From: an uncultured Kangiella sp.
Lineage (GTDB): Bacteria; Pseudomonadota; Gammaproteobacteria; Enterobacterales; Kangiellaceae
Length of the DNA stretch: 64,000 bases
Direction of reading: 5' to 3'
NCBI GenBank assembly: GCA_950096615.1
Contig: CATNCP010000001.1
Location: 62,001 to 126,000 of the forward strand
Part shown: one piece after another, positions 1-64,000 of the stretch
Layout of the letters: each line of letters starts with the position of its first letter
How positions within the stretch are numbered: position 1 is the stretch's first letter
Position numbers and translations under genes: made by a program
Notes under the pieces: generated by a model
Database searches by the model: none
Seen by the model: only the letters and a program-made list of their open reading frames with translations
Told to the model about the DNA's origin: nothing

Positions 1-353
1 GCGACATACGCATGGTCATACTGACACCCCCAAAGAATTTATGTAATAACACCGAACATGGTGAAGTAACAGAATAGTAGAGCCTTAAAGTATTCTAATT
101 GGCTCGGTTGGTTTGGCTTCTTTTATGCACAAAAGCGGTAAGACATAGAATAGCCAAACAGGAAAAAACTGATTAATTTTAAGCGTGGAAAGACAACTGC
201 ATGAAGGACTCTTTAGTCATAAAAATGTTTGTCACAATTAAGCAAGAAAGTACTGTCTAAACAACAAGTTAGATAGTATACCTCAGCCTATTCCTAAAAT
301 TTCTGTTCTAACTCTCACTGTGTTCGCGGTTTAAAAAAGAGAGTTTTTATACA

Positions 354-3266
354 ATGAGACGTATGTTAATTAACGCAACTCACCACAATGAAGAGTTGCG
401 TGTTGCGATGGTCGATGGCCAACGCTTATATGATTTAGATATTGAGTTAGCAGGAAGAGAACAGAAAAAAGGAAACATTTATAAGGGTAAAGTTACCCGA
501 ATCGAACCTAGCTTGGAAGCTGCCTTTGTAGACTATGGCGCAGAACGTCATGGTTTCCTTCCGTTAAAAGAAGTTGCCCGTGAGTATATGCACAACCCTC
601 CTCACAAAGGCCGTCCTACCATCAAAGATGCCTTGAAAGAAGGCCAAGAAATCATAGTTCAGATTGATAAAGAGGAACGCGGCAATAAAGGTGCTGCGCT
701 TACTACTTCTGTCAGTTTGGCGGGTAGTTACCTAGTATTAATGCCTAACAACCCTCGTGCTGGCGGTATTTCACGTCGAATCGAAGGTGAAGAGCGCTCT
801 GACCTTAAGCAAATCATGGGCCAGCTCGCGGTACCAAAAGGTATGGGTTGCATCGTCAGAACGGCTGGAGTCGGTAAAAGCCTTGAAGAAATCAATTACG
901 ATTTCGGCTACTTGCTGGAATTCTGGAAGAACATCAAAGAAGTTTCAAACACTCGCCCTGCTCCTTTCTTAATCACTCAAGAGTCAGACGTGATTACTCG
1001 TGCGATTCGTGACTATTTACGTCCAGATATCGGTGAAATCATCGTCGATCGTAAAGAAGTTCATGATCGCATTAAAACTGAGTTGGGTTATCAGCGACCA
1101 GACTTCGTGAATCGAGTGAAGTTCTACAAAGACGAAATCCCTCTATTCAACCGTTACCAAGTCGAAAGCCAAATCGAAAGCGCTTTCCAGCGTGAAGTAC
1201 GCTTACCATCAGGTGGTTCGGTTGTTTTTGACCAAACCGAAGCATTGCTTTCTATTGATATCAACTCAGCCAAAGCGACAAAAGGCGGTGATATTGAAGA
1301 AACAGCATTACACACCAATAAAGAAGCTGCAGAAGAAATCGCGCGTCAATTACGTCTGCGTGATATTGGTGGCCTTATTGTTATCGACTTCATCGATATG
1401 GGACCTCCGCGCAATCAGCGCGAAGTGGAAAAAGTTTTAAAAGAGTCGGTTGCTCGAGATCGTGCACGTATTCAAATTGGTCGAATTTCGCGATTCGGGC
1501 TGCTTGAAATGTCACGTCAACGTTTACGCCCTTCTCTTGAAGAATCAAGCCAGCACGTATGTCCGCGCTGTAGTGGTTCTGGTGTTATTCGTGGTACTGA
1601 CTCATTGGCACTATCTATTCTTCGTTTGATGGAAGATGAAGCCATGAAAGAATCAACAGCTGAAGTACAAGCAGTACTGCCTGTTGAGGTAGCGACTTTC
1701 TTATTAAACGAAAAGCGTCGTAAGATTGAGCAAATCGAGAAGCGTCAAAAAGTTCGTTTAGTCGTTGTTCCAAACCCTCATATGGAAACACCTCACTACG
1801 AAGTGCTTCGCGTCAAAGGTGGTGAAACTCTTGAAGACAATAGCTACTCACTAATCGGTAAAGCTCCTGAAGTTGAGCTGGTAAAAAGCACAACTCAACC
1901 TGTGCAGCCGCTAGATGAGCCTGCTTTGAAAGGATTAAAGCACAGCACCCCTCCTCCTGCACCAAGCACCAAGCCGAAGAAAAAGAACAAGCCTAAGCAA
2001 GAAAAGCCAGGTTTATTCAAACGTCTTTGGACAGCTTTATTTGGTGATGACGAGAAAAAAGCTAAAGGTAAGGGCAACAATAAACACAGCAAAAACTATA
2101 AAGGCAAAGGTCGCCATGGTTCCGGTCGTCAAGACAATCGTAACCAAAACAATCGTCGCGGTAACTACAAAGGTAACCGTCGTCGCAATGATCGTCGCCA
2201 AGATAACCGTAACCAGGGTAATCAAAAGCAAGACTCTCGCCATCAGGATAAGCGCGGTCAAGACAATCGTAACAAACACAATGAGCAAGATAATCGCCAG
2301 CAAAAGCAAGGCCAGCAGAAAGGTCAACAGCAAAAAGGTGGTAATCGCCAGCAACAGGACCAAAAGCACAACAACCGCAATAAAAACCGCGGCCAGCAAA
2401 AAGGTCAGCAGCAACAGGCTCAACAACAAGTAGAGCAACGTCCGCCACGTAAGTCTCGTGCTGAACGCATGGAATCAGTGCAACAGCCTGCGGCGCAACA
2501 GAAACAAGCTGATAATAAGCAACAGCCTAATCCTCAAGAACAGGCTGCAAAGAGCAATAATCAAGATAAGCAACAGGCTAAGCAACAAAAACCTCAAGCG
2601 CAAGATAAGCAACAACAGCGCTCGAAGGCTAAACCTGAAGACATCATGGTTTATAAAGCTCATAAGTCGCTAGAAAGAACAGTGAGCGATGTTCTGAAAG
2701 ACGAGAACTTGCCTGAAGTTATTGAGAACCCAGTGGACAATCCTGCTGAGAACTCAGGGGAAGCTCCTGTTTCTAAAGAAACAAACTCCAAGAAGGCTGA
2801 GAGCGAAAAAGGCCCAGAGTCTCAGACGTCAGAAGTAAAAGAAGATAAGCCAACACCGAATCAGCCCCAGCAGCCTGAAGCTCGCGAAGGCGCTAGTCAG
2901 GACAAGCTTGACTCTGAAAAAGAAGCTCAGCCTAACCAAGCGACCCACAAGGAATCTGAGAAGATAACTGAGAAAGAAGTTAAGCAGGCAGAAACCTCTA
3001 AAGAACCAGCTTCTAGCGAAACTGCCTCCGAAGACAAAGCTTCCGAGGAAAAGATAGCCTCAGAAGCAGCGACTAAAAAGCCTGCTTCAAACGGTAACTT
3101 GCCTTCAAGCTCTAGTGCTCCAGCGAGCCGAGCAACCACGAAAAGCTCTATTGAGCCGATTGCGTTTACACCGAAGCCTCATAGCTTTGATGGCGCTGTA
3201 ACTCGCTCAATGGAAGATGCTTCACGTGAACATAGCTCGTCTGAAGCTGCAAAGACTACTTCTTAG
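354..3266 (+). CDS. rne: Ribonuclease E
   Basis: N-terminal [31 protein letters not shown] and [30 protein letters not shown] match RNase E; Zn-link [24 protein letters not shown] resembles the membrane-targeting helix; long disordered C-terminus. Confidence 0.98.
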
Positions 3267-3370
3267 TAAAAAAAAGCTCTCTAGCGAGTCCTTAGAGTAT
3301 ACTCTAGGGACTCGCAGCGCTCACGAATAGAAGTTGTCGCACAAGTTGTCGACACAAGAGTTTTACACTT

Positions 3371-3398
3371 AAAAAGCGGTATTAATTACCGCTTTTTT
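3371..3398. terminator. Bidirectional Rho-independent-like terminator between rne and the convergent phosphatase gene
   Basis: AAAAAGCGGT-attaatt-ACCGCTTTTTT inverted repeat with a T-tract on both strands. Confidence 0.85.
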
Positions 3399-3961
3399 CT
3401 TATCTCATCACTCTGAGAATTAATACGATAAAGCTGTTGATGAATTCGTTCATTATGGAACGTTACTCTAAACACGCTTCCATAATCTTTTTCGTTGAGC
3501 ATGATAACCGGTTCAGAAGACAGCTTCTGTCCTGCATAGGTTATATCAAAACTTCCACCAAGTGCTTTTATAATACCTGGTACTGTATTTGAGTGACCTA
3601 CAACTAACACCGTTTCACCACAGTGCTGCTGTTTGATCTTATGCACTAGCTTTTCAGTTTGTTTGGGATCATAGACGGACTTTTCCGTCTCAATAAACTC
3701 TAGTGTTTCATAGGTTCTTTTATAAGGTGTATAAAAACTATGGCTAGCTTCTTCAATTATAGGCAATTCAGCTAACGTTCTAGCATTCTTCTTACCAACC
3801 GAGTTTAGACTTGGATCTCGGGTTCCATCATCTGCTTTTTCTAAATGTCGTAACACAAAGACATCATAATCATTGCACCGACTCTCTTCTTCAAGAGCCA
3901 TCACTGTTGGCGACAAAACTATGGTGGCTAAACAGGCTGTAGCTGTTATTAATCGTCTCAT
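3386..3961 (-). CDS. Secreted histidine phosphatase (phosphoglycerate mutase-like) family protein
   Basis: Signal peptide-like N-terminus; RHLEKADDGTRDPSLNSVGKKNA and LVVGHSNTVPGI motifs. Confidence 0.85.
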   Translation of the reverse strand: MRRLITATACLATIVLSPTVMALEEESRCNDYDVFVLRHLEKADDGTRDPSLNSVGKKNARTLAELPIIEEASHSFYTPYKRTYETLEFIETEKSVYDPKQTEKLVHKIKQQHCGETVLVVGHSNTVPGIIKALGGSFDITYAGQKLSSEPVIMLNEKDYGSVFRVTFHNERIHQQLYRINSQSDEIRKKR

Positions 3962-4083
3962 AAGTTCTCCTCAGCTTATGTTGGACTTGACACCCTATGC
4001 TAATCTATATGGCTTAGCTTTGACAAACACTATACATTTTTGCATTAAATCGCTATATTTAACTTCAAAAAGAGGGAGTTACA

Positions 4084-4980
4084 ATGCACGTTAGAGACTT
4101 ACAAGCTGGTGATGTCCTACTTTTTTCTCCAGAAGAAGGTAGTTGGATATCAAAAGCAATCACTTGGCTCACTGACGCCCCCGTCAGTCATGCAGCCATG
4201 ACTTACCAAATTCCGACTAAGATGGTCGAAGAAACGCCACCTGCGGTTCGTATAGCCGAAGCGACGATGCGCTTTCCAGGCAGAACAGTTCATGTCATGC
4301 GTCTCAATAAGCCGACGATTGACGACTTTAAACCCGTCATGGACATAGCTGCAAAATATTTAAATGGCGAAGCTCCGTATGCCATGAATAACCTCTACCT
4401 CGTTGGGATGCTTTTAATTTATAAAAAGTTTACTCCTAGCGATACGACACAGAAGATTATTTTACGCATACTCAAGCGATTGACTGAGAAGCTACTTGAC
4501 GCAATCAATCAACACAAATACCCAGACAAACATCCGATGGTATGCTCTCAGTTTGTATTTGAATGTTATCAAGAAGCAGGCAAAGCTTATCAACTAACGA
4601 TAAAGAACGGCAGCCTACTGGGCGATAGCAACCGCCCCACTCTGCTTAGCAAAGCATTCAAACACAAACGCCAGCAAAGCCAACTGGGCGACTTACAGTC
4701 TGACAATACATCAGATGAAGAGTTAGCCAAAGAGCTGTTTGAAGCTATGAACGACGAGACGTTATTAGCATCAGGCACCGTTGCTGATGAATTGCTTGAT
4801 GCGATTCATGATTTCGCACAAGTGTTGCATGGAGTCAGTCATCAAGTTGAACTCGACAAAGCCGATCCAAAGCAAGGAATTGCTATTCTACAAGCACAGT
4901 CTTCAATGTTTGTTACCCCTGGCGACTTACTACGTCATTGCCCAGAGCTGGCACACATTGGTGACATAAAGCTTAAATGA
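4084..4980 (+). CDS. YiiX/NlpC-P60-like permuted papain-fold cysteine hydrolase family protein
   Basis: LQAGDVLLFSPEEGSWISKAITWLTDAPVSHAAM (GD...SH) and later MVCSQFVFECYQEAG (Cys motif). Confidence 0.6.
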   Translation: MHVRDLQAGDVLLFSPEEGSWISKAITWLTDAPVSHAAMTYQIPTKMVEETPPAVRIAEATMRFPGRTVHVMRLNKPTIDDFKPVMDIAAKYLNGEAPYAMNNLYLVGMLLIYKKFTPSDTTQKIILRILKRLTEKLLDAINQHKYPDKHPMVCSQFVFECYQEAGKAYQLTIKNGSLLGDSNRPTLLSKAFKHKRQQSQLGDLQSDNTSDEELAKELFEAMNDETLLASGTVADELLDAIHDFAQVLHGVSHQVELDKADPKQGIAILQAQSSMFVTPGDLLRHCPELAHIGDIKLK

Positions 4981-7136
4981 TCGGACGCCTACATTATGCA
5001 ACGATAGCTATTAGCGTTCTGCTAGTAGCTATCTTGCTTACGGCATCAAAAATCGTCACCAAGGAAAACCTTGTACCGCTGACAACAACCACTTCTTATC
5101 ACGACCTGAATAACCGTGGAAATACGGAACCACTAAAACGAATTGATAACTTAGAAATGTTATCAACAGCTGCTACAGACGCTAACACGACAAATATACT
5201 GTATCGTCTTCCCAGTAGTATCCAGCAATCGGAATACCCTCTTTTAATAGTCAAACCAGGTCACCTTAATGAAAGCAACCTATATCAGCTGAATAATGGA
5301 CAGCTGGAGCTAATCAGTCAAAGCACTCGGTATGATTTTGAAGCAGCGCCAGAGTTTATGGGATTTCAACACTCCTATAAACTGCATGCGCATGCAAAAG
5401 AAGAACTTTACCTTCAAGTAAAGCACTACCGAAAAGTAGCGCCATCGGTTGAAGTCTGGGAGTATGAAACTTTTAATCGAGTGGATAACCAGTATAACCA
5501 ACTATTCACAGCCATCTTCTTCGGAATAATTTTATTAATTTTAGTTAATGCGTTCTTTTATTTAATCATCAAGCGCAAAGAGTATTTACTCTATATTTTT
5601 TACAACAGTACCTTCCTGATATTCCTTATGGGCAGTACGGGGTATATCTATCAGTTCCCGGCCTTGTCGTTTCTTGCCAACAGTAAGAATGCATTATTCA
5701 TCTTTTTATGTTTGAGCATGTACGCCCTGTATAGCTTTACTCAGGCTTTCCTATCCACACACAAGTTAGCGCCAGTCGAACATAAGTTTTTAAACTTCTT
5801 CAGAGTATCTATGCTGGTCTTCTTTGCAGCAGGCTTTATCATCTCACCTGTGCCGCAGCTTATTGTCAGTATGGCCAACCTGACGCTAGTATTAGCATTT
5901 CCACTATACCTTTGGTTAGTCATCAAATTACTTAGGCAGGGTAATCGACAAGCCTTCTTCTTTGCTTTGGCTTTCGCACTGTTAATTATCGCTGGTGTGT
6001 GCAGAATTTTTGCCACTTTTGGTATCCTTCCCATGAACTTCTTGTTTAGTCATGGGTTTGCCATTGCCTCTTTGCTTGAAGCCACTATTTTCACACTAGG
6101 GTTAGCGGATCGGGTTCTTCAAATGAAGGCTCAGCGTGATAGCGCAAAAAAAGAGTTTCTAGAAAGCACACAGGCTTATGAGCTACAAAAAAACTTCTCT
6201 ACATTGCTCAATAATATTACTCAGAAACTGCACAACACCAAAAGCCAGGATTATGAAACGATTGTCGTATCAACGTTCTTAAAAGATTTACGGAAAAGAA
6301 TTAAGTTTGTAAGTGCTGCAGCTATTTATCAGATGGACGCAAAGGTTCAAATTTATGCAGCTTCTGCCCAGGAGAGGCAGAAATTCTCACAAGTCATTCG
6401 AGATAACTCTCTGCAAATCAAAAGAATATGCGATCTAAAGACTCCGAAGCGTCTTGAGGCTGATATTATCTATGAAGATATGTTCATCATCCCAGTAGCC
6501 ATGAGAGGCCATGAGTGGAGCTGTTTGGTACTCGAAGTGGATGATGATTTTAGGCCGACAAACTCCATGCTCGACTTCTTGCAGCACTATGCTACGGAGT
6601 TAACTCGTTGCTTACTGAATATCGAAAGCTTGAGACTAATTAAGACAAAAGCTGAAACTGATGATCTTACGCGCTTGCTTAACCGCGGAGCGATTCTTGA
6701 GAGACTTGAGCTGAATCTAGTCAAAGCCCAACGCAATAAAGATGATTTAGCCATTGCTTTTGTGGATGTCGATAATTTTAAAAGTGTTAACGATGAGTTT
6801 GGCCATGAAACCGGCGATAGATGCTTAAAGAATCTCGCCCACTTACTAATTGAAGAACTGCCCCAAAATAGCGTTATCGGACGTTATGGCGGCGACGAGT
6901 TCCTTGCCATATTGCCAAAAGTTAATAAACTTGATGCAAAGCACTTTCTAACCATCGTAAGTGATAAAATCATTCCAATGATCGTCGAAAATAAAAAATG
7001 CGTATACACCATAAGTATTGGGATTTCAGAACTAAAAGCAGACACCAAAGATAGACTTCAATTGATTAGAGAAGCGGATAAAGCACTTTATGCTTCTAAG
7101 GATAAGGGCAAAAACCAAATTAACTTAGCTCATTAG
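4977..7136 (+). CDS. Membrane diguanylate cyclase (7TM sensor-like N-terminus, GGDEF C-terminus)
   Basis: Multiple TM segments; GRYGGDEFLAILPK; start overlaps the upstream stop (ATGA). Confidence 0.9.
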   Translation: MIGRLHYATIAISVLLVAILLTASKIVTKENLVPLTTTTSYHDLNNRGNTEPLKRIDNLEMLSTAATDANTTNILYRLPSSIQQSEYPLLIVKPGHLNESNLYQLNNGQLELISQSTRYDFEAAPEFMGFQHSYKLHAHAKEELYLQVKHYRKVAPSVEVWEYETFNRVDNQYNQLFTAIFFGIILLILVNAFFYLIIKRKEYLLYIFYNSTFLIFLMGSTGYIYQFPALSFLANSKNALFIFLCLSMYALYSFTQAFLSTHKLAPVEHKFLNFFRVSMLVFFAAGFIISPVPQLIVSMANLTLVLAFPLYLWLVIKLLRQGNRQAFFFALAFALLIIAGVCRIFATFGILPMNFLFSHGFAIASLLEATIFTLGLADRVLQMKAQRDSAKKEFLESTQAYELQKNFSTLLNNITQKLHNTKSQDYETIVVSTFLKDLRKRIKFVSAAAIYQMDAKVQIYAASAQERQKFSQVIRDNSLQIKRICDLKTPKRLEADIIYEDMFIIPVAMRGHEWSCLVLEVDDDFRPTNSMLDFLQHYATELTRCLLNIESLRLIKTKAETDDLTRLLNRGAILERLELNLVKAQRNKDDLAIAFVDVDNFKSVNDEFGHETGDRCLKNLAHLLIEELPQNSVIGRYGGDEFLAILPKVNKLDAKHFLTIVSDKIIPMIVENKKCVYTISIGISELKADTKDRLQLIREADKALYASKDKGKNQINLAH

Positions 7137-7172
7137 TCTAAACCCTTCTCAACCTCAAAACTGGCCCACACA

Positions 7173-9197
<2,025 letters not shown>

Positions 9198-10202
9198 TTA
9201 TTTTTGAAGGAGTTGCTTACGTTCGAACTCTACAATTTGCTCACGATGGTGTGATTCAATTTGCTTACTGAAGTTACTTTTAGTCGCATCTAGGACATAA
9301 CCGCCAAGCTCTTTAGTAATACCCTTCGCAGTTTTCACCATCAAATCATAAGCTTTCATAGGCTTCTGCGGCCCTGGTAACGTCATGAATAACGCAAGAC
9401 CACGAGTTTCTAAATCATCAACTTTCTTGAGGTCAAAAATCCCCGGTTCAAAAGCATTAGCTAAACTGAACTGTACAGCACCGCGACCGTTGGCTTGAGC
9501 ATGACGGTGGAAGATATCCATCTCACCATGGCGCATTCCCTGCTCAACCAATGACTGAACCAACTCAGGGCCTTTAAAAGGCGTATCTTGTCCTGCCACA
9601 ACAAACAAAGAGAAAATCAACTCAGGTTCTGCTTCGATGGTTGGCTCTTCTTCAGGCTCGTCAAACAAAGAAGTCTGTTGAGGTTGCTCAACTGTAGGCT
9701 CTTTCTTGGCTTCTTCCAGTTTGGTTTGATCTTTTTTAAGGCTTTCTTTTGTAAACTCGAACAAAGCATCGTCTAGTACAGGAATATCATTCTCTGAAAT
9801 AGTCGGCTCAACATGTTCTGTCGCTTCTTGTGTTTGAGTAACTTCGGGTTCTGCTCTAGATTCTACTTTTGTTTCTTCTCTAGCAACCGCTTCTTGAGCT
9901 GATTCTGCCCTAGTCGGCTCTGCTGACTCAAACTTAGGCTCAGACGGTATGGGATCGTGCTCAGGTAATGGTTCATTACCGATCGAATCGTTTGGCTCTT
10001 CTTCATCACCAACAACACGCACCTGGCCAATTCCATCATCATCAAAGCCAGTTTTATCGCGGCTTTTTTCTAACCGTTCCTGATAGAGTTCACGCTCAAC
10101 GCGCTCTTTACGCACTCTTGAACGACGCTTTGCGTCAAAATAAATAAAGCCAATAATGACAAGGCTTACCAAAGCCAGCAATATTGCGAGTTGCCACTCC
10201 AT
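9198..10202 (-). CDS. zipA: Cell division protein ZipA
   Basis: N-terminal TM, acidic linker, C-terminal FtsZ-binding-like domain (DIFHRHAQANGRGAVQFSLANAFEPGIFDL); located between smc and ligA. Confidence 0.9.
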   Translation of the reverse strand: MEWQLAILLALVSLVIIGFIYFDAKRRSRVRKERVERELYQERLEKSRDKTGFDDDGIGQVRVVGDEEEPNDSIGNEPLPEHDPIPSEPKFESAEPTRAESAQEAVAREETKVESRAEPEVTQTQEATEHVEPTISENDIPVLDDALFEFTKESLKKDQTKLEEAKKEPTVEQPQQTSLFDEPEEEPTIEAEPELIFSLFVVAGQDTPFKGPELVQSLVEQGMRHGEMDIFHRHAQANGRGAVQFSLANAFEPGIFDLKKVDDLETRGLALFMTLPGPQKPMKAYDLMVKTAKGITKELGGYVLDATKSNFSKQIESHHREQIVEFERKQLLQK

Positions 10203-10230
10203 TACATCACCCTTAACTAGATTTATCGTA

Positions 10231-13200
10231 CTAAGAAGCTGCTAAAGCTGCAGCTTCATCAACATCAACTGAGACCACGCGAGACACACCGGGTTCACTC
10301 ATGGTGACGCCCAATAACGTATCTGCCATTTCCATTGCAATTTTATTATGAGTAATCGCAATAAATTGTAACTGTTGGCTCATTTCTTTAACCAAATTCG
10401 CATAACGCCCAACGTTTGCATCATCAAGTGGCGCATCGACCTCATCAAGCATACAGAATGGCGCTGGATTCAGTTGGAAAATGGAGAACACTAATGAAAT
10501 TGCCGTTAACGCTTTCTCACCGCCAGACAGTAAGTGAATGGTTGAGTTGCGTTTACCTGGAGGACGAGCCATAACTGCTACACCAGTATCCAGAAGGTTT
10601 TCGCCAGTTAGCTCTAGATAAGCATGGCCGCCACCAAAAACCTTCGGGAATAGCTCTTGCACGCCTTTATTCACCTTGTCGAAGGTCTCTTTGAATCGCG
10701 TACGAGTTTCATGATCAATTTTGCGAATAGCGCTTTCTAATGTTTCAAGCGCTTCTTCCAAGTCATCATTTTGTGCATCCAGATACACTTTACGCTCTTC
10801 TGCCGCTTTAAACTCTTCAATCGCAGCGAGGTTAATAGCTCCCAGACGCTGGATACGACCTGTTACTTGCTCAATATGTTCTAACCAGTCATTTTCTGTA
10901 GCGTTCTCAGGTAATGACTGAAGAACTTGTTCGACGTCCTGCTTCGCTTCTTTCAATATTTCTGACTGAGTATTCTGACGTGTTTTGGCTTCTTGCCAAT
11001 CCATCCGAAGTTTTTCTAGGCGCGAACGCACGCCTTGTGCGCCCTGCTCAGCTTCATGACGTAAACGTTCAAGCTTACGCATTTTTTCATCAATTTCGCT
11101 GAGCTTATTGCGAGCTTGTTTCATCTCTTCTTCAACCACAAGGCGCTTTTCTAAAGCCTCTTCCAGCTCAATAGTATATTCTTCAGAAGGGTCACGATCG
11201 CTACTCAAGCGATTTTCTAATTCTACTTTGCGCGAAGTTAGCTCACCAATTTGTGAGTTAACACGCTCAAAGCCTGAGCGAGTTGAGTTAACTTCCGCTT
11301 TCAAGGCGCTGACACGAATAGCAAGCTTCTGCTCTGCCTCTTTAGCCTCACGCGCTTGAGTTCGACGTGTTTCCAACTGCACACGACGTTCTTCGCGTTC
11401 AGCCATTAACTTTTCACGCTTATCGCTATCTTGCTCCATTGAGTCGAGTAATTGCTCAATCAGCTGGCGGCTTTTAGCAAGCGCAGCTTCATCATCATGA
11501 ACTTGCTCGATAATGTTCTGTTGCTCACGCTTCAAGCGCTCTAAACGTCCTTGAGCTTGCTCAAGCTTGGCTTGTTGAGTACCAACGCTGGCACGCAGTT
11601 CGCTATGCTTTTTGTTAGCTTGGGCTAGCTGTGACTGCTTTGTCTGCCAGGTTTCTTCGTACTGACTAAGCTGTTCAGATAGTTGCTCTTTAACTTCTTC
11701 AAGTTCTTCTAAAATCGCTTCTTGTTGCTCAATCTTTTGGTAAATTTCACTTAACTCAGCTTCACGCTCTAAAATACCCGACTCATTATCACTGGCACGG
11801 GTGACGCGTAGCCAGTCTTTGCCTAGCCAGACACCGTCTTTGGTGATAATTGATTCTTGCTCAGATAGACTCGAACGCTTACTCAGTGCTTGTGCTAAAT
11901 CATCAGCAACAAGAACATTGTTTAGCGTGCCATTAAGCGCAGAAGCACCTTTTACCTTATCGGATAAACGGCCTGACTCAGCAGTGCTAGCCGATTGGCC
12001 CTCAACGAGCAATATAGAACCTGAAGCCAGCTCCGATAAACTATCCGCATATTGATTCGGCGAATCTACCACTACAGCCTCAAGATACTGGCCCAACACA
12101 GTTTCCGCAGCAACTTCCCAGCCGTTATCAACACTCAAATTCTGAGCCAAACGAGTCTGATCAGTTAGATTGTTTGACTCCAACCACTTTACTGCCTGTT
12201 CGTTGTCCGAGCCCAAAGCCGCGCTCTGCAGAGCTTCTAAGGACACTTTTCGGGACTCTAACCCTCTTAATTCTTTGCGAGTCTCTTCAAGCTTTTGATT
12301 ATGCTGTCGTTGCTCTTGACGAGACTGGTTAATTTTCTCAACAGCGTCCTGAACCTCTTCCTCCAGTTTCTCAGCTTGCTCTTCAGCAATACTCAGCTCT
12401 TGGGCGGCTTTCATCAGTTCAGATTCCATAGGGCCAGATTGTTGCTGGCCACTTTCTTCTTTTATCTCTTCAATGCGCTTTTGATGGCGAGATAAGTGTG
12501 ATTCAAGATGCTGGATACGAGTTTTCTCGACCTCAGCTTTCTGAGCATTAGCACTGGCTTGTTGATTAAAAACGTCCCAATCCTGCTGCCAAATGCGCAT
12601 ATCTTCTTCTAAATCGCTTAACTGCTGTTGTTGCTCATCAACTTGCTCAGAGTTCATTTCAAGTTCTGGCTCAGCTTGTAACAGCTCAGTCATCATTTCT
12701 TCAAGCTTGGACTCGTCAAACTTTAACTGATCTCGAAGCTTATCCAGCGACGATTCAACTTGCGTTTTATCTTCAAGAAGTTGTGATTTCTGTTGGCGCG
12801 CATGCTCAATCGCCTGCTCTAAGCGAGCAATATCCGCAGCGATACCATAAAAGCGACCCTGCACTTCATTATGAGCATCTGTCAGCTCAATATGTAATTC
12901 ACGTGATTTCTCAATTTCACTATCGGAATGACGTTGGTCAGCAACTTTGGCCTCAACTTCCGTCTCCATTTTGTGAATGGCTTCGTCTAACGCCTCTATT
13001 TTGACATTGTATTGCTGCCAGCGAATCGCAGCCAATTGAGCCTTGAGCTCACGCTCTTCGGCTTTGTATTCTTTATAACGCTCTGCGGATGTCGCTTGGC
13101 GCTTTAAGTGCGACAATTGTTTACCCAGTTCTTCGCGCAGATCGTTTAGACGGTCAAGGTTATCTCGCGTGTGGCGGATACGGTTCTCGGTTTCACGACG

Positions 13201-13728
13201 GCGTTCTTTATACTTAGAGATTCCCGCGGCTTCTTCTAGGAAAATACGCAACTCGTGAGGCTTGGACTCGATTAACTTTGAAATCATGCCCTGCTCGATA
13301 ATCGCGTAACTGCGCGGGCCAAGACCAGTACCTAAGAAAATATCAGTAATATCTTTACGACGGCAGCGAGTGCCGTTTAGGAAGTAAGTCGACTGAGCTT
13401 CACGATTAACCATGCGGCGAACCGAGATTTCGTTAAAACTGGCGTATTCGCCTTTAACAGTTCCATCAGAATTGTCGAAAACCAGCTCAATACTGGCTTG
13501 TCCAACTGGCTTTCGTCCGGTTGAACCGTTGAAAATCACGTCAGTCATGGCATCACCACGAAGGTTTTTTGCCGATGACTCCCCCATTACCCAGCGAACA
13601 GCATCAATCAAGTTTGATTTACCGCAGCCGTTTGGGCCGACTACAGCAGTCATATTACTTGGGAAAGATACGGTCGTTGGATCAACGAATGATTTAAATC
13701 CTGCTAATTTTATTTGTTTTAATCGCAT
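10231..13728 (-). CDS. smc: Chromosome segregation protein SMC
   Basis: Walker A GPNGCGKSN, signature LSGGEKALTA, Walker B CMLDEVDAPLDD, long coiled coils. Confidence 0.98.
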   Translation of the reverse strand: MRLKQIKLAGFKSFVDPTTVSFPSNMTAVVGPNGCGKSNLIDAVRWVMGESSAKNLRGDAMTDVIFNGSTGRKPVGQASIELVFDNSDGTVKGEYASFNEISVRRMVNREAQSTYFLNGTRCRRKDITDIFLGTGLGPRSYAIIEQGMISKLIESKPHELRIFLEEAAGISKYKERRRETENRIRHTRDNLDRLNDLREELGKQLSHLKRQATSAERYKEYKAEERELKAQLAAIRWQQYNVKIEALDEAIHKMETEVEAKVADQRHSDSEIEKSRELHIELTDAHNEVQGRFYGIAADIARLEQAIEHARQQKSQLLEDKTQVESSLDKLRDQLKFDESKLEEMMTELLQAEPELEMNSEQVDEQQQQLSDLEEDMRIWQQDWDVFNQQASANAQKAEVEKTRIQHLESHLSRHQKRIEEIKEESGQQQSGPMESELMKAAQELSIAEEQAEKLEEEVQDAVEKINQSRQEQRQHNQKLEETRKELRGLESRKVSLEALQSAALGSDNEQAVKWLESNNLTDQTRLAQNLSVDNGWEVAAETVLGQYLEAVVVDSPNQYADSLSELASGSILLVEGQSASTAESGRLSDKVKGASALNGTLNNVLVADDLAQALSKRSSLSEQESIITKDGVWLGKDWLRVTRASDNESGILEREAELSEIYQKIEQQEAILEELEEVKEQLSEQLSQYEETWQTKQSQLAQANKKHSELRASVGTQQAKLEQAQGRLERLKREQQNIIEQVHDDEAALAKSRQLIEQLLDSMEQDSDKREKLMAEREERRVQLETRRTQAREAKEAEQKLAIRVSALKAEVNSTRSGFERVNSQIGELTSRKVELENRLSSDRDPSEEYTIELEEALEKRLVVEEEMKQARNKLSEIDEKMRKLERLRHEAEQGAQGVRSRLEKLRMDWQEAKTRQNTQSEILKEAKQDVEQVLQSLPENATENDWLEHIEQVTGRIQRLGAINLAAIEEFKAAEERKVYLDAQNDDLEEALETLESAIRKIDHETRTRFKETFDKVNKGVQELFPKVFGGGHAYLELTGENLLDTGVAVMARPPGKRNSTIHLLSGGEKALTAISLVFSIFQLNPAPFCMLDEVDAPLDDANVGRYANLVKEMSQQLQFIAITHNKIAMEMADTLLGVTMSEPGVSRVVSVDVDEAAALAAS

Positions 13729-13873
13729 TTATTCTCTTACGTATTCACTTACTCAATCTCTTATAAAAAGATTTCTGTAAGGCTCTGTAACAATTTTAGG
13801 GTTACCATCTAAAGCGTTTAAGTGTAAATTATTTTGCATCATTTAGCACATAGTAACTGTAAAAAATCATTGT

Positions 13874-14653
13874 ATGGCACAAAATAGTTTTGAAGGTGCT
13901 CATTATTTAGCCAGCGGCTTTAGAGTGTTGCTCCAAAAAGGTATCAAACGGTACGTTTTTATCCCCTTAGGCATCAATTTAACTTTGCTAACTATCGCAT
14001 TGATTTACCTAATAAATCAAATTTCATCTTGGGCAGCTTGGATTGAAGAAACCATTACCGGCTGGGGCACGTGGGAATGGCTTGGCACAGCGCTTGCCTG
14101 GTTGGTCTGGCCTATCGTTATCGTAGGTGCGGTTTTGTTCATATTTTTTTTCTTCTCCATGCTGGCGAATTGGATTGCCGCCCCTTTCAATGGATTACTG
14201 GCTGAAGCGGTAGAGCGCAAATTGCATGCTGAAAGTGGTCACTCGGATGGGCCAATTGAAGATCAAGGCTTTAAAGACTTGATTAAAGATACCCCACGCC
14301 TGCTAAAGCGTGAGTGGACAAAGCTTAAATATTATATCCCTAGGGCCATTCTTTGCCTGTTAGTCCTTTTTGTCCCTCTTATTGGTGCAATCGCCTTCCC
14401 TGTTATTTGGTTTGTGTTTAACGCTTGGATGATGTCGGTTCAGTACATCGACTATCCGATGGATAATCACAAGGTTCCGTTTGATGACATGCTGAAAACG
14501 TTACAAACAACTCGAAGCGGCACTTTGGGCTTCGGGAGCTTAGTGATGTTATGCACTATGGTACCCGTTCTCAATTTATTAGTTATGCCTGCTGCAGTTT
14601 GTGGAGCAACGCAACTTTGGTATGAAAACTACCGCTCAACCTTTGTAAAATAA
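13874..14653 (+). CDS. cysZ: Sulfate transporter CysZ family protein
   Basis: 259 aa membrane protein; GAHYLASGFRVLLQKGIKRYVFIPLGINLTLL; divergent from smc. Confidence 0.9.
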   Translation: MAQNSFEGAHYLASGFRVLLQKGIKRYVFIPLGINLTLLTIALIYLINQISSWAAWIEETITGWGTWEWLGTALAWLVWPIVIVGAVLFIFFFFSMLANWIAAPFNGLLAEAVERKLHAESGHSDGPIEDQGFKDLIKDTPRLLKREWTKLKYYIPRAILCLLVLFVPLIGAIAFPVIWFVFNAWMMSVQYIDYPMDNHKVPFDDMLKTLQTTRSGTLGFGSLVMLCTMVPVLNLLVMPAAVCGATQLWYENYRSTFVK

Positions 14654-14737
14654 GGCGTTAAAGCCTATCAATTAGACAAGGATCGTCTATAATCCCTCGC
14701 GTAGGATAATCGCGGGGTAATAAGGAACATAATAATA

Positions 14738-16015
14738 GTGAAAACGGTTATAGTCGTCGACGACAGCAAGTTTTTTTGCGCGTTAGTTGAGAAACAAATA
14801 ATAGAAAATTCGCCTTTTGGTGTTGTGACCTGCAACACCCTTGAAGAAGCGAAAATCGTTCTCGCACGCCTGAAGAAAGAGACCATTCACGCCTGTTTAG
14901 TCAGTTATCGACTGAGAGACGCAACCGATGGGGAATCTATCGAGCTGTTTCGCTCAAAGGATATCCCAACCATCGTTCTTATCAGCGACATCAACGCAAC
15001 CCTGCGTAATCGTTTTTGGCAACTTCGTGTCGTCGACTATGTTATAAAACATGATAAGTATGTCATTAACGAGATTGTCCACACTCTTGCTAGGCTAGAA
15101 CGAAACCCAAACAATAAGATCGTTATTGTTGAAGACTCGCGTACTTCAGCAAAAATGCTACAAATTCTTCTTAATGTGCATCAATATGACGTTCTGCACT
15201 TTAATGACCCCAAAGAAGCTTTAGATTACGTCAAATACCATCAAGACGTAAAAATGGTGATTACCGATTACAATATGCCTGGAATGGATGGTTGTGAACT
15301 AACCCGCCGCTTACGCCGTATCTACAGCAAACAAGAACTTGCGATACTAGGCATGTCAGGCGCCGGTCAAACCATCATGGCTGCCAACTTCCTGAAGCAT
15401 GGTGCCGACGACTTTATCATTAAGCAGTCTTTCCTGGCTGAAGAGTTCTACTTACGCATTAACTCCTACCTCGATAGCTTAAACACCTACCAAGAGTTAG
15501 CCACTGCGGCTAGTTATGACTTCTTGACTAACGTGCCAAATCGTCGCCATTTCTTCGAGGTTGTCGAAGCGATGCATGAATCAGCATTAAGGCAAGGTAC
15601 GCCTGTCACTTGCGCCATGATTGACATCGACAAATTTAAGTCGGTCAATGATAAGTATGGACACTCTGTTGGCGATGCGGTGTTACGAGAAGTGGCTCAA
15701 TTAATCAAATCATCGGTGCGTAAATCGGATGTTGTAGCTCGGTTTGGTGGTGAAGAGTTTTGTATGTATATGAACGGCATGTCTGAAGAACATGCTGGTG
15801 AGTACTTTGACAAGCTACGCCAAAAAATTAGTGATGCGATCATTAGAGCCGAAGAGCACTCGTTAAAGGTCACCGTTAGTATTGGACTTTGCTCTAATAT
15901 AGAGCATGATATAAATAATATGATTGAAGCTGCTGACAAGGGCTTATACCAAGCCAAGGAAACAGGCCGCAACCGCGTCATTCACCATTCAAAACTCATC
16001 GACGGTTATCAGTAA
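14738..16015 (+). CDS. Tandem-REC response regulator with GGDEF (GGEEF) diguanylate cyclase domain
   Basis: Two CheY-like domains (IVVDDSKFF..., IVIVEDSRTS...TDYNMPGMDG), then RKSDVVARFGGEEF; GTG start. Confidence 0.93.
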   Translation: MKTVIVVDDSKFFCALVEKQIIENSPFGVVTCNTLEEAKIVLARLKKETIHACLVSYRLRDATDGESIELFRSKDIPTIVLISDINATLRNRFWQLRVVDYVIKHDKYVINEIVHTLARLERNPNNKIVIVEDSRTSAKMLQILLNVHQYDVLHFNDPKEALDYVKYHQDVKMVITDYNMPGMDGCELTRRLRRIYSKQELAILGMSGAGQTIMAANFLKHGADDFIIKQSFLAEEFYLRINSYLDSLNTYQELATAASYDFLTNVPNRRHFFEVVEAMHESALRQGTPVTCAMIDIDKFKSVNDKYGHSVGDAVLREVAQLIKSSVRKSDVVARFGGEEFCMYMNGMSEEHAGEYFDKLRQKISDAIIRAEEHSLKVTVSIGLCSNIEHDINNMIEAADKGLYQAKETGRNRVIHHSKLIDGYQ

Positions 16016-16035
16016 GGTTTTATAATCAAACCAAC

Positions 16036-16497
16036 ATGAAAATTATTGTTGATGACCTTAAAGGCCCAGAAATCGCACAATTACTCACCGAGCATTTGGA
16101 CGATATGCGTGTGACCTCTCCGCCCGAAAGTAAGCATGCGTTAGACATCGCCTCGCTACAAGATAAACGAATTACGTTCTGGACTCTATGGGATAACAAT
16201 AAGTTAGCAGGCTGTATCGCTTTAAAGGAGCTCGATCACAATCATGCTGAAATAAAATCAATGAGGACGTCAAAAGAGTTCGCACGTCAAGCTGTTGCCA
16301 CTCGCCTCTTGCAACACCTCATTCAAGAATCCAAGCAACGAGGTTATCAGCAATTAAGTCTTGAAACTGGCTCAATGGACTACTTTAAAGCCGCAAGAAG
16401 CTTATATTTAAAGCACGGTTTCGAAACTTGCTCACCGTTTGCCGATTATGCTGAAGACCCTAACAGTGTTTTTATGACAAAGTCGCTAATGAAATAG
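16036..16497 (+). CDS. GNAT family N-acetyltransferase
   Basis: Acetyl-CoA-binding region SKEFARQAVATRLLQHLIQESKQRGYQQLSLETG; YLKHGFE. Confidence 0.9.
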   Translation: MKIIVDDLKGPEIAQLLTEHLDDMRVTSPPESKHALDIASLQDKRITFWTLWDNNKLAGCIALKELDHNHAEIKSMRTSKEFARQAVATRLLQHLIQESKQRGYQQLSLETGSMDYFKAARSLYLKHGFETCSPFADYAEDPNSVFMTKSLMK

Positions 16498-16510
16498 TCG
16501 CTTGAACGGA

Positions 16511-19500
16511 TTAAATATACTCTCGATTTAAGTTATCAATAAACTTTTGTAATCGCTTATGGGATATGGGGAAACGCGTTTTCTGCCCCTGTGCAAATAG
16601 AGAAATGCGGTATTCCTGTAACATCCAGCCATAATCGTCCACTTCAAATTGTGGAATCTTCTGATTGTTTTCTAACGTCTCCATTTCATTCAGCCAAGGC
16701 TGGTATTGCTGCATCAACTGCATGTCTTTAAGCGGATTATGCTTGATTCTATCCAAACGCAATTCAATCGCTTTTAAATAACGCGAGTAATCGCGAACAT
16801 GCTCAGCACCAAAACGGTAACAGAAACCTTCTTGGAACAAGTAATCGAGCTGATGCTTGATATCTTCGTAAGCAGCTTTAAAGTTCTTACCTAGAGCTTT
16901 AGCCTCTGCCAGACAAGAGTTACGCTGCTTTAGAGTCGTCACTAGCTGATCGAGAACTCTATTCGAGTTTGGCACAATATTTTCTCTCACCATTTCCAAT
17001 ACTTGCGCATAATCACTCTCGTTATACGGCACAGACTCTGAGACAACATCTTTGATGACAGACATCATCACATCGTTGATCAAATCTTCAGGAGAATACA
17101 ACGACGCACAAGCCAACATTAATTGCTGACGATTGTGGTATTTTTTCTGCAAATAGCTAAAGGTTTTACTTTCCGAAAGTGCTATTAGTCGACACACACC
17201 GCGAATATGCGTTTTTTCGGCTTGACGCTGATTAACAATTGGAATAATTCTGACCTTATCCCGAGCATCTTCAATCGCATGAAACACCGGAATATCAGTT
17301 CCAGCTTCTTGCATTGAACCTTCTTTGACATATTCACTGGGCCATTCCGTATAGGTAATGTTTTTGACTTTTTTGGCTGGCTTGGCAGAGGTCTTCGCGA
17401 CCTTTTTCGGCTTTTCTTCTAAACTTCTCGAACTGTAAAGCACCTTGCCATCATCATTAACCACCTCAAAACGCATTAAAAAATGCTCCGGCAGGTTTAA
17501 TTCGGACCAAGCTTCCATCGGTAGAATGACACCGGTCATCGTAAACAAGTGCTGGCTTATAATATCAATTAAGCGCCCTTTTGTTTCTAGTACCTTTTCA
17601 TAGCAAGCCTTGGCAAAAGTCGGGACAGGTACAAAGTTCTTTCGAAAACGCTTCGGTAATGAGCGAATCAAAAACTCAATTTTTTCTTCGAGTATTCCCG
17701 GCACTAGCCGCTCAAAATCACCATCGGTAAACTGACCTACAAGCGATTGAGGTAAACGAATCGTCACCCCATCCTTTTCATGCCCCGGCTCGAAGTGATA
17801 CTTAAGAGGTAACTCAACACCTTTAATGTGAATCGATTCAGGGTACAGCCCTTTGTCTTCTTGCTCTTGTGGCAATAACACATCAGCGCTGATACTGATC
17901 AAAGCATTATGTTTTTGGGGATCTTTCTTAAGCCAGTTGTTTAAAGTTTTTACGCTATTAACCTGCTCAGGAAGCTTACGCTCAAACCATTGCGCAATAA
18001 CATGCTCATCAGCCCATAAGTCGGCCTGACGGGCTTTTGCGATTTCCTGTTCCACCTCTTTTTTTATTTGCACATTATGCTTATGGAAAGGATGTCTAGA
18101 ATCTAGGTCTTGTCGCACTAGTGCGTTCAAGATAAATAATTCACGGCAAAGCTCAGGCTCTATGGCGCTATAGTTAACCGTTCTGTTGGTTACAATCTTC
18201 AGTCCCAAAAGAGTCTGCTGCATTTCTGCAACAACAGCTCCGCGATTTTTGCTCCAGTGAGGATCATAGTAATGGGTCTTGATTAAATGGCTGGCTAAAC
18301 GCTCTAACCAGTTTGGCTCTATCGCCGAGGTCATTCGAGCATAAGGCTGCGTCGTTTCAACAATTTCAAACGTCATCAGCCACGGTGGCTGTTTCTTGAA
18401 GTTGGTGGATTGAGGATGCACCATAAACTTACTTTGACGCGTGCCCTGATAGCCCTTTTCGATATCTTTCTGCCCAATAAAACTAAGCAAACCTGTCAGC
18501 AGGACCTGGTGCAGGTTTTGATAAAACACAGGATCTTCTTGCTCAAACTCTGCGGTTTGCCAATCCTTAGGATTTGGTTTTTGCTTAGCCTTTTGAGATT
18601 GCTGCATCAAACTTTTAAGCTGACGATAGGTGCTCTTCCATTCTCGGTAAGCATTAAAGTTAATCAATTCTTCGCCACAGTAACGCCTGAACTGACTGTT
18701 GCTTAACTCTGCTTGCTGCTCATGCAAGTGATTCCATAGATTAATGATGGCAATGAAGTCAGAGGTTTTATGTTTATATTTGGCATGTTTTTGTTGCGCC
18801 AATTCTTTTTTGTCAAAAGGCCATTCCCGAGGATCTTTGACCGATAAAAAAGCAGCAAGAACTAGCGCATAACTTAGAAACTGCTTTTCCTGGCCAGCCA
18901 ATAAAATTCGCGCCAAGCGCGGCTCAATCGGCAGGCGCGCCATTTGGCGACCGATTTGGGTTAAGTCCTTGTCTTTGCCAATCGCTTGTAATTCATTGAG
19001 TAACGTTAAACCATCGCTAACCTGTCGATCCGCAGGAGGATCGATAAACGGAAAAGCATCAATATCACCCAACTTAAGCTGTTTCATCTGTAAAATTACA
19101 GCGGCTAGATTAGTCCTTAAAATCTCAGCATCAGTAAACTCTTGACGATCATTAAAATCTTCTTCGCTGTATAAACGAATGCATATACCTTCTGCGACAC
19201 GACCACAGCGACCTTTACGCTGATTGGCGCTGGCCTGAGAAATCTTTTCAATCGGCAAGCGCTGAATTTTACTTCGAACAGAGTAGCGACTCATCCGCGC
19301 TAGGCCAGGATCGATCACATAGCGAATGCCCGGCACTGTTATCGAAGTTTCAGCAACATTTGTTGCCAAAACAATTCTTCGCTTTCCACCCGATGGTTTA
19401 AATATCTTTTCCTGCTCTGACATCGACAGTCGAGCATATAACGGCAATACCTCACAGTTTTGATAAGCTTCCCGTCGAAGGTGTTTAGCCGCATCACGAA

Positions 19501-20398
19501 TATCCGCTTCCCCGGGTAAGAAAATCAGTATATCGCCAGGGCCGTGCGCCATGATTTCCTGTACCGCGTGTCCAATATGGTCAGTTTGCGGTAGCGGGTT
19601 TTCTTCATCATTTGGCCGATACCAAACGTCAACCGGGTAGGTTCTGCCACTAATTTCAAGTACTGGAGCAGGCTTCCCATCAAGCTTGAAGTGTTTTGCA
19701 AATCGCTGAACATCAATCGTCGCTGAGGTAATAATGATTTTTAAATCTGAGCGCTTTGCGACTAACCGTTTCAAGTAGCCCAAAAGAAAATCGATGTTAA
19801 GACTGCGCTCGTGAGCTTCGTCAATGATGATGGCGTCATACTGCATCAACAAAGGGTCATGAATGATTTCATTCAAAAGAACACCGTCAGTCATGACTTT
19901 AACTGGTGTTACAGCATTAGTCTGATCATTAAAACGAATGTTATAGCCAATGACCTGACCAATCTCAGTCTTTAGTTCTTCGGCAATACGGCGAGAAACG
20001 CTGGTAGCTGCGACTCGACGTGGCTGTGTATGTCCGATTCGACCTCTTCTTCCTAGCCCTAGCTCTAAACAAATTTTGGGTAACTGAGTCGTTTTACCAG
20101 AACCAGTTTCCCCGGCAATGACCACGATCTGATTATCCTTTATCAGTTGTGCAACTTTTTCCCGTGATTGAGAAACAGGTAAGCCGTCGTCATATTCAAT
20201 AGCGGCAGGAATAATCGCTTTACGCTGACTGACGATTTTAGAAGAGTCTTGTAGCAGCCGCTCCAGCTTGCCTTCGAGCTTGGTCGCTGGAAGCTTTTGT
20301 TTTAAACGTTTCTTAATGGCTTGCTGAAGATTAAGAATATTAGAATGATCGCTCAATAAGCAATCCTTCAGATCTATAGCCGAATTCGGTTGAGACAT
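16511..20398 (-). CDS. hrpA: ATP-dependent RNA helicase HrpA
   Basis: 1295 aa; GETGSGKTTQLPKI, DEAH, ATNVAETSITVPGIRYVID; long C-terminal HrpA region. Confidence 0.97.
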   Translation of the reverse strand: MSQPNSAIDLKDCLLSDHSNILNLQQAIKKRLKQKLPATKLEGKLERLLQDSSKIVSQRKAIIPAAIEYDDGLPVSQSREKVAQLIKDNQIVVIAGETGSGKTTQLPKICLELGLGRRGRIGHTQPRRVAATSVSRRIAEELKTEIGQVIGYNIRFNDQTNAVTPVKVMTDGVLLNEIIHDPLLMQYDAIIIDEAHERSLNIDFLLGYLKRLVAKRSDLKIIITSATIDVQRFAKHFKLDGKPAPVLEISGRTYPVDVWYRPNDEENPLPQTDHIGHAVQEIMAHGPGDILIFLPGEADIRDAAKHLRREAYQNCEVLPLYARLSMSEQEKIFKPSGGKRRIVLATNVAETSITVPGIRYVIDPGLARMSRYSVRSKIQRLPIEKISQASANQRKGRCGRVAEGICIRLYSEEDFNDRQEFTDAEILRTNLAAVILQMKQLKLGDIDAFPFIDPPADRQVSDGLTLLNELQAIGKDKDLTQIGRQMARLPIEPRLARILLAGQEKQFLSYALVLAAFLSVKDPREWPFDKKELAQQKHAKYKHKTSDFIAIINLWNHLHEQQAELSNSQFRRYCGEELINFNAYREWKSTYRQLKSLMQQSQKAKQKPNPKDWQTAEFEQEDPVFYQNLHQVLLTGLLSFIGQKDIEKGYQGTRQSKFMVHPQSTNFKKQPPWLMTFEIVETTQPYARMTSAIEPNWLERLASHLIKTHYYDPHWSKNRGAVVAEMQQTLLGLKIVTNRTVNYSAIEPELCRELFILNALVRQDLDSRHPFHKHNVQIKKEVEQEIAKARQADLWADEHVIAQWFERKLPEQVNSVKTLNNWLKKDPQKHNALISISADVLLPQEQEDKGLYPESIHIKGVELPLKYHFEPGHEKDGVTIRLPQSLVGQFTDGDFERLVPGILEEKIEFLIRSLPKRFRKNFVPVPTFAKACYEKVLETKGRLIDIISQHLFTMTGVILPMEAWSELNLPEHFLMRFEVVNDDGKVLYSSRSLEEKPKKVAKTSAKPAKKVKNITYTEWPSEYVKEGSMQEAGTDIPVFHAIEDARDKVRIIPIVNQRQAEKTHIRGVCRLIALSESKTFSYLQKKYHNRQQLMLACASLYSPEDLINDVMMSVIKDVVSESVPYNESDYAQVLEMVRENIVPNSNRVLDQLVTTLKQRNSCLAEAKALGKNFKAAYEDIKHQLDYLFQEGFCYRFGAEHVRDYSRYLKAIELRLDRIKHNPLKDMQLMQQYQPWLNEMETLENNQKIPQFEVDDYGWMLQEYRISLFAQGQKTRFPISHKRLQKFIDNLNREYI

Positions 20399-20429
20399 AA
20401 AGTGAGGTATCGTTTATAAGTCTATCGTA

Positions 20430-21287
20430 TTAGTTAGCTGCTGAGTTCCAAAAGGCTTCAACAGCTCTTAATTGCCCTAAGTAATCTGCAACAGGTCGAT
20501 AAAAGTCTTTATCTTCCCAATATCCAGTATGGCACGCTGGATTCCATGAGGTCGCTGCACTGCCGACATTAATTTCAAAGTCATCGGTTACGACCTGTTT
20601 ATAAGCATCGCTGATGTTTTTCATAGGATAAGCCACGACATCATCTTTATCATAAAAATTGAGCCACTTTACGTGCTCAACAAGCGACGGTTCCAGCTTA
20701 GCACCAACCTTATCTATTGGGCTGGGCAAACGCTCTGTCAGACTATCATAAATCGCCAAGGGACTGCCGCAAGTAATCACACCGGCTAGCGTTTTGAAGC
20801 TTTCTACATAACTTAGCTGACTAATCTTGTCAGAATCTTTAGCTTGATTTATGTCTTGAATATAGTGCGACATGATCACTGAACCGAAAGAATGCGCTAA
20901 CAACACCACTGGCGTAGAATCTGGGTCAACGTGGCGATGAGTCGCCAGTTTCTTCATACTTTCTGCGATTCGATTATGGATGGCTTGGTATAAACCACTT
21001 TCTGAATCACGATCATAAGCCAAACCGAGGTTCATGTAATCAATAAACAGCTGTCGGACCGAGGTGTAGGTTAGCTCATTGCGATAATCCAAACGCTGCA
21101 ACAAGTCATCGTTAATCTGCTGTAACAAATCACCCCAGTAGATTTCATGGAATAACAAGTCATCCTCGCGGCGATTTTTGCTATCACCTTTGAGGTAGCG
21201 CTCGACCACACGGTGCTTAAACTCCGTAGAATAATGTTTATCCTCAGAACCAATTCCGTGGATTATCGCCACTGCCAAACGCTTCAT
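20430..21287 (-). CDS. Alpha/beta-hydrolase-like protein of unknown function
   Basis: MKRLAVAIIHGIGSED; VVLLAHSFGSVIMSHYI nucleophile-elbow-like motif. Confidence 0.65.
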   Translation of the reverse strand: MKRLAVAIIHGIGSEDKHYSTEFKHRVVERYLKGDSKNRREDDLLFHEIYWGDLLQQINDDLLQRLDYRNELTYTSVRQLFIDYMNLGLAYDRDSESGLYQAIHNRIAESMKKLATHRHVDPDSTPVVLLAHSFGSVIMSHYIQDINQAKDSDKISQLSYVESFKTLAGVITCGSPLAIYDSLTERLPSPIDKVGAKLEPSLVEHVKWLNFYDKDDVVAYPMKNISDAYKQVVTDDFEINVGSAATSWNPACHTGYWEDKDFYRPVADYLGQLRAVEAFWNSAAN

Positions 21288-21460
21288 TCGCTAATTACCC
21301 CATAAACCTTCACAAAACAGTCACATACTCTAACAAAAACTATGCTACATCAAGTCTTTACAGCACATTTGTGGCAATTCAAACCATCACGAATAATTCG
21401 CTTCAACTGGTACGAGCAGTTGTGTTAGACTGGTAAAAGTTAAATATCAAAGAGGTTGCT

Positions 21461-23875
21461 ATGTTAACAATAATATTACTTCTCGGCTTGATGGTAGCGC
21501 TTTATCATCGAGTAAGCCTCAAAATCACTAGCATTGCATTAGCAGCGATTTTAGTGGCTTGGAGCGCCTACGAAGGCATCCCATACGTACACTGGGTCCT
21601 ATTCCTAGTGATATTCCTACCATTAAACTTAACTTTTGTGCGTCGTAAACTTTCTGCGAAGCTATTGGACGTATTCAAAGGCATCATGCCGCGAATTTCT
21701 GATACAGAGCAAGAAGCGCTGGATGCCGGTACGGTATGGTGGGAAGCTGAAGTGTTCGGCGGAAAGCCTAACTGGAAGCGTTTCCATAAATTTGAAAAAG
21801 CAACGCTCAGTAAAGAAGAACAAGAATTTATTGACGGTCCTCTTGAAGAATTATGCAGCATGATCAACGACTGGCAGATCACTCACATCGATCGTGATTT
21901 ACCGCCAGAAGTGTGGACTTTCATCAAAGAAAAAGGCTTCTTTAGCTTTATTATCCCGAAAGAATATGGCGGTTTAGGTTTTTCTTCTTACGCGCAATCC
22001 CGCGTATTAACGAAAATTAACTCCCTAAGCGCTACAGCAGGCAGTATCGTTTCGGTACCTAACTCGCTCGGACCAGCTGAGCTATTAATGCACTACGGTA
22101 CACAAGAACAGCGTGACCATTACCTACCTCGCTTAGCCAAAGCCAAAGAAGTGCCTTGTTTCGCTTTAACGGCGATTGAAGCAGGCTCAGACGCTGGTGG
22201 CATTCCTGATAAAGGTGTTATCTGTAAAGGTCAGTGGAACGGCGAAGAAGTTGTCGGTATGAAGCTCACTTGGGATAAGCGCTACATCACGCTAGCTCCC
22301 GTCGCCTCGATTTTAGGTTTAGCGTTTAAACTGTACGATCCAGAAGGATTACTTGGCGAAGAAGAAGATTTAGGCATTACTTGTGCCTTAATCCCGATGG
22401 ACACCGATGGTGTTGAAATTGGTCGTCGTCATTACCCACTAAGCACGCCGTTCCAAAACGGCCCTACTTCCGGCAAAGACGTATTTGTACCACTCGATTA
22501 CATTATCGGTGGCCCGAAAAACGCCGGTAAAGGCTGGAGAATGTTGGTCGACTGTCTGTCTGCCGGTCGAGCTATTTCACTGCCATCAAGCGCTAATGGC
22601 GGGGTCAAAATGGCCTCTTACACCACGGGAGCCTATGCTCGCATCCGTCGTCAGTTCAATGTACCAGTAGGCTACATGGAAGGCGTGATGGAAGCTCTCG
22701 CTCGTATAGCTGGTAAAAGCTATATGGTTGACTCGATGTTAACCTTTACCGCTTCAGGTATCGACAGCGGCGAAAAGCCATCGGTCGCATCGGCTATCGT
22801 AAAATGCCATACCACTGCCCTCGCCCGCGACGTTGCTTGCGATGGCATGGATGTTCATGGTGGTAAGGCTGTAATGATGGGGCCGAAGAACTACATGGCT
22901 CGAGCCTACCAAGGCGCTCCAATTTCGATTACGGTCGAAGGCGCGAACATCTTAACCCGTAGCTTGATTATTTATGGTCAAGGTTCGATTCGTTGCCATC
23001 CTTACGTCTTAAAAGAAATTCAAGCGACTCAAAACGAAAATCGTAAGGAAGCGATTAAAGACTTCGACAAAGCACTGTTCAGCCACGTCGGTTTCGCCAT
23101 GAGTAATAAAATCCGTACCTTCTGGTTAGGTTTAACTGGCAGCTTGTTGGTTAAAAAGCCACAGTCAGACTTTACGGGGCGTTATTACCAGCGCATTACT
23201 CGCTTCTCAAGCGCGCTGGCCTTCTTGTCAGACGTTGTTATGGGCGTATTAGGCGGCGAACTAAAGCGTCGCGAAATGATTTCAGGTCGTTTAGGCGACA
23301 TGCTAAGTAATCTCTACATCGCATCGTCAGTTCTAAAAATGTACCACGACAAAGGCCGCCCTGAACACGACAAAGAAATTGTCCAGTGGGCGCTAGAGCA
23401 TTGTCTATACGAAACACAAATGGCGGCTGATGGCGTTTTAAAGAACTTCCCTATCGGCTGGATGGGCAAACTATTACGCATCGTCGTATTCCCACTAGGC
23501 TTACGTTTATCTCCACCGTCGGACAAACTGAGCCGTAAGCTTGCTCGTCAGCTACAAGAGCCACAAGCAATGCGCGAAGAACTGACACATGGCGCCTTCA
23601 AGTCTGAATCCGAAGCCAGCAACTTGTACAAAGTCGACAAAGCGCTGCGCCTACAGCTTGAAATGGAGCCGATCGTTAAAAAGTTCTCACAAGCACTCGG
23701 TAAACGTGCCGGTAATCACCAAGTCGTGCCATTCGCCAAAGAAGCGCTCGACGCAGGCCACATTACCCAAGACGAATATCAGCTGGTGTTAGATGCCGAA
23801 GAAGCTCGACTCGAAGTGATTAATGTCGACGACTTCGCTCCAGAAGAGATGAAACATCACTTATCAGAGAACTAA
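21461..23875 (+). CDS. fadE: Acyl-CoA dehydrogenase FadE
   Basis: 804 aa; N-terminal TM; FFSFIIPKEYGGLGFSSYAQS, ALTAIEAGSDAGGIPDKGVICKGQWNGEEVVGMKLTWDKRYITLAP. Confidence 0.96.
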   Translation: MLTIILLLGLMVALYHRVSLKITSIALAAILVAWSAYEGIPYVHWVLFLVIFLPLNLTFVRRKLSAKLLDVFKGIMPRISDTEQEALDAGTVWWEAEVFGGKPNWKRFHKFEKATLSKEEQEFIDGPLEELCSMINDWQITHIDRDLPPEVWTFIKEKGFFSFIIPKEYGGLGFSSYAQSRVLTKINSLSATAGSIVSVPNSLGPAELLMHYGTQEQRDHYLPRLAKAKEVPCFALTAIEAGSDAGGIPDKGVICKGQWNGEEVVGMKLTWDKRYITLAPVASILGLAFKLYDPEGLLGEEEDLGITCALIPMDTDGVEIGRRHYPLSTPFQNGPTSGKDVFVPLDYIIGGPKNAGKGWRMLVDCLSAGRAISLPSSANGGVKMASYTTGAYARIRRQFNVPVGYMEGVMEALARIAGKSYMVDSMLTFTASGIDSGEKPSVASAIVKCHTTALARDVACDGMDVHGGKAVMMGPKNYMARAYQGAPISITVEGANILTRSLIIYGQGSIRCHPYVLKEIQATQNENRKEAIKDFDKALFSHVGFAMSNKIRTFWLGLTGSLLVKKPQSDFTGRYYQRITRFSSALAFLSDVVMGVLGGELKRREMISGRLGDMLSNLYIASSVLKMYHDKGRPEHDKEIVQWALEHCLYETQMAADGVLKNFPIGWMGKLLRIVVFPLGLRLSPPSDKLSRKLARQLQEPQAMREELTHGAFKSESEASNLYKVDKALRLQLEMEPIVKKFSQALGKRAGNHQVVPFAKEALDAGHITQDEYQLVLDAEEARLEVINVDDFAPEEMKHHLSEN

Positions 23876-23887
23876 AGTCATACAAGC

Positions 23888-23904
23888 GGTGGGCTAAGCC
23901 CACC
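23888..23904. repeat. REP-like palindrome GGTGGGCT-A-AGCCCACC
   Basis: Perfect 8-bp arms around a central A, followed by CTAC; GTAGGGTGGGC...GCCCACC-type sequences are common intergenic repeats in bacteria. Confidence 0.5.
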
Positions 23905-23933
23905 CTACTAACTTACCCTTAGTGTTACCCTTG

Positions 23934-23967
23934 ATGCCGTTTGCTGAAAAGTAAGCGGCATTTTTTT
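23934..23967 (+). terminator. Rho-independent terminator downstream of fadE
   Basis: ATGCCGTTTGCT-GAAA-AGTAAGCGGCAT-TTTTTT: 12-bp stem (two G-U pairs), GAAA loop, T-tract. Confidence 0.9.
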
Positions 23968-24273
23968 GCCTAAAGCACTACTTTTTGAACTCCCCTTTGG
24001 AGCTAGTTGAACGAGTATAAAGTTATAGTGCAAATTAGGCAGGAAGCCTAATTTAGCTAAGACGAATAAGTGACTACTAGGAATCCCTTTAGGGAGATGT
24101 TTCGTTTAGCGGCGCGTAAATAACTTTTAAGAGTGAAGGAAGCCTGAAAGGCCTAGCGACAGGGGTGCCCTTCTTTTGGTTCCTTTTTCCCTAAAGGGAC
24201 TCCCTTCAGTCGCTTACAAGCTAGAGAAAGTAACTCGCTGAAAGAGCGAAATAGAATAGTGAAATAAGAAGTA

Positions 24274-24918
24274 TCAAACAAAAAAGTTAATCCACCCCGA
24301 CATAGTCTGAGCAGCATTCCATAAGAATCGAAACACCGGAACACCTAAAATACTCAGTACCACCAAGGCTAGGAAGAAAAAGGTGCCGTATTTGCCGTTC
24401 CATTGGTGGTATTTGTATTTCAGCGACTTTGGTAATAACCATTCCATGACGTAGTGTCCGTCTAGCGGCCCTATGGGTAATAGGTTAAACAACATCAGTA
24501 GAATGTTAATCAGCGCTAAAAACGTGAGCGATGTTTGTGCGACGTCAGATTGTAGTGCAGTTATATCAAATACGTAGGCTGCTGCTTGTAGATTTACCGC
24601 GATCAAAGCAATCAAAAAGTTCATCAATGGTCCTGCGGCGGCGACAGCAGCCCCGGCCCAAGTGGTTTTCAGCTTTCGGTGAGTTACTGGAACCGGTTTA
24701 GCGTAGCCAAATCCGATCATGACCACGAATAACAGCCCCATGGGATCAATATGATTCATGGGATTGAGGTTTAAGCGCCCCATTTTCTCAGCGGTATCGT
24801 CGCCAAGCAGCTTTGCCGAATAGGCATGACCAAACTCATGCAGCGTCAATGAAAATATAATGACGAATATGACAATAGAAAAAATTGCGTACTGCCCATT
24901 GTATAAAAGTGGAAGCAT
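24274..24918 (-). CDS. Site-2 protease (M50) family membrane metalloprotease
   Basis: LTLHEFGHAYSAKLLGDDTA (HExxH) and LLPIGPLDGHYV (NxxPxxxLDG-like). Confidence 0.92.
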   Translation of the reverse strand: MLPLLYNGQYAIFSIVIFVIIFSLTLHEFGHAYSAKLLGDDTAEKMGRLNLNPMNHIDPMGLLFVVMIGFGYAKPVPVTHRKLKTTWAGAAVAAAGPLMNFLIALIAVNLQAAAYVFDITALQSDVAQTSLTFLALINILLMLFNLLPIGPLDGHYVMEWLLPKSLKYKYHQWNGKYGTFFFLALVVLSILGVPVFRFLWNAAQTMSGWINFFV

Positions 24919-25040
24919 GGTGAATCTCTTTAGAATCGTTAGCGCTAATTTATGGCCTTTTGAGTGGTTTTACAAGTGTGAACCAGTTTGCATTATGGTG
25001 GCAAAGGCTGTAAAAGTAATAAAAAAATATGGGGAATATT

Positions 25041-26381
25041 ATGAATCCTATGATGAGACCTGTTTTTAAAACAGCATTACTAGGCTTGCTAACCACTGCT
25101 TTTCTACAACCAGCGAGTTATGCCGAGACGCACGCCAATAGTAAACAACAGATTGAACAAGGTGCTGACGCTTTAGAACGCAAAGTTATCGACTGGCGTC
25201 GCCATCTTCACCAAAATCCTGAACTGGGTAATCGCGAATTTGAAACCAGCAAATACATCGCGACTCACCTCAAGGCCTTAGGGTTAGACGTTAAAACAGA
25301 AGTCGCTCACACCGGCGTAGTCGCTGTGCTTAAAGGAGGTAAACCGGGGCCTGTAGTCGCGCTTCGAGCGGATATGGACGCGCTACCCGTTAAGGAACGT
25401 GTGGACTTGCCATTTGCCTCAAAAGCTACTGGCGAATATATGGGCAAGGAAGTGCCTGTGATGCATGCTTGTGGTCATGACACACACGTGGCTATTTTGA
25501 TGGGCGTAGCGGAACTGCTATCTGGTATGCAAGCTGAGCTTCCCGGCACGGTAAAGTTTATTTTCCAGCCTGCTGAAGAAGGGCCACCTCCAGGCGAAGA
25601 AGGTGGCGCTGAATTGATGGTGAAACAAGGTGTCTTAAAAAACCCTGATGTAGACGTTGTATTTGGTCTGCACATTTCAGCGGGAACAGACGTCGGTAAA
25701 ATCAATATTCGTAAAAAAGGCATCATGGCCAGCTCTGACGATTTCAAAATTACCATCGATGGCAAGCAGGCTCACGGCTCCACGCCTTGGGATTCAGTCG
25801 ATCCTATCGTCACCGCTTCCCAGATTGTGAATAGCTTACAAACGATCGTCAGCCGGCATATGCCTTTAACGCAACAGGCTTCCGTCGTAACAGTCGGCTC
25901 GATTCATGGTGGCGTACGTTCTAATATTATTCCTGAAAAAGTCGAGATGTTAGGGACTATTCGAACTTTGAGCGAACTTGATCGCTCGCGTATTCATGAG
26001 TTAGTCCGCAAGAAAGCAACGTTAATTGGCGAAAGCATGGGCGCGAAAGTAACCGTCGAGCTTCCCTACTCGTCCGCCTATCCTGTGACTTATAATGATC
26101 CGGCGCTGACCGATGAAATGATACCAACGCTTGAGGCGGTCGCTGGCGCAGAGAACGTTATCACCATTAATCCAATTACTGGTGCAGAAGATTTCTCTTT
26201 CTACGCACGCGAAGTTCCTGGAGTCTTCTTTTTCCTCGGCGGAAAGCCAAAAGGATTACCCGCTTCAGAAGCCGCCCCACACCATACCCCTGATTTTTAT
26301 ATCGATGAATCGGGTATGAAGCTTGGCGTCAAAGCTTTGTCGCGCTTAGCTATTGATTACATGAATGCTCACAAAAAGTAA
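25041..26381 (+). CDS. M20 family amidohydrolase/peptidase with signal peptide
   Basis: DWRRHLHQNPELGNREFETSKYI, ALRADMDALPV, MHACGHDTHVA; the start at 25041 has the better SD (GGGGA). Confidence 0.92.
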   Translation: MNPMMRPVFKTALLGLLTTAFLQPASYAETHANSKQQIEQGADALERKVIDWRRHLHQNPELGNREFETSKYIATHLKALGLDVKTEVAHTGVVAVLKGGKPGPVVALRADMDALPVKERVDLPFASKATGEYMGKEVPVMHACGHDTHVAILMGVAELLSGMQAELPGTVKFIFQPAEEGPPPGEEGGAELMVKQGVLKNPDVDVVFGLHISAGTDVGKINIRKKGIMASSDDFKITIDGKQAHGSTPWDSVDPIVTASQIVNSLQTIVSRHMPLTQQASVVTVGSIHGGVRSNIIPEKVEMLGTIRTLSELDRSRIHELVRKKATLIGESMGAKVTVELPYSSAYPVTYNDPALTDEMIPTLEAVAGAENVITINPITGAEDFSFYAREVPGVFFFLGGKPKGLPASEAAPHHTPDFYIDESGMKLGVKALSRLAIDYMNAHKK

Positions 26382-26408
26382 GTTTTAAAAGCTTCAGTTA
26401 ATTAAGTG

Positions 26409-27032
26409 TTAGTAAATACTTTTTAGCTGAAGCCTGACATTTCTAGCTTTTAAAATAGTTTGCTTCCTAAATACCTCAAGAGGCGTCCCTTTCCCTACAT
26501 TTGCACAAGTAAAGTCCGCAAAGTAACCAAGCTCCCAATATTCACTAGGAATATCTGCTAGGTAAAGCACCGGAACGTTATAGATTCTTGCCCTCTGGAA
26601 CTTGTCTAAATCACAAAACTGGCTAGTCCCATCCTGTATAAGCCTAAATTGCTCCTCCCAATAACCAATATCTGGATCAAATATATAAAACACTTCGTCT
26701 TTTTTTCTAAGAAAGAACAATCCTCTAGCCCCTACTTCGGCTTGGTTGACGCTCCAATCAGTAATAACCTCAATAGTTTTTAGGCTAGAATATTGTTCAT
26801 TTGAAGTATATACCTCTGAAACTTGTAACCAAAGCTTTACTGATTCAACCCCATCAAATCTTGATTGGCCATATTCAGCTTTAATCACTTTTCCATCGAC
26901 AATTAATTCCGAGCTGCTAATAAAACTTTCCCAAATAGCTGGAGCAGACCGAGATAAAGCTGGTTTTGATAGTATTAAAGTTATTAGTACTAACAGTGGC
27001 AGAAGAAAGTTCTTCATTAAGGCTGTTCTCAT
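26409..27032 (-). CDS. Hypothetical secreted protein
   Basis: 207 aa with signal peptide-like N-terminus MKNFLLPLLVLITLILSKPALS; no domain recognised with certainty. Confidence 0.6.
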   Translation of the reverse strand: MRTALMKNFLLPLLVLITLILSKPALSRSAPAIWESFISSSELIVDGKVIKAEYGQSRFDGVESVKLWLQVSEVYTSNEQYSSLKTIEVITDWSVNQAEVGARGLFFLRKKDEVFYIFDPDIGYWEEQFRLIQDGTSQFCDLDKFQRARIYNVPVLYLADIPSEYWELGYFADFTCANVGKGTPLEVFRKQTILKARNVRLQLKSIY

Positions 27033-27128
27033 ATGTGGTTAGTTTCCTGTATAGAGATTGATACTTTTTTATCTGGTCACAAATATATATACTCCTGACT
27101 TAGATAACTGTAACCAACAACTAATATT

Positions 27129-28142
27129 ATGGCAAAGAAGAAAGTCTACATCGCATACACTGGCGGCACCATTGGGATGAAGCCCAGTGACCAAGGTTTT
27201 GTGCCACAAAAAGGCTTTCTTGGCGCGACGTTAAAGAGCTTTCCTGAGTTCCAGCATCCTGATATGCCGGAAATCACGATTCATGACTACGCTGAGCCGA
27301 TTGATTCTGCCAATATGTCACCAGAAGACTGGCACCATATCGCTGAAGACATCGAACGTAATTATGACGACTACGATGGTTTCGTGGTGCTTCATGGTAC
27401 AGATACCATGGCTTACACGGCGTCGGCATTGTCTTTCATGCTCGAAGGGTTACAAAAGCCGGTTATTTTCACAGGTTCGCAAATTCCGTTAACTCAGCTT
27501 AGAACTGATGCACGTGATAACTTAATTAATGCAATCTTCCTTGCGGCCAACTACCCGATCCCTGAAGTCAGTTTATTCTTCCATGATCATCTTCATCGCG
27601 GTAATCGCACGATTAAAACAGACGCTGATGGTTTCGCTGCTTTTAGTTCCCCCAACATGCCGCCACTGGCAAGTATCGGTAGCACCATCAAAGTTCGTGA
27701 GCATTTAATCTGGCAACGTAAGCACAAAGAATTAACGGTCCGACGCTTCAGTTCACCCAAGATTGCTATTTTGACGTTATTCCCTGGGATTTCTCACGAC
27801 TTGGTGCGTGATTTTCTTGCACAAGATTTGGATGGTGTGGTTTTACAAAGCTTTGGTGCGGGTAATGCCCCAGTGAACAATAAACCTTTGATGCAGGCCA
27901 TTAAAGACGCCACCAACCAAGGCAAAGTCATCGTGAACTGCACACAGTGCTTGAAAGGCTCAGTCAATATGAGCACCTATGAAACGGGCAAAATTTTGAT
28001 GGATGCCGGAGTCACTTCCGGTTTTGATATGACCACCGAAGCAGCCCTAGCCAAACTTTACTACTTATTCAGTCGTGGCTTGGATGCAAAAACCATTCGT
28101 GAAAATATGGTGGTGAGTTTACGCGGTGAGCTGACTAATTAG
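27129..28142 (+). CDS. ansA: Type I (cytoplasmic-type) L-asparaginase
   Basis: VYIAYTGGTIGM, VVLHGTDTMAYTASALSFML, no signal peptide. Confidence 0.95.
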   Translation: MAKKKVYIAYTGGTIGMKPSDQGFVPQKGFLGATLKSFPEFQHPDMPEITIHDYAEPIDSANMSPEDWHHIAEDIERNYDDYDGFVVLHGTDTMAYTASALSFMLEGLQKPVIFTGSQIPLTQLRTDARDNLINAIFLAANYPIPEVSLFFHDHLHRGNRTIKTDADGFAAFSSPNMPPLASIGSTIKVREHLIWQRKHKELTVRRFSSPKIAILTLFPGISHDLVRDFLAQDLDGVVLQSFGAGNAPVNNKPLMQAIKDATNQGKVIVNCTQCLKGSVNMSTYETGKILMDAGVTSGFDMTTEAALAKLYYLFSRGLDAKTIRENMVVSLRGELTN

Positions 28143-28618
28143 TCACTCTCGACAATCTCCGTTGTGACTTTTGTTTTTACTGAGTTGGCGATAAAGCAAA
28201 GCTCGTGCGCTTGGTGATGCATTTTCTCCAGCACAGTTCGGCTGGGTATTTTCTCGCCTGAAAACACGACTTTCGGTTTTAAAGTGACGATTTCGACAAA
28301 AGCTCTGCCCTGCTCGTCCTTACCCATGACTCCAACAGCCTGATCTTTATAGCTGTCTACTAGCAGACGTTTTTTAGCTGCAATCGACAAAAAGAACAGC
28401 ATGTGGCAGCTGGATAACGAAGCCACGAAAGCTTCTTCAGGATCAACGTTGGCTTCCACCGAGTAAGGCAAAGGAACGATATGCGGTGATGAAGATGCCT
28501 CAACTATTGCGCCACCATCAAACGACCACTGATGACCACGGCTGTATTGGTTATCTAGAAATGCTTGCTCACCGCGTGACCAACTTATCGTTGCGAAATA
28601 TTTAGCCATAAGCATCAC
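28139..28618 (-). CDS. OsmC family protein
   Basis: VDPEEAFVASLSSCHMLFFLSIAAKKRLLVDSY typical of OsmC. Confidence 0.92.
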   Translation of the reverse strand: MMLMAKYFATISWSRGEQAFLDNQYSRGHQWSFDGGAIVEASSSPHIVPLPYSVEANVDPEEAFVASLSSCHMLFFLSIAAKKRLLVDSYKDQAVGVMGKDEQGRAFVEIVTLKPKVVFSGEKIPSRTVLEKMHHQAHELCFIANSVKTKVTTEIVESD

Positions 28619-28634
28619 TCCTTCGCGGATATTT

Positions 28635-28955
28635 TTAGTGCGTATTCTTACCTGGAATAATCATTGATGGATCGATAACGAAGGTATCTTGAGGTTCTTT
28701 CTCGTTAGCAGACTTTCCTGGAAATTCGTCTCTCATCTTTTTACCAGTCACCAAATCACCAGTTTTAGTCACCGTAAACGGCTCACTGTCATCTTCACTA
28801 AGGCCTGCCTTGTATAACATGATAGCTTGAATACAGGTTTCTTTTTGCTGATCGGTAAGAACAGCACCGTCTGGCCACTTGCCGGTTTCTACCGCTGTAG
28901 TGAAGCGTTCGATCATGTCAGGCGTCAGAGTTTTGATGAGTTGAGAAAAGTCCAT
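28635..28955 (-). CDS. DUF1315 (YeaC-like) family protein
   Basis: MDFSQLIKTLTPDMIERFTTAVETGKWPDGAVLTDQQKETCIQAIMLYKA; the internal ATG is preferred over the TTG start in the ORF track. Confidence 0.8.
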   Translation of the reverse strand: MDFSQLIKTLTPDMIERFTTAVETGKWPDGAVLTDQQKETCIQAIMLYKAGLSEDDSEPFTVTKTGDLVTGKKMRDEFPGKSANEKEPQDTFVIDPSMIIPGKNTH

Positions 28956-29139
28956 AACAGGGAGAGTTATCTTAAAAACTTGTCGCAATTATGCAGAATT
29001 TCAACTGATTTTACCAGTTCCTATAATGCCTCTTGAGACCCTGATGACAAAATTTGCAAAAAACCTTATACATCAAAACTTTAGCAACAGGCAACATCTA
29101 TTGCTTCACAGTAGCTATGTGATATAGTTAACAATTATA

Positions 29140-29156
29140 GTTGTAATGATTACAAC
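29140..29156. promoter_or_regulatory. Candidate operator palindrome GTTGTAAT-G-ATTACAAC upstream of the HD-GYP gene
   Basis: Perfect 8-bp dyad about 32 nt upstream of the start codon. Confidence 0.45.
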
Positions 29157-29188
29157 ACTATTGGGGTCTTCCACTACATAGGCTGAAT

Positions 29189-30394
29189 ATGGCATTGATA
29201 AAGGTCAAAGTGCCGACCGATTCTATTGATATTGGTATGTTTGTCGTTGAACTCGACAGACCGTGGACCGATGTGCCCCTACCTTTCCAGAAGTTTGAAA
29301 TTACCACCGAGCGTGAACTTAAAATCCTTAGTGAATACTGTAAGTATGTTCACATTGAGATTGATGCTTTTCTCTGGGAAAAGAAAAAACAAGAACTTAG
29401 CAAGCATACTTCAACAAGCACTTTACCCGAAAACACGCCCATTCATCATGAGCTTCCTCGCGCTTCTACCACCTATCAGTCAGCAAAAGAGTTCACTATC
29501 GAGCTCTTTGAATCGACAAAGTTTGGTTTAGAGCTTGATTTAGAACATAGCAAGCAAGTGATCAATAACTGTATTACCAGTATCCTTTCCAATGCTAACG
29601 CATTATTTTGGCTAACCCGCATTAAGGATCGCAATCATTATACTGCTGAACACAGTTTACGCGTTGCTATTCTTGCTATCGCCTTTGGCAAATATTTGGG
29701 ACTTGACCGCAAACAGCTTGAGTTACTGGGGCTGTGTGGTCTTTTGCATGATTTAGGTCAAACACAACTCCCCGACGACATCGTTAACAAAGCTGGTCCA
29801 TTGAATGAAGCTGAATATCGAGTGATGCAAAAGCATACCCTACTCGGCCATGAACTTGTGATACACGATAATGACATCAGCTCAGCGGTCAAAGAAGTCA
29901 TTCTCAATCACCACATTCATTTCAACGGTAAGGGTTACCCTAAAAGCCCAGCTAAAGTGACTCCAAGCCAATTCTGTCGCATGATCAGTATCATTGATGC
30001 TTATGATGCCATTACCAGTGAAAGCCCTTATAAATTAAGTAAATCACCCCGCGAAGCATTAAAAATTCTGTTTGACCAACGTGATAAGCAATTCGATGGC
30101 AAGCTGGTCGGCAACTTTATTCAGATGATGGGGATTTACCCGCCCGGAAGCCTCGTTCGCATGTCGAATGGTGAAGTGGGTATTGTGATATCAACCGATA
30201 AGAAACATAAACTCTTACCCAAGGTAGAGCTGGTTCAAGATCGCCACGGTCGACTCAAACGCTCTATTATTATTGATCTAAAGAAAAATCCTAAGGATCC
30301 GAGCGGTAACGCTTACAAAATTACAGCGTCCATGCCCGATGGTTCAATGGGCTTCGATATGCGTCAATATATACAGTCAACGCACCAGTGCTAA
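29189..30394 (+). CDS. HD-GYP domain protein with DUF3391-like N-terminus (putative c-di-GMP phosphodiesterase, variant motifs)
   Basis: AEHSLRVAILA, LLHDLGQTQLPDDIVNKAGPLNEAEY, LNHHIHFNGKGYP. Confidence 0.9.
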   Translation: MALIKVKVPTDSIDIGMFVVELDRPWTDVPLPFQKFEITTERELKILSEYCKYVHIEIDAFLWEKKKQELSKHTSTSTLPENTPIHHELPRASTTYQSAKEFTIELFESTKFGLELDLEHSKQVINNCITSILSNANALFWLTRIKDRNHYTAEHSLRVAILAIAFGKYLGLDRKQLELLGLCGLLHDLGQTQLPDDIVNKAGPLNEAEYRVMQKHTLLGHELVIHDNDISSAVKEVILNHHIHFNGKGYPKSPAKVTPSQFCRMISIIDAYDAITSESPYKLSKSPREALKILFDQRDKQFDGKLVGNFIQMMGIYPPGSLVRMSNGEVGIVISTDKKHKLLPKVELVQDRHGRLKRSIIIDLKKNPKDPSGNAYKITASMPDGSMGFDMRQYIQSTHQC

Positions 30395-30537
30395 CCCAAG
30401 AGTGCTAATCCAGTGAATTTGTAAAATTTCAGCTTTTACTGGACAGCGAGCCTCCTCTCAATCATCATATAACCCATTAAAAAACATATCATTCGTTGAA
30501 TAAAACCATTCCATAACGGACTACCCAACTCAACATT

Positions 30538-32418
30538 ATGCTAACACTTGACCTAGCTCTTATTTTATCTGGAATTCTTGCTTTAGGTATTGGCGCGCAA
30601 TGGCTCGCCTGGTACTTGAAACAACCTTCGATCCTATTTCTACTATTAATCGGGATCTTGATCGGCCCCATTCTGGGCTTTTTTAACCCAGATGAAACCA
30701 TGGGAGACCTACTGTTCCCCTTCATATCGTTAGGTGTGGCCGTGATCCTCTTTGAAGGCTCCTTAACCCTTGAGTTTCATGAAGTTAAAAGCCATGGCCG
30801 GGTGGTCCAGATGCTGGTTTCGGTCGGGGTTCTGGTCACTATTACGATAGTTGCCATCACCGCATACTTCTTATTCGATATGGATCCAAAAATCGCGATA
30901 TTATTTGGTGCCTTGGTTTGTGTTACCGGCCCGACTGTTATCGTCCCTATCCTTCGAAGCGTTCGCCCCAATAAGAACATCAGCAATATTCTTCGTTGGG
31001 AAGGCATCATTATCGACCCTATTGGTGCCATCGCGGTCGTTTTAGTTTATGAGTACATTATCTCTGGTGGCTCAGGCGACCATGCTTTACTAGTATTCGG
31101 TAAGATTCTACTGGTCAGCTTCTTAATTGGCATGATCGGTGCTTACATCTTAGCCCAGCTATTCAAGCGTCACCTGATTCCTGAATATCTACGCAACGTC
31201 TTCGCCTTAGCTTACGTACTATTGCTATTCTCTATCTCTAACCATATTGAGCACGAGTCTGGCTTATTAACCGTCACTATTCTCGGCGTTGCTCTTGCCA
31301 ACTGGCCAAAATTTGAGAAAGACGATCTACTCGACTTTAAAGAGTCGCTATCCCTACTGTTAATTTCCGTTCTGTTTATCGTGTTAGCAGCACGATTGAA
31401 TCTCGACAGCCTATTGAGCATCGGTATTCCAAGCTTAATTCTACTGGCGGTAGTGATGTTTGTCGCACGCCCAGCCTCTGTCTGGGCTTCGAGTATCGGC
31501 TCTAAGCTCAAGTTCAACGAAAAGCTGATGTTAAGCTGGATTGGCCCTCGCGGTATTGTCGCGGCGGCGATTTCATCTCTATTCGCCATCAAGTTGGCTG
31601 AATACGACTTAGCTGGTACTGAATACCTAGTACCATTAGTTTTCGTCGTCATCATTGGTACTGTACTTATTCAAAGCTTAGGTGCTAAGCCGATCGGAAA
31701 CTTACTTAAGGTTCGTGAAGCGTCAGACAACGGTGTTCTTATTATCGGCAGCAACCCTGTTGCGCTAAAAGTAGCCCAGTCATTAAGAGATTCAGGCTAC
31801 GACGTGGTCATGGCTCATAATAACTATACCAACATCTCACGCGCACGCATGGAAGGGGTAAAAACCTACTTCGGCAACCCAGTATCAGATCATGCAGACC
31901 GCAATCTGGACTTGATTGGCTTCGGACACTTATTTGCCATGAGCATGGACCGGGAGCTAAATACCTTATGCGAGATTAATTACCGACACGTTTTCGGTAA
32001 AAAGAACATATATCGCTTACGCTATAACGACGATAATAGTAAAAAGAATGAGCGCCAAGAACGCACCGATTACTGGCAGTCTGCTTGGCTGTTCGGCGAA
32101 GGTATTAATTACGGCAAACTAGCCAGCATGATTGCCAACAATGCCAAAATCAAAATTACCAACATTACAGATAGCTATAGCTACGAACAGTATCGTGCCG
32201 ATAATAAGAACTATATCGCGCTTTACATGATCGATAAAAACGGTTCGTTGAAAGTGTTTTCTTCAGAAACAGGCAAGAATATTCCAAGCGGTACTAAGAT
32301 CATCGCATTAGTTCATGACCCAGAAAATAAAAAGAATATTCCTAATGATAACCCTGCTAACAAGGGTCAGAAGAAGCTCAAAACATTAGCGGATAAAGAA
32401 AAGAAATTAGACGATTAA
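30538..32418 (+). CDS. Cation:proton antiporter (CPA1-type) with C-terminal TrkA-N-like domain
   Basis: Multiple TM; LFEGSLTLEFHEVK; WIGPRGIVAAAISSLFA; GVLIIGSNPVALKVAQSLRDSGYDVV. Confidence 0.9.
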   Translation: MLTLDLALILSGILALGIGAQWLAWYLKQPSILFLLLIGILIGPILGFFNPDETMGDLLFPFISLGVAVILFEGSLTLEFHEVKSHGRVVQMLVSVGVLVTITIVAITAYFLFDMDPKIAILFGALVCVTGPTVIVPILRSVRPNKNISNILRWEGIIIDPIGAIAVVLVYEYIISGGSGDHALLVFGKILLVSFLIGMIGAYILAQLFKRHLIPEYLRNVFALAYVLLLFSISNHIEHESGLLTVTILGVALANWPKFEKDDLLDFKESLSLLLISVLFIVLAARLNLDSLLSIGIPSLILLAVVMFVARPASVWASSIGSKLKFNEKLMLSWIGPRGIVAAAISSLFAIKLAEYDLAGTEYLVPLVFVVIIGTVLIQSLGAKPIGNLLKVREASDNGVLIIGSNPVALKVAQSLRDSGYDVVMAHNNYTNISRARMEGVKTYFGNPVSDHADRNLDLIGFGHLFAMSMDRELNTLCEINYRHVFGKKNIYRLRYNDDNSKKNERQERTDYWQSAWLFGEGINYGKLASMIANNAKIKITNITDSYSYEQYRADNKNYIALYMIDKNGSLKVFSSETGKNIPSGTKIIALVHDPENKKNIPNDNPANKGQKKLKTLADKEKKLDD

Positions 32419-32426
32419 CTTCCTGT

Positions 32427-32453
32427 TATTCTGGGGCCTTGAGCCCCAGAATA
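32427..32453. terminator. Inverted repeat between convergent genes, possible bidirectional terminator
   Basis: TATTCTGGGGC-CTTGA-GCCCCAGAATA: perfect 11-bp stem; T-tract weak. Confidence 0.65.
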
Positions 32454-32477
32454 CTTTAAACCTTACTATTCCAACCT

Positions 32478-33815
32478 TTAGTAACCATCTGAAAAGAGGA
32501 CCGTTTGAACGCCTTGAACCGTCCAGTTCCCGCGGCCGCCGTTGGCTTGAGGCATCAACTTAAAACGACGGTTCCCTTGGTTATCTTTTTCTGTATTCAG
32601 AAGGGTCACCATTTGCTGAACCAACTGACTGGCAGCAATTTGCGACTTCCATGAGCGGTAACCTTCAGGCCACTCCAGTGTATACTGTCTTGGGCGAGTG
32701 CCGCCATACCCAGGAACGGTGCCTATATTCTGGAAGCGTTGCCCTAATTCAGTTACGCCTGCTTCGGCTAATAAAAAGTCTAATCGTGAAATAATAGAAC
32801 TGGCCACACGGCTACACCACCAAACCATGGGCAGACGCCCTTCTTGTTCACTTAAATAAGATGTAGCCGCTGAAGCCAAGAACGACCAACCGCTGTTCAT
32901 TTTCGCGTTGGAATCAAAGTCTTCGCTCAGCGCAGCCTGCATCACTTTATGAACATTATCTAGCGTCACACCGCTTTGTGGGGTCCCGCTAACATCAAAC
33001 AATTCAACAGCCGTTTTCACCGCCATATCGCGCCACTCTTTGTCCCATGGCAGAGAGCTACTGGTGATATTTGAACCCGCATCCACTGACTTGGCGAGTT
33101 CAGTAGCTCGGTAATAAAGCGGGTCAATGGCTGCGTGATATAAGGCATAGCCAATACGGGGTTTTGGCCAAAAGAAGCTAACCAGTCGATCATGCCAGCC
33201 TGCAACAGCATCGCCTACCGGCTGTTTTAAATAAATCGGCTGGTGTGGCGCGTCATCGATCCACAACACCAACGCTTTAAGAAATTCTTCATCGCTCGCA
33301 TCAGCACTCGGTACGTACGGCGGATAAGTATCCTCGCCTATCAGCTCGATACCTTGATCATCTAGAACGACCGGGTCACTGGACGGCGCTTCAATATCGG
33401 CCTGAACACGAGCCTCAGCATAATTCATAAAGTCGTCTTGCACTGCAAAGGCAAGACTATCCCAGTATTTCACAGCGTGCTCGGTTAAACAGACTGCCGT
33501 AACTTCGTCACCATCATCATTACTGAAACTGGTAAGCTCTAACCATTTTGAATATCGATTAACCAAGTCAGGGCTAACTTGTGACGTGTTGCGAAAAGCC
33601 CAGGGCACCATCATTCGAGCTAAGACCTCAAGGCTAAAACGTTTTTGCTGGCGAATAAGCTCACTTAATGAATCTGAGCTTTTGCCCAAAGGCATTTTCC
33701 CGAACTTCCATTGTTGCGGATGTTCTGAAAAGCGCTTAAACCAAACCTTCCAGCCCGCGATAAACATGGTGGGAGTGATGGAAAAGTCATCGGCGTGTTC
33801 AAAACTGATGTTCAT
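32478..33815 (-). CDS. Hypothetical protein (445 aa)
   Basis: Long ORF with natural composition; no recognised domain. Confidence 0.6.
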   Translation of the reverse strand: MNISFEHADDFSITPTMFIAGWKVWFKRFSEHPQQWKFGKMPLGKSSDSLSELIRQQKRFSLEVLARMMVPWAFRNTSQVSPDLVNRYSKWLELTSFSNDDGDEVTAVCLTEHAVKYWDSLAFAVQDDFMNYAEARVQADIEAPSSDPVVLDDQGIELIGEDTYPPYVPSADASDEEFLKALVLWIDDAPHQPIYLKQPVGDAVAGWHDRLVSFFWPKPRIGYALYHAAIDPLYYRATELAKSVDAGSNITSSSLPWDKEWRDMAVKTAVELFDVSGTPQSGVTLDNVHKVMQAALSEDFDSNAKMNSGWSFLASAATSYLSEQEGRLPMVWWCSRVASSIISRLDFLLAEAGVTELGQRFQNIGTVPGYGGTRPRQYTLEWPEGYRSWKSQIAASQLVQQMVTLLNTEKDNQGNRRFKLMPQANGGRGNWTVQGVQTVLFSDGY

Positions 33816-33874
33816 ACAGACCTAAGTGATTGCTTTTACGGTTGATTATCATACCTTATCCAGAATCATTGTTC

Positions 33875-33898
33875 TGTGCAAATACTTGTGCAAATACT
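33875..33898. repeat. Perfect tandem duplication of a 12-mer (TGTGCAAATACT x2)
   Basis: Read directly from the sequence in the intergenic region upstream of mfd. Confidence 0.95.
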
Positions 33899-33994
33899 AT
33901 TAAGAACTAGCCAAGCTCGCTATAATTCGCCAGCGACAATCGCCCAAAGCCTGACGAGACTGAATACCCCCTAAAGGGTATCAGTAGGATCGTG

Positions 33995-34048
33995 ATGCTA
34001 AAGAAAGTACTGACGTTAAAGAGTTGTGATGCTAATAAAGTTACCTGA
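33995..34048 (+). CDS. Candidate leader peptide/uORF MLKKVLTLKSCDANKVT overlapping the mfd start out of frame
   Basis: ATG preceded by AGGA (33986-33989); 17 codons plus TGA; similar at DNA and protein level to the mfd N-terminus MLIKLPELK. Confidence 0.4.
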   Translation: MLKKVLTLKSCDANKVT

Positions 34049-37000
34049 GTTAAAGCAAAAGTCGAACTTCATCAACCACTGGCAAGGCTTTGCCGGCTCC
34101 AGCCGAGCCTTGGCCATCGCTGAACAAGCGAAGCAGGCCGATCAGCCGATCGTGGTGATTTGTAATGACGCCCCTCAGGTGTGGCACCTGCAACAAGAAA
34201 TTGAGTACTTCTTGGGAAAGAGCCACTCAGACGAGTCGCCAGAATTGCCCGTATTCAGCTTTCCTGACTGGGAAACTTTGCCTTACGACAACTTTAGTCC
34301 TCATCAGGATATCGTTTCTCAGCGCCTTTTAACCCTGTACCAATTACCGAGGCTTAAGCAAGGCATCGTTTTAATTAGCGTCAGCACCCTACTGCTGAAG
34401 CTTCCTCCGCGTGAATATATTGAACAAAACAGCCTTGTGATGCATACCGGGCAAGAACTTGATATGCATGAAGTCCGAAGCCTATTCGAACAACACGGCT
34501 ACAACGCCGTGAACCAAGTCTATTCTCATGGCGAATTCGCGGTTCGTGGCTCGATTCTCGACGTGTTCCCCATGGGCTCTGACAAACCTTTGCGGATTGA
34601 CTTTTTTGATGATGAAATCGATACCATCCGCTACTTCGATCCAGAGAGTCAGTTATCGGAAGATACTCTCAATAACTTTGAGCTATTACCCGCTAAAGAA
34701 TTTCCGCTCGACAAAGATGGTATCGAAGCTTTCCGCCAAAACTTCCGTCGCACTTTTGATGTTAACCTGCAAAAAGTTTGGCTTTATCAAGAAGTCAGTA
34801 ACGGCAATGCCCCAGCGGGTATCGAGTATTACCTCACTTTATTTTTCAATGAGGTAGATACACTATTTAATTATTTACCTGAACAAAGCATTTTGTGTTC
34901 TTTAGGTAATCATGATCAGGCTATCACTGATTACTGGGCCGAAATCACAGAGCGTTACGAGCAACGTCGTCATGACGTGGAGCGTCCGATTTTAGAGCCT
35001 AAGCAGCTGTATTTAGTGGAAGATGAATTAAATACGCTACTTAAAGAGACCGTAAGGGTTCGACTCGAACCCTCGTCGCCTGACAAAAAGCAGGTCACAG
35101 CTCCTGTACCGATGATGCCAATTGAACACAAGGCGACCGATCCAGCGCACCACTTACGCAACTTCCTACATCACTGGCAGGGGCAAACTCTGATCGCCAC
35201 AGAATCGCCGGGACGACGAGAAGCATTAAAAGACTTACTGGAACGCCATGATATTCACACCACCGTTTCCGCAAGTTGGAAAGACTCTGCAGGCGCACTA
35301 AAAAGCGACGTGATTGAAATTGGCGTAGCGCCACTGACCCAAGGCTTTGTCGTCGATAAACTTGCCGTAGTCACCGAGATGGAGCTATTTGGTGAGCAGG
35401 CAATTCAGCGACGTAGTTCTGAGCGCGATCAAAAGCCTTCGGTTCAAGCTGAAGACGTTATACGCAATCTGGCAGAACTGAAAGAAGGCGATCCTGTGGT
35501 TCACGTTGAGCAAGGTATTGGGCGTTATCGCGGCCTGGAAAAACTTGCTAGCGGTGATTTGGAGGCCGAATACTTAATGATTGAGTACTCCGGCGGCGAC
35601 AAACTCTATATCCCCGTTCAATCGTTACACCTCATCAGTCGTTATTCTGGGACTAACCCAGAACTCGCGCCGTGGCATAAGCTCGGCACCGAAACCTGGG
35701 ATAAAGCTAAGACCAAAGCAGCCGAGAAAGCTCGTGATGTGGCTGCTGAGCTGCTAGATGTTTACGCCAGACGCGAGGCCAAAGAAGGTCACCCCTACAG
35801 TTTGGATGAAGCTGAATATAACCGTTTTAGCAGTGAGTTCCGCTTTGATGAAACGCCAGATCAGGTAACCGCCATCAACTCACTCATTCGTGATATGACG
35901 GCACCACAACCTATGGACCGCTTGGTCTGCGGCGATGTAGGTTTTGGTAAAACCGAAGTCGCGCTACGAGCTGCATTCATCGCAGCACACGCTGGCAAGC
36001 AAGTTGCAGTACTGGTACCGACCACCCTGCTCGCCCAGCAGCACTTTGAGACCTTTAGCGATCGCTTTGCAGATTGGCCCATTAAAATCGCCGCTTTATC
36101 ACGATTCGCCACGGCTAAAGAAATCAAAGAAACATTAGCAGGACTTGAAAACGGTACCGTTGATATTGTGATCGGAACCCATAAAATTATTCAACAAGAC
36201 GTAAAATTTAAGCGACTTGGCTTACTGATTATTGATGAAGAGCACCGTTTTGGGGTGCGTCAAAAAGAACAACTTAAAAAATTCCGAGCTGAAGTCGATA
36301 TTTTAACGCTAACGGCGACGCCTATCCCGAGAACCCTGAACATGTCGATGTCGGGGATGCGTGACCTATCAATTATCGCCACGCCACCCGCTAAGCGCTT
36401 ATCGGTAAAGACCTTTGTCAGGGAACACAATAAACCATTGATTCGTGAAGCGGTGTTACGTGAGATTTTGCGTGGTGGTCAAGTCTACTTCCTGCACAAC
36501 AGCGTCGAAAGTATTGAGCGCACCGTTCGCGAGCTTGAAGAGTTACTGCCCGAGGCACGCATTCATTATGCCCACGGCCAGATGCGCGAGCGAGAGCTGG
36601 AACAAGTCATGCGCGATTTTTATCACCAGCGCTTCAACCTACTGGTTTGTACCACTATCGTTGAGACTGGAATTGATAACCCTAATGCCAACACCATGAT
36701 TATCGACCGAGCAGACAAGTTCGGTCTTGCCCAGTTGCACCAACTGCGTGGCCGTGTTGGACGCTCGCATCACCAGGCCTACGCTTACCTCTTAACGCCT
36801 GCCGAGAGAAAAATTACCAAAGATGCTGAAAAGCGCTTGGACGCGATTGCTTCTCTGGAAGACTTAGGTGCAGGGTTTACGCTAGCAACCCATGACCTTG
36901 AGATTCGTGGCGCCGGAGAATTGCTTGGTGAAGAGCAGTCTGGGCAAATGCAGGCGGTCGGTTTTACCCTCTTCATGGATATGCTTGAGCAAGCCATTAA

Positions 37001-37481
37001 AGATATAAAAGAAGGAAAAGAGCCTAGCTTGCAACAGAGTCTCAATCAAAAGACAGAAGTGGAACTTGGGGTTTCGGCAATTATTCCCGACGACTATATT
37101 GGCGATGTCGCTACACGCTTGTCTTTATATAAACGGATCGCCAGCGCAAAGTCCAAAGATGAATTAGATGCCTTACAAATCGAGTTTATCGATCGTTTTG
37201 GGTTGTTGCCTGATGAGTTAAAGAATCTGTTTGCTATTAATGAACTGATACTCGAAGCTCAACCATTAGGAATCAGCAAAATTGACTTAGTACATTCTGG
37301 CGTTCGTATGCGCTTTAATCAGGATAGCTCCATCGATCCAACCAAGCTGATTAAAATGATTCAAATGAACCCAGCGCTGTATCGCTTTGAGCAAAACGTT
37401 ATCCTGAAGATTCTGACCGAAGAGGAAGAGTTGAAGCCTTTACTCAAAGCTATTCGGTTGGTCTTTGAGAAGCTCCAATAA
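34026..37481 (+). CDS. mfd: Transcription-repair coupling factor
   Basis: 1151 aa; UvrB-like N-terminus, CarD-like domain (GDPVVHVEQGIGRYRGLEKL), RecG-like helicase GDVGFGKTEVALRAAF, DEEHRFGV. Confidence 0.98.
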   Translation: MMLIKLPELKQKSNFINHWQGFAGSSRALAIAEQAKQADQPIVVICNDAPQVWHLQQEIEYFLGKSHSDESPELPVFSFPDWETLPYDNFSPHQDIVSQRLLTLYQLPRLKQGIVLISVSTLLLKLPPREYIEQNSLVMHTGQELDMHEVRSLFEQHGYNAVNQVYSHGEFAVRGSILDVFPMGSDKPLRIDFFDDEIDTIRYFDPESQLSEDTLNNFELLPAKEFPLDKDGIEAFRQNFRRTFDVNLQKVWLYQEVSNGNAPAGIEYYLTLFFNEVDTLFNYLPEQSILCSLGNHDQAITDYWAEITERYEQRRHDVERPILEPKQLYLVEDELNTLLKETVRVRLEPSSPDKKQVTAPVPMMPIEHKATDPAHHLRNFLHHWQGQTLIATESPGRREALKDLLERHDIHTTVSASWKDSAGALKSDVIEIGVAPLTQGFVVDKLAVVTEMELFGEQAIQRRSSERDQKPSVQAEDVIRNLAELKEGDPVVHVEQGIGRYRGLEKLASGDLEAEYLMIEYSGGDKLYIPVQSLHLISRYSGTNPELAPWHKLGTETWDKAKTKAAEKARDVAAELLDVYARREAKEGHPYSLDEAEYNRFSSEFRFDETPDQVTAINSLIRDMTAPQPMDRLVCGDVGFGKTEVALRAAFIAAHAGKQVAVLVPTTLLAQQHFETFSDRFADWPIKIAALSRFATAKEIKETLAGLENGTVDIVIGTHKIIQQDVKFKRLGLLIIDEEHRFGVRQKEQLKKFRAEVDILTLTATPIPRTLNMSMSGMRDLSIIATPPAKRLSVKTFVREHNKPLIREAVLREILRGGQVYFLHNSVESIERTVRELEELLPEARIHYAHGQMRERELEQVMRDFYHQRFNLLVCTTIVETGIDNPNANTMIIDRADKFGLAQLHQLRGRVGRSHHQAYAYLLTPAERKITKDAEKRLDAIASLEDLGAGFTLATHDLEIRGAGELLGEEQSGQMQAVGFTLFMDMLEQAIKDIKEGKEPSLQQSLNQKTEVELGVSAIIPDDYIGDVATRLSLYKRIASAKSKDELDALQIEFIDRFGLLPDELKNLFAINELILEAQPLGISKIDLVHSGVRMRFNQDSSIDPTKLIKMIQMNPALYRFEQNVILKILTEEEELKPLLKAIRLVFEKLQ

Positions 37482-37563
37482 CGCAATTTGCGCTGGGCAA
37501 TGACAAAAATCATGTTAAACTCATGTCACACTCTGGGGTTAACAACCAATATTATAAATAGAG

Positions 37564-38373
37564 ATGAACTATAAATTTTCTAAATATTTCATAGGCTTGT
37601 CTTTGCTGCTTGCCTCTTTTAGCTTGACCGCACAAACTATTTTTGATGTCGAGCTCGTATTCTTCAAGCGCCTCGATCAACTGCATTTGCAGGGGCAACC
37701 CGAGCCGATTCCACTTGAGGACGATGACGTAGAGTTTATGCTTTCCGAGAATAACTCGATGCTGCCTGAAGGTTACAGCCTTCTCGCTCGCAAAGAGCAA
37801 CAGCTAGAGGGCGTGTATAACCGATTACGTTCTAGCCCCGGCATGCGTCCACTGCTTCACCTCGGCTGGCGCCAAGAACTACAGGACAAGGCTGACACAC
37901 CTTGGTTAAGCTTTAACCTTAACGACGCCCCAGATCAAGAAGGGTTAGAAGGTTTCAATGGCATTATTCGCTTAAGCCGAAACCAAGGACTTGTTCTAGA
38001 AAGCCAAGTGGTCGGCTACAAAGAACCTGCAACAACGTTCTCTCAAGACGAATCGCTGAGTAATGATCCAACAGAGCAGGAGCCGGCTCTAGAACTCCCT
38101 TTCAATAATCAAGAAAATAGCTCTGAAGAAAACAGTAACGAGGATAGCCTCGAAACAGTTGAAAACGGCGTGGCGACTAATGTCCAGACTGAAAACAATG
38201 ATTTTGAAGAAAATATGCAAATTCCTGACGAGCTAAGCGGTTTCTTTGAAATGTCAGAGACAATAAAGGTCAAACTAGGCAAACTGTATTACATCGATCA
38301 CCCAACCATGGGATTACTAATTAAAGTCACGCCGTATCAAGCCAGTCTTGAAGAGCAGAAAGCTTTAAATTAA
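37564..38373 (+). CDS. CsiV family protein
   Basis: Signal peptide then FDVELVFFKRLDQ; located directly downstream of mfd as in other gammaproteobacteria. Confidence 0.75.
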   Translation: MNYKFSKYFIGLSLLLASFSLTAQTIFDVELVFFKRLDQLHLQGQPEPIPLEDDDVEFMLSENNSMLPEGYSLLARKEQQLEGVYNRLRSSPGMRPLLHLGWRQELQDKADTPWLSFNLNDAPDQEGLEGFNGIIRLSRNQGLVLESQVVGYKEPATTFSQDESLSNDPTEQEPALELPFNNQENSSEENSNEDSLETVENGVATNVQTENNDFEENMQIPDELSGFFEMSETIKVKLGKLYYIDHPTMGLLIKVTPYQASLEEQKALN

Positions 38374-38406
38374 CCCCAAAACATCATCAAGCCAAAAGGA
38401 TACTTT

Positions 38407-39546
38407 ATGAGTAACATTATTGTGTTAGGTGCTGGTATGGTAGGAAGTGTCATCGCCAGAGATCTTTCTGAGAAACATGACGTCACTATTGCCGACATTG
38501 AGCCACAAACATTAAAGCTACTCAAAAAACGACTTCCATCAATCAATACTGAAGAAGTCAACGCACTGGATGCAGAAGCGTTAAACAATCTTTTACAACC
38601 CTTCGATATCGTGATTTGCGCAGTCCCCGGCAACTTGGGCTTTAAAGTCCTAAAAAATGTGATCGAAGCTGGAAAGAATGTAGTAGATATATCGTTCGCC
38701 GAAGAGAACTGTCTCGAACTCGATTACTTAGCAAAAAAGAACAATGTGACCGCGGTTATAGACTGCGGCGTTGCTCCTGGTATGGATAACCTCCTCCTAG
38801 GCTTTCTCAATACCAAAATCGAGGTTACTGACTTTGAGTGTTTTGTTGGCGGTTTACCAAAAACTCGTAGCAAGCCGTTCGAATACAAAGCTCCTTTCTC
38901 GCCTTTAGACGTTATCGCTGAATACGTTCGTCCCGTACATTACTTCGAGAATGGACGTGAACTCGTCAAAGAGCCGTTAACCGATCGTGAGCTGGTTGAA
39001 TTTGACCGAATTGGTACTTTAGAAGCTTTTAATACTGATGGCCTTCGTAGCTTGATCTACACCATGAGTCATATTCCTAATATGAAAGAAAAAACGCTAC
39101 GTTATCCTGGCCATGTCGAAGCTATTCGTACATTAAAACACAGCGGATTTTTTGACCAAGAACCGGTTACGGTCAATGGTATGGAAGTTAGCCCATTAGA
39201 ATTTACTTCAAAAGTTCTGATTAATGAGTGGAAGCTTAAACGTAAAGAAGAAGAGTTCACCATCATGCGCGTTAACATCCGTGGCATTGAAAGCGGTAAA
39301 CGCAAAGAATATATTTATGATCTGTATGACGAATACGACAGCATCAAGCAAGAAACCTCTATGGCAAGAACCACAGGCTTTACCGCCAATGCAGTAGCCA
39401 GCCTGATATTGAAAGATAAGTTTAATAAGATTGGGGTTTATGCACCTGAACATATCGGTGGGCACACAGATTGTTGCAAAACGGTGATTGACTACATGGA
39501 AGAACGTAAAGTACGGTATCGCCTAGAAGTGAATAGCTTGGATTAA
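38407..39546 (+). CDS. Saccharopine dehydrogenase-family protein, best described as L-lysine 6-dehydrogenase-like
   Basis: IIVLGAGMVGSVIARDL; DCGVAPGMDNLL; FDRIGTLEAFNTDG...KTLRYPGHVEAIRTL; MARTTGFTANAVASLI...GVYAPEHIG, resembling remembered Geobacillus LysDH motifs. Confidence 0.8.
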   Translation: MSNIIVLGAGMVGSVIARDLSEKHDVTIADIEPQTLKLLKKRLPSINTEEVNALDAEALNNLLQPFDIVICAVPGNLGFKVLKNVIEAGKNVVDISFAEENCLELDYLAKKNNVTAVIDCGVAPGMDNLLLGFLNTKIEVTDFECFVGGLPKTRSKPFEYKAPFSPLDVIAEYVRPVHYFENGRELVKEPLTDRELVEFDRIGTLEAFNTDGLRSLIYTMSHIPNMKEKTLRYPGHVEAIRTLKHSGFFDQEPVTVNGMEVSPLEFTSKVLINEWKLKRKEEEFTIMRVNIRGIESGKRKEYIYDLYDEYDSIKQETSMARTTGFTANAVASLILKDKFNKIGVYAPEHIGGHTDCCKTVIDYMEERKVRYRLEVNSLD

Positions 39547-39575
39547 ACCAAGTCTCAAGAATTATAAGGAGTTTT

Positions 39576-39815
39576 ATGAAACCACTTAGCGAAGAACGTG
39601 TTGAAGAAATTAAAGAGCATTTCAAGTTCTTTGATCGCGATGACAACGGACGAATTGATGTTGATGAATTTGGAGAGTTACTACAGGTGCTCTCTCCCGA
39701 CTCTGGAACGGAGCAGATTCACGAAGGCTTCTCTTTAATTGACACTGATGGTAGCGGTTACATTGAGTTTGAGGAGTTTTTGACTTGGTGGAAAACCTGC
39801 TGGTGGGAGTTTTAA
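39576..39815 (+). CDS. Small protein with two EF-hands
   Basis: Two canonical loops DRDDNGRIDVDE and DTDGSGYIEFEE; 79 aa; Trp-rich C-terminus WWKTCWWEF. Confidence 0.92.
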   Translation: MKPLSEERVEEIKEHFKFFDRDDNGRIDVDEFGELLQVLSPDSGTEQIHEGFSLIDTDGSGYIEFEEFLTWWKTCWWEF

Positions 39816-39834
39816 CCCACACAAAAACTAATGC

Positions 39835-39870
39835 ATCCTCTCTAATGATTTATGTTGGAGAGGATCTTTT
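39835..39870 (+). terminator. Probable terminator after the EF-hand gene
   Basis: ATCCTCTC...GAGAGGAT 8-bp perfect stem followed by CTTTT. Confidence 0.6.
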
Positions 39871-40134
39871 AGCCTTACCACCCTCCTATGCTTCATATCC
39901 CATAAATTGCTCACCATTCGGCCAAGCATAAATTATTCTTATCAGAAACTTTACTTCCATAGAGTTTACTTGCAAAACTTGTCCGACCAGAAGCGTCATT
40001 GATTAATCTTTAACCAACCCTGCCAAAATATACTGGCGAAAACACTGCTCTGGTGGTAAGGTTGCTGCGCAAAATTGAGATACGAGAATGATTATTTTTA
40101 ATGCATCCACGTATTAACCGAATTAGGGGTTTGT

Positions 40135-41655
40135 ATGAATTTTTTGAACGAGTTAGGTATTGAAGACATCAACCAATCTGCGAGTTGGGGTGAAGGCTAT
40201 ACTGATACTCAAGATGCCGGTGTTATTGAGTCCATTAACCCAGCTACAGGCGAGCTTATTGCAAAAGTTAACGCAACGTCTGAGAAAGATTACGACAAAG
40301 TTATGCAGCAAGCGGAACAAGCTTTCGCTGAATGGCGCATGGTCCCTGCCCCTGTTCGTGGCGAGTTAGTTCGCCAAATGGCTGACGCATTGCGTGAGCA
40401 CAAAGACGCCCTTGGTAGCCTAGTTAGCGCCGAAATGGGCAAAATTAAAGCTGAAGGTGATGGTGAAGTTCAGGAAATGATCGACATGGCAGACTTTGCC
40501 GTCGGCCAATCTCGTATGCTCTACGGCAAAACCATGCATTCTGAACGCCCTGAGCATCGCATGTATGAACAATGGCACCCTCTTGGTGTTACGGGAGTCA
40601 TATCTGCCTTCAACTTCCCGGTAGCTGTCTGGTCTTGGAACGCCTTTGTGGCCGCTGTTTGCGGCAACACTGTGGTGTGGAAGCCATCACCGAAAACACC
40701 ACTGACTGGTGTTGCAGTACAGAATATTTGTAATAAGGTGCTTGAAAAGAACGGTTATAAGGGCATCTTCTGCTTATTTATTGACGGTGAAGAAAACAAG
40801 CTGTCGCAGAAATTTATTGAAGACCAGCGCGTTAAGAAAATGTCGTTCACTGGCTCCAGCGAAGTTGGTCGCATGGTCGGCATGAAAGTTGCTGAGCGTA
40901 TGGGTAAGTCGCTTCTTGAGCTGTCTGGTAATAATGCCCTAATCCTTGATGAAACGGCGGATCTCGACTTGGCAGTGCCAGCTGTTGTTTTCGGTGCTGT
41001 CGGCACTGCAGGACAACGTTGCACATCGACGCGTCGTTTAATTGTGCATAAGAGCGTTGCTGATGAAGTCATACCAACCATTGCAAATGCTTATCAGCAA
41101 GTTAAAATCGGCAACCCATTAGACTCAGACACCTTAATGGGCCCGCTGATTGATGAACAAGCAGTTCAAAATTTTGAAAATACTATTGCTAAGGCAAAAG
41201 AAGCCGGCGGCGAAGTATTAGCTGGCGGTAAAAGAGTCGATGGCAAAGGTCATTTTGTTGAGCCTACCTTTATACGTGCAGAAAACCACTGGGACATTGT
41301 TCAAACAGAAACTTTTGCCCCGATTCTGTATGTAATGACGTACGACACAATTGACGAAGCTTTAGCCATGCAGAACCACTCTAAAGCAGGCCTTTCATCA
41401 GCAATCTTTACGCGAGATATAAAAAATGCGGAAAGATTTTTGTCAGCAGTTGGTTCTGACTGTGGTATTGCAAACGTTAATATCGGCACTTCCGGTGCTG
41501 AGATTGGCGGTGCTTTCGGCGGCGAAAAAGAGACTGGTGGCGGACGTGAAGCTGGCTCTGATGCTTGGAAAGCTTACATGCGTCGTCAGACAAACACGAT
41601 TTTCTGGGGAGATACTCCAGTACTCGCTCAAGGCATTAAGTTCGACTTGGGCTAA
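40135..41655 (+). CDS. ALDH7-like aldehyde dehydrogenase, putative alpha-aminoadipic semialdehyde dehydrogenase
   Basis: [78 protein letters not shown]. Confidence 0.88.
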
Positions 41656-41669
41656 CGATTTCTTTTGAT

Positions 41670-41700
41670 GCCACACGCTTGTGTTGTGGCTTTTGTTTTT
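41670..41700 (+). terminator. Terminator downstream of the ALDH gene
   Basis: GCCACA-cgcttgtgt-TGTGGC followed by TTTTGTTTTTT. Confidence 0.75.
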
Positions 41701-41721
41701 TCCTTTTGATAGGAGTTTTTT

Positions 41722-42756
41722 ATGGCGGTTTTTAACCTTCGCGCCTATGACGATCACGAACAAATCGTATTTTGCCGTGACGTAGAGTCAGGGCTTAAAG
41801 CAATTATTTGTGTCCACAATACTAACCTTGGCCCTGCGGTCGGTGGCTGTCGTATGTGGGATTATAATTCTGATGAAGGCGCATTGATCGACGCACTTCG
41901 CCTTTCACGAGGCATGACGTATAAAAATGCTATGGCTGGCCTTAATATGGGCGGCGGCAAATCAGTGATTATTGGTAACTCTAAGACTATGAAGTCTGAA
42001 GAGTTGTTCCGTGCTTTCGGACGTTTTGTCGATAAGCTAAGCGGTAAGTACATCACAGCTGAAGACGTGGGCATTAACCCACAAGACATGGCTGTAGTGA
42101 ACAAAGAAACGGACCACGTACTAGGTCTTGAAGGTAAGTCTGGTGACCCTTCTCCTGTTACAGCTTATGGTGTATTCACTGGTCTTAAAGCGGCAGTCAA
42201 CCACCGTTTAGGCCGTGATGACCTGGATGGCTTGAAAGTATCTGTTCAAGGATTAGGTCATGTGGGTTATTACCTGTGCCGTCATTTGCACGAGCAAGGT
42301 GCGAAGCTTGTGGTTACTGATATCAATAAAGAAAGCGTTGATCGCGTGGTTGATGAGTTCGGTGCTACCGCAGTAGACACTGATGACATCTATCATCAAG
42401 AAGTAGACGTTTACGCTCCTTGTGCACTAGGCGCTACTATTAACGATAATACGCTTCCTAAGATTCAAGCTTCAGTTATTGCTGGTGCTGCGAATAACCA
42501 GCTTGCTGAAGATCGTCACGGTGATATCTTGATGCAAAAAGGCATCTTGTATGCGCCTGACTACGTCATCAATGCTGGCGGTATCATCAATGTTTCATTT
42601 GAAGAAAGCTATGACCAAGCGGCTGCGCTGAAGAAAGTCGATGAAATCTATGGCACATTGACTGAAGTGTTCGATGCATCGAAATCATCAGGCCGTCCGA
42701 CTAACGTCATTGCAGACGAAATCGCACGTCAACGTGTAGCGGACGCTAAAAAGTAA
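41722..42756 (+). CDS. Leucine dehydrogenase (Glu/Leu/Phe/Val dehydrogenase family)
   Basis: [44 protein letters not shown]. Confidence 0.93.
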
Positions 42757-42776
42757 CACCGAGAATTCTTTCTCAT

Positions 42777-42808
42777 AAAAAAAGCGAGCTTATAGCTCGC
42801 TTTTTTGT
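42777..42808. terminator. Bidirectional Rho-independent terminator
   Basis: AAAAAAAGCGAGCT-tat-AGCTCGCTTTTTTG between convergent genes. Confidence 0.9.
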
Positions 42809-42833
42809 TTTAAAACCTTATAAAACTGGCTCT

Positions 42834-44075
42834 TTAGTCAATCGCATACTGGAAATACATACGATAAGCCGTTGACCAGATTGGGAACTCTACTTGCATC
42901 AAGAAACAGGTATATTCATCACGGTCACATTGAGACATCGAGAAAAGTTCATCGACTAATTCATTAGCCATTGGATAACCAAGTTTTTGGCTAAAATCAT
43001 CATTAGGTCCCGCTAAACCAAGATCTGCTTCATCATGGAATCGATCAAACCACAAAGAGTCTGGGCTATTGATAATATTAATCAACTGAGATCCACTAGA
43101 ATAAATCCCCGCGTTCGCCACACTTCTCATTGCATACTTTTTGTCTAAAAAGCACATGATGTACAAGTTTTTAGTTGGATATCGAGTATGCGCGCCCATG
43201 CAGCTAGCTTTTTTACCACCATGGAATGGACCTAACTGCTCTTTCGGATAATTCTTAATAACGCCGATGTTGGTTTCTGAGTTTTTATCCGTTTCAGTCG
43301 GTACCACCATCCAGTTTTCGCCATGGGTGAAGTCTTTAATGTGGTCTATGATTGAAGGGCTGGTTAACTCGCGAATCAGAGAGACATAGCTTAAGTCATC
43401 TCCCTTTTGCTCGCCTTGAGAAATAATATCAGGCTTTTCGAAGTCTACGGTATTTTCGCCTGGCACGACTGGAACCATGACCGGTCTCGAGTTCTCAGAG
43501 GCGCGACAACCTTCGTAATAACTTAACGTAAACTGCTGAAGATATTTGGAGTCATGATCATTTTCTTTGATGATGCATGCAAAAAATGAGCTTTCCATCG
43601 ACTCACCAGTAACCATTTTAGCCGCCTCATAAAGTGCGGCACGGCCATCGCGTTTAGAACCGGTGCTCTCGGTGCTTGCCGAATTGGAATCTTGTATTAA
43701 TTTTTTAAGTGCCGAATGGCTTCGTGAGTATTCGTAAATTAGGTTTTCAAAACGTTGAACTACCGCTCTCGCCTCATCCACTAATTTAGGATTGATGCTC
43801 TTTTCTTCCGCTAAGTCAATAAAGCCTTTTAAGCCAGCTGGTCCAGGAAGTGAATTAACCACCTCTAGACCGTCTACAGCTTTATTAATCGTCTCTACCA
43901 TTCTTTGACAGGTAGACTTGTTAGCGGTCAACCACTTCGACATACCTGTGATGGTTTTAGCATGATTAGGAAAATCTTCTACAAGATTCGCTAAACCATT
44001 TTTAATGCGTTCTCCTTCACGCCCAATAAGGGATAGTTCCTTACGAGATAAAGTCTTACTCACGGTTTTCTCCAC
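42834..44075 (-). CDS. Hypothetical protein with a possible HTH-like N-terminus
   Basis: 413 aa; ITGMSKWLTANKSTCQRMVETINKAVDGLEVVNSLPGPAGLKGF reads like a small helical DNA-binding segment; no domain name assigned. Confidence 0.6.
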   Translation of the reverse strand: MEKTVSKTLSRKELSLIGREGERIKNGLANLVEDFPNHAKTITGMSKWLTANKSTCQRMVETINKAVDGLEVVNSLPGPAGLKGFIDLAEEKSINPKLVDEARAVVQRFENLIYEYSRSHSALKKLIQDSNSASTESTGSKRDGRAALYEAAKMVTGESMESSFFACIIKENDHDSKYLQQFTLSYYEGCRASENSRPVMVPVVPGENTVDFEKPDIISQGEQKGDDLSYVSLIRELTSPSIIDHIKDFTHGENWMVVPTETDKNSETNIGVIKNYPKEQLGPFHGGKKASCMGAHTRYPTKNLYIMCFLDKKYAMRSVANAGIYSSGSQLINIINSPDSLWFDRFHDEADLGLAGPNDDFSQKLGYPMANELVDELFSMSQCDRDEYTCFLMQVEFPIWSTAYRMYFQYAID

Positions 44076-44651
44076 TCAAGATTAAAGCAAATATGCATCA
44101 ACTGCGTCATTATTGCACAATCCTTGATTTACCTCACATTTTTTTTATCTGATTATGTAAGAGAATGTCTCTCAATATAACAAAAAAATGCGAATTCACC
44201 CCAGTTTAGCCATCTGAGCCTCTAAATAAAGTAATCTGTGACCATCAACTTGGTCATAACGACTACTGCCTTAAAGGTGTAAAGAATACTGACACAACAA
44301 CAGGGACTAAATATATCTGAAACGACGGTTTCTTGCTAGTGCAATTAAATCTTTTTACTAAGCGTTACATTATAGCTATCCTCAACCAAGGTTCTGATTG
44401 TTTTTTATACAGATTTAATGCAAAAAGTATTGCATTTCCAGCAAAAAAGCGTATAAAGCACAGTCTAAATTGTGCTGGTTAATGATGCTCAAAACATAGC
44501 GTTTTACACTTGAGCAAACGCGTTGATAACTTATTGAATTACATCAACATTTAGCCTGCTCAGTAGGTCTGGGAAGTTTCTGTCGTTACGCCCCCAGAAA
44601 ATACATACATAAAGCTTGTTTATGGCTTCCCCATGAGAGGAGATTAAAGAA

Positions 44652-45125
44652 GTGTATAAAGACTTCGACTATAACCAAGAGATTGATCCTACTGGCGCAA
44701 CAGACACTCAGTGGCCTTCTTTTAAGAATGTTAATGAGAACGATGAGCGAAACGATCATTTCATACAACGTGATGGCAAGCAGTTTGCCGGTACGCACCT
44801 GATCATTGATTTGTGGGGCGCTTCTAAACTTGACGATTTACACGTCATGGAGCAGGCCTTTCGTGAAGCTGTGATCGAATGTGGCGCTACCCTGCTTCAT
44901 ATTCACATGCACCACTTTACCCCGAACGGCGGTATTTCAGGTGTTGCTGTGCTTGCTGAATCTCACATCAGTGTTCACACATGGCCTGAGCGCGACTATG
45001 CTGCGTTTGACGTCTTTATGTGTGGTGATGCAGAACCTCATAAAGCGACGGAAATCCTGCGCAAAGCCTTTTTACCTTCAGAAGTGTCGGTAAAAGAAAT
45101 CTTGCGTGGCGAAGTCCATAATTAA
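44652..45125 (+). CDS. speD: S-adenosylmethionine decarboxylase proenzyme
   Basis: HLIIDLWGASKLDD, ESHISVHTWPE cleavage region, YAAFDVFMCGD; GTG start with SD GAGGAG. Confidence 0.95.
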   Translation: MYKDFDYNQEIDPTGATDTQWPSFKNVNENDERNDHFIQRDGKQFAGTHLIIDLWGASKLDDLHVMEQAFREAVIECGATLLHIHMHHFTPNGGISGVAVLAESHISVHTWPERDYAAFDVFMCGDAEPHKATEILRKAFLPSEVSVKEILRGEVHN

Positions 45126-45165
45126 TCGACATTAAGCTAATTCTAAGTAACGGATAAGTGCCGCT

Positions 45166-46029
45166 ATGAGCAAACGGTTTATTGAAACACTGTATAAAAC
45201 CTATGGGCAGAGTTTTATTGTCGACGAAATACTGTTCGAGAGTAAAACTGACCACCAACACCTGATCATTTTTAACAATGAGCAGTTCGGCCGCGTTATG
45301 GCTTTGGATGGCGTGATTCAGACCACGGAAAAAGATGAGTTCATCTATCATGAGATGTTAACTCATGTGCCTTTGTTTGCTCATGGCAATGCCAAGCGAG
45401 TCTTAATCATTGGCGGCGGTGACGGTGGTATTTTGCGCGAAGTTCTACGCCACCCTGAAGTTGAGCACGTGACCATGGTCGAAATTGATCAAGCCGTAGT
45501 CGACATGTGCAAAAAATACTTCCCGAAACATTCGGACGGCGCTTTTGATGATCCGCGCGTGGATTTAGTGATTGATGATGGCGTTGACTTCATTGTTAAC
45601 AATGCTCTTGATCAAAGTAGCGAACCATACGACGTTATTATTTCTGACTCTACCGACCCTGAGGGGCCTGGTGAAGTATTGTTTAGCTCTAGATTTTATC
45701 AAGGCTGTAAAAACAGCCTGAGTGACGGCGGTATTTTAGCCACTCAGAACGGCGTCAGCTTCATGCAAATTGATGAAGTCAAAACCACGTTCAATCGTTT
45801 TGAAGGCTTATTCAACGATCGTTGGTTTTATGCAGCGCCAGTGCCGACCTATATTGGCGGCATTATGACACTAGCCTGGGGCACGGATAATGAAGCCTTG
45901 CGTCAACAGTCGGTAGAGGAAATACGCGAACGATTTACACAGAGCAACATCAAGACCCGGTATTACACGCCGGAGCTTCATGTCGCCAGCTTTGCTTTAC
46001 CCCAATATGTCGTCGATGTACTCAAGTAA
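45166..46029 (+). CDS. speE: Spermidine synthase
   Basis: [44 protein letters not shown]. Confidence 0.97.
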
Positions 46030-46048
46030 CCTCACGACAAAGGTCAAA

Positions 46049-46078
46049 CAAGGCGGGCTTCTAGCACCGCCTTTTTTG
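46049..46078 (+). terminator. Terminator downstream of speE
   Basis: AAGGCGG-gcttctagca-CCGCCTT followed by TTTTT. Confidence 0.8.
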
Positions 46079-46217
46079 TGCCTGTATTTTTTGTAATAAC
46101 AAGTAATAGTTAACAAAGATTCCTTAACAAGAGACTGGGTTTACCCTATTTTATCAATACACTAGCCTTTATACTGTGGACAACACGCGGCTAGATTGAA
46201 CGGAGACATAACAGCGA

Positions 46218-48143
46218 ATGACTGTTCAAACAAACGATTGGTCGATCGAGCAAGCACGCTCGTTTTATAACCTTCCTTATTGGAGTGATGGTTATTTTGA
46301 TCTTAACAATGATGGTGAGTTAACGGTGTCTCCTGACAAGAGTCGCGCGGAGCTGACCTTTTCCTTGTCGTCTGTGTGCAAAGAATTACAGAGTCGCGGT
46401 TTTCAAATGCCCGCCCTGCTTCGCTTTGGCGATATCGTGCATAATCGCGTCAACAGCTTGTGCCAAGCGTTTAATCAGGCCATCAGCGAACTAGAATACA
46501 ACGGCAAATATACGGTGTGTTACCCGATTAAGGTTAACCAGCAACGTCGTGTGGTCGAAGAAATCGTCAAAAGCCAAGCCAGTATCAGCAAAGAGGCCAA
46601 GCAAATCGGCCTTGAAGCAGGTAGTAAGCCTGAGCTAATGGCTGTTTTGGCCATGTCTGAAAACACCAACTCAACGATTGTGTGTAATGGCTATAAAGAT
46701 CGTGAATATATCCGTGCGGCTTTGATAGGCTCAGAGCTAGGCCACAAAGTTTATATTGTGATTGAAAAGCTTTCTGAGTTGCACCTTCTTCTGGAAGAAG
46801 CTGAAGGTATGGGTATAAAGCCGACCATTGGCGTGCGTGCCCGCTTAGCGTCTAAGGGTGAGTCGAAATGGCAAACCTCCGGTGGTGATCATTCTAAATT
46901 TGGGTTATCCGCCAGCCAGATTCTTCGCTTGGTTGAGACATTACAAGAACACCAGCAACTGGATATTTTCCAGTTGCTACACTTCCACTTAGGTTCGCAA
47001 ATCACCTCGATTCACGACATCCGCAATGCGCTGAAAGAATGTGCGCGTTTTTATGCTGAGTTACATAAACTGGGCGTGCCGATTACCACGGTCGATGTTG
47101 GCGGCGGCTTAGGTGTTGATTACGAAGGTACACACAGCCAAAGCCACTGCTCGATGAACTATACACTCGAAGAATACGCTTACAACGTGGTCAACGGGTT
47201 CTATGAAGTCGCCGCTCAGCAAAATCTGCCACACCCGAATATTATTACCGAGTCTGGTCGAGCCTTAACGGCCCATCATGCAGTATTAATCGCCAACGTG
47301 ATCGATGCTGAGTCGCCAACAAAGCATCAAGTTGATGCGCCTAGCGACGAGGCTCCAACCGTCCTACAGCATCTATGGACAACCTATCAGGAAGTATTGT
47401 CCGGCGATAATGATCGCTTAATACAGGCGCATCATGAGGCTGGTTATTACTTAAACGAAGCGCAAGGCATGTTTAGTCACCAAGTACTCAGTCTTGGCGA
47501 TCGAGCTGTGGCTGAGCGTTTACATCGCTTGATTTTATTAACCATTAAGCAGCGTTTACAGCCAGAAACTCAGGAACAAGAGAATATACTGTCTGGTTTG
47601 AATGAGCAGTTAGCGAGTAAGTATTTCGTTAACTTCTCGATTTTCCAGTCGCTTCCAGATGCTTGGGCCATTGATCAAATCTTCCCTGTTATGCCGCTAA
47701 AAGGCTTGCATGAAGAACCGACTGAAAGTGCCATTATTCAAGACATTACTTGTGACAGTGATGGCTTATTGGAACAGTACGTCAATAATCATGGCATTAC
47801 TCCAACCATCCAGCTACCCGAGTACCAGCATGGTGAAGAATACCTCTTGGGCTTCTTCCTAGTCGGTGCGTACCAAGAAATCCTTGGGGATATGCATAAT
47901 CTGTTTGGCGATACACACACCATTGATTTGCGTGTTGCTGATAATGGCGAGCTAGAAATCTACAATACGGATTACGGCTCTGGGGTTGATGAGCTTTTAG
48001 ATTATGTCGATTTTGATGCAAAATCATTACTGGAGTCTTACCGTCGCCAGTTAAAAGCTAGCGAATTAGAACTCACACAACAGCGCCAATACCTCGCCGA
48101 ACTGCGCGAAGGTATTTATGGTTACAGTTATCTTGAAGACTAG
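46218..48143 (+). CDS. speA: Biosynthetic arginine decarboxylase
   Basis: YPIKVNQQRRVVEEI, LEAGSKPELMAVLA, HFHLGSQI, VDVGGGLGVDYEGT. Confidence 0.97.
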   Translation: MTVQTNDWSIEQARSFYNLPYWSDGYFDLNNDGELTVSPDKSRAELTFSLSSVCKELQSRGFQMPALLRFGDIVHNRVNSLCQAFNQAISELEYNGKYTVCYPIKVNQQRRVVEEIVKSQASISKEAKQIGLEAGSKPELMAVLAMSENTNSTIVCNGYKDREYIRAALIGSELGHKVYIVIEKLSELHLLLEEAEGMGIKPTIGVRARLASKGESKWQTSGGDHSKFGLSASQILRLVETLQEHQQLDIFQLLHFHLGSQITSIHDIRNALKECARFYAELHKLGVPITTVDVGGGLGVDYEGTHSQSHCSMNYTLEEYAYNVVNGFYEVAAQQNLPHPNIITESGRALTAHHAVLIANVIDAESPTKHQVDAPSDEAPTVLQHLWTTYQEVLSGDNDRLIQAHHEAGYYLNEAQGMFSHQVLSLGDRAVAERLHRLILLTIKQRLQPETQEQENILSGLNEQLASKYFVNFSIFQSLPDAWAIDQIFPVMPLKGLHEEPTESAIIQDITCDSDGLLEQYVNNHGITPTIQLPEYQHGEEYLLGFFLVGAYQEILGDMHNLFGDTHTIDLRVADNGELEIYNTDYGSGVDELLDYVDFDAKSLLESYRRQLKASELELTQQRQYLAELREGIYGYSYLED

Positions 48144-48176
48144 CTATAGAAGATAGTTAGCAGATTAAGGAAAGAC

Positions 48177-49187
48177 ATGAGTCAATTAACGAAACGCCGC
48201 TGGCCAGCAGAATGGGAAAAGCACCAAGCCACTTGGATGGCTTGGCCTTGCCGCGAAGAAATCTGGAGCAATGGCTTAGAAAAAGCGCGTCACGCTTTTG
48301 CAAAGGTAGCCAATACCATTTCCGAGTATGAGCCTGTTAATATGATTGTACGTGCTGAGGATGCCCCTTCAGCACAAAAACTTCTAAACTCAGATATAGA
48401 GATCCACTTTTTTGACCTTGATGATAGTTGGGCTCGTGATATTTCGCCGCTATGGGTCGAAGAACAGTTAGATGGTGCTGAACATTCTCTAGCGTTGAAG
48501 TTTATCTTTAACGCTTGGGGTAACAAATTTGAATCTTACGCACACGATGCCAAGGTTGCTGAGCACATTACCCAAATCGCGCACTCTAAAGTCGAAACGC
48601 ATGACGTTGTGCTCGAAGGTGGCTCTATTCATGGCAATGGTCAAGGAACCTTGTTGACGACCAAAGAGTGTTTATTGAATCCAAAACGTAACCCACAGTT
48701 GAGCCAAGATGATATCGAGTCATTCTTACTTAAGACCTTTGGCGCCAAAGCCGTTATTTGGCTCAATAAAGGACTGTATGGTGATGTCGATACTGACGGT
48801 CATATTGATAATATCGCCTGCTTTGTGGATGATAAAACAGTTCTTACACAAAGCACAGATGACCGCGACAGCGAAAACTTTGATATTTACCACGAGAACC
48901 GCGAAATTATTAAAGACGCTGGTATGGAGTTAATCGAAATTCCAGAGCCAGATGCTCGATATAGTGATGGGCAGCGTGTGCCTCTATCTTATATCAACTA
49001 TTATATTGCCAATGATTTAGTTGTTCTGCCCTCTTTTGGGTGCAAGCAAGATCAGGCGGCTATGTCAATCTTAAGGAACTTATACCCTAAGCGTGATATT
49101 AAGCAACTTGATGCCAATGAAATCTTAGTAGGCGGCGGTGGGATTCACTGTATCACCATGCAACAGCCGCTAATTAAAAGCTCTTAA
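48177..49187 (+). CDS. aguA: Agmatine deiminase
   Basis: MPAEWE-like N-terminus RRWPAEWEKHQATWMAWP; DLDDSWARDISPLWV; LEGGSIHGNGQGTLLTT; GGGGIHCITMQ. Confidence 0.96.
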   Translation: MSQLTKRRWPAEWEKHQATWMAWPCREEIWSNGLEKARHAFAKVANTISEYEPVNMIVRAEDAPSAQKLLNSDIEIHFFDLDDSWARDISPLWVEEQLDGAEHSLALKFIFNAWGNKFESYAHDAKVAEHITQIAHSKVETHDVVLEGGSIHGNGQGTLLTTKECLLNPKRNPQLSQDDIESFLLKTFGAKAVIWLNKGLYGDVDTDGHIDNIACFVDDKTVLTQSTDDRDSENFDIYHENREIIKDAGMELIEIPEPDARYSDGQRVPLSYINYYIANDLVVLPSFGCKQDQAAMSILRNLYPKRDIKQLDANEILVGGGGIHCITMQQPLIKSS

Positions 49188-49201
49188 CGTGAGATAACAT
49201 C

Positions 49202-50059
49202 ATGCGAAACGTAACTTTTGCTGCCAGCCAATTCGCCGTCACTGATAACTTTGACGAGAACTTGAGTCTCGGCGAGTCGCTAATCAGAGAAGCTGCGTCA
49301 CAAGGCGCACAGGCTATATTATTACAAGAACTCTTCGCGGGCTTTTACTGGTGCAAAGACCAAGACCCGAAGTATTTTGACTGGGCTGAGCCTTTTGACA
49401 GCAGTAAAGTATTACAGCACTTTTCTAAACTTGCCAAAGAACTTGGTGTGGTATTGCCCATTAGCTACTTTGAGAAATCAGGCAATGCTCACTTTAATTC
49501 ACTGGCCATGATTGATGCCGATGGCACTATTTTAGACAACTATCGTAAAGCTCATATTCCCGACGGCCCTGGCTATCAAGAGAAGTTTTACTTTAGCCCT
49601 GGTGATACAGGCTTTAAGGTATGGGAGACTAAATTTGGTCGTTTAGGTGCAGCTATCTGCTGGGATCAGTGGTTTCCAGAAACGGCCAGAGTGCTAGCGT
49701 TAAAAGGTGCAGAAGCTATCTTCTACCCCACGGCGATTGGCAGCGAGCCGCAAGATCCCGAGTGGGATTCTCGACGCCACTGGCAACGCGTTATGCAAGG
49801 TCATAGTGGCGCCAACATGGTGCCGGTAATTGCTTCCAACCGTATCGGTACAGAGCAAGGTGAAGCCTGCGATATCACCTTCTACGGCTCATCATTTATT
49901 ACGGATAACTTTGGCGAAAAAGTTCAAGAAATGGACAAAACGTCTCAAGGCATTATTATACAAGAGTTTGGTTTAGATTTACTGGCTAAACAGCGTTCCA
50001 GCTGGGGCTTGTTTAGAGATCGACGCCCAGAGCATTATCAAAGAATCACATCACTTTAG
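49202..50059 (+). CDS. aguB: N-carbamoylputrescine amidase
   Basis: Nitrilase fold: LLQELFAGFYWCKDQD, NYRKAHIPDGPGYQEKFYFSPGDTGF, GAAICWDQWFPE. Confidence 0.96.
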   Translation: MRNVTFAASQFAVTDNFDENLSLGESLIREAASQGAQAILLQELFAGFYWCKDQDPKYFDWAEPFDSSKVLQHFSKLAKELGVVLPISYFEKSGNAHFNSLAMIDADGTILDNYRKAHIPDGPGYQEKFYFSPGDTGFKVWETKFGRLGAAICWDQWFPETARVLALKGAEAIFYPTAIGSEPQDPEWDSRRHWQRVMQGHSGANMVPVIASNRIGTEQGEACDITFYGSSFITDNFGEKVQEMDKTSQGIIIQEFGLDLLAKQRSSWGLFRDRRPEHYQRITSL

Positions 50060-50066
50060 TTAAATT

Positions 50067-50094
50067 CGTCATTCCCGCGCACGTGGGAATGACG
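50067..50094. repeat. Palindromic intergenic repeat CGTCATTCCC-GCGCACGT-GGGAATGACG
   Basis: Perfect 10-bp arms; resembles the widespread GTCATTCCCGC...GGGAATGAC intergenic repeat family; between convergent genes. Confidence 0.8.
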
Positions 50095-50130
50095 ATATTA
50101 TTAATGATAGCAATTATCTAGTAGCAGCAA

Positions 50131-50502
50131 TTATTTCACCTGCCACAACTCGATCTTGTTACCTTCAGGATCCATAAACCACGCAAAAATACCCATCTCA
50201 TCTTCACAAGGCTCACCAACTAATTTGCCGCCGGCCTTCTCGACCTGCTGTAAACACTGATGAATATCATCCACGATAAAATTCAACATAAATGCTTTAT
50301 CAGAAGGCTCAAAGTAATCCGTATCCTCTTTAAAAGGCCCCCAAACGGTACAAGCTTTCTCAGGTGCATCTTTTTGTAAGAAATGCGAGCCGCCATAACT
50401 TGGATCGATACTAAAGCCCAAAGTATCTTTATACCACTTGCCTAACGCGTCTCGATCCTTAGACTTAAAGAAAACGCCACCAATACCGACAACTTTACCC
50501 AT
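50131..50502 (-). CDS. VOC (glyoxalase-fold) family protein
   Basis: VGIGGVFFKSKDRDALGKWYKDTLGF; FMDPEGNKIELWQ. Confidence 0.92.
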   Translation of the reverse strand: MGKVVGIGGVFFKSKDRDALGKWYKDTLGFSIDPSYGGSHFLQKDAPEKACTVWGPFKEDTDYFEPSDKAFMLNFIVDDIHQCLQQVEKAGGKLVGEPCEDEMGIFAWFMDPEGNKIELWQVK

Positions 50503-50503
50503 A

Positions 50504-51202
50504 CTAATCTTCCTCAGTCATTAGACGTTCTACCGTCGCTTGATCAACACCATTGATGACATTGCTATAACCCAATTGATTTAATGTTGCTTTAGCTTTA
50601 CCCGCACGGTTCCCACTTCGGCAGTAAACCACCACAAGTTGGTCTTTATCAAAATCTAATTCTGTAGCACGTTCAGAAATTTCATCATAGGGAATATGAG
50701 TTGCTTGTGGATAGTGGCCACTATCGAACTCCTGCTGGGTCCGAACATCCATGACCACAGCGCCACTAAGTTCTTCGCCCTCCATTACAATAAAGTGTGC
50801 CTTATAACTGGCGGGGTTAATTTTAATATTCGTTGCTGGATAGGGTTTCAAGAAGCCTAACTGTACTGTCATATCTTGAATTTGCAGACTCTTCTTAGAA
50901 TCAGCTCCACCAATCGTCATCACTTTCTGAATAGGCGTTTCATCCAGAGTGTAATTGACAACAACTTCCGCACTTCCCTGATGAATACACTGGGCACCTT
51001 TAGGACATCGTGAGTCTTGCTTGACTCGCTCAAATTGAAACTCTACATCATTGAACAAAACTTTTTCACCAGCTTCTAAAGTAAAGTCTCTTGGCAGTTC
51101 AGAACTAGAAAAGTCAGAACTTTCCTCATCTAAACTATCGGCGCGACAGCCCAGGGTCACAAGGGCAATCACTAGAATCATCACTAAACGCTTTAAACTC
51201 AT
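50504..51202 (-). CDS. Putative lipoprotein with C-terminal rhodanese-like domain
   Basis: Lipobox-like VTLGC near residue 19; MDVRTQQEFDSGHYPQATHIPYDEI and VVYCRSGNRAGKA. Confidence 0.88.
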   Translation of the reverse strand: MSLKRLVMILVIALVTLGCRADSLDEESSDFSSSELPRDFTLEAGEKVLFNDVEFQFERVKQDSRCPKGAQCIHQGSAEVVVNYTLDETPIQKVMTIGGADSKKSLQIQDMTVQLGFLKPYPATNIKINPASYKAHFIVMEGEELSGAVVMDVRTQQEFDSGHYPQATHIPYDEISERATELDFDKDQLVVVYCRSGNRAGKAKATLNQLGYSNVINGVDQATVERLMTEED

Positions 51203-51267
51203 GGCGTTACTCCTTTATAAAAATCAATAAAAGCATTGTTGACGTTGAAAAAAGAAAAAGCAAGGAA

Positions 51268-51343
51268 TGGCGTCCCCACCAGGACTCGAACCTGGAGCTT
51301 AGGCTTAGGAGGCCCATGATTTATCCAGTTAATCGATGGGGAC
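51268..51343 (-). tRNA. tRNA-Arg (anticodon CCT)
   Basis: Reverse complement folds as GTCCCCA/TGGGGAC acceptor, GATT/AATC D-stem, TGGGC-CTCCTAA-GCCTA anticodon arm, CCAGG-TTCGAGT-CCTGG T-arm, encoded CCA. Confidence 0.95.
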
Positions 51344-51425
51344 GCAGAATGTTAAACACGTATCAAGTTTTACCGACTTAACAGCTACCGCTATTATATT
51401 CATAGGAAAGAAAAGATAAATGCTA

Positions 51426-52292
51426 TCAATGAATATTTGCTACTAAGTAATCAATCAGTACCCGTAATTTAGGCGACATAAATCGGTTTTGCGGATATAC
51501 CGCCCAAATTCCTTCTTCTGGAATCCGGTAAGTTTCGAGTAGCGGTATCAATTTATTATTATCTAAATACCGTCGAGTATAATAATCAGGGAGCTGAACA
51601 ATACCAATACTTTTTAAGGCTGCTTGAGTTAATCCAAAACCACTGTTGTAACGTAAACTGCCACTAACTTTAATGTTCTTTTCTTTTCCATCAAGATTAA
51701 ACCGCCAATAATCAAGCGTGCCTAGCAGACAGTTATGATTAGCAAGCTCCGATAAGGTATGAGGTGTTCCGTACTTTTCAATATAACGTGGCGAGGCACA
51801 CACATAATTCGAGCGTTTGCTTAACTTTCTAGCCATTAATGTGGAATCTTTTAAATCACCAATCCTTATCGCTAGATCGTAGCCTTCTTCAACAATATCG
51901 ATTCTTTTATTGGTTAAATAGGCGTCCACTTTGACATCTGGGTAATCAAGCACAAACTCATTAATCAGTGGCAAAATAACTTGCTCGCCATAAGTCACGG
52001 TTGCGGTAATTTTTATGGTTCCTTGGGGTTTGCTCTGTAAGTTCAGCAACTCGTCTTCCGCATGTTGCAAACCATCCAACACCGCCCTGCAATGTTGATA
52101 ATAAACACTGCCTTCTTGCGTAATAGTTACCGTTCTTGTGGTTCGATACAGCAGTTTTACCCCAAGTCGAGCTTCAAGCTGGCTGATCTGCCGACTGACT
52201 TGAGCGGTTGATAAATCAAGTTTACGAGCTGCCGCTGTAAAGCTGCCCTCTTCTGCAACAGCGACAAATTCTGAGATTCCTTGCCACTTCAT
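51426..52292 (-). CDS. LysR family transcriptional regulator
   Basis: MKWQGISEFVAVAEEGSFTAAARKLDLSTAQVSRQISQLEARLGVKLLYRTTR HTH; start set at the internal ATG. Confidence 0.95.
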   Translation of the reverse strand: MKWQGISEFVAVAEEGSFTAAARKLDLSTAQVSRQISQLEARLGVKLLYRTTRTVTITQEGSVYYQHCRAVLDGLQHAEDELLNLQSKPQGTIKITATVTYGEQVILPLINEFVLDYPDVKVDAYLTNKRIDIVEEGYDLAIRIGDLKDSTLMARKLSKRSNYVCASPRYIEKYGTPHTLSELANHNCLLGTLDYWRFNLDGKEKNIKVSGSLRYNSGFGLTQAALKSIGIVQLPDYYTRRYLDNNKLIPLLETYRIPEEGIWAVYPQNRFMSPKLRVLIDYLVANIH

Positions 52293-52307
52293 ATTATTAC
52301 CATATAT

Positions 52308-52325
52308 TATTACATTTATGTAATA
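52308..52325. promoter_or_regulatory. Candidate LysR operator dyad TATTACAT-TT-ATGTAATA
   Basis: Perfect 8-bp arms in the divergent lysR/frmA intergenic region. Confidence 0.6.
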
Positions 52326-52337
52326 GTGATTTGATAA

Positions 52338-53528
<1,191 letters not shown>

Positions 53529-53562
53529 ATAAAGATTAGGCTTTAAGACTAAGGTATAGAAT

Positions 53563-54399
53563 ATGACTATAGAAAACTTAAGCTCAAACAAATCGTTTGG
53601 TGGCTGGCACAAGCAATACAGTCACCAATCAAAGGCGCTTAATTGCAGTATGCAGTTCGCTATTTATTTACCGCCACAAGCCAGCGAATCAAACCCTGTG
53701 CCAGTGCTTTACTGGCTTTCAGGCCTAACTTGCACCGATGAAAACTTCATGCAGAAAGCTGGGGCACAACGAATTGCAGCAGAACTCGGTATTGCCATCG
53801 TAGCTCCAGACACAAGCCCTCGTGGCGATGATGTGGCCAATGATGATGCGTATGACCTTGGACAAGGTGCGGGCTTTTATATCAATGCCACACAAAGTCC
53901 TTGGGATAAACATTACCAAATGTACGACTACATCAATGATGAGTTGCCCGAAATCATTAAGCAAACCTTCCCTGTCAGTAACAAGTGGGCAATATCAGGA
54001 CACTCAATGGGCGGACACGGTGCACTGATGATGGGCCTGCGCAACTCAGAAAAATACTCATCGATATCTGCTTTCAGCCCCATAGTTAACCCTGTTAACT
54101 GCCCTTGGGGAGAAAAGGCTTTCACTGCTTATCTAGGAGATGATAAGGCAGATTGGCGAGAATACGACGCTACGGAGTTGTTGCGCAAAAACTCTGCTGA
54201 GATACCAACATTGATAGACCAAGGTTTATCAGACAACTTCCTAGCAGAGCAATTAAAGCCACAAAATTTCGTAACAGTAGCCACAGAACAAGCCTTCCCG
54301 TTAACTTATAGAGAGCATGAAGGCTACGATCACAGTTACTACTTTATTATTAGTTTTATTGAAGACCACTTAAGGTTTCATGACAAACACTTAAATTAA
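53563..54399 (+). CDS. frmB: S-formylglutathione hydrolase
   Basis: [38 protein letters not shown]. Confidence 0.97.
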
Positions 54400-54407
54400 A
54401 GATATAA

Positions 54408-54432
54408 AAAAAGCCGCACGAAGCGGCTTTTT
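54408..54432. terminator. Bidirectional Rho-independent terminator
   Basis: AAAAAGCCGC-acgaa-GCGGCTTTTT between convergent genes. Confidence 0.88.
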
Positions 54433-54433
54433 A

Positions 54434-56380
54434 TTAATCAACTCTACTAGTTGTTACTTTGGTTTTTAAATTTTGATTTAAAAAGTTGAGCATTTTTGTA
54501 TAAGCTTCTATTCTATTTTCTTCATCAGCAAAACCATGCCCTTCATTAGGCTTCACTAGTGATTGGTAGGGTATGTTAGCTTCATCCAGCTTCTCTGTTA
54601 ACACCTCATAATGCTCGATAGGCGTTCTTCTATCGCCAGTACCGTGCACTATTAAAAGACTTGCTTTAATTTTATCCACAAAATTTACAGGTGAACGTTC
54701 GTATGCAAAGTCTTCGTTATCATAACCCCAAGCTTCATTTAAAAACTCTCGACCAGTCTCACGCTCATAAATATCAGAGTATTTAAAGACTTTAATATCA
54801 TACGCTCCAGCATAACCGATTGCGCACTGATATAAATCTGGCTCTTTAACCACGCCCATTAGTGCAGCATAGGCACCATAACTTGCTCCCGCGATACAGA
54901 TACGGTCCTTATCCGCGATGCCTTTTTCTACAGCCCAAAGCGTCGCATCAGTTAAGTCATCCTGCATCTCACGGCCCATTTTCTTATAGTGATCATACTG
55001 GAAGCTTCTCCCTCTTCCGCCTGAACCACGATAATTGACTTGTAAAACCGCGTAGCCATTATATGCATAATAGTGTGCTTCAGGATCATAACTCCAACGA
55101 TCATAAGGACCATAGGGACCACCATGAACCAACACCACCATTGGAAGATTTTTTTCTCTGTCTTTTGGCAACGTTAAGTATCCTCGAATTTCTAATCCAT
55201 CCCTTGCTTTGAATGAAATTGGATGCCTAAGGCCAAGTTCTTCAGTTTCAATCCAAGGTAACGCCTTCATCTCAAAAGACAGCTTATTGTTTTTAGCATC
55301 GTAGAGGTAAAAAGTGCCTGCATCTTGATCATTAGATACCTTAACAATAGAAAACTGGTTGTCTCTAGTAGGCTGACCAATATCGACGACTTTATCTGGA
55401 AATGCAGCTTCTAAGCTAGACTGAATTTTATAAGCTTTATTTTCGGTATTAAAAAAACTAGTCTCAGGATAGTTCGGAAGCCTCTCGACGCCGACAACTT
55501 GAGGGTTATCATATTGATAATCATAAATATACCCTTCAACATCAGCATCTCCCTCAAGCTTGTGCACTAGGCTCATTTCCTTAGTGCTTAAATCGATGGA
55601 GTAAATCCCTGAGCCTTGTTCATTCCTGTCAGAAAAGACCATTAACTTTGAGTCATTATCGTAAACTTGTATTGGATTAATCATCCCATTTTCACGCTTA
55701 AACTCTTCAAACTTTTCCCATTCACCAACAGAGTTCTTCAGATACAAGACGATTAAATCATCATCTTCATCTGCTAAGCCGATACTAACATAAGCCTTTT
55801 TATCTGAACCGATAAGCAAGTTTCCGTTTTTAACTGCTCCAGTCTCGAGTTTTTTATATCTACTCGAATAAATATCAAACTCAAATAATGCTGGGTAGTT
55901 CCTTTCGTACATTATGGCCAAAACTTTGTCTTCATCATTGTCCAAAGTATCTACTACTCTAAAGCCTCTTGGTAAAGATGTACCGGCTCCAGCTTTATTT
56001 CTAGGTGGCCATATTTGGTATTTTTTTGTTCCATCTACATCACCCGCAAAGTAATAGCCAGTTCTTGCAGGTAGGTCTAAGGGTCCCACTTTCTTATTTT
56101 GGCTAACTATCAACCTTTTATCCGAAGCCCAGAAAAAACTCCCGGCTTCAAAATCCTGTGGAAAGAAAAATCTTTGTTTAATCTCTTTTGTTTCTCTGTC
56201 TAATATGTAAACTTCTTTTTTGCCAGTCGCCTCCCCTCGTACAGCTAAGTACTTCCCATCAGGAGATAAGCGAAGACTATCTGCTTGGCTGTATTTAAAG
56301 AAGTCTTCAACAGTTAGCTGCGCAATGCTGGTTATTGGAAGTAGTAAAAACGACAAAACAAAGGCTTTTAATATTTTCAT
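54434..56380 (-). CDS. S9 (prolyl oligopeptidase) family peptidase with signal peptide
   Basis: VVLVHGGPYGPYDRWSYDPEAHYYAYNGYAVLQVNYRGSGGRG; CIAGASYGAYAALMG; PNEGHGFA. Confidence 0.95.
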   Translation of the reverse strand: MKILKAFVLSFLLLPITSIAQLTVEDFFKYSQADSLRLSPDGKYLAVRGEATGKKEVYILDRETKEIKQRFFFPQDFEAGSFFWASDKRLIVSQNKKVGPLDLPARTGYYFAGDVDGTKKYQIWPPRNKAGAGTSLPRGFRVVDTLDNDEDKVLAIMYERNYPALFEFDIYSSRYKKLETGAVKNGNLLIGSDKKAYVSIGLADEDDDLIVLYLKNSVGEWEKFEEFKRENGMINPIQVYDNDSKLMVFSDRNEQGSGIYSIDLSTKEMSLVHKLEGDADVEGYIYDYQYDNPQVVGVERLPNYPETSFFNTENKAYKIQSSLEAAFPDKVVDIGQPTRDNQFSIVKVSNDQDAGTFYLYDAKNNKLSFEMKALPWIETEELGLRHPISFKARDGLEIRGYLTLPKDREKNLPMVVLVHGGPYGPYDRWSYDPEAHYYAYNGYAVLQVNYRGSGGRGRSFQYDHYKKMGREMQDDLTDATLWAVEKGIADKDRICIAGASYGAYAALMGVVKEPDLYQCAIGYAGAYDIKVFKYSDIYERETGREFLNEAWGYDNEDFAYERSPVNFVDKIKASLLIVHGTGDRRTPIEHYEVLTEKLDEANIPYQSLVKPNEGHGFADEENRIEAYTKMLNFLNQNLKTKVTTSRVD

Positions 56381-56424
56381 AACAGATCCTACTGTATCAA
56401 TTTGTAGCTTTTATAGTTATAGTC

Positions 56425-56453
56425 AAAAAAGCCCTGCTTTTGCAGGGCTTTAT
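56425..56453 (-). terminator. Terminator downstream of the TonB-receptor gene
   Basis: On the minus strand GCCCTGC-aaaa-GCAGGGC-TTTTTT. Confidence 0.85.
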
Positions 56454-56473
56454 TTGCACCTAAACGTTAAAGT

Positions 56474-59296
56474 TTAGAATACGTATGTTGCTTCAAGGTA
56501 GACTTCTCTGCCAATGCCCGCACCACCGTATACAAAAGTGTTATACCATGGGAAGTCATTAGGTCCGATAGTACGGTCACGAGGGGCACCGTTATCGAAC
56601 AAGTCACGGATTGTTAAACGAGTTCGGAAGTCTGAACTCCAGTTATAACTTGTTGTTAAGTTATAACGGAAGTGAGGAGGAACTCGGTCATTCAACGTAC
56701 CGTCTTGAACTAGAGGATGACCTGGGTCATACACTGTCGTAGAACCACGGCGAAGCATTGTTAATGCTACGCTAAAGTCATCATAACTATAAGCAGCTGT
56801 GGCATTAATGTTAGAGCGAGGCTCCCATCCACCTAAGATTGGGTCATCACGTAACTCAACACCATCAAACTCATGACTTAATAGGTGTGAGTAATTAACC
56901 ACAAAGTCTAAACGACCATAGTCAATATCAAACCCATAGATCAAGCGAGCATCAACAGACTCCACAGACTCTTCTGAAATGTTACGAGGAGTCACGTTAA
57001 AAGAGCTGATCTCATCAACGTCGTCATCTGGGTTATACACACGTGTAATTAAGTTAGAAACTTGATCACAGCTAATGTCTGACAAGTCTTGTGACGGTCT
57101 AGATCCAGTAACTTGTACCGTACCATTAGTCAAACAGTCAAACTCACGGAACAATAATGAGCTTGAAGATAGTTGAGCTACACGGTCTTCAAGAGTCACT
57201 TTCTGCCAATCCAACTGGAATGATAAGTCATCGGTAATGTCATAAACAAAGCCGGCCCAACGTGTATCACCAGTTTCATCTTTTAACGGTTCATTACCAA
57301 CTTCACCTGGTCCCAAGCGGCGGGCAAAAATTTGTGTTCCTGTACAATCATCAATAGCATCGAAAGTACCTGGCTCACCTAAGCCCTGCCAGCAAGAGTA
57401 CAAATCTGTTACTGTCGTATAGAAACCTGTACGACTATAAACTTGTACTAAATCTGGAGCACGGAATGACTCAGAATAACCGCCACGGAATAAGAAGCTA
57501 TCCGTAGGACGCCACTCAAACTTTACAGATGGAGTTACACGAGTACCAATAGAAGATGACTCATTATCATATTTGTCAGCACGAGCCGCTACGTTAATAT
57601 CTAACGTTTCATGCAGAGGAATATTCATCTCCATACCAACAGCAGTACGGGTTCTATCACCTTGACCATCATAACCCGTCAAACCAAGCCAACCAGAGCC
57701 AGCCGTGTATGGGAACGGAGGTTGCTGAGTAATTAACTCATCTGGTACAAACTTAAGTTCTTGCTTTTCAAACTCTAAAATACCGGCGTAAGAAACAGGA
57801 CCAGCACTCATTTCCCAAAGGTCACCACGCAACATAAATTGCGCACCAGTTGAAGATGTTTCGTTACCATAAGTTTGAGTACCTAGAGCGCTATTTACCA
57901 AAGCACGATTTGAATCGTCAACTTGAGCAAACAAGTTATCAAACAAACCAAAAGTACCGTTACCTTGGAAAACAGGTGTTGCACCGGCATAGCCTAAAAA
58001 GTCACCGAAGAAAACATCAATAGCTTCTTGAGCTTTAAAACGAACACGGCTACTTTCTAACTCATACTCACTGCGGTATACAGATGCTTCCCACTCGTGG
58101 TCACCAAAATAGCCACGAGCACCAAAAGATGCATTGTAAGAGTTATCCTCAAACTTAGAGTCTAATGAACGCTGTAAATCTGACTCATAAAAGCTTCTCA
58201 ATACCGTGTAATAATCGCCATTATTCACATTCAAAATACGTTCTTGAATGAAGATACTGTAGCGATCTACTGATGACTCACTTGAGTTATACAGAAGCTC
58301 ACCAAAAAGCTCTACATCACCTAAATCATAAGTTCCGTTAGCAAAAACTGACAGCTGTTCACGCTCATTACGGAAGTTGGTCAAGGCAATATTGTCTCGA
58401 CCACATAAATAACCTAAAGAGTCTGAGAATAAAAAGCGCTCTGAACCAAAGTTTTCACATTGATTACCTGGATCAACTAATGTAAAAGAGTTTCTGTCTA
58501 ATACATAAGTATCAAAGTTAAGTGTTGGTGATTCGATATCCGAATAAGGATAATCTTCATTAGAATCATACTTATCATAGTCACCTGCACTGATAGGATC
58601 TGTTTTACGATATGAGATACCAACAGAGAAGTTACCATTTTCAGTTACAGTTCCAGTCGTCAAGTCAACGCGATAATCGTTGCCTTCGGCTTCAACTGGA
58701 CGTCCGTAGATGACATTTAAAGTTGTTTCATCAACATTTTGCTTTAAAACGATATTTACAACACCTGCAACAGCGTCAGAACCATAAATTGATGAACCAC
58801 CACCGCTTAGAACTTCGATACGCTCGATTGCGGCTTGTGGAATTGCACCAAAGTTTACCGCAGAGCTACTGCCTTGGTATGCAGCTGGGTAGTTAGCTAC
58901 TCGACGACCATTAATTAAAGTCAAAGAGTTACCCACACCAAAGCCGCGGATATTTAAAGTACGAATATCAGGAGTGAAGCCACCCGAAAACTCAGGGCCC
59001 TCAATCTGAACACCAGTATTAATGGTTAAGTCATTCAATGCATCATATACAGTTGTATGACCTTGTTTCTTCATGTCATCACCAGTAATAATCAGTACAG
59101 GTGACGCACCTTCCACGTGATTTCTTTTTAGGCGTGAACCAACAACAGTTACAACTTCTGTTTCCGCCTGTTCCTCTTGTTCCTCTTCACTTCCTTCTTC
59201 CGCAGCGTAAGCCGTGGTAGTGAAAGCCAATGAAGCAGAGGCAAAAAGTGCTAACTTTACCGCTTTTGCGATAATATTATGCTTACTCATTGTCAA
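56474..59296 (-). CDS. TonB-dependent receptor
   Basis: Signal peptide; plug domain VVTVVGSRLKRNHVEGASPVLIITGDDMKKQGHTTVYDAL; GSDAVAGVVNIVLK; C-terminal F. Confidence 0.96.
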   Translation of the reverse strand: MTMSKHNIIAKAVKLALFASASLAFTTTAYAAEEGSEEEQEEQAETEVVTVVGSRLKRNHVEGASPVLIITGDDMKKQGHTTVYDALNDLTINTGVQIEGPEFSGGFTPDIRTLNIRGFGVGNSLTLINGRRVANYPAAYQGSSSAVNFGAIPQAAIERIEVLSGGGSSIYGSDAVAGVVNIVLKQNVDETTLNVIYGRPVEAEGNDYRVDLTTGTVTENGNFSVGISYRKTDPISAGDYDKYDSNEDYPYSDIESPTLNFDTYVLDRNSFTLVDPGNQCENFGSERFLFSDSLGYLCGRDNIALTNFRNEREQLSVFANGTYDLGDVELFGELLYNSSESSVDRYSIFIQERILNVNNGDYYTVLRSFYESDLQRSLDSKFEDNSYNASFGARGYFGDHEWEASVYRSEYELESSRVRFKAQEAIDVFFGDFLGYAGATPVFQGNGTFGLFDNLFAQVDDSNRALVNSALGTQTYGNETSSTGAQFMLRGDLWEMSAGPVSYAGILEFEKQELKFVPDELITQQPPFPYTAGSGWLGLTGYDGQGDRTRTAVGMEMNIPLHETLDINVAARADKYDNESSSIGTRVTPSVKFEWRPTDSFLFRGGYSESFRAPDLVQVYSRTGFYTTVTDLYSCWQGLGEPGTFDAIDDCTGTQIFARRLGPGEVGNEPLKDETGDTRWAGFVYDITDDLSFQLDWQKVTLEDRVAQLSSSSLLFREFDCLTNGTVQVTGSRPSQDLSDISCDQVSNLITRVYNPDDDVDEISSFNVTPRNISEESVESVDARLIYGFDIDYGRLDFVVNYSHLLSHEFDGVELRDDPILGGWEPRSNINATAAYSYDDFSVALTMLRRGSTTVYDPGHPLVQDGTLNDRVPPHFRYNLTTSYNWSSDFRTRLTIRDLFDNGAPRDRTIGPNDFPWYNTFVYGGAGIGREVYLEATYVF

Positions 59297-59504
59297 TGTC
59301 TCCCCAGTGTATTATATATTTTTGCCGTCCCTCTATGTCCGACCAAGAAATACTAATGCATATCCGCACGGTTTGGAAGTATTTAATTTAGATTATTTTA
59401 ATGTAAAGACATAAGATTAGTTACTAGATTAGCCGACGAACATACCATCTGACTTGTCTTAGCTCTTGTGCTAACCTAGCTATAAATAAGCCAGAACTAT
59501 ACCA

Positions 59505-59927
59505 ATGAGCAAAGTATCTATCCTTAAACCACGAGGCAGCTATTCTGAGATCCCCCTTTATTCTGGGCGCATTCCAGCAGGTTTTCCGGGCGTGGTTGAT
59601 GAGCATATGGAAGATACTCTCAGTCTAGATCAGCTCCTTATAAAACACCCAGCTACTACATTTTTCGCGCGCGTCGAAGGCGACTCTATGATTGAAGCAG
59701 GCATATTCCAAAATGATATATTGGTTGTCGATCGTTCTATTTCTGCGAAAGATAACGATATTGTGGTCGCCCTATTAGACAATGAGTTCACCGTGAAACG
59801 ACTAAAATCTCAAGGTTCGTTGAAGTTAAAAGCTGAAAACGCTAATTATCCTGACATTGAGATCACGGGGGAACATGAGTTAGTTATTTGGGGAGTGGTT
59901 ACAGGGCTTGCGAGGAGTCTTCGTTAA
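59505..59927 (+). CDS. umuD: UmuD-like S24 self-cleaving translesion polymerase subunit
   Basis: AG-FPG cleavage region, FFARVEGDSMIEAGI (Ser), NEFTVKRL (Lys). Confidence 0.95.
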   Translation: MSKVSILKPRGSYSEIPLYSGRIPAGFPGVVDEHMEDTLSLDQLLIKHPATTFFARVEGDSMIEAGIFQNDILVVDRSISAKDNDIVVALLDNEFTVKRLKSQGSLKLKAENANYPDIEITGEHELVIWGVVTGLARSLR

Positions 59928-61183
59928 TGACACCGAACCAAGGCTCTGTGTACGCACTATGCGATGTTAATAGCTTTTATGTTGCTTGCGAACGTTTATT
60001 CCGTCCAGACTTAAAAGATAAGCCAGTCGTGGTTTTAAGCAATAATGATGGTTGCGCCATTGCAATGTGTAGCTTCTCAAAATCACTAGGTATTAAAATT
60101 GGAACACCTTATTTTGAAATAAAGCCTCTGCTTAAACGCTATAATATTGAGTGGTTCTCTTCGAATTACGGACTTTACGGCGATATTTCACAGCGTTTTA
60201 ACTGGGTTTTGCAGCAATTCACTGACAAGGTGGCGCCCTACTCCGTCGATGAATCCTTTTTACTATTTGAAGGTTTTAATGGCGATCTTAATGAACATTG
60301 CCTCAATCTAAAAAACACAGTTTGGGACTGGTTATCTTTACCTATTTGCGTTGGTTTAGGTCCGACAAAAACACTAGCAAAGGTAGCCAATTATTACGCT
60401 AAGAAGCACAAACAATCCACTGATGGTGTGGTCAACTTATGCAGTTCAAGAAACCGTAAGTGGGCCTTAGAACATCTTGCGGTAGAAGATATTTGGGGGA
60501 TTGGCCGCCGACTATCCCAAAAACTAAAATTACAGCGAATTTATACAGCATGGGATTTACATAATTGCGACTACAAAACACTGCAACGAATGTTTTCTGT
60601 CAATATGGAACGCACTATTCTCGAGCTACGCGGGCAACCGTGCCTTGGCTTCAACGAGCAACCGCAACCGAAGCAATCGGTCCTGAACTCCCGCTCTTTC
60701 GGCACTCCTATTTCTGAGCGGATAGACTTGAAAGAAGCACTCTCTTATCATGTGACCAGATGCTGTGAAAAACTGCGTAAACAGTCGTCGCTAGCAAATA
60801 GTATCCAGTTCTTTTTGCGCACTCGCGATGGTAACCATCCACAGGTTACTTTATCCCTAACGGAGCCTAGCGATGATACCAGTCTTTTTTTACAAGCAAT
60901 TGAACAAGGGCTCAGGAGAGTCTACGACTCCAGCCAAATCTACAAAAAAGCCGGTGTCATGTTATTAGGGCTTGAACCCAGCAAAGGGTACCAAACTGAT
61001 ATTTTTAACCAAACACGCCAACGCCCTGAGTTAATGGAGAGCCTAGACACTATCAACGCAAAGTTTGGGCAAGATGCAATTAAGTTCGGTAGCCTTGGCT
61101 TTGAGAAGCGCTGGGCCATGCGTGCTAACGCTCGCTCTCCACACTACACCAGTCGCTGGGATGATATAGTTGTGATTTCTTAA
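59927..61183 (+). CDS. umuC: Y-family DNA polymerase V subunit UmuC
   Basis: YALCDVNSFYVACERLFRPDLKDKPVVVLSNNDGCAIA; starts at TAATG overlapping the umuD stop. Confidence 0.96.
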   Translation: MTPNQGSVYALCDVNSFYVACERLFRPDLKDKPVVVLSNNDGCAIAMCSFSKSLGIKIGTPYFEIKPLLKRYNIEWFSSNYGLYGDISQRFNWVLQQFTDKVAPYSVDESFLLFEGFNGDLNEHCLNLKNTVWDWLSLPICVGLGPTKTLAKVANYYAKKHKQSTDGVVNLCSSRNRKWALEHLAVEDIWGIGRRLSQKLKLQRIYTAWDLHNCDYKTLQRMFSVNMERTILELRGQPCLGFNEQPQPKQSVLNSRSFGTPISERIDLKEALSYHVTRCCEKLRKQSSLANSIQFFLRTRDGNHPQVTLSLTEPSDDTSLFLQAIEQGLRRVYDSSQIYKKAGVMLLGLEPSKGYQTDIFNQTRQRPELMESLDTINAKFGQDAIKFGSLGFEKRWAMRANARSPHYTSRWDDIVVIS

Positions 61184-62028
61184 CCCTTAAAGGGGAAAGC
61201 GGACTGTAGAGCGTCCAAATCAAGATTTACTTTTTTCAAAGAACATAATCCAACGATATCCTCTATACTCATTGTAGACAACTTTCTTTCAGAGGTTGGT
61301 TGATAAATTGGATATTTAATCGAGCTATAGTAATCATGAAATTTAAAACCACCGCCAGTTAACTTGTCAGATAAGGTGATCCAGTGACTTGGTATACCAT
61401 ATGCGTCAGAGGCAATTAAGCCATGTAGCGAAGAAGATATAATGTGCTCACACTCAAGTAACTCATCAATAAACGCTTCATCATCCTTACCGATATCAAG
61501 AACTTTCACGCCTTTTGCAGCCAACTTTTTAACAAGCGGGCTATTTTTATCTCTATAATGTGGAACGATACCTAAGGCATACTTTTTATCTACTTTGGGA
61601 AAATAAAACCTTGGCATTAAAAGAGCCGGGTCACCATAAACCTCAGGTGTCTCAATTTTATGCTTCAATAGTAACTCTCTCGTTAAAGGACCACGCACAG
61701 CGCAAACCTTCAAAGGCTTATACTTAATGTTGCCTTTTTTAGAAATAAAACCTGAGCCCCAAACGATACTATTATGATTTGCCATCCTAAGGATGCTACC
61801 AACAGCAAGAACATGTTGCTGTTCTTCCGGCACGCATGTCAGGACCTCTTTTTTTGATAACTTACTTAACAAGTAAAGGTTGATGCTATCTCCCCAGTTA
61901 GGGGTTGTAGCAAAATAATTACAATACAGCTTACCATCTTCAATACAAGGCTTGTTTGACGGCTGAAGTTTAGTTGGACCAAATAATTTTTGTCTCAACT
62001 TAAGAATAATATTCATTAAAACACTCAA
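61180..62028 (-). CDS. Polysaccharide pyruvyl transferase family protein
   Basis: NWGDSINLYLLSKLS; GSILRMA; SSSLHGLIASDAYGIPSHWI. Confidence 0.85.
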   Translation of the reverse strand: MSVLMNIILKLRQKLFGPTKLQPSNKPCIEDGKLYCNYFATTPNWGDSINLYLLSKLSKKEVLTCVPEEQQHVLAVGSILRMANHNSIVWGSGFISKKGNIKYKPLKVCAVRGPLTRELLLKHKIETPEVYGDPALLMPRFYFPKVDKKYALGIVPHYRDKNSPLVKKLAAKGVKVLDIGKDDEAFIDELLECEHIISSSLHGLIASDAYGIPSHWITLSDKLTGGGFKFHDYYSSIKYPIYQPTSERKLSTMSIEDIVGLCSLKKVNLDLDALQSAFPFKG

Positions 62029-62172
62029 AAGTTCCTTTAATCAAACTCATTATCCTACAGTCAAGCTATAGGTCAATAACAAGTAGCATATAAAATGAAA
62101 GGAAATATTCCAAACAGGCAGTCTAATGTATTTTAATCTACAATGTTTATAGTAAGATAATGAAAAGCCCCA

Positions 62173-62898
62173 ATGCTAGACTTCATGAGTCACGATATAT
62201 TTTTATTGGATAAATCACCAAAATTCCCTCACGCCAGCTTGGCACAAGACAGCCCTAACGGCTTATTGGCGGTAGGCGGTGACTTATCTGAAGAAAGATT
62301 AATTGAAGCTTATAAAAATGGAATTTTCCCTTGGTATTGCGAAGGCGAGCCCATTTTATGGTGGTCCCCTGATCCTCGCTGTGTATTTCTACTTGATAAC
62401 GTTCATATTTCTCGCTCGTTGAGGCGAGAGTTAAAAAAATCAGCTTACCAAGTCACCATCAACCGAGCTTTTGAAGACGTCGTCGATGGCTGTGCGGCTC
62501 CTCGTGCGAAAGAAGCTGAAACATGGATTTTGTCTGAAATGAAAACGGCCTACTTGAAACTGCACAACTTAGGGGTAGCCCACTCCATAGAGGTTTGGGA
62601 CAATCAAGAATTAGTCGGCGGGCTTTACGGAGTCAGCCTTGGCAGGTTTTTCTTTGGTGAGTCCATGTTTAGCAGAGCAAAGAGCGCGTCAAAATTCGCG
62701 CTGATTTACTTAGCGCATTACCTTAAACAAAATGGATTTATTTTGCTCGACAGCCAAGTAGGCAACCCTCATCTTTATAGTATGGGCGCTGCCGATATTA
62801 ATAGAGATGATTTTCTACAGTTGCTTGAAGAGCATGTGAACTGGGAACAGCCGAGTGATTTATGGCACACTAAAACATTAGACACCTGGTCTGAATAA
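62173..62898 (+). CDS. aat: Leucyl/phenylalanyl-tRNA--protein transferase
   Basis: FPHASLAQDSPNGLLAVGGDLSEERLIEAYKNGIFPWYCEGEPILWWSPDPRCV; start may be the internal ATG at 62185. Confidence 0.97.
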   Translation: MLDFMSHDIFLLDKSPKFPHASLAQDSPNGLLAVGGDLSEERLIEAYKNGIFPWYCEGEPILWWSPDPRCVFLLDNVHISRSLRRELKKSAYQVTINRAFEDVVDGCAAPRAKEAETWILSEMKTAYLKLHNLGVAHSIEVWDNQELVGGLYGVSLGRFFFGESMFSRAKSASKFALIYLAHYLKQNGFILLDSQVGNPHLYSMGAADINRDDFLQLLEEHVNWEQPSDLWHTKTLDTWSE

Positions 62899-62935
62899 AC
62901 TGGCAAACCATTTCTAACGGTAGTAATCTAAACCT

Positions 62936-63655
62936 ATGAGCCAGAAAGAAAAAGTCACACAACACATTCGTCTTTTCAAAGGCCCGGAACATGCTTGTGG
63001 TTACTTAGACGACAAAATTGCAGTCTCAGTTTTTGCAGATCCAAGCCTTTTGCTGAATAACGACTTGTACTCGGAATTAAGTCGCCAAGGTTTTCGCCGC
63101 AGTGGCGAACACGTTTACCGCCCTCATTGCTCTGGGTGCTCAGCTTGCTGGGCTTACCGTGTCCTCGTCGATGATTTCAAACTGAGCCGAAGCCAGCGTC
63201 GAGTGCTCAAAAACAATAACTCTTTTGAAGTATCGTTAGAGCCAGCCGACTGTTTTGAAGAAGACTATCAACTCTACGAAAAATACATCAGTACTCGGCA
63301 CAAAGACGGCGATATGTACCCCCCTACTAAGCGGCAGTATTCTGACTTTTTATTCTCTGAGTGGTGTGATACGGCCTTATTGAGAGTGCGAGACAATGGA
63401 AAGCTTGTTGCCGTTATTTGCCTTGATGTACTCGATGATGGTCTATCAGCTGTTTATTCATTCTTTGATACATCGCCTAACTATAAAAGCTTAGGGGTCT
63501 TTGTCATATTAAAAACCATTGAATACTGTCAGAAAATGCAGCTACCTCATTGTTACTTGGGTTATTATGTACAAGGCTGTCAAAAGATGGATTACAAAAT
63601 AAAGTACCGCCCCGCCGAAGTCTTCAGAAATAAGCGCTGGTTAGGCTTAGATTAA
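62936..63655 (+). CDS. bpt: Arginyltransferase-like / aspartate-glutamate leucyltransferase
   Basis: HACGYLDDKIAVSVFADPSLLLNNDLYSELSRQGFRRSGEHVYRPHCSGCSACWAYRV. Confidence 0.94.
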   Translation: MSQKEKVTQHIRLFKGPEHACGYLDDKIAVSVFADPSLLLNNDLYSELSRQGFRRSGEHVYRPHCSGCSACWAYRVLVDDFKLSRSQRRVLKNNNSFEVSLEPADCFEEDYQLYEKYISTRHKDGDMYPPTKRQYSDFLFSEWCDTALLRVRDNGKLVAVICLDVLDDGLSAVYSFFDTSPNYKSLGVFVILKTIEYCQKMQLPHCYLGYYVQGCQKMDYKIKYRPAEVFRNKRWLGLD

Positions 63656-63758
63656 TCAAAAAATGGTAAAATTTTTTGCGATTATGCGCTAAATAGGGCA
63701 TTATACGCCCAATTTTTAGACATCTTGTTAATTAAACCGTACAGGAGAGAGAGGCCGA

Positions 63759-63977
63759 ATGGCAAAAGAAGACGTAATTGAGTTAGAAGGTAAGGTTCTT
63801 GAAACCCTACCGAACACTATGTTTCGAGTAGAGCTTGAGAATGGTCATATTGTAACTGCACACATTTCAGGCAAAATGCGCAAGAACTACATTCGTATTT
63901 TAACTGGCGATAAAGTGACCGTTGAAATCAGTCCTTATGATTTATCAAAAGGAAGAATCACCTTCCGTGCACGTTAA
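63759..63977 (+). CDS. infA: Translation initiation factor IF-1
   Basis: [56 protein letters not shown]; 72 aa. Confidence 0.99.
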
Positions 63978-64000
63978 TTAACAAGATAGCGCTAAGGGTG

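Follow-up and report, generated by a model that had tools for sequence, protein, structure and literature searches.

Does a small EF-hand gene standing directly behind a gene for a putative lysine dehydrogenase encode a Ca2+ regulator of that enzyme, or a protein with another partner? The locus lies in an uncultured Kangiella sp., within the 64,000-nt stretch of contig CATNCP010000001.1 analysed here (the window), and a preliminary description of it had suggested that a Ca2+ sensor is linked to this enzyme.

The EF-hand gene and its metabolic setting

The gene occupies positions 39576–39815 of the window (+ strand) and encodes 79 aa plus stop. Translation and Pfam analysis confirmed the features first described, namely two canonical Ca2+ loops, DRDDNGRIDVDE (residues 20–31, 39633–39668, +) and DTDGSGYIEFEE (residues 56–67, 39741–39776, +), and the C-terminus WWKTCWWEF (residues 71–79, 39786–39812, +), which alignment and structural modelling place on the exit helix of EF-hand 2. 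Five Pfam EF-hand models scored above cut-off, with EF-hand_7 at 53.8 bits against a cut-off of 30, and the protein displays the helix-loop-helix pairs, Asp/Asn/Ser at loop positions 1, 3 and 5, and Glu at position 12 that define EF-hands. Sequence comparison indicates that the gene is real and under strong purifying selection. Codon differences from the nearest orthologue (L002) comprise 24 synonymous and 1 non-synonymous changes, those from the next (L003) 32 and 8, and differences from orthologues fall mostly at third codon positions. No second copy was found in the same genome.

A spacer of 29 nt separates the stop codon of the dehydrogenase gene from the EF-hand gene, with a ribosome-binding site, AAGGAG (39566–39571, +), ahead of the ATG; the motif recurs in front of the orthologues L002, L003 and L005. 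On the 3′ side is a terminator-like 12-bp hairpin (39835–39865, +; −18.1 kcal/mol, z = −3.2) more stable than all 200 shuffled sequences (equalled by 0/200). Transcription termination at this hairpin is likely but not certain, because the T-tract is short (CTTTTAG) and a consensus terminator scan made no call. The close spacing and the hairpin had both been pointed out previously, and our results support the accompanying proposal that the EF-hand gene is probably co-transcribed with the dehydrogenase gene.

The dehydrogenase gene itself (38407–39546, +) encodes a 379-aa enzyme of the saccharopine/lysine-dehydrogenase family (PF16653/PF03435). Its product reaches no NCBIfam equivalog cut-off; among solved structures, PH1688 (3abi, 214 bits), an L-lysine dehydrogenase, is by a wide margin the closest relative, and by sequence the product is probably a lysine 6-dehydrogenase. 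Beyond the EF-hand gene lie genes for a 506-aa L-piperidine-6-carboxylate dehydrogenase (40135–41655, +; NF050084, 772.8 bits against a cut-off of 730), which catalyses the next step of lysine breakdown, and a 344-aa enzyme of the Glu/Leu/Phe/Val dehydrogenase family (41722–42756, +; PF02812 and PF00208). The lysine catabolic cluster named in the preliminary description is a fair designation, because the 38407 product is closest to PH1688 and the 40135 product exceeds the L-piperidine-6-carboxylate dehydrogenase cut-off. Further along, a 413-aa ORF (42834–44075, −) between the leucine-dehydrogenase-like gene and speD has no Pfam, NCBIfam or PADLOC match; an ORF of equal length occurs at the same place in K. 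taiwanensis (L029, 9261–10502).

A narrow family with a conserved Trp tail

The closest named relatives of the EF-hand protein are from Kangiella taiwanensis (90% identity), K. shandongensis (72%) and K. spongicola (71%), and a scan of genome contigs with the protein returned three Kangiella species, one distant EF-hand and nothing else. Among 41 close genomes, 26 carried the gene at E ≤ 0.001, and for 25 of these the match reached E ≤ 7e-23; across the order, 52 of the 395 genomes sampled had it at E ≤ 1e-8. When 369 genomes were drawn evenly from the class, one additional full-length member came to light, in the genome G402; the remaining new hits were weaker, shorter EF-hands that do not extend to the last residues of the tail. 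A sample of the phylum added no other full-length member from beyond the order. The Trp-tailed EF-hand family is real but narrow, comprising Kangiellaceae, three other families of the order, and G402 within the class.

Among curated families (Pfam, NCBIfam and PHROGs), nothing beyond generic EF-hand models names the protein. Its match to the XopAW family (NF041410) covers the EF-hand region only, at 31 bits against a curated cut-off of 120. A mobile-element or phage origin was rejected upon finding no match in phage and plasmid collections, IMG/VR or PHROGs, as was a role in defence, for which PADLOC gave nothing. Literature searches returned no paper joining 'EF-hand' and 'Kangiella', and nothing relevant for the Trp tail or for an EF-hand paired with saccharopine/lysine dehydrogenase.

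Twenty diverse members from five families share the invariant residues F16, F19, D20, D22, I27, E31, F32, L35, P41, G51, F52, D56, I63, F65, E67, F68, W71, W72, W76 and W77, with D20, D22, I27 and E31 belonging to loop 1 and D56, I63, F65 and E67 to loop 2. At about 50% identity across these members, the Trp tail is conserved to the same degree as the Ca2+ ligands, and the signature W-W-x3-W-W-[EQ]-[YF] on the last helix is found in every member read. Of the striking Trp/Cys tail singled out in the preliminary description, the four Trp residues therefore stand, being invariant, but Cys75 is not conserved; position 75 may be C, G, S, A or T, and a redox or metal role for this residue was rejected on that ground. 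Only the G402 protein extends past the Trp tail, with polar residues. Replacements of the Gly at loop position 6 were observed in a few members (T in loop 2 of L012 and L018, N in loop 1 of L022 and L023), and may weaken one Ca2+ site in each.

Fold and known relatives

Residues 4–76 align without gaps to the calmodulin N-lobe (phmmer, chain 1y6w). W71, W72 and W76 fall on calmodulin M71, M72 and M76, which help line the target-binding face. The AlphaFold2 model (mean pLDDT 82, pTM 0.73) has four helices, the last spanning residues 65–78, and Foldseek matches it to calmodulin and centrin N-domains. The predicted fold is that of one calmodulin N-lobe. Loop positions and the four-helix fold are common to the protein and the calmodulin N-lobe (1y6w, 3ucw), whereas the protein is bacterial, has Trp for Met at 71, 72 and 76 and G51 for Met, and with 79 aa forms a single lobe in place of the two lobes and four EF-hands of calmodulin. 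The N-terminus shows no hydrophobic stretch, which makes a cytoplasmic location reasonable; together with the N-lobe alignment, this agrees with the original view of a calmodulin-like, probably cytoplasmic protein.

The best isolated N-domain matches to the model are Mg2+/Mn2+-bound or apo closed forms of calmodulin (TM 0.72–0.79, 1.8–3.0 Å), while the Ca2+-loaded N-domains 2roa, 2ro8 and 2llo fit less well (TM about 0.5). The closed form of the model is weak evidence about switching, because AlphaFold2 places no ions and its input consisted of four close sequences only.

Of the proteins described so far, CSE (Ca2+ Sensor EF-hand, asr1131) of filamentous cyanobacteria comes closest as an analogue. 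It too is a small bacterial protein, a sensor encoded by a 234-bp gene, with two putative EF-hands and a conformational change on Ca2+ binding (PMC7065334); the two proteins are likened by gene size and domain count alone. EfhP (PA4107) of Pseudomonas also has two canonical EF-hands and becomes more hydrophobic with Ca2+, but it is larger and carries a signal peptide, and is probably periplasmic (PMC9132961). The Kangiella protein shows no hydrophobic N-terminus that would place it with the signal-peptide-bearing, periplasmic EfhP family.

Proposed role of the Trp tail

To judge from its canonical loops, the protein should bind Ca2+ at both sites. From the analogy with calmodulin and EfhP, we infer that Ca2+ would open the four-helix lobe and expose a Trp face on the last helix (W71, W72, W76 and W77), and that this face would dock a partner, be it a different protein or a further copy of the EF-hand protein. 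We hypothesize, with a probability of roughly 0.55, that the protein is a small cytoplasmic one-lobe EF-hand Ca2+ sensor, with a Trp face for a partner other than lysine dehydrogenase specifically.

An unlikely competitor is a cytosolic Ca2+ buffer that has no partner and in which the Trp residues merely pack the lobe. The protein is small and strongly acidic, with a pI near 4.2 and a charge near −14; its loops are canonical and no partner gene is conserved, and the bacterial cytosolic EF-hand proteins calerythrin, which has four EF-hand motifs rather than two, and CabB are regarded as buffers (PMC10574481). The invariant G51, in place of M51 of calmodulin, could also let a Trp pack inwards. 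However, buffering would not call for four Trp residues kept invariant on a single short helix in proteins about 50% identical, three of them at positions that in calmodulin belong to the target-binding face.

We give rather less credence to a Ca2+-dependent membrane-associating protein whose last helix enters the membrane interface. While the C-terminus is Trp-rich and helix-forming with an aromatic last residue, the high negative charge, the few basic tail residues available for acidic lipids, the lack of a lipid attachment site and the polar residues after the motif in G402 all argue against it.

Gene neighbourhoods and the link to the dehydrogenase

Conservation of the gene pair had been put forward as a check on the link between the two proteins, and it holds inside Kangiellaceae but not beyond. 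The dehydrogenase gene lies upstream of the EF-hand gene on the same strand in 33/33 Kangiellaceae genomes with the EF-hand gene (18 of the genus and 15 others). The two are adjacent, within about 110 nt, in 28 of these and one gene apart in five, spacing having been determined for the first 23. In the five (L011, L012, L017, L018 and L019), 629–651 nt with a long open frame intervene. The intervening gene of L018 (884–1459), the copy run against Pfam, is PRiA4_ORF3-like; the open frames of L011, L012, L017 and L019 are similar in length. Mfd, CsiV, ALDH and LeuDH, the other members of the block, are likewise conserved.

Two Kangiellaceae genomes (G354 and G380, 92–93% complete) have lost the EF-hand gene and kept the dehydrogenase cluster. 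Both carry the dehydrogenase, aldehyde dehydrogenase and leucine-dehydrogenase-like genes on one contig, with the EF-hand gene cleanly absent behind the dehydrogenase, where about 20–70 nt to the next gene leave no room for it, and no copy found elsewhere in either genome. G388 was left out of these absence cases, as its contig ends at the critical place. A convergent DUF4826 gene lies behind the dehydrogenase gene in the two genomes (L093, about 3054–3521; L094, 2477–2962; Pfam assignment from L094 only).

Outside Kangiellaceae the EF-hand gene has other neighbours. In one family (f7), it stands closely behind a UPF0176/rhodanese (TrhO-like) gene at 9 of the 11 loci read and behind a di-haem oxidoreductase gene at the other two. 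In the f7 genus g92 (L076, L077) the upstream gene encodes a protein of 997–998 aa, in which di-haem oxidoreductase and F5/8 type C domains were found in L077, the only copy run. Elsewhere, the EF-hand gene follows nusB, thiL and pgpA (family f13, 3/3), diverges from an M14 carboxypeptidase gene (family f4, 2/2), or has an alaX-like gene directly upstream (G402), the names nusB and alaX being assigned by reading the sequences. A saccharopine-dehydrogenase gene at the f4 loci (L084, L085) was considered as the same pairing and rejected, being 28% identical and on the other strand with the carboxypeptidase gene between. The EF-hand gene is a self-contained unit, which closes operons that differ from family to family.

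These observations bear on whether the protein is, at least in Kangiellaceae, dedicated to regulating the neighbouring lysine dehydrogenase in a Ca2+-dependent way, which we now consider improbable. Same-strand adjacency in 28 of the 33 genomes, with a single gene between in the remainder, speaks for such a role. Against it, the same protein and tail occur without a dehydrogenase neighbour in other families, G354 and G380 retain all three enzyme genes without the EF-hand gene, and an unrelated gene separates the pair in five genomes. The surrounding block is conserved too, so adjacency follows from ordinary synteny. The strict co-occurrence with the dehydrogenase gene expected of a dedicated subunit or regulator is not seen in these genomes. 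The sensor tied to the dehydrogenase, as first proposed, is thus not supported: because neighbours differ outside Kangiellaceae and the dehydrogenase cluster exists without the EF-hand gene, the pairing amounts to synteny at the level of the family, and the two genes do not make up a dedicated regulatory couple. Because the pairing is strict inside Kangiellaceae, the protein may nonetheless have a secondary, family-specific use there.

A lanthanide-binding protein of the lanmodulin type, to which a small bacterial EF-hand protein might be compared, is highly implausible, since lanmodulin is periplasmic and defined by Pro at position 2 of its EF loops, whereas the present loops (DRDD..., DTDG...) have no Pro there, the protein has no signal peptide, and no gene for a lanthanide-dependent enzyme adjoins it.

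Implications

Beyond the one-lobe sensor preferred here, we tentatively suggest, at odds clearly short of even, that these proteins form a family of bacterial one-lobe Ca2+ sensors not described so far. Its invariant W-W-x3-W-W-[EQ]-aromatic tail would act as a docking or dimerisation helix gated by Ca2+, and the partner would be a single conserved, unlinked one shared by every gammaproteobacterial lineage in which the family occurs. The protein would matter more were it truly a regulator of lysine catabolism, and the comparative evidence is against this. The case for Ca2+ signalling in the bacterial cytoplasm is still poorly established, and the list of true sensors is short. A minimal sensor of one lobe that carries its own Trp reporters and is conserved in several families would offer an easy test object for an intracellular bacterial Ca2+ switch.
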